NCBI GenBank assembly: GCA_030524135.1
Contig: JAUNHA010000024.1
Location: 1-32,826, forward strand
Source: Eubacteriales bacterium
GTDB lineage: Bacteria; Bacillota; Clostridia; Lachnospirales; Lachnospiraceae
Length of the DNA stretch: 32,826 bases
Reading direction: 5' to 3'
Shown in pieces: positions 1 to 32,826 of the stretch (the stretch's first letter is position 1; every line of letters starts with the position of its first letter). A model generated the notes under the pieces. It made no database searches and was not told where the DNA came from. It was given only the letters and a program-made list of their open reading frames with translations. Position numbers and translations under genes: made by a program.

Positions 1-1252
1 AGTCTCCGCTCTGCACCGCAAGTCTGTCCCCGCGCACCCGTCTTCCGATTTCCGCTGCGGACATGCCGGCATACTCCGGATGCTCCTTTACAAAGCAGCG
101 GTTCTTATATACGCCGACCGTAAGAAACGGAACGATTATGATCGCAACCGCAAGGTAGCCACAGTAGCCGTAGCCGTATTTGATGATGCGGCTAAGACCT
201 GCAAGTGATACGCACATCGCCGCCGCCATGATGAGCGCGGATACGACCGCACAGCGCACAGTGCTGCTCTTGATGCCGGAAAGCGCCCTGATCTTTTCAA
301 ATCTTGCTGTAAATCCAAATACTGTCGTCACGCCCGTTGAAATAAGGCAGAGAATGAGGCATACGGAATAAATAACGGAAAGCCACGGCATGCCCATATT
401 GTTGCAGGCAGTAAGCGTCGGGATCGTCACGCCGCCTTCGACAGCCGTATAGACCGGCTCCCAGCCGAGAAGCATAAATACGGAAAGCACAAGCGCCACC
501 GCGTTTAATCCAAAGGAAATCCACATGCTGTTTTTGCATGCCTTAAGGTTTGTAAGCGGCGCGCCGCAGACGATCATCGTCGGAATTACAACACACTGGA
601 ACCCTGCATATACAAATCCCGTCATAACCGCTGCCGGAAGCTTTGAAAAACCATCTGCCTCAAAGCTCGTCGTGATGCTTCCCTTAAGGTCCGGCGCCGT
701 AAAGATACCGATCGCAAAAATAATGACTGCGGTTGCGAGAATGCCGATGCCCATGATCGTGGAGGCTCTGCGCACAAGCGGCACGCCGAAGATCGTGAGT
801 ACAAGGATAATGCAGCCTACCACCACAATGCCGGTATAATAGTTCATACCGGTCTTCTGCTGAAGTGTGGACGCAGCCGTGCTGATCGCTGCCGCTACCG
901 CCATGAGCACCATGATATAGAAAAAGATCTCAAACAGCCACTCCGGCCTTATACCGCCTTTTTCGTTCTTTCCGCCAATGCGGTCAAGCGGGCTGTAAAG
1001 GCAGTTAAAAAGCTCCTTATAGCTTGTTAATCCGCGGCTGTTATAGAGAAACATCGCCTCGCGGATCGTAATCGTAAGCACGAGCATTGCGATGATCGCC
1101 GAAACCGGGGCGAGCCATCCGTTTACGACAAAGTTCTGATATGCCTGGTTGCCGGAAGCAAAGCCGCCTCCTGCGTGCGAGCTGAAAAGGACTGCGCCGA
1201 CCGAAAAGCAAAGCGACATCGGAACGGCTTTTTTTACATTGTTCTGCATCAT
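1..1252 (-). CDS. YkvI-family membrane transporter, 3' end cut by the window
   Basis: My own translation of the minus strand gives about 417 residues with no stop, running off the left edge of the window. The N-terminus has MSLCFSVGAVLFSSHAGGGF, a glycine-rich first helix like that of YkvI/COG3949 proteins, distant relatives of the sodium/amino-acid symporters. About nine further hydrophobic segments follow, separated by short charged loops. The start is one of two adjacent ATGs (1252 or 1249) behind GAAGGAG. The substrate of the family is not established. The gene has its own promoter and a T-box leader, so its expression should follow the charging of one tRNA. An amino acid or a precursor is therefore the likely cargo, which is inference. 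It is a separate unit from the peptide ABC operon upstream, because a hairpin terminator lies between them. Confidence 0.75.
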   Translation of the reverse strand, partial: MMQNNVKKAVPMSLCFSVGAVLFSSHAGGGFASGNQAYQNFVVNGWLAPVSAIIAMLVLTITIREAMFLYNSRGLTSYKELFNCLYSPLDRIGGKNEKGGIRPEWLFEIFFYIMVLMAVAAAISTAASTLQQKTGMNYYTGIVVVGCIILVLTIFGVPLVRRASTIMGIGILATAVIIFAIGIFTAPDLKGSITTSFEADGFSKLPAAVMTGFVYAGFQCVVIPTMIVCGAPLTNLKACKNSMWISFGLNAVALVLSVFMLLGWEPVYTAVEGGVTIPTLTACNNMGMPWLSVIYSVCLILCLISTGVTTVFGFTARFEKIRALSGIKSSTVRCAVVSALIMAAAMCVSLAGLSRIIKYGYGYCGYLAVAIIIVPFLTVGVYKNRCFVKEHPEYAGMSAAEIGRRVRGDRLAVQSGD

Positions 1253-1273
1253 TTTTTCTCCTTCATCCAAATC

Positions 1274-1295
1274 CAGACCCCGTTAACCGGGTCTG
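1274..1295 (-). other. Stem-loop just upstream of the transporter ribosome binding site
   Basis: CAGACCC (1274-1280) and GGGTCTG (1289-1295) form a perfect 7-bp inverted repeat with an 8-base loop. It lies between the T-box terminator and the Shine-Dalgarno site, and no U-tract follows. It may protect the 5' end of processed mRNA or shape access to the ribosome binding site; the role is a guess. Confidence 0.4.
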
Positions 1296-1365
1296 TCCGT
1301 ATTTTCCCTCACGGGAAGTTGTGTTGGTTTTGAAGGGCCCGGCGGATCCGGTATTTCCGGATAAT

Positions 1366-1407
1366 ACAAAACCCGCCTCCAAGCCCCTGTAAGGGCCAAG
1401 AGACGGG
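1366..1407 (-). terminator. Regulated intrinsic terminator of the T-box
   Basis: On the minus strand CCCGTCTC (from 1407) pairs with GGAGGCGGG (to 1372) around an inner GGCCCT/AGGGGC pair, followed by TTTTG. It starts 14 bases downstream of the T-box core, the usual position of the alternative structure that forms when the tRNA is charged. Confidence 0.85.
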
Positions 1408-1681
1408 ATCAATTCTAATCTCGCGGTACCACTCTTGTTCAGAGAAAAGCTCTCTGCGCTCTGCGGACGTCCAACAACATCCTGCCCATGATAACGGGGG
1501 CATCCGTTTCCGCCTTATCAGCGGAACCGCTCCGAAGGTCAGTTCAGAAACCTCACTCCACTGTCTCGCAGCACCCGACAGCTCTCTCAAGGCAGCTTGG
1601 AAACCTACTATTCTTCATCCTCGCGTTTGTGGTATTCAGTTTAAATTTCAGGTTCAGAAAGAACCGTGTCATTACTGACCT
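1366..1681 (-). promoter_or_regulatory. T-box riboswitch leader controlling the YkvI-type transporter
   Basis: On the minus strand the leader holds the T-box core AGTGGTACCGCG (1422-1433), preceded by AGAGAGCTTTTCTCTGAACA as the other half of the antiterminator. A terminator hairpin follows. Further upstream are stem I hallmarks: GATGAAGAATAGTAGG (5' side of the specifier loop, with AGTA), an apical AGAGAG segment, and TGAACTGACCTTCGGAGC on the 3' side. The UGGU of the core would pair with an ACCA acceptor end, so the partner tRNA should have discriminator base A. The codon after GAA would be CTG (1540-1542), suggesting leucine; other readings such as GTT or TTC are possible, so the specifier is tentative. 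The riboswitch call itself is firm. Confidence 0.88.
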
Positions 1682-1687
1682 GCACTC

Positions 1688-1716
1688 ATCATAAAAGAGA
1701 GCGGGCGCCTTGTCAA
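1688..1716 (-). promoter_or_regulatory. Sigma-A type promoter of the T-box transporter unit
   Basis: TTGACA (1716-1711), exactly 17 bases, then TATGAT (1693-1688) on the minus strand. Transcription should start near 1681, giving a leader of roughly 430 bases to the start codon. The -35 box begins only four bases past the terminator stem of the upstream operon. Confidence 0.85.
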
Positions 1717-1720
1717 CAAA

Positions 1721-1761
1721 TACGGAGCGCAAGTCTCATAAAAAGACTTTTTCGCTCCGTA
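1721..1761 (-). terminator. Terminator of the peptide ABC operon
   Basis: TACGGAGCG (1721-1729) pairs perfectly with CGCTCCGTA (1753-1761), and an inner AAGTCT/AGACTT pair (1731-1736 and 1744-1749) lengthens the stem. On the minus strand ATTTGTT follows. The U-tract is weak but the stem is long, and it sits 73 bases after the last gene of the operon. Confidence 0.7.
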
Positions 1762-1834
1762 TTATTCACTGTAGTTATATTAATTATGTCAGTTCTTAAG
1801 CAGATCCGCTTTTGGGTTCTGCTTTTGCCTTGCA

Positions 1835-2803
1835 TCAGATCATATGGCAGGCAGCAAAATGTCCCTTATCATACTCCTTCAGCACCGGTCTTTCCTCCTC
1901 ACAGCGCGCCGTCTTGTACGGACAGCGCGGCGCAAACGGACAGCCAGCCGGAACATGCAGCGGACTTGGAAGCTCGCCCACAAGCTTGATACGGCGGTTT
2001 TCTCGTGCTATCTTCGGATCTGCAACCGGCCTTGCAGAAAGCAGCGCCTTCGTGTACGGATGCAGTGGATTATGATAGAGCGTATTGCTCTCGGAGAGCT
2101 CTACCAGATTTCCGAGATACATTACCCCGATACGCGTACTGATATAGCGGATCATGCTGAGATCGTGAGACACAAAAAGGTAGGTAAGTCCCAGCTCCTG
2201 CTGAAGGTCGTCGAGCATATTTACGACCTGCGCCTGAATCGAGCTGTCAAGTGCGGCGATCGGCTCATCGCACATGATGAACTCCGGATCTACCGTAAGC
2301 GCACGCGCAATACCGATACGCTGACGCTGTCCGCCGGAAAACTCATACGGAAACTTCTGCATGTCCTCAGCCTTCATGCCGACGCGGTTCAGAAGGTACT
2401 CAATGCGATCCCTGCGCTCTTCTGCCGGCATGCCGATCTGCTTAAGCGGCTCCGTGAGGATCTCCTCCACATTCCAGAACGGATTGAGGGACGAATACGG
2501 ATCCTGGAAAATGATCTGCATCTTGTTGTGATACTTTTCCATATCCTTTGCCGTCGCATTCGTAATATCTTCCCCGTGATAGGAAAGCGATCCGCCGGTC
2601 ACATCATACATGCGGATCATCGTACGTCCGAGCGTTGACTTTCCGCAGCCCGACTCTCCCACAAGACCGAAGGTCTCACCCTTCATGATGTCCATGGTAA
2701 TGCCATCTACTGCTTTGACAAACCGTTTCTTTCCGCCGAGGAAGCTTTTCACTGGAAAGTATTTCTTCAGGTCTTTCAGTTCAAACAGCTTTTCTGCACT
2801 CAT
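1835..2803 (-). CDS. Oligopeptide/dipeptide ABC transporter ATPase, DppF/OppF type
   Basis: A 322-residue ATPase, the second nucleotide-binding subunit of a peptide importer. It has Walker [10 protein letters not shown], the signature [14 protein letters not shown], Walker [13 protein letters not shown] and the switch His of LFVSHD. The C-terminal oligopeptide-family tail has [15 protein letters not shown] chose the ATG at 2803 because GGAGG lies seven bases upstream and the ATGA overlaps the stop of the preceding ATPase gene. A longer form from 2854 would add 17 arginine-rich residues and lie over that gene. It would work with the DppD-like partner at the cytoplasmic face. It is the last gene of the operon and is followed by a hairpin terminator. 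The substrate cannot be read from the ATPase. Confidence 0.93.
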
Positions 2804-3822
2804 GACCGTACCTCCTTTCCTGCCGCAGCGCCTTCTTCGGCACAGCGATGACACATCGCTCTGTGTGTTTCGCTGAAGCTCGTATAAACGGGAAGCTCAC
2901 AGCTGCAGCGTTCCCCTGCAAACTCGCAGCGCTCTGCAAAGGGGCAGCCTGCCGGCGGGTTGGTAAGCGAAGGCGGAAGTCCCTCGATCGCCGTCAGGCG
3001 TCCGCCGTCCTCCATGGCTTCCGCCGATGGAATCGCGCGCAGAAGCGCCTTTGTATATGGATGCTTCGGCTCATAGAAAATCTCATCAGCCGTACCCTCT
3101 TCCATGATCAGACCGCCGTACATGATCGCCACACGCTGGCAGACCGTCGCTACAACGCCCATATCATGCGTGATCAGCACGATGGAAGTCTGAGTCTCCT
3201 GCTGCAGCTCCTGCAGAAGATCAAGAATCTGTGCCTGAATGGTAACATCCAGCGCCGTCGTCGGTTCGTCCGCGATCAGAAGTCTCGGTTCACATGCAAG
3301 CGCCATTGCGATCAGCACACGCTGACGCATACCGCCGGAAAACTCATGCGGATACTGCTTAAGCCTTGACGGTGCATCCGGGATGCCGACCTTTTCAAGC
3401 ATCTCTATCGATTTTGCCCGAATCTCTGCGGCATTTTTCAGATCACTGTTTCTTTTGATTACCTCTTCCAGATGCCTGCCGACCGTCATCAGCGGATCGA
3501 GCGCCGTCATCGGATCCTGGAAGATCATGGTCATGAGACTGCCGCGGAGCCGTCTGTACTCCTCCTCGGAAATCCCCGTCATTTCCTTGTCCCTGAGACG
3601 AAGCACATCCGCTCTGATCTCCGCATTTTCCGGAAGAATACCGAGCACCGCCTTCATCGTCACGGATTTTCCCGAGCCCGATTCTCCTACGAGACCAAGG
3701 ATCTCACCCTCATATACATCAAGGCTCACACCGCGTACTGCCTGTACCTCCTGTCCGCGGCTGCGGAAGGACACCCTCAGGTTTTTTGCCTCAAGTATCT
3801 TATCTTTTTTCTCCTGCATCAT
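2800..3822 (-). CDS. Oligopeptide/dipeptide ABC transporter ATPase, DppD/OppD type
   Basis: A 340-residue ATPase with Walker [10 protein letters not shown]-loop [12 protein letters not shown], signature [14 protein letters not shown], Walker [13 protein letters not shown] and H-loop ITHDMG. The C-terminal cysteine-rich segment [14 protein letters not shown] is typical of OppD/DppD proteins, some of which have been reported to bind an iron-sulfur cluster there. It pairs with the DppF-like protein to drive import by ATP hydrolysis. Its ATG overlaps the stop of the preceding permease gene by four bases (ATGA), and the next gene overlaps its stop in the same way. The last four genes of this operon are therefore probably translationally coupled at most joints. 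Confidence 0.93.
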
Positions 3823-4700
3823 TCTTTTTCACCTGCCTGTACCCTCGGCTCCACAAAGACGCGCAGCACGTCGCCGAGTTTATTGAAGGAATAGACCGTA
3901 AGGATGATAAGAGCACCCGGAAGCATCGCCATATACGGCGCGGTCTGAAGATACTGCTGTGCCTGCTGCAGAAGCGATCCCCACGAGGACATCGGCTGCT
4001 GAATACCAAGTCCCAGAAACGAAAGAGATGATTCTGTCATGATCGCGCTTGCGATCGCGGCGGTCGCTGCCGTAATGATCGTCGGGAACACAGCCGGCAG
4101 CACGTGCCGCAGCATGACTGCCAGGGAACGCACACCGATAAAGCGCGCATACTGCACATACTCTCTTTCCTTTGAGGTAAGCACCTCGGAACGCACAAGC
4201 CGGGCGATCTCCATCCAGGAGAACAGTCCGATTACGATGATAATGGAGAACAGTCCCTTTTTGAATACAATGCCGACTACGGTCACCATGATGATCCACG
4301 GAATCGACTGGAACACGTCAACAATACGCATAAGGATATTGTCCACAAGTCCGCCGAAGTATCCGGAAACCGTTCCGACAGTCACACCGAGCACGATGGA
4401 CGTCAGCATGGCGAGCACACCTACGAGCAGGGAAACTCTTCCGCCGTAGAGCACGCGCGCAAAGTAATCTCTGCCCATATTGTCCGTGCCGAACCAGTGC
4501 TCCGCACTCGGTCCCTGAAGCTTATTCATAACGTCGATCGCATCCGGATCCAGATCCTTTACAAATACGACAAACAGGCTTACGAGGATCACAAGGATCA
4601 GATAAATTGCCGCAAACATCGCCTGACGGTTATGTTTGAACTCATAGATCACGTTTTCCAGGCGGCGGTTTCTTGTCTTTTTTACATCTTTTGTCTTCAT
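3819..4700 (-). CDS. Peptide ABC transporter permease, DppC/OppC type
   Basis: A 293-residue inner-membrane permease. It begins with a basic cytoplasmic tail (KTKDVKKTRNRR) and one membrane helix. Next comes the conserved HWFGTDNMGRDYFARVLYGG segment that marks DppC/OppC proteins. Five more helices follow, with the ATPase-contact EAA-like loop around YVQYARFIGVRSLAVMLRHV and LGLGIQQPMSSWG near the end. It forms the translocation pore with the DppB-like partner. It starts 13 bases after the DppB-like gene and its stop overlaps the DppD-like start. Confidence 0.92.
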   Translation of the reverse strand: MKTKDVKKTRNRRLENVIYEFKHNRQAMFAAIYLILVILVSLFVVFVKDLDPDAIDVMNKLQGPSAEHWFGTDNMGRDYFARVLYGGRVSLLVGVLAMLTSIVLGVTVGTVSGYFGGLVDNILMRIVDVFQSIPWIIMVTVVGIVFKKGLFSIIIVIGLFSWMEIARLVRSEVLTSKEREYVQYARFIGVRSLAVMLRHVLPAVFPTIITAATAAIASAIMTESSLSFLGLGIQQPMSSWGSLLQQAQQYLQTAPYMAMLPGALIILTVYSFNKLGDVLRVFVEPRVQAGEKE

Positions 4701-4713
4701 TTTCCGCCCTCCC

Positions 4714-5667
4714 TTACTGCATCGATTTGATTCGCGGATCGATCAGACAATAGAGGATGTCTGAAAGCAGATTTCCGAGAATAACAAGGGAACCTGAGAG
4801 GATCAGCACAGCCATGACGATCGGGTAATCAAGACCCGAAACCGCCTTAACAAAGTAGCTGCCGATTCCCGGCCAGGAGAAGATCGTCTCCGTGATAACA
4901 GCACCTGTAACGAGCATCGGAAGCGCCATGCCGAGCTTTGTGATCAGCGGAATCAGCACGTTTTTCGCCACGTGCTTAAACAGAATCTCCGACTTGTTTG
5001 CGCCGAATGCCTTCTGTACGGTTACATAGTCTTCCTTAAGCTGACCGATCGTGGAGCCTCTTACATAACGGGTCAGATCCGGCAGAAAACCGAAGACAAG
5101 CGCCAGATACGGCATGACAAAGTGCTGCAGATAATCTGCCATCGATCCTTCTTTTCCGATCGTATGCATGCCCATGATCGGAAACAGCTTCAGCCTGTAG
5201 CCGAGGAAGTACATCAGCAGCATGGCAAAGAAGAAGGTCGGAACGGAAAGTCCGAACGAACAGAAGCCGTCCAGAAGCTTATCCTGCCATTTTCCCCTGT
5301 GGCTGCCCGCCACAAGACCAAGCACGATCGCAAGCACATAAGCCGTCAGATAAGACGGAAGCACCAGACGGACCGTGTTCGGAATACGGATCATCAGATC
5401 ATATTTGATACTGGTATGCGACAGCAGAGAATAGCCGAAGTTTCCGTGCAGAATATTGTTGAGCCAGCGCAGGTACTGCACATAGACCGGATCATTCAGA
5501 CCATAGGCCTCTCTTCGCATCTCGATCTCCGCAATGCTCATATCCGGCGTCGTGATCGCATCCACGGCGTCATACGGCGCCATATTGATCAGCGTAAAGC
5601 AGATAATGGTAATGAGCAGAAGCAGCGGGATCGCCTGCAAAATTCTTTTTACGATATATTTGATCAT
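4714..5667 (-). CDS. Peptide ABC transporter permease, DppB/OppB type
   Basis: A 317-residue permease with the classic DppB N-terminus (MIKYIVKRILQAIPLLLLIT) and six predicted helices. The periplasmic-type loop carries YVQYLRWLNNILHGNFGYS, and the C-terminal SWPGIGSYFVKAVSGLDYP matches the family pattern. The Shine-Dalgarno match before 5667 is poor (AAAAGAAC only). Because a tiny reading frame ends six bases upstream, initiation may depend on ribosomes that have just finished it. A perfect stem-loop also lies just upstream, as expected where the binder is made in excess over the permease. Confidence 0.92.
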   Translation of the reverse strand: MIKYIVKRILQAIPLLLLITIICFTLINMAPYDAVDAITTPDMSIAEIEMRREAYGLNDPVYVQYLRWLNNILHGNFGYSLLSHTSIKYDLMIRIPNTVRLVLPSYLTAYVLAIVLGLVAGSHRGKWQDKLLDGFCSFGLSVPTFFFAMLLMYFLGYRLKLFPIMGMHTIGKEGSMADYLQHFVMPYLALVFGFLPDLTRYVRGSTIGQLKEDYVTVQKAFGANKSEILFKHVAKNVLIPLITKLGMALPMLVTGAVITETIFSWPGIGSYFVKAVSGLDYPIVMAVLILSGSLVILGNLLSDILYCLIDPRIKSMQ

Positions 5668-5673
5668 GTTCTT

Positions 5674-5742
5674 TTACCAGACCCGTGGACACCACGGGTT
5701 ATACGGAATAAAAAGGACTGCCATGTTCACCGCAATGAGCAT
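5674..5742 (-). CDS. Possible 22-residue membrane or leader peptide between binder and permease
   Basis: An ATG at 5742 with AGGA five bases upstream opens 22 codons (MLIAVNMAVLFIPYNPWCPR..W) ending TAA six bases before the DppB-like start. The frame stays open upstream without a clear start, reading QFIRDKIIRIA, so the peptide looks like a basic stretch followed by a short hydrophobic helix. That pattern is more protein-like than expected of random spacer. The frame crosses the perfect stem-loop at 5681-5699. It could be a true small protein, a coupling peptide for the permease, or a remnant of a longer gene. I do not recognise the family, and the call is tentative. Confidence 0.3.
   Translation of the reverse strand: MLIAVNMAVLFIPYNPWCPRVW
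5681..5699 (-). other. Intercistronic stem-loop between binder and permease genes
   Basis: ACCCGTGG (5681-5688) and CCACGGGT (5692-5699) form a perfect 8-bp stem with a 3-base loop and no U-tract. It lies 94 bases past the binder stop. It could block 3' exonucleases and so raise binder mRNA over permease mRNA, as known for other binding-protein operons. Confidence 0.6.
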
Positions 5743-5792
5743 GGCAATCCTGATGATTTTATCTCGGATAAACTGTAACGCCCGTTTCCGGT

Positions 5793-7403
5793 TTACTGAA
5801 TCGTAAGCTTGGAAAGGTCCGCAAAGGTGTAGATCAGCACAAGTCCCGCTTCCTCTACGCCTCCGATTCTGCTGTTCAGCACGAGAGATCTCATATTGGA
5901 ACCGAACGGATAGAAAATAGCCTCATCCTGGATAAGCTTCTGGATCTCATCATAGAGTTCCTTTCTCTCCGCCTTATCCTGAGTCTGGTCGGCTTCGATC
6001 CAGAGCTTATCGATCTCCGGCGCATTGAAGCGCAGGTTGTTGTCCTTATCCTGAGAGAAGAGCGGTGCATACGCGTTCGGATCGATACCCATGATATATC
6101 CGCCGAGCATCATATCATAGTCGCCGCTTTCCTTATCCATATATGCCTTGGTCCATGCCGCAGAATCCACACCTGCAAGCTCTACATTGATGCCGATCGC
6201 CTTGAGGGAAGCCTGAATGGTAAGCGCCTCTCTCTCCTGTGCGGAATCAGTCGCGATGTAGCAGAGCGTCAGATCCTTCGCACCATTTGCGGTGAGCTCC
6301 TTCGCGAGATCCACGTCTCTTGCGTAGGTCTCAACATCCGGGTTGTAGTACTCGCTGATCGGCGGAAGGAAGGTGTAGGTGAGCTCATAGAACTGCGGAT
6401 CCGTGTAAGCCGCCATCATGATCTCATCGCGGTCAAGAGAGTACAGAATGCCTCTTCTGTAGTCCTTGTCCTGCATCTTCTCGCTCGTCGTGTTGAGGAA
6501 CAGGTATGCCACACGGCCTTCGGAGTAGTTATTGATCGTAAACTGATCGTTGTTCTCATACGGAGTAAGATAATCCGGGGTGCTGATCCATGCATCCACT
6601 TCGCCGTTCTGCAGTGCGAGCGTTGCGGTATCGTCCTTCTCTACCACTCTGTAAACGATGGTATCGATGCTGCCCTCGCCGAGCACATAGTACGGATTCT
6701 TCGTGAACTTCAGATACTGGCCGGTCATGTACTCATCCAGTACATACGGTCCGCAGCCTACCGGGGTCTCCTGCAGGATATTTACATCAAAGGTTCCCTT
6801 CGGCTCGAAGTAGTGCTTCGGCAGCATGAAGATCTCTGCTGACAGAAGCTCGAAGGTCGAAGCTGACGGAGCCGGAAGCTTGAAGGTAACGGTAAGATCG
6901 TCCACCTTCTCAACAGTGATCGGCTGATCATTTACATAGAGCGCCGCGCTGTTTTCATTCTGTGCTTCATAGGTGAATACGACGTCATCCGCCGTAAGCG
7001 GCTCGCCGTCAGACCACTTAAGGCCTTCCTTCAGCTTGCAGGTATACTCGGTTCCATCCTCATTTGCTTCCATGCTCTCCGCAAGGATGTAGTCCACCGT
7101 TCCATCCGGGTGAATGAAGTAAAGCGGTGCATAGAGCGCCTTACAGGTCATAAGGCCGAAGCGGTCGTCCGCGGTAAGCGGATTCAGCGTGTTTCCGGTA
7201 TCTCCCGCGATCGCATAGGTAAATACGCTGTCTCCGGATGCCGCCGGGGTCTCCGCCGCCGCACTGCCGGAAGTCTCTCCGGATGCTGCCGCGCTGGTCT
7301 GGGTGTCAGCCGGCTTCTCTTCCACAACGCTGCCGCCGCAGGCAGACAGGAGTGCTGCGGTCATGCTGACTGCAAGCGCGCCTGCAAGAAATTTCTTTTT
7401 CAT
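5793..7403 (-). CDS. Extracellular solute-binding lipoprotein, family 5 (peptide type)
   Basis: A 536-residue precursor with a lipoprotein signal (MKKKFLAGALAVSM...LLSAC), lipidated Cys, then a low-complexity Ala/Ser/Thr/Glu tether of about 40 residues. The mature part has family 5 hallmarks: NPLTADDRFGLMTCKALYAP, the KLKEGLKWSDGEPLTADDV segment near the N-domain, and GCGPYVLDEY. It should capture peptides or related ligands outside the membrane and deliver them to the DppBC-like pore. The start is the ATG at 7403, since GGAGGG lies just upstream; an earlier ATG at 7415 overlaps that site. First gene of the operon, directly behind a good promoter. The ligand (dipeptide, oligopeptide, nickel or other) cannot be decided from sequence. 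Confidence 0.92.
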   Translation of the reverse strand: MKKKFLAGALAVSMTAALLSACGGSVVEEKPADTQTSAAASGETSGSAAAETPAASGDSVFTYAIAGDTGNTLNPLTADDRFGLMTCKALYAPLYFIHPDGTVDYILAESMEANEDGTEYTCKLKEGLKWSDGEPLTADDVVFTYEAQNENSAALYVNDQPITVEKVDDLTVTFKLPAPSASTFELLSAEIFMLPKHYFEPKGTFDVNILQETPVGCGPYVLDEYMTGQYLKFTKNPYYVLGEGSIDTIVYRVVEKDDTATLALQNGEVDAWISTPDYLTPYENNDQFTINNYSEGRVAYLFLNTTSEKMQDKDYRRGILYSLDRDEIMMAAYTDPQFYELTYTFLPPISEYYNPDVETYARDVDLAKELTANGAKDLTLCYIATDSAQEREALTIQASLKAIGINVELAGVDSAAWTKAYMDKESGDYDMMLGGYIMGIDPNAYAPLFSQDKDNNLRFNAPEIDKLWIEADQTQDKAERKELYDEIQKLIQDEAIFYPFGSNMRSLVLNSRIGGVEEAGLVLIYTFADLSKLTIQ

Positions 7404-7443
7404 AAATCCCTCCATGATATTATATGTTTTTGATGCCCGCCTT

Positions 7444-7460
7444 CTTTAATTGAATTAAGG
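7444..7460. promoter_or_regulatory. Near-perfect palindrome in the leader of the peptide ABC operon
   Basis: CTTTAATT-G-AATTAAGG has 8-base arms with one mismatch. It lies between the promoter and the ribosome binding site of the binder gene, where a repressor could block transcription. AT-rich palindromes also arise by chance, so this is weak. Confidence 0.3.
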
Positions 7461-7480
7461 AGACATTATTCCAATTAATA

Positions 7481-7509
7481 AAGATACCTAGGATTTCGAC
7501 ATCTGTCAA
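7481..7509 (-). promoter_or_regulatory. Promoter of the peptide ABC operon
   Basis: TTGACA (7509-7504), 17 bases, TATCTT (7486-7481) on the minus strand, in an AT-rich gap between sbcC and the binder gene. The 5' leader would be about 70 bases. I see no convincing intrinsic terminator between the sbcC stop and this promoter. Confidence 0.75.
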
Positions 7510-7599
7510 TAAAAATAAGAAAAAGGCATATTTTAAAAACAAATTCAAATAAATCGTCTTTCAATTATTAATTACCATGATCGCAGATCAGACAAAGAT

Positions 7600-10350
7600 T
7601 CAGACAAGGATCCGTGCCCGGCTTCCCCCGGTTCTTTCCTTTGTCACGACGATCTGCCGGTCGATCTTTTCCTTTAGCTCCGATACATGGGAAATGATTC
7701 CCACAAGCCTGTGTCCCTCGCTGAGGCCGGAAAGCGCTCTGAACGCCTGATCGAGCGATTCTCCGTCGAGGGAGCCGAAACCTTCATCCACAAACATCGT
7801 ATCGAGCCGCACGCCTCCGGCAGAGGACTGGATCTCATCGGAAAGTCCGAGCGCAAGGGAAAGCGAAGCCTTGAATGCCTCTCCGCCGGACAGCGTCTTC
7901 ACGCTCCTTTCGCTTCCGTTATAATGATCGATCACGTCGAGTTCAAGTCCGCTCTGGCTGCGCAGGTTCTCTGCTTCCCTGCGGCGCTTCAGCTCATACT
8001 GTCCCCCTGACATCACCATAAAACGCGTGTTCGCACGGGCGATCACACGGTCGAAATAATGTGTCTGCACCCAGGTTTCAAGCATCACCTTTTCTTTTCC
8101 GGGAAGCGTACCGTTTGCCGTATCAGACAGCGCCTTGAGCCAGCCGAGCTTTTCTTCAAGCTTTGAAAGGCGGTCTGTACGTCCGGAAATTCCCTGCTGC
8201 GCGGACAGATTTACGGAAAGCTCAGCATGCAGCTCCTTTTCCGCCTCACGGATCCGCATATCCTCTTTCTTAAGAGATTCCTCTTCCCTGCGGAAAGCCT
8301 CCGCATCGATCTTCGGCAGATCTCCAATCAGTTTCCTGAGCTGCTCCTGTTTCCCTGCAAGAGTCCCAAGCACATTCTCCTCCTCTTTCTTTTCCCGCTC
8401 CGCTCTTTCAAGCGTTTTCTGATACTGTTTCTTTTTCGCCTGCAGGCAGGAAAGCTCATTTTCCGCCCTTTCAATGTCAGGAAACGAAAGCTTCTCCGAA
8501 AGCTCCGACGCCGTCCTTCGCTCCGTTTCAGCATTTGCTGAAAGCGCCGCCAGCTCCGGTTTCAGCAAATTGATCTTTTCCCGGTATTCCTCAAAACGCT
8601 TTTCTTTTAAGCCGGTCTCTTCCTTAAGCGCTTCTCTGCGCTTTTTCTTTTCCTGAAGCTTCAAAAGCGCGGCGCTCAGCCCCGTCTGTTTTCTCTTACA
8701 GTCCGCAAGCTCAAGCTGCAGCCTGCTCTCAGCATCCTCCGCCGAGCCGCCTGATTTCCGTTCAAGCTCTCTCTTTGCCGTTTCCAGGCTTCCGCCGAGC
8801 CCGTGAGCCTTCTCGCTCGCCTCATTCTGCTTCTTTTCCGCAAGGTCTTTCTTCCGTCTGCTCAGATCCAGCTGTTCTCTGGTCGGCGCTGCTTCCGGCA
8901 TTTTCGCAACAGACGGATGCTCACACGATCCGCAGACAGGACACGGACTTCCCGGTACAAGGCCTGCCGCGAGCACCCCCGCCTGCGCGTCGAGATACGC
9001 GCGGTTTTCCCGTTCGTACTGCTGCCTTTCGCTCTCCGCCTCCGTGCGCGCCTTAAGATATTCATGCTGTGCCTTTTCAAATGTCTGCTTCAGCTTTTCG
9101 TACTCCGCGCAGTCTTTCTTAAGCGCTTCCAGATCTGTTCTGTGCTGCTCCGCTTTTTCCATCTCCGCTTTAAGCGCCTGTTCTTCTGTCCCGGTTTCCA
9201 AAAGTGTTTCCGCCTCTTCCTTAAGCGCCTTCAGTCTGACTTCCGTTTGCCGGAATAATGTCTGCGTGTGTAAAAGCTCCTCCGCTTTCTCAGTATGCTG
9301 CTTTTCCAGGCTGGCGATCCGCTCCTGCAGCTGAGAGAGCCTGTGGTAATCCGGCAAAAGCAGTTCGATCCGCGTGATCTGTGAAGACAAACGCTCGATC
9401 TCCGGCTTTTGTTCCAGAAGCTTTTCGTATGTCTCCGCGGCCTTAAGCGCCCGCGTCTCTGCCTGTTTCTTTTCCTCTGAAGTCCGTGAAAGCTCCTGTT
9501 CTCTTTCCACGCGTTCGTCCGCCGCACGAAGCGTTTCCTTCACCGCGTCCATCTTCTGATCGAGCACATTCTTTTCGGCGGAAAGCGCCTTTTCCCGCTC
9601 TCCTGCCCTTTCGATCAGCTCAGAGAGAAGTCCCGCCGTCTCCTCCATGGAAAGCTCCCCTGCCTTTGCCTTTTCCGCCTTCAGGAAAAGCGAATCCGTC
9701 TCTTTGCAGACGATCTGTGATACGAACTGGCGGATGCCGTCCCGCTCCGCGTCGCATGCCCGGCTAAGACTGAGCGCTTCCGTTCGTAGCAGATCCTGCA
9801 CACGGCTGTAACGCTCTGTCCGGAAGATCTGCCGAAAGATCTTTTTCCGCTCCTCCGTGGGGGAAAGCAGCAGCTTCAGGAAATCGCCCTGCGCGATCAT
9901 CGCGATCCGGGCAAACTGGCTGCGGTCCATACCCATGATCTCCCGGATCGCCGCATCCACATCCTTCAGCTTGGTTATGACCCGTCCGTCCGGATACCAG
10001 AGCTCTGCCTCCGCCTTCTGTTTCGTAACGCCGCCGCCCCGTTTTGCCGGGCGTTCGTATTCCGGATTCCGCCTGACGCGGTAGATCTTTCCGCCGTAGA
10101 GAAACCGCAGTTCAACCTCTGTCGGCGTCTCCGGCGCCGCATACTTTGAACGGAACATGACCGGTTCCCGGTTTTCCCCGCTCGCACCGCCGTAGAGAGC
10201 AAAACTGATCGCATCAAAAATGGTCGTCTTCCCTGCGCCCGTATCTCCCGCGATCAGATACAACCCGCTCTCTCCCAGTGCGTCCATATTGAGTTCCGTC
10301 CGTCCCGCATAGGGTCCGAAGGCAGATATCATTAAATGCAATGGTCTCAT
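7600..10350 (-). CDS. sbcC: Exonuclease subunit SbcC (Rad50-like ATPase)
   Basis: A 916-residue SMC-like ATPase. Walker A GDTGAGKTT is at about residues 35-43. Long Glu/Lys/Arg-rich coiled coils flank a zinc-hook CPVCG near residue 470. Near the C-terminus are signature LSGGEAFKASLSLALGL and Walker B MFVDEGFGSLD. It forms a heterotetramer with SbcD that opens DNA hairpins and trims blocked double-strand ends. The start is the ATG at 10350, seven bases after GGAGGGG and one base past the sbcD stop; the form from 10383 would run into sbcD without a good ribosome site. It is the last gene of a four-gene repair operon that also holds an 8-oxoguanine glycosylase. Confidence 0.95.
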   Translation of the reverse strand: MRPLHLMISAFGPYAGRTELNMDALGESGLYLIAGDTGAGKTTIFDAISFALYGGASGENREPVMFRSKYAAPETPTEVELRFLYGGKIYRVRRNPEYERPAKRGGGVTKQKAEAELWYPDGRVITKLKDVDAAIREIMGMDRSQFARIAMIAQGDFLKLLLSPTEERKKIFRQIFRTERYSRVQDLLRTEALSLSRACDAERDGIRQFVSQIVCKETDSLFLKAEKAKAGELSMEETAGLLSELIERAGEREKALSAEKNVLDQKMDAVKETLRAADERVEREQELSRTSEEKKQAETRALKAAETYEKLLEQKPEIERLSSQITRIELLLPDYHRLSQLQERIASLEKQHTEKAEELLHTQTLFRQTEVRLKALKEEAETLLETGTEEQALKAEMEKAEQHRTDLEALKKDCAEYEKLKQTFEKAQHEYLKARTEAESERQQYERENRAYLDAQAGVLAAGLVPGSPCPVCGSCEHPSVAKMPEAAPTREQLDLSRRKKDLAEKKQNEASEKAHGLGGSLETAKRELERKSGGSAEDAESRLQLELADCKRKQTGLSAALLKLQEKKKRREALKEETGLKEKRFEEYREKINLLKPELAALSANAETERRTASELSEKLSFPDIERAENELSCLQAKKKQYQKTLERAEREKKEEENVLGTLAGKQEQLRKLIGDLPKIDAEAFRREEESLKKEDMRIREAEKELHAELSVNLSAQQGISGRTDRLSKLEEKLGWLKALSDTANGTLPGKEKVMLETWVQTHYFDRVIARANTRFMVMSGGQYELKRRREAENLRSQSGLELDVIDHYNGSERSVKTLSGGEAFKASLSLALGLSDEIQSSAGGVRLDTMFVDEGFGSLDGESLDQAFRALSGLSEGHRLVGIISHVSELKEKIDRQIVVTKERTGGSRARILV

Positions 10351-10351
10351 C

Positions 10352-11515
10352 TTACATCCCCTCCGGCTCCGACACACGCTCAAGCAGCTCCAGAAGATAG
10401 GTCCGCTGCGTATCCGTCATCGGCTGCCCGTTCTGTGTCTCATAAAATGCCGCAAACAGCTCCTCCGGCGTCTGCTTCCGCATTCTCTGCGCAGAAAACT
10501 CCGGCAGTTCTCCCTGCGCCCTGGTTCTCGTATTGTCATAATCAAGCTTCATCAGATTGGGATAGATCACCCGCAGCTTTCCGATCGCATCTGGTACATC
10601 GAACTCATCCGTCAGCGTAATATGCAGATAGTCCTCCGTCTTCGTACCGGCATAATTCTCCTTTGCGGTAAGCTCCATATAGCTTCCCCTAAGCTCCCGC
10701 AGTTCATGAAGCGGTATCAGCGGAATCGTACGGATCTCTGCCGCTCCCTTCTCCCCAAGCTCCACAAGGGTAAGGGACTTATGATCCCGGCATTCCGAAA
10801 AGGAGTATCTGAGCGGTGTTCCGCAGTAACGGATCACGGTTCCCGCGGGTCCTCCGACAGTCTGCGGCCTGTGCAGATGTCCGAGCGCCACATAATCAAA
10901 ACCTGCAAACACAGATGCATCCACGTTGTCGAGGCCGCCGATGGAAAGCTCCTCGGATTCGGCACGCTCCGCTCCCGTCACAAACTGGTGCGACAGCAGA
11001 ACATTCCGGACAGAATCGTCTTTTTTCTCAACCTGCATGGCATCGACCGCGATGCGCAGTGCATCCGTATAATCCCTGATTTCCTGATCCGGAAATGCCG
11101 CCCGTACCGCTGCCGGCTTTAAAAACGGCAGCAGGTAAAAACGGACCGGACCAATCGCGTCCCTGCATTCGATCATTTCAGCCGTTCCGTTATAAACAGG
11201 AGAAAGGTAAACGCCGCTTTGATCCATCAGCCGCGAACCGAAGGAAAGGCGTTCCGGAGAATCGTGATTTCCGCTTATGACAAAAACTCTGGAGGAAAGC
11301 TTCGACAGCCTCCATAAAAACGCATCGAACAGTCCGACCGCCTCCGCGGAAGGTACGGACTTGTCATAAATATCCCCCGCGATCAGAACCGCATCCGGAC
11401 ACTCCGCCTCCAGAATACGCAGAATTTCCCACAGAATATATTTCTGATCCCCGATCATGGAAAAACCGTTTACATATTTTCCGATATGAAGATCCGAAAG
11501 ATGGACGAATTTCAT
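10352..11515 (-). CDS. sbcD: Exonuclease subunit SbcD (Mre11-like nuclease)
   Basis: A 387-residue metallophosphoesterase nuclease. Metal-binding motifs appear in order: DLHIG (residues 8-12), GDIYD (47-51), GNHDS (82-86), LLSHQF, then GHLHR. A capping and SbcC-binding C-terminal part follows. It supplies the nuclease active site of SbcCD. Its ATG overlaps the stop of the upstream glycosylase-fusion gene by four bases (ATGA), and its own stop is one base from the sbcC start, so expression of all three should be tightly linked. Length is normal for the family. Confidence 0.96.
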
Positions 11516-12690
11516 GCGCGCGCCTCCCCATGCGTTTCATAGTAAAAAATATACTGCTGCAGGACGCCTGCATCCTTTCCGTAAAACGGAAAATAGTCCT
11601 GTCCCAGAAATCCGTCCCGGATCGCCCGCTCAATCCACACGTCTACCGGTACCATCGCCAGTCTGCCGTAGCCGAACAGCATAATGCAGCTCGCCACCTT
11701 TTTCCCGACACCGTATCCTGCAAGAAGTGCCTCATACAGCGCTTCATCAGAAAGTCCGGAAAGCTCCGCAGGATCTATTTCACCCGTGTATACGCGGCGT
11801 GCCGCATCCCGCACATAAGGCGCGCGGTAGCCAAGCCCGCAGGCTGAAAGCGCCTCCGGGGATGCCTGATACAGCGCTTCCGGGGACGGGAACGCGTAAA
11901 GTCCTTCCGCAAGCGGGCGGCCAAAGCTCCTGCAGAGCGCTTCCACCGCCGTCATGATCGCAGGAATACTTTTTCTCTGCGAAAGGATGAAGGTGATCAT
12001 CATTTCCCACGGATCCTGTCTGAGGATCCGAAGTCCCCGCCCGGACTTCACGGCGCGGTCGGCAAATGTAAGCGCCTCCTCTGGGAGCGCAGCCCCGATC
12101 CCCGCCTTTTTTATCCGCCTGCGGATTGCCGTATAGCTGCGCGGAAAGTCAAAATAGGGCTTCCAGGTCTGCTCCCATGCCTGCTCCGTGCAGGAGACGG
12201 CATAGCAGCCCGGAGCATCGCCTTCTTTTCTGATATACAGCACTTCTTCCCCTGTAATAAAACGATACCATCCGTCTGAAAGCTCCTTTACGCGGAAGCA
12301 CTGTCCGCTCAGCCTTATTTTTTCAAGATCAAAATCATCCTTTATCAGGATATGATGCTTTGTTTCTGTCATCCCGCTTCCTTCTTTATTTCCTGCCGCT
12401 GCTGAAATTTCATCCGCTGGCAGATCTGTTGCAGGCATCTGCCATGCTTCGATCAGCTTGAGCTTCTGCTGCCTTGTAAGCTGTTTCAGCTCATATTCCC
12501 TGCGCATCGCCGCCTCCTTGCTTCCAAAGCTTTCCCAGTATACAAGCTCTGCCGGCAGCCTTGCCCGCGTATACTTCGCACCCTTTCCCGCATTATGCGC
12601 GGCAACGCGGTGCGAAAGATCGTTCGTCCAGCCGCAGTAGAGCGTATCATCCGCACAGCGCAGAATATAACTGTAATTTCCCTCTGCCAT
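11512..12690 (-). CDS. Fusion of a GIY-YIG endonuclease domain and an OGG1-type 8-oxoguanine DNA glycosylase
   Basis: A 392-residue two-domain protein. Residues 5-80 match the small stand-alone GIY-YIG (UPF0213/YhbQ-like) fold: [20 protein letters not shown], then [15 protein letters not shown] and AMRREYELK, with Glu65 as the likely metal ligand. After a Gly/Ala-rich linker, residues 112-392 match OGG1. They show [41 protein letters not shown] and [11 protein letters not shown]. Lys331 aligns with human catalytic Lys249, and Asp350 in VPVDVW aligns with Asp268 at the same 19-residue spacing. It should excise 8-oxoguanine and cut the abasic site; the nuclease half's target is unknown. It lies 14 bases after yaaA and overlaps sbcD. 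An internal ATG at 12372 has AAGGAAG upstream, so a glycosylase-only product is possible. Confidence 0.9.
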
Positions 12691-12704
12691 TCGTCTGCGT
12701 CCTT

Positions 12705-13484
12705 TTACTCTGCTTCTTTTACAAATACAAAAGTCTTCTCATCCGAATCCGCCTCGGAGAAAGCAAATCCAAGCCCTGCAAACGCCTTCATCTCCTCCGG
12801 ATCTTCCGCGCGGCGCTCCGCAAGAAAACGCACCATTTCTCCGCGTGCCATCTTTGCAAGCGTAGCCTTCTGCCTGAGTTTTCCCGCCGCCCGCTCTGCA
12901 AACACACAGCTGATATAGCGGTCTTCCTTTGTCAGATATGGCTCCACTGCCTTTGCATACTCCTTCGAAGCCAGATTGATGACCGGCTCCGGCTCCTGCT
13001 CCCTGCCGGATGCAGGCCTGTTCTCTCCGGTCAGGAACTTATAGATCCGGTTTCCCCAGAAACCATACAGATCCTTTGCCTTCCCGGTCTTAAGCGCTGC
13101 CTGCATTTCAAGGCGGTACGGCACCACACCGTCGAACGGCCTCAAAATCCCGTAAAAACCCGACAGGATAAACAGATGCTCTGAAAGCCAGGAGAGTGCC
13201 TCCGCCTCCAGCGTCTTCGGCGCCAGATACTGATACTGAATGCCCTCGTAGGCGATCAGCGCGGGCGTCGTTCCCCTTGAAAGATCCATTTGCCGGAACC
13301 TCTCAAAATTAAGCTCTGCCAGCCTGTCATTGCATCTCCAGAGTGCTTTTGCTTCCGCAAAGGAAAGCGCCTGTACGGCGCGCATCAGTATTTCTGTCTC
13401 CTCTATAAAAACAGGGCTGCCCTCCATCCGGAAAGTATCCGGATCTTCTATCATCTTCTTCGCCGGTGAAATGATCAGTTTCAT
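12705..13484 (-). CDS. yaaA: Peroxide stress protein YaaA (UPF0246/DUF328)
   Basis: A 259-residue cytosolic protein. The N-terminal [11 protein letters not shown], then [31 protein letters not shown] and NLASKEY are family hallmarks. In Escherichia coli, YaaA limits free iron during hydrogen peroxide stress, and the fold has DNA-binding features. I chose the ATG at 13484 because AAGGAG lies nine bases upstream and the conserved N-terminus begins there; a GTG at 13511 would add nine unusual residues. First gene of the operon with the glycosylase fusion and sbcDC, which fits a response to oxidative DNA damage. Confidence 0.92.
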
Positions 13485-13537
13485 ATCAGTTTTCTCCTTC
13501 ATCCCCTTCACCCTTCGGGTTCGGCTCGCTGTGTTTT

Positions 13538-13546
13538 ATTGTACCA
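13538..13546 (-). promoter_or_regulatory. Extended -10 promoter of the yaaA repair operon
   Basis: TGGTACAAT on the minus strand fits an extended -10 box. No good -35 hexamer lies 17 bases upstream. No clear PerR or LexA operator was recognised nearby. A short ACCC-GAA-GGGT hairpin lies in the leader. Confidence 0.45.
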
Positions 13547-13576
13547 CAAGGATGGGATTGAGTCCTGTCTTTCGGC

Positions 13577-13605
13577 TTGACTTTCCGGAAACCGCATGAT
13601 ACTTT
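13577..13605 (+). promoter_or_regulatory. Promoter of the FNT channel gene
   Basis: TTGACT (13577-13582), 17 bases, TACTTT (13600-13605) on plus, about 33 bases before the start codon. It is divergent from the yaaA promoter about 30 bases away, so the two share one regulatory gap. Confidence 0.6.
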
Positions 13606-13638
13606 TTTTCTATCACTAATGTTTACGGGAGTTTATTT

Positions 13639-14397
13639 ATGTTTCATGAAGATATGATGACTGCAGCCGCAAGTGCCCAGAATAAGTTGAAGCTGCTTTC
13701 CACCTCTACGGGAAGGTACCTTCTGGCATCCATACTGGCCGGTCTGTATATCGGTTTGGGCGTACTGGTCATGTCCGTCTCCGGCGGCGTGCTTTCAACG
13801 GCAGGCCATCCCGCCGCCCGCTTCATAAATGCCTTCGTCTTTCCGGTCGCGCTCACGCTCGTCGTATTCGCCGGCGCAGAGCTGTTTACCGGAAATGTAT
13901 TTGTCATGACAGCGGGTTTCCTTGAGAAAAAGGCGAGGCTCTCCGGGGTGCTCCGCCTTTTGCTCATCTCTTATCTCGGCAATCTCCTCGGATCTCTTTT
14001 CTGCGCGCTGCTTTTTCAGAGCACCGGGCTTTTGTCCGGAGACACGCTCACCTTTGTGCTTTCCACCTCGGAAACCAAAATGAGCCTCCCGGCCCTGCAG
14101 CTCATCTCCCGCGGCATTTTCTGCAACATGCTTGTATGCCTTGCGGTCTGGTGCTTCCTCCGTATGAAAACGGAAGCCGGAAAGCTCATCGTGATTTTCT
14201 GGTGTATCTTCACTTTTGTTGTATGCGGCTTTGAGCACAGCATCGCCAATATGACACTGCTCTCGCTCGCGCTGATCGCTCCGCATACAGCAGGTATCAG
14301 CGCGGCAGGCTTTCTGTACAACCTGGTTTTCGTGACGGCCGGCAACATCATAGGTGGCGTGCTTATGGCTGCCTGCTACCGGTATATCAGGTTTTAA
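13639..14397 (+). CDS. Formate/nitrite transporter (FNT) family channel
   Basis: A 252-residue membrane protein with six or so helices and the FNT signatures GAELFTGNVFVMT (re-entrant loop), SYLGNLLGS and the pore segment CGFEHSIANM, whose His is the central pore residue of FocA/NirC. FNT channels are pentamers passing formate, nitrite, hydrosulfide or similar small acids. No formate lyase or nitrite reductase gene lies near it, so the substrate is open; formate export would suit a fermenter. GGGAG lies eight bases before the ATG. The stop codon overlaps the stop of the converging amidohydrolase gene. Confidence 0.9.
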   Translation: MFHEDMMTAAASAQNKLKLLSTSTGRYLLASILAGLYIGLGVLVMSVSGGVLSTAGHPAARFINAFVFPVALTLVVFAGAELFTGNVFVMTAGFLEKKARLSGVLRLLLISYLGNLLGSLFCALLFQSTGLLSGDTLTFVLSTSETKMSLPALQLISRGIFCNMLVCLAVWCFLRMKTEAGKLIVIFWCIFTFVVCGFEHSIANMTLLSLALIAPHTAGISAAGFLYNLVFVTAGNIIGGVLMAACYRYIRF

Positions 14398-15605
14398 TCC
14401 TTCTGCTGCAGAAATTCCGCTGCGAATACCGCCATCGCCCGCGTACAGAACTTGATGTACGGCTCCTCTACCCGGAAATTCGGATTATGGTTTGACACAT
14501 TTCCGCCGGTGCCGACCCAGATAAAGCAGCCCGGTGCTTTTTGTGTATAAAAGCCGAAATCCTCCGCACTTAACATCAGCTGATTTCCTGTGTGCAGCCA
14601 GTTCTCCGGCGCCTTTCCGTCCGGCGTGATTCCTCCGAACAGCGCATCCTCGTATTTCCGATAGGTATCCGCCGTAAACTCCGCAAGCTCTTTGTTGTTG
14701 AATACGGACGCATATCCGATGCGGAAGCGCACCTCGGCGGTTCCGCCCATCATTTCCGCGGTTCCCTTTGCCACCTCTTCCAGACGCTTAAAGATCGTAT
14801 CCCGTGCCCTGGGCGATGCATTTCTCATCATACCGTTCAATTCCACCGTATCGGCGATCACATTCGGCGCATCGCCGCCCCTGATCACGCCGATATTGAT
14901 CGTCGACGCATCAAGCGGATCGATATTCCGCGTTGAGATCGTGTTGATCGCCTGGATCACGGCAGCCGCGATCTGGATCGCATCCGTTCCGACTTCAGGC
15001 GTGGAGGAATGTGCTGCTTCCCCGTGGATCGTGATCCAGAAGCCATCGGAATAGGAAGTCATGGCACCCGTTCCCACCGTGATAATGCCCGGTGTTGTCG
15101 GCATGACATGCAGGGCAAAACAGGCATCCGGAAGCTCATCCATAAGCCCCTGTTCGATCATGCGGCGGCCGCCCCCGCCGTTTTCCTCTCCGGGCTGGAA
15201 TACAAACTTCACCCGTCCGTTCCACTGATCGCGCGTATTCCAGAGGATCTCTCCTACGGCCAGCAGATTTGAAGTGTGAACATCATGTCCGCAGGCATGC
15301 ATTACCCCCGCATTTTCACTTGCAAACGGAAGACCTGTCGTCTCCTGGATCGGCAGCGCGTCCATATCAGCGCGCAGCATCAGGAATTTTCCCGGTTTCC
15401 CGCTGTCAATTTCCGCCACGACACCCGGTTCGACCGGGCTCAGCTCAAACGGGATTCCGATCCGCTTCAGTTCTCTCTGTACAAGTGCAGAGGTTTCAAA
15501 TTCTTTGAATGAAAGCTCCGGATGGCAGTGCAGCTGATGTCTGAGTTCAAGCGTGTGCGCCTCATACTGATCCGACAGCTCCGTAATTCGTTTTATAATA
15601 TCCAT
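14394..15605 (-). CDS. M20 family amidohydrolase (hippurate/N-acyl-amino-acid hydrolase type)
   Basis: A 403-residue metallo-amidohydrolase of the M20D group. Motifs in order are LHCHPELSFKE, RADMDALPI, HACGHDVHTSN, QPGEENGGGGRRM, GMMRNASP and the late SNHNPNFR. The Cys and His of ACGHD, the paired Glu of GEEN and later His residues should bind two metal ions. Such enzymes cleave the amide bond of N-acyl amino acids, hippurate-like conjugates or indole-amino-acid conjugates. The start is the ATG at 15605, nine bases after GGAGGG; a start at 15719 would run into the upstream transporter gene. Last gene of an operon with a C26 hydrolase and a YfcC transporter. Confidence 0.92.
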   Translation of the reverse strand: MDIIKRITELSDQYEAHTLELRHQLHCHPELSFKEFETSALVQRELKRIGIPFELSPVEPGVVAEIDSGKPGKFLMLRADMDALPIQETTGLPFASENAGVMHACGHDVHTSNLLAVGEILWNTRDQWNGRVKFVFQPGEENGGGGRRMIEQGLMDELPDACFALHVMPTTPGIITVGTGAMTSYSDGFWITIHGEAAHSSTPEVGTDAIQIAAAVIQAINTISTRNIDPLDASTINIGVIRGGDAPNVIADTVELNGMMRNASPRARDTIFKRLEEVAKGTAEMMGGTAEVRFRIGYASVFNNKELAEFTADTYRKYEDALFGGITPDGKAPENWLHTGNQLMLSAEDFGFYTQKAPGCFIWVGTGGNVSNHNPNFRVEEPYIKFCTRAMAVFAAEFLQQKD

Positions 15606-15628
15606 GGCAATTCTCCCTCCTGCATCAA

Positions 15629-17023
15629 TCAATGATATCCGATTGCCGTGCCGACAAAAATCGACGCGCAAAGCACAAAAAAGATAATCGTATAAACCGG
15701 TACGACCAGCTTGTACCACTCCTTCATGCTGACCTTTGCAAGCGCAAGGCAGGCAAGAAGGTTTACGCTCGTCGGAGCAAGCAGGTTTGTAAAGCCGTCT
15801 CCGTACTGCAGGCAGAGCAGCGCCATCTGGCGCGTTACGCCAAGCACATCCGCAAGCGGCGCCATGATCGGCATCATTACGCTCGTCTGGCCGGATCCCG
15901 AGTTGATAAAGATATTGATAATGGCATTTACGATAAACATACCGATCGCCGCAAGCGTATTGCTCAGATAATCGAGCGGAATCGACAGATAGTACACGAT
16001 CGAATCGAGAATGAGGGAATTATTCAGAATAACGCTCATCGTGCTGGCAAGGATCATAAACAGGATAACGCTGATCATTCCCTGTGCGCCCTTTACAAAA
16101 TACTCCATGATCGTATCCAGGTCATACCGCGCCATCACGCCGCAGATGAGTCCGACCGGCAGCATGATCGAGCCAAGGGTCAGCGTATTAAAGCCAAATG
16201 CCGGACCGCCGACTGCAAAAAACAGGAATGAACCAAAGAACAGGCAAAGAATCGCAACCTCATTCCATTTCAGTTTATCTGCCTTGAGCTCATATTCCTC
16301 CTCGCGTTCTTCCGGGGAAAAAGCATTCTCAAATACCGACGGATCCGCTGCCTTTTTCTTTGCATACCAGATCAGATAGATGGAGACGATTGCAAGATCA
16401 ATGATCGTCACAACCGTACGAAGCCCCGCACCGGAATATGGCGTAAGTCCGGCGATGTCCTGTCCGAGAATCGTTGTCAGCGTATTGACCGGAGACGTCA
16501 TAAATCCCGTATAGGATCCGAGCATGATCAGACCGACGGAAAATGTGCGGTCCACCTTCATCTGCTTTGCAAGCGAAAGACCGAGCGGGATAAACAGAAT
16601 TGCCGTCGAGATCATCGATCCGAGACTTCCGAAAAATCCCATTGCAAAAATAAATGCCGGGATGATCAGGAAATACTTATCCTTCAGTTTGTGTACCAGG
16701 TTCGTGAGACATCTGTCGATCACCTTCGTGGAATTTACCACGCCCATCATGCCTCCCATGATCAGGATCGTGATAAACAGCGCTCCGAACGAGGAGAATG
16801 TCTGCTGTCCGATCTGGAGAATAACCTCCCATGGCATCAGATAGACCTTGTCGACCGGCGCATAGGAGCCCGGTATCGCAATATTGCCGTCTCTCTGGTA
16901 GGATCCGGACGGAATGATAAAGGAAAGAACATATACTGCCGCGATCACGATCATGATCACAAGCCACATGCTGAGCCCCTTATCCGCCTTGCCGCGGGAT
17001 GCCTGTTTTTCTGCTGTTTTCAT
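15629..17023 (-). CDS. YfcC family membrane transporter
   Basis: A 464-residue transporter with about 12 helices. The first helix is preceded by a basic N-terminus and followed by SFIIPSGSYQRDG, typical of YfcC/COG1288 carriers in the C4-dicarboxylate/arginine-ornithine-like superfamily. A late segment NSGSGQTSVMMPIMAPLADV and YGDGFTNLLAPTSV supply the conserved pore motifs. The ATG at 17023 follows AGGAGG by six bases. The substrate of YfcC proteins is not fixed; between a gamma-glutamyl hydrolase and an amidohydrolase, an amino-acid conjugate or small peptide is likely. Confidence 0.88.
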   Translation of the reverse strand: MKTAEKQASRGKADKGLSMWLVIMIVIAAVYVLSFIIPSGSYQRDGNIAIPGSYAPVDKVYLMPWEVILQIGQQTFSSFGALFITILIMGGMMGVVNSTKVIDRCLTNLVHKLKDKYFLIIPAFIFAMGFFGSLGSMISTAILFIPLGLSLAKQMKVDRTFSVGLIMLGSYTGFMTSPVNTLTTILGQDIAGLTPYSGAGLRTVVTIIDLAIVSIYLIWYAKKKAADPSVFENAFSPEEREEEYELKADKLKWNEVAILCLFFGSFLFFAVGGPAFGFNTLTLGSIMLPVGLICGVMARYDLDTIMEYFVKGAQGMISVILFMILASTMSVILNNSLILDSIVYYLSIPLDYLSNTLAAIGMFIVNAIINIFINSGSGQTSVMMPIMAPLADVLGVTRQMALLCLQYGDGFTNLLAPTSVNLLACLALAKVSMKEWYKLVVPVYTIIFFVLCASIFVGTAIGYH

Positions 17024-17075
17024 ACTGCACCTCCTAAACAAATTCTTATCTGCAGACGGTTCGCTGCGCTCTCAC

Positions 17076-17822
17076 TTATTCTCCGGAGCACGCTCCCCGT
17101 TTTGCACGCTCTATCAGGTCTTCGAACAGTCTTCTCATACGCGGCTCGCTGTCCCAAAGTTCCTCCGGATGCCACTGCACCAGCATTATTCTGCCATCCG
17201 CCGATTCCATTGCCTCCGGAATTCCGTCGGAGGTCCCGGCCGTAATGAAAAGTCCCTCTCCCGGCTGTTTCACGCACTGATGATGCATGGAATTCGTATA
17301 GATCTGATCCGTTCCCAGAAGCTCTGAAAGCCTGCTTCCCTCAGTGATCGTCACCTTATGAATGAGATAATCCCTGTTCTGACGCTGGCTATGCAGAAGA
17401 TGCTCTCCGGTTTTCAGCGAAAGATCCTGATAAAGACTTCCGCCAAGCGCGACATTTACCAGCTGCAGACCTCTGCAGATCCCGAGCAGCGGAAGCGAGA
17501 GCTCTGCCGCGATCTGTACTGCGTTGATCCAGAAACGATCCATATGAATATCCACCGTTCCAAGCATTGGAACCGGATCTTCGTGATATAACGCCGGATC
17601 CACATCGATTCCGCCCGGAAATAACAGCCCCTGGCAAAGTGAGAGTGCCTTCCGCAGCCCCTCCGTTTCTTCCGTATCAGGCTCCGGAATGAGAAGCGGA
17701 ATGCCTCCCGCCCGTTCAATACACCTGCAGTATGACCGGTTCACGTAGTCTGTCTGTACCGGAAGCGCCCCCGCGGTATTCAGCATATGTGCGCCGGGAA
17801 TACCGATAATCGGTCTGTCCAT
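17076..17822 (-). CDS. C26 gamma-glutamyl hydrolase / class I glutamine amidotransferase-like protein (PuuD type)
   Basis: A 248-residue enzyme. LLFPGGIDVDP forms the first loop, GICRGLQLVNVALGG carries the nucleophilic Cys, and VQWHPEEL supplies the catalytic His and Glu, so the triad is intact. PuuD relatives hydrolyse gamma-glutamyl-GABA and similar gamma-glutamyl amides in the cytosol. GGGAGGGATCAGG precedes the ATG. First gene of the operon, 52 bases ahead of the transporter gene. No other putrescine-pathway gene is nearby, so another gamma-glutamyl compound may be the real substrate. Confidence 0.88.
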   Translation of the reverse strand: MDRPIIGIPGAHMLNTAGALPVQTDYVNRSYCRCIERAGGIPLLIPEPDTEETEGLRKALSLCQGLLFPGGIDVDPALYHEDPVPMLGTVDIHMDRFWINAVQIAAELSLPLLGICRGLQLVNVALGGSLYQDLSLKTGEHLLHSQRQNRDYLIHKVTITEGSRLSELLGTDQIYTNSMHHQCVKQPGEGLFITAGTSDGIPEAMESADGRIMLVQWHPEELWDSEPRMRRLFEDLIERAKRGACSGE

Positions 17823-17872
17823 CCTGATCCCTCCCTCTTCACTATGACATATAGTTATTATAATTTTCTTCT

Positions 17873-17881
17873 ATCATAGCA
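17873..17881 (-). promoter_or_regulatory. Extended -10 promoter of the hydrolase-transporter operon
   Basis: TGCTATGAT on the minus strand is a good extended -10 box in a very AT-rich gap. The matching -35 region (ATATAT) is poor. The leader would be about 45 bases. Confidence 0.5.
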
Positions 17882-17964
17882 CATATGTATATCAAATATA
17901 TATCGGTTTTTTTTATCCGGACTTAAAATTGTAAATTATTTCTGTTCTCCATATTCTTTTCAAC

Positions 17965-18002
17965 AAAAAACTGTGAGAAAATGATTTCTCATCTTCTCAC
18001 AG
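17965..18002 (-). terminator. Strong intrinsic terminator of the group A hydrogenase operon
   Basis: CTGTGAGAA (17971-17979) and TTCTCACAG (17994-18002) pair perfectly, with an inner ATGA/TCAT pair. On the minus strand TTTTTT follows. It lies 55 bases after the hydrogenase stop. Confidence 0.92.
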
Positions 18003-18057
18003 TTGCGTATTTTACATATTACTGTAGCGGATATTGAAAGCTTAACAGCATTCCGGC

Positions 18058-19842
18058 TTAGCAGCACTTCGACACGATCACATTTCCGTTTCTGTCACGC
18101 TGCGGGCTTCTCGGCATCTCCCATGAATCATGGTTTGTATGCAGAAGATGATGCGCCTTGTGGCTGTTCGGCTTCTCAAAATAGTTATTGTAGAGCGCCT
18201 GCACGTCCGGATTCTCATGCGAATACCGAAGCTTGCTGCTGCCATCGAGGAAGTAGAGGTTCTTTCCGCGCTCATACGCCATCTCAAAACCATCGTGGAT
18301 CGGCTGTCCGCCGCCGCCTACGCAGCCGCCCGGGCAGGCCATGACTTCTACGAAATCATACTTCTTCTCACCGCGCTCGATCTGGTTGATCAGCCTTCTT
18401 GCATTGCCGAGGCCGTTTACGACCGCGATATGCAGGTTAATACCCTTAAGCTCGAATTCCGCCTCTGCGAGATCCGTATCCTGAGAGGTTGCGCGGACCA
18501 TCTTGAAGGCATCCGGCGGGCAGTTCTCACCCATGATCGCAAAGTATGCGGTACGAAGAGCCGCCTCCATAACGCCGCCCGTTGCACCGAAGATAATGCC
18601 GGCACCGGTTACGTCATGGAACAGTCTGTCAGGCTCTACATCCTTGAGCATCGCAGGAATGAGGTTCGAAGAACGGATCATTCTTGTCAGCTCTCTCGTC
18701 GTGATAACACAGTCCGTATCATGTCCCGCATACTCGTCGTGGAAGAGCTCCATATTTGCTTCGCCCTTCTTTGCAAGACACGGCATGATCGCTACGGAAT
18801 AGATATCCTCCGGCTTCCTTCCGATCTGCTCCGCAAAATAGCTCTTCATGACAGCACCGAACATCTGCATCGGTGACTTTGCGGAAGACAGCTGCGGAAC
18901 GAGATGCGGGAACTGGCTCTTGATAAAACGGATCCAGCCCGGGCAGCAGGAGGTAAACATCGGACGCTCCTGAAGCTCACCCTTTGTAAAGCGGTCGATG
19001 AACTCGTTCGCCTCTTCCATGATCGTAAGGTCAGCCGTAAAGCTTGTATCAAATACATAGTCCACGCCCATACGCTTGAGCGCGTCAAAGATCTTTCCTA
19101 CAGTCGCCTCTTCCGGCGCAATGCCAAGTGCCTCGCCCCAGCCTGCACGAACTGCCGGAGCCACCTGAACAACGACTACTTTGTTCGGATCGGCGATCGC
19201 CGCCCAGAGCTTCTCGGTATCGTCACGCTCACGCAGCGCACCAACCGGGCAATGGGTAATGCACTGTCCGCAGAGCGAGCAGTCCGCCTCGGAAATGGTA
19301 CGGCTTCCGGATACGTTGACCGTTGAACGCGCACCGGTACCTTCGAAATCCCAGATGTTAAGGCTCTGCACCTTATCGCAGATCTGGATGCAGCGCATGC
19401 ACTTAATGCACTTCTGTGAGTTCCTGATCAGCGGGAAGCTCTGATCCCACGGCTGGAACTCAAGTCTCTCGCCGAAACGGATATCCTGAATGTTCAGGTC
19501 GTTTGCGAGCTTCTGAAGCGAGCAGTTGCCGCTTCTTACGCAGGTTGCGCACTTGCAGTCATGCTGGGACAGGATGAGCTGCACGGTACGTCTGCGGTCG
19601 AGTCTTACCTTCGGGCTGTTGGTGTGGATCACCATACCCTCTTCTACTACATTATTGCAGGCGGTGATCAGGCGTTCCTTGCCCTCTACCTCTACCACGC
19701 AGGCGCGGCAGGCTGCAATTTCGTTGATTTTCTTTAAAAAGCAAAGATGCGGAATCGGGATGCCGGCGCTCGCCGCCGCTTCCATGATCGTAGTTCCCTC
19801 AGCCGCCTGTACGAGCTTATTATCTATTGTTAAATTTACCAT
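18058..19842 (-). CDS. hydA: [FeFe] hydrogenase catalytic subunit, group A NAD(P)-linked type
   Basis: A 594-residue hydrogenase. A plant-type [2Fe-2S] domain uses Cys34, 45, 48 and 62. A His-Cys cluster lies at HDCKCATCVRSGNC, and two [4Fe-4S] clusters at CIKCMRCIQIC and CSLCGQCITHC. The H-cluster motifs are complete: L1 TSCCPGW with Cys299 and 300, L2 MPCLAKKGE with Cys354, L3 ACPGGCVGGGGQP with Cys503 and 507. The small-subunit-like tail follows. It makes or oxidises hydrogen. Its ATG lies inside the end of the upstream flavoprotein gene (7-base overlap), with AAAGGAGG upstream, so the two are coupled and probably form one complex. The tail ends in two adjacent cysteines, which is odd. No HydE, HydF or HydG maturase gene is in the window. 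Confidence 0.95.
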   Translation of the reverse strand: MVNLTIDNKLVQAAEGTTIMEAAASAGIPIPHLCFLKKINEIAACRACVVEVEGKERLITACNNVVEEGMVIHTNSPKVRLDRRRTVQLILSQHDCKCATCVRSGNCSLQKLANDLNIQDIRFGERLEFQPWDQSFPLIRNSQKCIKCMRCIQICDKVQSLNIWDFEGTGARSTVNVSGSRTISEADCSLCGQCITHCPVGALRERDDTEKLWAAIADPNKVVVVQVAPAVRAGWGEALGIAPEEATVGKIFDALKRMGVDYVFDTSFTADLTIMEEANEFIDRFTKGELQERPMFTSCCPGWIRFIKSQFPHLVPQLSSAKSPMQMFGAVMKSYFAEQIGRKPEDIYSVAIMPCLAKKGEANMELFHDEYAGHDTDCVITTRELTRMIRSSNLIPAMLKDVEPDRLFHDVTGAGIIFGATGGVMEAALRTAYFAIMGENCPPDAFKMVRATSQDTDLAEAEFELKGINLHIAVVNGLGNARRLINQIERGEKKYDFVEVMACPGGCVGGGGQPIHDGFEMAYERGKNLYFLDGSSKLRYSHENPDVQALYNNYFEKPNSHKAHHLLHTNHDSWEMPRSPQRDRNGNVIVSKCC

Positions 19843-21668
19843 AATCTCTCACGGCCTCCTTTGAAGATTCCAAATCCGAAGTGGTCGCAGCGCAGGCATC
19901 TGCCGGCTTCCTGACACGCTTCTTTCTGGTTCATGCAGTTCTCAATTCCTTCAAAATCATGCATACGGATGCAGGCCTCGCGCTCGGTAAGCTCGATGCG
20001 TCCGCAGGCAGAATGGTCGTCGATATTTGGTGCAGGGATCTCCACATCACAGGTGATCTCGTGATGATATCCCAGATATTCGTCAATGTTTGCAGCCATA
20101 ACCTTAGCCGCTGCTACGGCCTTGATTACGGTTGCAGGTCCGGACGCACAGTCTCCGCCCGCAAACAGACCCGGAAGTCCCGGGAATCCTCCGTTCGGAA
20201 GCGTCATGATCTTGCCGCGCGCAACCGGAATGCCGGATTCCTCGTAATGTCTCGTCTCGATGTTCTGTCCGATCGCAACGATCAGCGTTGTGCACGGAAT
20301 GTACTCGTCCTCTTCTCCGGTTGCAATCACCGAAGCACGGCCGTCTTTGATCTTCGAGATCATCTGCGGCGTTACCCAGATGCCGCGAAGCTTTCCGTTC
20401 TCATCGATATCAAGCTTTGACGGAGCCTTGAGGGTCAGCATTTCAACGCCCTCTGCCATCGCACCCTCGATCTCCGCCGGAAGAGCAGTCATGTCGGCAA
20501 TTCTGCGGCGGTATACGCAGCTTACCTTCTTTGCACCCTTGCGGACAGCAGTGCGGACAGCGTCCATCGCCACGTTTCCGCCGCCGATAATCGCAACCTC
20601 CTGATCCTTGAGATCCAGCTCCTTTTCAAGACCGACATTGCGCAGGAAATAAACCGCAGATACGATTCCATCCGCGTCCTCGCCTTCAAGACCAAGTTTT
20701 TTATCGGTAGACGCGCCGATCGTGATCAGCACGGCGTCATACTCTTTTCTGAGACCGTCAAGCGTAATATCCTGGCCGATCTTGAGGCCGTACTTCACCT
20801 CAACGCCGGTCTCGAGGATCGCCTCGATATCCTCGTCAAGACGCTCTTTCGGAAGACGGTAGTTCGGGATACCGTAGCGCAGCATGCCGCCGAGCTTCGG
20901 AAGCATCTCGTATACGGTCACCTGGTGTCCCATCAGCTGCAGATAGTAAGCTGCTGACAGTCCGCCCGGACCTCCGCCTACGACAGCGATCTTCTTTCCG
21001 GTGGACGGACCGCACTTCGGCGCCGGTACCTTGCCGGCAAAATCCGCCGCAACACGCTTGATGCCGCGGATATTGATCGCGTCATCCACCATGTTTCTGC
21101 GGCAGCGCTCCTCACACGGATGCTCGCAGATAAATGCACAGGTCGTCGGGAACGGGTTGTCCTTGCGGATCAGCTTCACAGCATCCGCATAGCGTCCCTC
21201 TCTGACAAGCGCAATATAACCGGGCACATCCACATGTGCCGGGCACATCGCAACGCAGGGAACAGGCTGTGTCGTCATACAGGTACATCTGCCGTGATGT
21301 ACATGCTCCTCATAGTCCTCATGGCAGTTCTTGATGCTGCGGTATACGACCCGCGCCGCCTCATATCCGATCGCGCAGTCCGCCGTCTCCATGATCGATT
21401 TTGATGTGTCCTCGATCAGGTCAAGCGTCTCCAGCGTCGCCTCTCCATTCAGTACATCCGTCAGCAGATGCTTAAGCTGCAGAAGTCCGACACGGCAGGG
21501 TACGCACTTTCCGCAGGTCTGGGAATGTGCCATCTCGATAAACGCGCGCGTGATATCCACCGGGCAGAGACCGGGCGGGCTCGCAGCAATTCTGCGTTCG
21601 AGATTGCCGTACAGATCCTCAACTACCAACTGAGCCTTACTCGGGGTAAGTATCTCAAGTCTGCTCAT
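19836..21668 (-). CDS. Fusion flavoprotein: NuoF C-terminal iron-sulfur domain plus GltD-like NAD(P)H oxidoreductase
   Basis: A 610-residue protein. Residues 40-115 match only the C-terminal [4Fe-4S] part of NuoF/HydB (SQTCGKCVPCRVGLLQL, later METADCAIG), without the FMN and NADH domain. Residues 135-600 resemble the small subunit of glutamate synthase. They have a Cys-rich N-domain (PCVAMCPAHVDVPGY, CEHPCEERC), FAD-binding VVGGGPGGLSAAYYL, NAD(P)-binding AIIGGGNVAMDAVRTA and FAGGDCASGPATV. A further Cys-rich tail has CLRCDHFG. It probably passes electrons between NAD(P)H and the hydrogenase encoded next, with the GltD part replacing the missing FMN module. GGAGGGAG precedes the ATG. Electron bifurcation is possible but not shown. 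Confidence 0.88.
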   Translation of the reverse strand: MSRLEILTPSKAQLVVEDLYGNLERRIAASPPGLCPVDITRAFIEMAHSQTCGKCVPCRVGLLQLKHLLTDVLNGEATLETLDLIEDTSKSIMETADCAIGYEAARVVYRSIKNCHEDYEEHVHHGRCTCMTTQPVPCVAMCPAHVDVPGYIALVREGRYADAVKLIRKDNPFPTTCAFICEHPCEERCRRNMVDDAINIRGIKRVAADFAGKVPAPKCGPSTGKKIAVVGGGPGGLSAAYYLQLMGHQVTVYEMLPKLGGMLRYGIPNYRLPKERLDEDIEAILETGVEVKYGLKIGQDITLDGLRKEYDAVLITIGASTDKKLGLEGEDADGIVSAVYFLRNVGLEKELDLKDQEVAIIGGGNVAMDAVRTAVRKGAKKVSCVYRRRIADMTALPAEIEGAMAEGVEMLTLKAPSKLDIDENGKLRGIWVTPQMISKIKDGRASVIATGEEDEYIPCTTLIVAIGQNIETRHYEESGIPVARGKIMTLPNGGFPGLPGLFAGGDCASGPATVIKAVAAAKVMAANIDEYLGYHHEITCDVEIPAPNIDDHSACGRIELTEREACIRMHDFEGIENCMNQKEACQEAGRCLRCDHFGFGIFKGGRERLW

Positions 21669-21736
21669 AAATAACTCCCTCCATATAATTATAGTTTTTT
21701 CCCTTTGTACTCATATTCTATATACGCAAAAAAGCA

Positions 21737-21754
21737 TGTATTTCTATAAATACA
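21737..21754. promoter_or_regulatory. Perfect inverted repeat downstream of the hydrogenase transcription start
   Basis: TGTATTT-CTAT-AAATACA has 7-base perfect arms. It lies about 8-25 bases past the predicted transcription start of the hydrogenase operon, a usual place for a repressor operator. It does not match the Rex consensus. Confidence 0.45.
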
Positions 21755-21768
21755 ATTGATATACAGCC

Positions 21769-21797
21769 ATTGTACGATATAACAATAACTTACGCAA
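21769..21797 (-). promoter_or_regulatory. Promoter of the group A hydrogenase operon
   Basis: TTGCGT (21797-21792), 17 bases, TACAAT (21774-21769) on the minus strand. TTGT and ACAA at 21785-21770 frame the -10 box, loosely recalling a Rex site, but the spacing is too short to claim one. The leader would be about 95 bases. Confidence 0.55.
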
Positions 21798-21828
21798 TGT
21801 TAATTTATTTTTTGTCAAACATGCCTTT

Positions 21829-21840
21829 TTTGTGCACAAA
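21829..21840. promoter_or_regulatory. 12-base perfect palindrome
   Basis: TTTGTGCACAAA is its own reverse complement. It lies just one base from the longer palindrome at 21842, upstream of the hydrogenase promoter. Possible activator or repressor site; no regulator was recognised. Confidence 0.35.
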
Positions 21841-21841
21841 C

Positions 21842-21860
21842 AGGAAGAAAATTTCTTCCT
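21842..21860. promoter_or_regulatory. 19-base perfect palindrome upstream of the hydrogenase promoter
   Basis: AGGAAGAAA-A-TTTCTTCCT has 9-base perfect arms and a 1-base centre. With no loop and no U-tract it fits a dimeric regulator's operator better than a terminator. It lies about 45 bases upstream of the -35 box. Confidence 0.45.
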
Positions 21861-21940
21861 AACAGAAAATTAATTATCACTTTTTTCGATCAAAGTATTT
21901 TTCGGAGAGATTTTGTAATATCAATCAGAGAGATCCCTGA

Positions 21941-22005
21941 TTTTCATTCAGTGAGATTCTGGGTTTTTATTCAGTGAGATTCTGGGTTTTCATTCAGTGA
22001 GATTC
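21941..22005. repeat. Three tandem 23-base direct repeats
   Basis: Two full units (21941-21963 and 21964-21986) and a third broken off after about 19 bases share ATTCAGTGAGATTC, with TTTT before and GGG after. A degenerate copy (AATCAGAGAGATCCCTGA) precedes them at 21923-21940. The period is close to two helical turns. The array lies between the amino-acid ABC terminator and the hydrogenase operator region, and I find no other copy in the window by eye. Confidence 0.85.
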
Positions 22006-22053
22006 ACAAAACAGCCCCCTGTGATTAATACCATCTATCACTGGAGGCTGTTT
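22005..22053 (-). terminator. Terminator of the amino-acid ABC operon
   Basis: AAACAGCC (22009-22016) pairs with GGCTGTTT (22046-22053), with a second inner GTGAT/ATCAC pair. On the minus strand TTTTGTG follows. It lies about 50 bases past the ATPase stop. Confidence 0.8.
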
Positions 22054-22100
22054 CATTAAGACGTAATTAACTTTTCCTGCAGAAAGATTACTGCAGCTGC

Positions 22101-22838
22101 TTATTTTTCAATAAAGTTAAGGAACTGCTTCAGTCTCGGATTTTCCGGGTGATCAATGATCTCCTCCGGGGTTCCGTCTGCCGCGATCTTACCGCCTTCC
22201 ATGAAAAGAACGCGCGTCGCAACATTTCTTGCAAAACGGATCTCATGCGTCACAAGGATCATGGTCGTGTTTTCCTCTGCAAGCGCCTTGATCGTCTGAA
22301 GGACCTCACCCACGAGCTCCGGATCCAGCGCGGAGGTCGGCTCATCAAACAGAAGCACATCCGGATTGACTGCCATTGCGCGCGCGATTCCCACGCGCTG
22401 CTGCTGTCCGCCTGACAGCTTGGCCGGATAGAAGTCCTTTCTGTCGTACATGCCTACCTTTTTCAGAAGCTCCTCTGCACGCGCCTGTGCTTCCTGCTTC
22501 GGTACCTTATGCACGGTAACAAGTGCCTCCATCACATTCTGGAGCGCTGTCTTGTTTTTGAACAGATTATAGTTCTGGAAGACCATTGCCGAATGCTGTC
22601 TGAGCTTCCGGATCTGCGCACGGCTGTGATGCTCGGCATCGATCTCCGTGTCACCAATGCGGATCACGCCCTTCGTCGGCTCACAGAGATAATTCAGGCA
22701 GCGCAGGAGCGTTGATTTTCCTGTACCTGACGGTCCGATAATTGCCACGACTTCATTTTTTTTGATATGCAGGTCGATGTCATTTAAGACCTTTGTATCC
22801 TCGCCAAATTCCTTTGAAAGATGTTTTACTTCGATCAT
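22101..22838 (-). CDS. Polar amino-acid ABC transporter ATPase (GlnQ/HisP type)
   Basis: A 245-residue ATPase with Walker A GPSGTGKST, Q-loop MVFQNYNLF, signature LSGGQQQRVGIARAM, Walker B VLLFDEPTSALDPE and H-loop LVTHE. The pattern NYNLFKNKTALQNV is characteristic of the GlnQ/HisP group. It powers the single-permease importer encoded upstream. GAGGAAGACGCA precedes the ATG. Last gene of the operon (permease, binder, ATPase), preceded by a stem-loop and followed by a terminator. Confidence 0.94.
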   Translation of the reverse strand: MIEVKHLSKEFGEDTKVLNDIDLHIKKNEVVAIIGPSGTGKSTLLRCLNYLCEPTKGVIRIGDTEIDAEHHSRAQIRKLRQHSAMVFQNYNLFKNKTALQNVMEALVTVHKVPKQEAQARAEELLKKVGMYDRKDFYPAKLSGGQQQRVGIARAMAVNPDVLLFDEPTSALDPELVGEVLQTIKALAEENTTMILVTHEIRFARNVATRVLFMEGGKIAADGTPEEIIDHPENPRLKQFLNFIEK

Positions 22839-22862
22839 TGCGTCTTCCTCACCAGTATTGAA

Positions 22863-22884
22863 GCTGCCGCCCGCAGACGGCAGC
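22863..22884 (-). other. Intercistronic stem-loop after the binder gene
   Basis: GCTGCCG (22863-22869) and CGGCAGC (22878-22884) form a perfect 7-bp GC-rich stem with an 8-base loop and no U-tract. It begins 13 bases past the binder stop and could shield the binder mRNA from 3' decay. Confidence 0.6.
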
Positions 22885-22897
22885 CCGGGATTTTTCT

Positions 22898-23806
22898 TTA
22901 GCGGTCAGCGCTCAGCCACTCGCTGCCTGCAAGCTGCGTCATATCCTCGCCATACATCCACTTGGATACGATCTCGGAAAGCGTTCCGTCTTCCTTCATC
23001 TCAGCGATCACCTCATTGCACGCATCTCTGAGTTCCTTGCCCTCATCTGTCGGAGCAAACCACCAGCCTACATTGTTTCCAAAGAGTTTCTCATCCAGCA
23101 TTCTGAATTCAAGTCCCTGTGCCTGCTCTGCCTTTTTGATCTGGGAAACAGTGTGCGCATACGCATCCACGCGTCCGAGTGCGCAATCCTGGAAGCCTGC
23201 CGCAGTATCTTCATAGGTTACGACCTCCCAGTCATACTCCGGCGCCATCTCCTCGATCGTGGTCTGTGCCGCCTGACCTGCGGTTACGCCCATTTTAAGA
23301 CCTCTCAGATCCTCAAACGTCTCATAGCTGCTGTCCGGCTGTACAATGATCACCTGTGCGTCTCCGTAGATCGGATCGGAAGCAAGATAGCTTTCAAGAC
23401 GCTTTTCCGTAATTGCAAAGCAGTTCGCCGCAACATCTACACGTCCGGATTCAAGCTCGCCGAATACGGATGCGAGATCTCCGGCCTGCTTCATTTCAAC
23501 CGTCCATCCGGTACGCTCTGCAACCTCTGCCCAGAGATCCGCTTCAATACCGGTCCAGTTGCCTGCATCATCGACCAGGGAATACGGCTCGCCGTTTCCT
23601 ACGGTACCAACGATAACCGTACGTGTCTCGCCGGCAGCCTCAGTCTCTGCAGCCTCACTTTCTCCGCCTTCTGCCGTGCTCTCCTCTGCCGCTGCTGCGG
23701 TGGTTGCCGCCGTGGTCGTCTCGGAAGCAGAGCTTCCGCATGCACTGAGTACCATTGCGCATACAGCCGCAGCGCTCAGTACTTTCATCATATTCTTCTT
23801 CACCAT
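22898..23806 (-). CDS. Family 3 solute-binding lipoprotein (polar amino-acid type)
   Basis: A 302-residue precursor with a lipobox (MVLSAC) and an acidic, Ala/Thr/Glu-rich tether of about 40 residues. The periplasmic-binding type II domain follows, with GIEADLWAEVAERTG, SGRVDVAANCFAIT, GVTAGQAAQT and VDAYAHTVS. It should catch an amino acid or derivative outside the cell for the permease encoded just upstream. The start is the ATG at 23806, eight bases after AGGAGG. It is about 76% identical, without gaps over 240 residues by my count, to the orphan binder at 26671-27531. Confidence 0.93.
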   Translation of the reverse strand: MVKKNMMKVLSAAAVCAMVLSACGSSASETTTAATTAAAAEESTAEGGESEAAETEAAGETRTVIVGTVGNGEPYSLVDDAGNWTGIEADLWAEVAERTGWTVEMKQAGDLASVFGELESGRVDVAANCFAITEKRLESYLASDPIYGDAQVIIVQPDSSYETFEDLRGLKMGVTAGQAAQTTIEEMAPEYDWEVVTYEDTAAGFQDCALGRVDAYAHTVSQIKKAEQAQGLEFRMLDEKLFGNNVGWWFAPTDEGKELRDACNEVIAEMKEDGTLSEIVSKWMYGEDMTQLAGSEWLSADR

Positions 23807-23833
23807 GTCATTTTCCTCCTGCATTTATTTCTT

Positions 23834-24499
23834 TTAATAAGCTGCATTGCAGCGTTTTTCAAGCTGTTTCTGTCCTGCGGTCATCAGCATCGTGATGATC
23901 CAGTAAATGAGCATAACCGCCGCATAGCATTCAAAAAACTTGAATGAGCTTGACGCTTCGATTTTTGCCGCACCCATAACATCTCTCAGTCCGATCAGGT
24001 ATGCAAGCGACGACATCTTGAACAGATTGATCAGATCGTTAAACAGCGGCGGAAGCGCCACCCTTACCGCCTGCGGCAGTACGATTCTGGTTGTAAGCTG
24101 GAAGCCGCTCATTCCCAGAGAAAGCGCAGCCTCGTGCTGACCGATGTCCACAGACATGATCGCCGCACGGATCGACTCAGACATGAACGCTCCCATGTTA
24201 AGGCTCATTACGACCGCAACTGCTACGATCGGCGGCATGTTTAAAATCAGCTCACTGATTCTGGCAAGACCATAATAAAAGAAAAAGAGCTGGGTGAGCG
24301 CCGGCGTACCGCGCATGAAAGAAATCCATACCTTCAGCACCTGGCTCAGCACCGGAACCTTGTAATATGCAACCAGAGCAAATACAACACCGATAATAAG
24401 GGAAAAGACCGTCGAGATCACAGTCAGTGAAAGCGTAATATTCAGCTTTTCCGCAATCATCGGCAGAATTTCCAAGAAATAGGCAACATCAAATTTCAT
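23834..24499 (-). CDS. Polar amino-acid ABC transporter permease (HisM/GlnP type)
   Basis: A 221-residue permease with about five helices. KVWISFMRGTPALTQLFFFYYG and the ATPase-contact loop HEAALSLGMSGFQLTTRIVLPQ... are hallmarks of the His/Glu/Gln/Arg family. Only one permease gene is present, so the pore is probably a homodimer. Its start follows GGAAGGGAACCGGA, and it is the first gene of the operon. The binder gene starts 27 bases after it. Confidence 0.93.
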   Translation of the reverse strand: MKFDVAYFLEILPMIAEKLNITLSLTVISTVFSLIIGVVFALVAYYKVPVLSQVLKVWISFMRGTPALTQLFFFYYGLARISELILNMPPIVAVAVVMSLNMGAFMSESIRAAIMSVDIGQHEAALSLGMSGFQLTTRIVLPQAVRVALPPLFNDLINLFKMSSLAYLIGLRDVMGAAKIEASSSFKFFECYAAVMLIYWIITMLMTAGQKQLEKRCNAAY

Positions 24500-24627
24500 T
24501 CCGGTTCCCTTCCTTCCGTCTTTCGCAGCGTTTCCACATCAAGCTCCGCATCCCGGAAATTTTTGTGTCCGTTCTGCATCAGATGTGATAAAATAGCATC
24601 ATTCATTGTGTAAAAAATAACGAAAAC

Positions 24628-24636
24628 CTTATAGCA
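24628..24636 (-). promoter_or_regulatory. Extended -10 promoter of the amino-acid ABC operon
   Basis: TGCTATAAG on the minus strand is a good extended -10; the -35 region is weak. The leader would be about 120 bases. The plus-strand HAD gene is read from the same gap, where I could not settle its promoter. Confidence 0.5.
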
Positions 24637-24740
24637 TATTCTGATAATAAATGTAAGCTTTATTACAGATTTTTATAAAGGTGCGTATCATTATTAATTG
24701 TTATCTCCAAAACTGTTTACTATGGAAGGGAAACGAGACT

Positions 24741-25361
24741 ATGGACAGCATCATTTTCGATATCGACGGAACGCTCTGGGACAGCAGGGAAGTTGTGGCA
24801 AAAGCCTGGAACCGTGCGCTTCTTACGCATAGCACCTGCAATATTGAGATAAGCCCCTCCCGGCTCACATCCCTTTTCGGAAAACCGATGCCGGAGATTT
24901 TCGCTGCGCTCCTGCCCGGATTTTCTGAAAAGGAATATGCCGATGCCGCCGCGATCTGCTATGAAGCCCAGACAGAAGCCATGAAAACGGAAGGCGGCGT
25001 GCTTTATCCCGGCGTCGCGGAAACGATTCCTCTCCTTGCCAAAAAGTATCCTCTCTACATCGTTTCCAACTGCCAGTGCGGCTATATCGAGGATTTTCTG
25101 CGTCTTAGCGGACTTTCTTCTTATTTCAGGGGCTGGCTCTGCTATGGAGACACAAAAAAGAGCAAGGGTCAGACGATCCTCGCTCTCATGAAACGCTATC
25201 AGCTGCATTCCCCTGTCTATCTTGGGGATATTATGGGGGATGCGCTCGCCTGTTATGAGGCCCGCATTCCCTTCATCTACGCCTCCTACGGATTCGGTGA
25301 TGTAGACGAAAGCTGTTATGCAAAGAAAATCACAAAATTCCCGGAGATGCTGGAGGCCTGA
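24741..25361 (+). CDS. HAD superfamily phosphatase (phosphoglycolate-phosphatase-like)
   Basis: A 206-residue hydrolase. Motif I is DIDGTLWDS (nucleophile Asp and acid/base Asp), motif II SNCQ, motif III the Lys of KSKGQTI, motif IV GDIMGD. A helical cap lies between motifs I and II. The start is the ATG at 24741, where the HAD core begins; an ATG at 24681 would add 20 residues without family likeness. The ribosome site is weak (GAAGGGAAACGAG). The substrate is unknown. It stands alone on the plus strand between two transport operons. Confidence 0.85.
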   Translation: MDSIIFDIDGTLWDSREVVAKAWNRALLTHSTCNIEISPSRLTSLFGKPMPEIFAALLPGFSEKEYADAAAICYEAQTEAMKTEGGVLYPGVAETIPLLAKKYPLYIVSNCQCGYIEDFLRLSGLSSYFRGWLCYGDTKKSKGQTILALMKRYQLHSPVYLGDIMGDALACYEARIPFIYASYGFGDVDESCYAKKITKFPEMLEA

Positions 25362-25374
25362 AGCCCCCGGCATC
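25346..25374 (+). terminator. Possible terminator between converging genes
   Basis: GATGCTGG (25346-25353) pairs with CCGGCATC (25367-25374), with GGC/GCC inside. It overlaps the HAD stop codon, and only TTCT follows. The stem is good but the U-tract is poor. Confidence 0.4.
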
Positions 25375-25392
25375 TTCTGCGTTATCCCCTGT

Positions 25393-26634
25393 TTAAAATC
25401 TGCCTTTTTCCAGATAGCCGACTGCAAACTGCGCGAATACCGCGGCAACCTTTGGCAGCACTGATTCCTCCAGAATCAGATTGTCGCTGTGCAGCCCGAA
25501 TTTTCCTCTGGTTTCATCTGTCGCAATTCCCGCGAACACATAGGCACCCGGTACACGCGTAATATACTCGGCAAAATCTTCCCCTCCAAGATGCGGATTG
25601 TTATCGATCTTCACGTTTTCCCTGCCCAGAATCTTAACCGCTTCCGCTTCGCAGAATGTAACTGCCTCCGGCGTATTGATGACTGCTTCTGTATAATCCG
25701 CAGACACCTCTGCTGTTGCTCCGTTTGCAGCCGCAATTGTCTCCGAGACCTCCCGGATCATCTTTTTCATTTTCTCCATCTCTTCTCTTCTGTCCGACCG
25801 GATTGTTCCCGTCATCGTACAGCAGTCCGGAATGATATTGCTCTTATCCTGAGGACCCGAGTGAATGGTGCAGACCGAAAGCACGCGCGCTGCCGTCTCA
25901 TCCAGCCTCCGTGATACGATCTGCTGCAGCGCTCCGTAAATCTGGTTTGCAACTGCGATCGGATCCACACACTGATGCGGCCAGGAGCCGTGCCCGCTCT
26001 TTCCCGTCACCTTTATGGAAAACCATCCCGGAAAACCAAAGGCGCTCCGCGCCGCGATATGCAGCTCTCCGGCGTCGATCTCCGGCCATGCATGCGCCGC
26101 AAAGACCGCATCGACCTTCGGATTTTCAAGAATCCGGCTTTCTTCGGCCATGCGTTTTCCGCCACCTCCGCCTTCCTCAGCCGGCTGGAACACAAATTTG
26201 ACCGTTCCCGCAAATCTGTCTCTCAATTCTGAAAGGATCATAGCGCTGCCCAGAAGCCAGGAAGCATGTCCGTCATGTCCGCAGGCATGCATCACGCCCG
26301 GGGTACAGGAGGAAAATGGTAATCCCGTCTTCTCTTCGATCGGAAGCGCATCGATGTCCGCTCTCAGAAGCACCACTTTATCTTCCGCTACGTCCGTATT
26401 TCTCTCTTTTGTCCCGTGCAAAATACCCGCAACTCCCGTGCCGCCCGCAAGGCCGCGAATCACTTCTATCCCATCCAGCTTTCCAAGCTCTTCCGCAATC
26501 CGTTCAGCGGTACGTCTTTCTTCATTGGATAGCTCCGGATGCGCATGCAGATCCCGGCGGAATTCTACCATCGCGTCACTGTATTTTTCCGCTCCCTTTT
26601 TAATCAATTCCGTGATTTGTTTGTCTTCTGCCAT
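25393..26634 (-). CDS. M20 family amidohydrolase, second copy
   Basis: A 413-residue M20D enzyme. FRRDLHAHPELSNEE, RADIDALPIEEKTGLP, HACGHDGHASWLLG, QPAEEGGGGGKRM, NPHLGGEDFAEY and GLHSDNL run in the expected order, and all presumed metal ligands are present. It probably cleaves an N-acyl amino acid or an amino-acid conjugate. It is clearly diverged from the M20 gene at 14394-15605. AGAGGAAG precedes the ATG. It lies 36 bases downstream of an orphan binding lipoprotein gene, so the ligand bound outside may be the substrate cleaved inside. Confidence 0.92.
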   Translation of the reverse strand: MAEDKQITELIKKGAEKYSDAMVEFRRDLHAHPELSNEERRTAERIAEELGKLDGIEVIRGLAGGTGVAGILHGTKERNTDVAEDKVVLLRADIDALPIEEKTGLPFSSCTPGVMHACGHDGHASWLLGSAMILSELRDRFAGTVKFVFQPAEEGGGGGKRMAEESRILENPKVDAVFAAHAWPEIDAGELHIAARSAFGFPGWFSIKVTGKSGHGSWPHQCVDPIAVANQIYGALQQIVSRRLDETAARVLSVCTIHSGPQDKSNIIPDCCTMTGTIRSDRREEMEKMKKMIREVSETIAAANGATAEVSADYTEAVINTPEAVTFCEAEAVKILGRENVKIDNNPHLGGEDFAEYITRVPGAYVFAGIATDETRGKFGLHSDNLILEESVLPKVAAVFAQFAVGYLEKGRF

Positions 26635-26670
26635 AGTTTCTTCCTCTCTGCCATGATTCCAATATCAGCA

Positions 26671-27531
26671 TCAACGATCCGCTGTGAGCCATGTATCTCC
26701 CGCCAACTTGGTCATATCCTCTCCATACATCCAATTGGAGACAATTTCTGACAAAGTTCCATCCTCATGCATTTCTGCAATGACCGGATTGAGTTCATCT
26801 CTCAACCGTATTCCCTCATCTGTCGGTGCAAACCACCAACCGACATTATTACCAAATAGTTTCTCATCAAACATTCTGAGTTCAATGCCCTGCGCTTTTT
26901 CCATTTTCACAATTGCTGAAACAGTACTTGCAAATGCATCAATTCGGCCCAGATCACAGTCCTGGAATCCTGCTGAAGAATCCTCGTAAGTCACGACCTC
27001 CCAATCATACTCCGGTGCCATCTCTTCCACGCTTGTCTGCGATGCCTGTCCGGCAGCTACTCCAATCGTTTTCCCCCTCAAATCCTCATAAGTGTAATAA
27101 CTGCTGTCTGGCTGAACTACCAGAAGCTGCGCATCTCCATAAATCGGATCCGATGCAACATAGCTTTCAAGTCTTTTAGCTGTGATTGCCATACAATTTG
27201 CGGCGACATCAATCCTTCCAGAATCTAATTCGCCCAACAAAGAAGCAAGGTCTCCCGCCCGCTTGACCTCGATATTATATCCAGTTCGTTCATTGACCTC
27301 TTTCCAAAGTTCCGCCTCTATTCCTGTCCAATTACCATCATCATCGATCAGTGTATAGGGTTCTCCGCTTCCAACTGTTCCAACAACGATTGTCTTGGAT
27401 GCCTCCGTAGCTACATCCTCAGCTGTCACACTAGTTTCAACCCGCTCAGACTGACTCTGAGAAATTCCTGAAGAACAAGCGCTCAATATTGCCGTTGTCA
27501 AACAAATTCCTGATAAAATCAATCTTTTCAT
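26671..27531 (-). CDS. Orphan family 3 solute-binding lipoprotein, paralogue of the neighbouring ABC binder
   Basis: A 286-residue precursor with lipobox AILSAC and a shorter tether than its paralogue. The mature domain aligns without gaps with the binder at 22898-23806, including APEYDWEVVTYED and DEKLFGNNVGWWFAPTDEG. No permease or ATPase gene adjoins it; the next gene is an M20 amidohydrolase. It may share the permease and ATPase encoded 3-4 kb away, giving that importer a second specificity. AAGGAG lies seven bases before the ATG. The DNA here looks more AT-rich than its paralogue's, which may reflect separate ancestry or drift. Confidence 0.92.
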   Translation of the reverse strand: MKRLILSGICLTTAILSACSSGISQSQSERVETSVTAEDVATEASKTIVVGTVGSGEPYTLIDDDGNWTGIEAELWKEVNERTGYNIEVKRAGDLASLLGELDSGRIDVAANCMAITAKRLESYVASDPIYGDAQLLVVQPDSSYYTYEDLRGKTIGVAAGQASQTSVEEMAPEYDWEVVTYEDSSAGFQDCDLGRIDAFASTVSAIVKMEKAQGIELRMFDEKLFGNNVGWWFAPTDEGIRLRDELNPVIAEMHEDGTLSEIVSNWMYGEDMTKLAGDTWLTADR

Positions 27532-27560
27532 AGTTAATCTCCTTTTGTTTTTTATCTAAA

Positions 27561-27590
27561 TATATATTTTTTCCCTCCTCCTTCAAGCAA
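27561..27590 (-). promoter_or_regulatory. Candidate promoter of the orphan binder operon
   Basis: TTGCTT (27590-27585), 18 bases, TATATA (27566-27561) on the minus strand. The region is so AT-rich that several -10 boxes could be drawn. Confidence 0.3.
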
Positions 27591-27642
27591 TATAAAAAAA
27601 TACAATAACTCTGTTTCTGTCTATTAACATAAAAAAGAGCAC

Positions 27643-27674
27643 AAAAAAGGAACCTCCGTTTTACCGGAAGTCCC
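27643..27674 (-). terminator. Terminator of the group B hydrogenase gene
   Basis: CGGAAGTCCC (27665-27674) pairs with GGAACCTCCG (27649-27658) through ten pairs, two of them G-U. On the minus strand TTTTTT follows. It lies 14 bases past the hydrogenase stop. Confidence 0.88.
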
Positions 27675-27687
27675 TCTGTATTGATGT

Positions 27688-29208
27688 TTATTCCACCAGC
27701 TTATCAAGCTCCTTGACATATTCCGTCTCGTTGGAGGTCCTGTGCTTCGCCTTGTTTGCATACAGGCTGACCGCAGCTGCTGATTTCTGAATCGGCTGCA
27801 TCGTGCCGGCGCCTGCCACGCATCCGCCCGGACACGCCATTCCCTCAAGCAGATAGCCGTTGTATTTTCCTGCCTTTGCTGCCATAAGCATCTTCCGGCA
27901 TTCCCTCAGTCCTTCCGCGTTCATAACGTTTACCTCGCGGTCCGGATATTTTTCCTTAAGCACGTCTACGACTGCCTTCGCAACACCGCCGGAAACCGCA
28001 AAGTTTCTGCCGTCCGTGGACGCGTCATTTACGCCCTCTTCTTCCGGAAGCGACTCAAGATCAATGTGCTTCGCTGCAAAGATGCCCGTCATCTCCTCAA
28101 AGGTCAGTACAAAATCCACGTCCGAACGTACCGTTGTACGCATCGCTTCGAGCTTTTTCGCCGCGCACGGTCCGATAAACACGACCTTGCCGTTTGCGTG
28201 CTGGGACTTGATCAGGCGTGCGCAGAGCGTCATGGGCGTAAGCGCCATGGAGATGCAGTTTGCATGATCCGGGAAGAGCTTCTTTGCCATCATGGACCAT
28301 GCCGGACAGCAGGAAGTTGCCATAAACGGAAGTTTCTCCGGAACCTCCTTCACAAAGTCCTCCGCTTCCTGCGTCGCGCAGAGGTCCGCGCCGATCGCAA
28401 CCTCAAAGACATCGGCAAACCCGAGCGACTTCATCGCCGCACGCAGCTTTCCGGGCGTAACCTTCGGACCGAACTGTCCTACAAAGGCCGGCGCCACGGC
28501 CGCATATACACGCTCACCCGACTGAATGGCACGGATCACCTGGAAGATCTGCGACTTGTCGGCAATCGCACCAAACGGGCAGTTTACAAGGCACATTCCG
28601 CAGGAAACGCATTTTTCATAATCAATATCCGCCTTACCATTTGCATCCGAATGAATGGCGTCCATTCCGCAGGCTGCCGCACAGGGTCTCTCCTGTATAA
28701 TGATCGCATTGTACGAACATACCTGTGCACAGCGTCCGCACTTGATACACTTATCCTGGTCGATATGGGAGCGTCCTGCCATGCGGTCAAGCGAGACCGC
28801 AGCCTTCGGGCAGACCTCCACGCACGGATGTGCAAGACAGCCCTGGCAGCCCTCCGTGATATAAACCCGCTTTTCATGGCAGGCATTGCAGGCAAATTTA
28901 ATTACGTTGATGAGCGGGGGCGTATAATACGTCTCCGGCTTGTCCGCCGCTTCGATATTGTCGGAAAGCGGCGCATGCTCTGCCGCCGTTCTGCACGGAA
29001 GCCCCATCGCAAGGCGCAGGCGCTCTCCTACGATCGCACGCTCAAGAAAGACGTCATTTCTGAAGTTTCCAACCTCTCCAGGAATGATCTTATACGGCAG
29101 TTCCTCAATGCGCTTGTCGATCGGCCACTCCGTGTGATAGGCCATACGCGCAACTTCAGTAAAGATACGGTGACGTATCTCCTGAATTCTGGTCTCAACA
29201 CCTCTCAT
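27688..29208 (-). CDS. [FeFe] hydrogenase, group B type
   Basis: A 506-residue iron hydrogenase. It lacks the [2Fe-2S] domain of the group A enzyme. Instead it has an N-terminal helical region, a Cys-rich segment (CNACHEKRVYITEGCQGC) and clusters CIKCGRCAQVC and CVSCGMCLVNC. H-cluster motifs are L1 TSCCPAW (Cys300, 301), L2 GPCAAKKLEA (Cys348, with Gly where group A has Met), and L3 MACPGGCVAGAG (Cys459, 463). These variants fit group B, whose partners are thought to be ferredoxins. The ATG at 29208 follows AGGGAGGG; a start at 29253 would add 15 unlike residues. It is a single-gene unit with its own terminator. Whether it makes hydrogen or senses it is unknown. Confidence 0.92.
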   Translation of the reverse strand: MRGVETRIQEIRHRIFTEVARMAYHTEWPIDKRIEELPYKIIPGEVGNFRNDVFLERAIVGERLRLAMGLPCRTAAEHAPLSDNIEAADKPETYYTPPLINVIKFACNACHEKRVYITEGCQGCLAHPCVEVCPKAAVSLDRMAGRSHIDQDKCIKCGRCAQVCSYNAIIIQERPCAAACGMDAIHSDANGKADIDYEKCVSCGMCLVNCPFGAIADKSQIFQVIRAIQSGERVYAAVAPAFVGQFGPKVTPGKLRAAMKSLGFADVFEVAIGADLCATQEAEDFVKEVPEKLPFMATSCCPAWSMMAKKLFPDHANCISMALTPMTLCARLIKSQHANGKVVFIGPCAAKKLEAMRTTVRSDVDFVLTFEEMTGIFAAKHIDLESLPEEEGVNDASTDGRNFAVSGGVAKAVVDVLKEKYPDREVNVMNAEGLRECRKMLMAAKAGKYNGYLLEGMACPGGCVAGAGTMQPIQKSAAAVSLYANKAKHRTSNETEYVKELDKLVE

Positions 29209-29231
29209 ATTTCCCTCCCTAACCGGTTTTA

Positions 29232-29252
29232 TGCAAATCTGCAACATTTGCA
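29232..29252. promoter_or_regulatory. Inverted repeat upstream of the group B hydrogenase
   Basis: TGCAAAT-CTGCAAC-ATTTGCA has perfect 7-base arms. It lies just upstream of the ribosome binding site in the short promoter gap, so it could be an operator overlapping the transcription start. I could not settle the promoter hexamers. Confidence 0.45.
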
Positions 29253-29288
29253 AAAAGACTTCGTTAAGTTATCTACAAATACTACTAT

Positions 29289-29323
29289 AAAAAAAGCCTG
29301 CGGCGCTGTCAACCGGCCGCAGG
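29289..29323 (-). terminator. Strong intrinsic terminator of the ligA-ThrE operon
   Basis: CCTGCGGC (29297-29304) pairs perfectly with GCCGCAGG (29316-29323). On the minus strand C and seven T bases follow. It separates the ThrE pair from the group B hydrogenase gene. Confidence 0.9.
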
Positions 29324-29387
29324 GCTATTTTTCGTATTTTCTGATTTAGTACATGCGGTATTTTACATGCCCCGCATCCATTCTGAA

Positions 29388-29852
29388 TTACGCGCGCAAT
29401 TTACCCGCCCGTCTGTGTACGATTCTGATATAGTGCCAGAGTCTTACCAGCGTCGCTCCGAAGATGATGCCGATATTGATCGCGCCGATCTCAAGCGCAA
29501 GGCGCATGCCATAGGTAAACGCGGTCCCCATCTCCCCGAGGAACAGACTGTAAAATGTGTTATAAAGGTCACCTCCGGGAATCAAAGGCGGGACGATCAT
29601 CGGCACGATCATGAGCGTCGTCGGCGTGTGCGTGATCCGGGCAAGCGCCTCACAGAGCACCGCGATCAGGCTTGTCGCGATCAGATATGACCAGAATACA
29701 TTTCCCGTATTCCGGAACGCAAGCAGATAGAGCGCATAGGCCAGCACAGCGCCGAACGCGTTGATAATCAGACGATAGCCGCGCACATTAAACAGAATGC
29801 AGTAGCCAAGCCCCGCGATAAATACCATGATATATTCGTAAATCAGCCTCAT
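29388..29852 (-). CDS. ThrE-type exporter, small subunit (ThrE_2/DUF3815)
   Basis: A 154-residue membrane protein of about four or five helices with the family motif PPLIPGGDLYNT, found in the second half of threonine/serine exporters. In Corynebacterium ThrE both halves are one chain; here the second half is a separate gene starting seven bases after the first half's stop, with GGTAGGTGACTT before the ATG. The two should form one transporter exporting threonine, serine or a related small molecule. The substrate is inferred only from the family. Confidence 0.88.
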   Translation of the reverse strand: MRLIYEYIMVFIAGLGYCILFNVRGYRLIINAFGAVLAYALYLLAFRNTGNVFWSYLIATSLIAVLCEALARITHTPTTLMIVPMIVPPLIPGGDLYNTFYSLFLGEMGTAFTYGMRLALEIGAINIGIIFGATLVRLWHYIRIVHRRAGKLRA

Positions 29853-29859
29853 AAGTCAC

Positions 29860-30702
29860 CTACCGTTCAAATATGGCAAAGGCCGCAACAAAGCCGAGCG
29901 CGATCACGACCGCCTGGATCAGCGCATTGATCAGCCCGAGAAGTCCCGTCACGACATCGCCGTTGATCATGTCCCGGATCGCCGTCGTCAGCGCCACACC
30001 TGAGATCAGAATCATAATACAGCCCATCGCGATCTTATCATAGTTATGTCCGATTCCGAAGCGTAAGAGCGCATAGATCAGAAGACCGGTGATAAACGCA
30101 TTCAGAAAATAGGTTACATAGTTCTGAATATCCGCCCGCCTTCCAAGCTCCATCACAAGAAGCATGACCGGCGCCGCAACCGCCGCGGCAATAAAATCCG
30201 CGCGGTCTCCGCCGAAGAAAACAGCCATGCTGCCTGCTATGCAGATATACCCAAGGCACAGGAACATGTTGGAATAGACCGGCGTCCCTGAAAGTGCCTC
30301 GACGGATTTCCGAAGCTCCGCCTCAGGCAGCGGATGCGCGCACAACTCCCTTGAAAGCGCGTTGCATCTGCGCACGCGTTCCATATCCGTGCCGGTTCCT
30401 CCCCTGATGCGCCTTGTCTGCGTAAAAATATTTCCGCCCTCATCCGTTACCGTCATAATGATGCAGCTGGAGATCGTAAATACATCCGTCTTCCGGAAGC
30501 CATAGGCGCTGCACAGGCGGTTAATGGTATCCTCCACCCTGGCCACTTCTCCGCCCGACCTCAGGATCATCTCTCCGATATCGAGAATCAGCGAGGCGAT
30601 CCGGCGGCTTCCCGCGACGGAAAACTGTGCGAGAATCGCTTCAACCTTATTTCCCTTAAGTTCCCTGTTCTTTTTTTCCTCTTCTTCTTTTTGTATGCTC
30701 AT
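29860..30702 (-). CDS. ThrE-type exporter, large subunit (ThrE/DUF1212)
   Basis: A 280-residue protein. The N-terminal cytoplasmic domain of about 135 residues has the DUF1212 signature ILRSGGEVARVEDTINR and later TQTRRIRGGTGTDMERV. About five membrane helices follow. The N-terminus has a highly charged KEEEEKKNRELKG stretch. It is the partner of the small subunit gene downstream. It starts 15 bases after the ligA stop, so it is probably read from the ligA promoter; no functional link between ligase and exporter is known to me. Confidence 0.88.
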   Translation of the reverse strand: MSIQKEEEEKKNRELKGNKVEAILAQFSVAGSRRIASLILDIGEMILRSGGEVARVEDTINRLCSAYGFRKTDVFTISSCIIMTVTDEGGNIFTQTRRIRGGTGTDMERVRRCNALSRELCAHPLPEAELRKSVEALSGTPVYSNMFLCLGYICIAGSMAVFFGGDRADFIAAAVAAPVMLLVMELGRRADIQNYVTYFLNAFITGLLIYALLRFGIGHNYDKIAMGCIMILISGVALTTAIRDMINGDVVTGLLGLINALIQAVVIALGFVAAFAIFER

Positions 30703-30717
30703 TTCGCCACCACTGCT

Positions 30718-32748
30718 TTATTCAAGCATTTTAATAAACTCTTCTTCGGTTATAACAGGAACTCCTAGCTCTTTTGCTTTTTTATTCTTTGATGACCCGC
30801 TCATACTGTCATTATTGATCAGATAGGAAGTCTTCGCCGAGACAGAGCCGGCTGCCTTTCCGCCAAGCGCCTCGATCAGCGCCTGTACGGCACGCCGGTT
30901 TTTAAACTGCCCGACATCACCGGTGATCACAAAGGTCTTCCCGGCAAAAAGCTCCGGCGAAACCCGGTACTCCCTGCCGCCGGCTTCCACAGTCTTAAGT
31001 CCGTCTGCCGTTTCCTCTTCCGCTTCCGTCTGCTTCAGCTTAAGGACCGAAAGCAGATCGTCTACCGCCCGGTTGTTTTTTTCCTCCCGGAAGTAACCGG
31101 CAAAGGATGCCGCAAGGACACCGCCGATACCGTCCACGGCACAGAGTTCGTCCTCAGAAGCATGTCTCAGCGCCGTAATATCATTGCCGAAGGTCCTGCA
31201 CAGCAGTTTTGCGCCTGCAAGGCCGATTCCGGAAATTCCAAGTCCGTAGATCACGCGGTAAAGCTCCGTCTCCCGCGCGCGCTCACAGGCAGCGATCATA
31301 TTCTGATAAGACTTTTCTCCAAATCCTTCGAGCTCCACGATTCTGTCATGATGCTCTGCGAGCCTGAACAGATCCGCATATTCGTGAATGAATCCCTCTG
31401 CGATAAACTTTTCAAGCGTCATCTCGGACAGCCCGTCGATATTCAGCGCGTCCCGGCTCACCATAAGCTGGAAGGACTTGATCTTTTTCGCGGGGCAGTC
31501 CGGATTCGTGCAGTAAAGATAGGCCGCGTCATTGTCCTTGCGGACTTCCGTCTTCATTTTGCAGACGGGGCAGTGCTCCGGGATCTCAAGCGTACCGCTT
31601 TTCGTCAGATTCTCCGCAATCTGCGGAATGATCATATTTGCCTTATAGACAAGCAGATGATCTCCCAGCCCGAGCCCGAGTTCCTCCACGATGCTCAGAT
31701 TGTGTACGCTCGCGCGTGTAACCGTCGTGCCCTCGAGCTCTACCGGATCAAAAATCGCGACCGGGTTGATCAGGCCCGTGCGGGAAGCGGACCACTCCAT
31801 TTCACGAAGCACGGTCTCCGCAGTCTCATCCGCCCATTTAAATGCGATCGCATTGCGCGGAAATTTTGCCGTCCTGCCAAGGGAAATACCGTAGGCGAGA
31901 TCATCAAAGGTAAGCACCAGTCCGTCCGACGGAAAATCATTTTCCGTGATCGCCGCTTTAAATGCCTGTACGGCTTCCGGCAGCGTCTCCCCGTTTACTC
32001 TCCGGTATTCCACCACGTCAAAGCCCTGTTCCTTAAGCCATAAAAACTGCTTTTCAAAGGAATTATCAAATGAAAGCTCATTTCCCGCGGCATCCTCCGC
32101 CGATACTAGCGAAAACGCGATCAGTTTCACGTGCCGCTCCCGCGTGACGGAGGGATCAAGCTGGCGTACGGAACCCGAGCAGAGATTGCGCGGATTTTTA
32201 TAACGCGCATCCGCATCCGGGATTCTCTCATTGATTTTTTCAAAATCACTGTAGCGGATGAGGGCCTCGCCGCGCAGAATAAGCTTTCCGGAAAACGGAA
32301 TCGCGTGCGGTACGTTATCAAAGTTTTCCGCATTCTGCGTGATGACCTCTCCGATCTCCCCGTTTCCGCGCGTTACGGCCTTTATGAGCCTGCCGCCCTC
32401 ATAGCTGAGCACGACAGTGAGCCCGTCAAGCTTCCAGCTGAGAATGCCTTCGTGCGTTCCGAGCCATTCCAAAAGCGTCTCCACAGACTTCGTCTTATCA
32501 AGCGAGAGCATGGGCGAGGCATGCCGTTCTTTCGGAAGCTCGGACAGCACCTCATAGCCCACCTTCCTTGTCGGAGAGGATGCCAGCACGATCCCCGTGC
32601 GCTCTTCAAGCATCAGAAGCTCGTCATAGAGCCTGTCATATTCGATATTCGGCATGATTTCCACGCCGTCCTGATAATAGGCCTTTGCAGCCCTGGAAAG
32701 CTCCTCTACAAGCTTTGTGATCCGTTCTCTGTCCTCTGAAAGCCCCAT
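30718..32748 (-). CDS. ligA: NAD-dependent DNA ligase LigA, divergent type
   Basis: A 676-residue ligase. Domains run in family order: an Ia domain binding NMN (YYQDGVEIMPNIEYDRLYDEL), adenylation with catalytic Lys106 in SWKLDGLT, OB fold, a four-Cys zinc finger (CPVCKMK...YCTNPDC), helix-hairpin-helix repeats (GISGIGLAGAK, VDGIGGVLA) and a C-terminal BRCT domain (FAGKTFVITGDVGQFKNR). It seals nicks using NAD. Several core motifs differ from common LigA: TRGNG for TRGDG and KNPRNLCSGSVRQL for NPRNAAAGSLRQL. It may be a second, specialised ligase. I chose the ATG at 32748, six bases after GAGG; a GTG at 32781 lies upstream of the likely transcription start. Confidence 0.92.
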   Translation of the reverse strand: MGLSEDRERITKLVEELSRAAKAYYQDGVEIMPNIEYDRLYDELLMLEERTGIVLASSPTRKVGYEVLSELPKERHASPMLSLDKTKSVETLLEWLGTHEGILSWKLDGLTVVLSYEGGRLIKAVTRGNGEIGEVITQNAENFDNVPHAIPFSGKLILRGEALIRYSDFEKINERIPDADARYKNPRNLCSGSVRQLDPSVTRERHVKLIAFSLVSAEDAAGNELSFDNSFEKQFLWLKEQGFDVVEYRRVNGETLPEAVQAFKAAITENDFPSDGLVLTFDDLAYGISLGRTAKFPRNAIAFKWADETAETVLREMEWSASRTGLINPVAIFDPVELEGTTVTRASVHNLSIVEELGLGLGDHLLVYKANMIIPQIAENLTKSGTLEIPEHCPVCKMKTEVRKDNDAAYLYCTNPDCPAKKIKSFQLMVSRDALNIDGLSEMTLEKFIAEGFIHEYADLFRLAEHHDRIVELEGFGEKSYQNMIAACERARETELYRVIYGLGISGIGLAGAKLLCRTFGNDITALRHASEDELCAVDGIGGVLAASFAGYFREEKNNRAVDDLLSVLKLKQTEAEEETADGLKTVEAGGREYRVSPELFAGKTFVITGDVGQFKNRRAVQALIEALGGKAAGSVSAKTSYLINNDSMSGSSKNKKAKELGVPVITEEEFIKMLE

Positions 32749-32781
32749 GGCAAACCTCACTTTTTCTCTTTGTATCTTCAC

Positions 32782-32810
32782 ATAGTAACACGAGGAAGGC
32801 CGGCGGTCAA
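32782..32810 (-). promoter_or_regulatory. Promoter of the ligA-ThrE operon
   Basis: TTGACC (32810-32805), 17 bases, TACTAT (32787-32782) on the minus strand. Transcription should start near 32775, which rules out the upstream GTG as the ligA start and supports the ATG at 32748. Confidence 0.75.
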
Positions 32811-32826
32811 CAAAACTCCCGTATTG

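Follow-up and report, generated by a model that had tools for sequence, protein, structure and literature searches.

An uninterrupted minus-strand frame of 392 codons joins a GIY-YIG nuclease domain to an OGG1-type DNA glycosylase in the draft genome (2.23 Mb, 89 contigs) of an Eubacteriales bacterium of the Lachnospiraceae. The explanation that we favour, and to which we give about an even chance, is that a standalone giy gene and a standalone ogg gene, first a coupled pair, were lately put in one frame by a length change in this lineage. The join looks recent or even accidental, and we regard the protein as a lead, not as a demonstrated new enzyme. Throughout, the window is the whole stretch of DNA that was analysed, 32,826 nucleotides of contig JAUNHA010000024.1 (assembly GCA_030524135.1).

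Domains and catalytic residues of the fused protein

The fused frame comprises the following features.

11512..12690, minus strand: fused ORF, GIY-YIG plus OGG1-type glycosylase, 392 aa, ATG start
12460..12675, minus strand: GIY-YIG domain of the Slx1/UPF0213 type, residues 6-77 (Pfam PF01541, E 6.8e-18)
11998..12342, minus strand: OGG_N domain, residues 117-231 (Pfam, E 4.9e-14)
11617..11994, minus strand: HhH-GPD domain, residues 233-358 (Pfam, E 9.7e-11), holding Lys331 and Asp350
11698-11700, minus strand: Lys331 codon, inside HhH-GPD
11641-11643, minus strand: Asp350 codon, inside HhH-GPD

The in-frame join, first proposed in an earlier note made from the letters alone, is present in the assembled sequence. 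The domain assignments of that note are right, the GIY-YIG, OGG_N and HhH-GPD matches all exceeding the Pfam gathering scores, and Tyr8, Tyr18, Glu65, Lys331 and Asp350 stand at the positions given by its reader; Arg28, His32 and Cys335 are likewise in place. A whole-protein search returns the fused ORF as the sole match within its own genome.

The nearest solved structures to the GIY half are the UPF0213 proteins 1zg2 (BH0048, E 1.1e-18) and 1ywl (EF2693, E 5e-13). Among 45 GIY relatives with 38-70% identity, Tyr18, Arg28, His32 and Glu65 are kept in all 45, and Tyr8 in all 43 that align there. The profile match, the UPF0213 structures and the Tyr/Tyr/Arg/His/Glu set thus assign this half to the Slx1/UPF0213 family, and PMC7017083 places E. 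coli YhbQ in the Slx1 family. According to PMC1564403, prokaryotic Slx1-type GIY-YIG proteins are minimal domains, typically without auxiliary ones; here OGG follows in frame. The fused protein shares the whole domain and its catalytic positions with the standalone relatives, most of which stop within about 25 residues past position 80, whereas it continues into OGG. Beyond residue 80 the standalone tails are mostly short and vary in both length and sequence, so a comparison of the linker with them settles nothing; the idea that the linker is a homologue of such tails was put aside, the tails being too variable to decide. The GIY-YIG domain would presumably nick branched or flap DNA.

The nearest solved structures to the OGG half are 4ejy (E 6.6e-45), deposited as a 3-methyladenine DNA glycosylase, and 3f0z (E 4.7e-41), deposited as an 8-oxoguanine-DNA-glycosylase, which we take to be the C. 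acetobutylicum Ogg. Both outscore the listed N-glycosylase/DNA lyase (OGG1) chains as relatives of this half. These bacterial OGG1 structures and the OGG half have in common OGG_N followed by HhH-GPD, the catalytic Lys and Asp that mark a bacterial OGG1, and a GQCFR motif, the N-terminal GIY-YIG domain being the extra part of the fused protein. The score against the NCBIfam ogg family TIGR00588, 119.2 bits, falls far short of its cut-off of 397.85 bits. Lys331, Cys335 and Asp350 are kept in 138 of 138 OGG relatives, and Lys331 aligns with the 3f0z lysine, a position occupied by Gln in chains 3f10 and 3i0x. In OGG1 the aspartate and the lysine act in 8-oxoguanine excision, the lyase activity being weak and perhaps incidental (PMC3397491); the OGG half would excise 8-oxoguanine by the same mechanism, with Asp350 and Lys331.

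Asn127 and Met132 of 3f0z agree with the CacOGG1 described in PMC3397491. That enzyme takes any opposite base, it seems because Met132 sits where the human enzyme has Arg154. Counted along the 3f0z alignment, Asn127 and Met132 correspond to Arg239 and Ala244 in the fused protein, as in many sampled relatives, and a relaxed opposite-base choice may therefore be expected of the OGG half. The RKS...A stretch that might have signalled a special active site is common to many relatives (Arg239 in 63 of 138, Ala244 in 69 of 138) and is therefore not tied to the fusion. The residue at position 239 of the 138 relatives is Q in 70, R in 63 and N in 5. More generally, the sampled OGGs are of two kinds at the opposite-base site, one with QRKSIPA (together with P(V/I)DVW in the rows shown) and one with QQNN..R and PVDTH, a split that concerns fusion residues 239-244 and 350-352.

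Distribution and precedents of the pairing

A match across both domains was returned for the own genome only at every level sampled: in 1 of 25 genus genomes in the whole-protein search (any match in 22), 1 of 397 family genomes (any match in 314) and 1 of 391 class genomes (any match in 347), both among the matches listed, 1 of 398 phylum genomes (any match in 87), and 1 of 285 genomes of relatives at E 1e-60 (any match in 24); the five samples overlap. A diverged fusion might appear as two separate rows in such whole-protein searches, and a fusion should rank near the top of the list because both halves add to its score. Matches occur in 18 plasmid records and 25 phage records, none covering 80% of the query, and the viral contigs hold no pattern match to the full protein and 15 loci matching the GIY part alone; records very near the window may be absent from these three sets and from the set of 80 OGG loci. 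A recurring GIY-OGG fusion family was sought in the genus, family, class, phylum and relatives samples, among the matches listed, and in plasmids, phages and viral contigs, and was found in none of them. The earlier note had described OGG1 as the less common 8-oxoguanine enzyme in bacteria. Within this group it is nothing out of the ordinary: at E 1e-20, 347 of the 391 class genomes have a match to the query (OGG or GIY), and the class rows other than the own one are all OGG matches, among the matches listed.

The two halves occur apart in the relatives. The GIY part alone matches 218 of the 397 family genomes and, among the matches listed, the open frame around it is shorter than 300 aa, and therefore too short to hold OGG besides, in every row except the own (408 aa) and that of G369 (379 aa). 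The GIY-YIG match of G369 lies at C7:34841-35074, and the listed OGG match of this genome is on a different contig. Some OGG rows start early, at query residues 55-100, among the matches listed; none of the 80 OGG loci has a GIY match in flanks of up to 6 kb. OGG matches were found in 18 of the other genus genomes and standalone GIY in seven, four genomes having both, always on different contigs, and in G222, a genome of the family, a single contig holds giy and ogg matches about 8 kb from each other, among the matches listed. No relative examined has an adjacent unfused giy-ogg pair, and a coupled-pair stage is therefore one that we infer. Homologues encoded as two genes had been named beforehand as a sign against a true fusion. 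That sign is half present: no other fusion was found in the genomes examined, among the matches listed, the genes are separate wherever both were found, and the junction resembles a gene boundary. Outside the window's class, locus L203 (genome G1106) encodes an OGG 52% identical to the window's, as close as the OGGs of its own genus, which may be a matter of transfer or of naming.

The earlier claim that no protein with this pairing has been described stands for the exact OGG1 combination, which was not found in the literature, by titles and abstract openings, among the matches listed. It does not stand for glycosylase/AP lyase plus GIY-YIG in general. The nearest report, PMC1564403, describes an endonuclease III-GIY-YIG fusion in two species of Methanococcales (MJ0613, COG1833) and makes a similar mechanistic suggestion; its authors also caution that GIY-YIG fusions found singly may lack functional relevance. 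Both that fusion and the present one combine GIY-YIG with a base-excision glycosylase. However, COG1833 proteins carry an N-terminal endonuclease III, a C-terminal GIY-YIG domain and a His/Cys-rich tail, whereas the present fusion has the reverse order and includes OGG_N; the glycosylase and the GIY-YIG lineage are different ones, and COG1833 is known from two species, the present fusion from one genome. The fused protein thus falls outside COG1833. A glycosylase-GIY-YIG fusion is therefore a known idea; the OGG1 variant would be new if it exists, and the chance that it does not is considerable.

Gene neighbourhood and origin of the OGG gene

The fused gene lies in an operon-like run of same-strand genes, yaaA, giy::ogg, sbcD and sbcC.

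12705..13511, minus strand: yaaA, peroxide stress protein (PF03883, E 3.8e-77), its stop 14 nt from the fusion ATG
10352..11515, minus strand: sbcD (TIGR00619, 164 bits against a cut-off of 77.65), its start overlapping the fusion stop by 4 nt (ATGA)
7600..10383, minus strand: sbcC (profile matches)

Among the loci scanned, these genes are grouped only in the window (7600-13511). Of the 25 genus genomes, own included, 6 have sbcD and 13 have yaaA, and sbcC adjoins sbcD in the genus loci scanned. Neither giy nor ogg was found in the flanks (up to 1.5 kb) of the other genus sbcD or yaaA loci. Within flanks of up to 6 kb, the 80 OGG loci include none with sbcD and one with yaaA (L078, less than 1 kb from ogg). 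A conserved yaaA-giy-ogg-sbcDC operon was thus not found, its parts lying apart in the scanned loci except for yaaA near ogg in L078. The lineage presumably consists of anaerobes, going by its named relatives. The window also holds two [FeFe]-hydrogenase-type genes (18058-21668 and 27688-29253), the first beside a gene for an iron-sulphur pyridine-nucleotide oxidoreductase.

A mis-binned contig is unlikely. The ligA gene of the window's contig was sought in 26 chosen genomes: 12 of the 25 of the genus, counting the own one, and 14 from outside it, most of which have high-ranking OGGs. A match was found in 24. In the genus, nine are full-length, at 63-68% identity (910-1002 bits), and two more are partial or split in two pieces, with other genera reaching at most 859 bits; ligA is closest to the genus, and the contig therefore fits its bin.

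The OGG part has another affinity. A quick tree built from 137 OGG rows, after removal of identical rows, the own duplicates and one other locus, unites 16 of the 18 genus rows in one group with support 99. The own OGG (11512-12372) falls instead beside rows from Butyrivibrio and a single row from an uncultured Lachnospiraceae, at a fork with support 85. On 52 chosen rows, forcing it into a group with the full set of 18 genus rows carries a cost of 70.8 log units (AU p 0.00218); for the 16 grouped rows, a group picked after the tree was seen, the cost is 47.2 log units (AU p 0.0199). Given the long own branch (0.86) and several weak forks, we call lateral acquisition of the OGG gene within the family likely rather than certain; the failure to group with the genus suggests that a gene from another part of the family took the place of the original one. 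In the same data, the OGGs of L060 (titled Bacillus sp.) and L090 (Muribaculum sp.) group with Lachnospiraceae rows, and these metagenome-bin names may be wrong.

The junction and how it may have arisen

Four features mark the passage from the GIY half to the OGG half.

12373..12438, minus strand: linker, codons 85-106, GC3 0.27 in the fused frame and 0.68 in the +1 frame, which is open
12379..12383, minus strand: AAGGA, a Shine-Dalgarno-like stretch with a 6-nt gap to the internal ATG
12370..12372, minus strand: internal ATG (Met107), in the start zone of the relatives' OGG genes
12369..12371, minus strand: TGA of the +1 frame, overlapping the internal ATG (ATGA)

The earlier note had mentioned neither Met107 and its AAGGA nor the overlapping +1-frame TGA. 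For 137 of the 138 OGG relatives a start could be picked, by a procedure favouring starts backed by a Shine-Dalgarno match, and these starts fall at fusion positions 98-114 with the mode at 112 (77 at 112, five at 107, 125 of 137 within 107-113). A Shine-Dalgarno-like match of at least 5 nt precedes 9 of 242 internal in-frame ATGs, against 6 of the 21 starts of other genes in the window. The match before Met107 is exceeded by the one before Met62, which lies within the GIY domain and has 7 nt, and AAGGA is therefore no proof of a start. An ATGA overlap also occurs at the ogg/sbcD junction.

Reading frames were scored by the codon preferences of 21 genes in the window, which together hold 8466 codons with a GC3 of 0.62. 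Over codons 85-106 the +1 frame reaches 6.36 bits and the fused frame 3.05 bits, in a test that was picked after viewing the junction, covers 22 codons and has overlapping control windows. Of 5320 off-frame windows taken from real genes, 0.3% show an off-frame lead of 3.3 bits or more; among the 2004 that contain no stop, the share is 0.5%. A GC3 of 0.27 or less is seen in 0.7% of real windows (2660 examined); low GC3 is commoner at gene ends, with 2 of 21 starts and 1 of 21 ends at or below this value. A synonymous-codon score as low as that of the linker's fused frame occurs in 3.8% of real windows. The fused frame nevertheless scores like some real coding sequence: 9.6% of 731 real windows lie at or below its 3.05 bits, a value reached by just 2.7% of 550 stop-free off-frame windows, and the linker residues P, A, D, E, G and S resemble an ordinary linker. 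A stop interrupts the +1 frame at codon 79, and a length change would therefore fall after it, the best-scoring places being codons 86-91, with codons 102-104 nearly equal.

These features are consistent with the linker being the former tail of giy, read in the other frame and ending in an ATGA overlap with ogg, and later joined by a length change. They would fit two coupled genes joined recently in this way, whether the change is the organism's own or an error of the assembly. Our preferred reading takes the former course. An Slx1-type GIY-YIG gene and a bacterial OGG1 gene, the latter probably gained by lateral transfer, would have come to adjoin in a private repair operon, in the order yaaA, giy, ogg, sbcD, sbcC, with giy and ogg first coupled through an ATGA stop/start overlap; a recent length change near the end of giy would then have placed both in a single frame in this lineage. 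Free OGG is probably still produced from Met107, perhaps along with the 392-aa fusion, and the two domains would act largely independently, OGG excising 8-oxoguanine and GIY-YIG nicking branched or flap DNA. This reading of the junction relates to one sequence, from one genome of the species.

The second course, an artefact of sequencing or assembly in which two overlapping genes, giy and ogg, were joined by a length error in the draft, appears somewhat unlikely, though it is to be taken seriously. The assembly in 89 contigs, the two-gene boundary signals with the +1-frame coding signature, and the uniqueness of the fusion among the sampled genomes, within the matches listed, are all what it would predict. 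However, the linker has no single-base run longer than 3, and each of the 21 other genes behind the codon statistics has its Pfam match within one open frame, so that, as far as Pfam matches alone can tell, there is little sign of frequent length errors in this contig.

The earlier note had suggested that a tethered nuclease could cut near the lesion or act on structures opened during repair. In a dedicated two-step enzyme of this kind, OGG would remove 8-oxoguanine and leave an abasic site or nick, the tethered GIY-YIG domain would cut nearby, and SbcCD, polymerase and ligase would finish the gap. Both active sites are intact, yaaA, sbcD and sbcC are repair-gene neighbours, and the endonuclease III-GIY-YIG precedent came with a like proposal (PMC1564403). 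We nevertheless hold such an enzyme to be improbable: the fusion is in no other sampled genome, among the matches listed, its junction retains boundary marks, and the warning given in the same paper about the functional relevance of lone GIY-YIG fusions applies to it. A selected dual-product gene, one that yields the full fusion when translated from Met1 and OGG alone when translated from Met107, in a set ratio, is very improbable, because the 5-nt Shine-Dalgarno-like stretches at both starts and the position of Met107 within the natural OGG start zone are equally accounted for by a relict status, and no relative shows conservation.

What the fusion means depends on whether it is real. If it is an artefact, it is a warning that fusions seen in one draft should be doubted when their junction combines a ribosome site with a start codon and with an out-of-frame stop that overlaps. 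If it is real, it would be a single-lineage test case of repair enzymes turning multidomain in which the signals of the gene boundary can still be read, and would link a bacterial Slx1-like nuclease to 8-oxoguanine repair. The boldest form of the idea, a newborn natural fusion in which one polypeptide removes 8-oxoguanine, the tethered Slx1-type nuclease cuts around the abasic site and the internal start supplies free OGG, seems to us a long shot; were it true, the birth of a multifunctional repair enzyme would have been observed mid-process.
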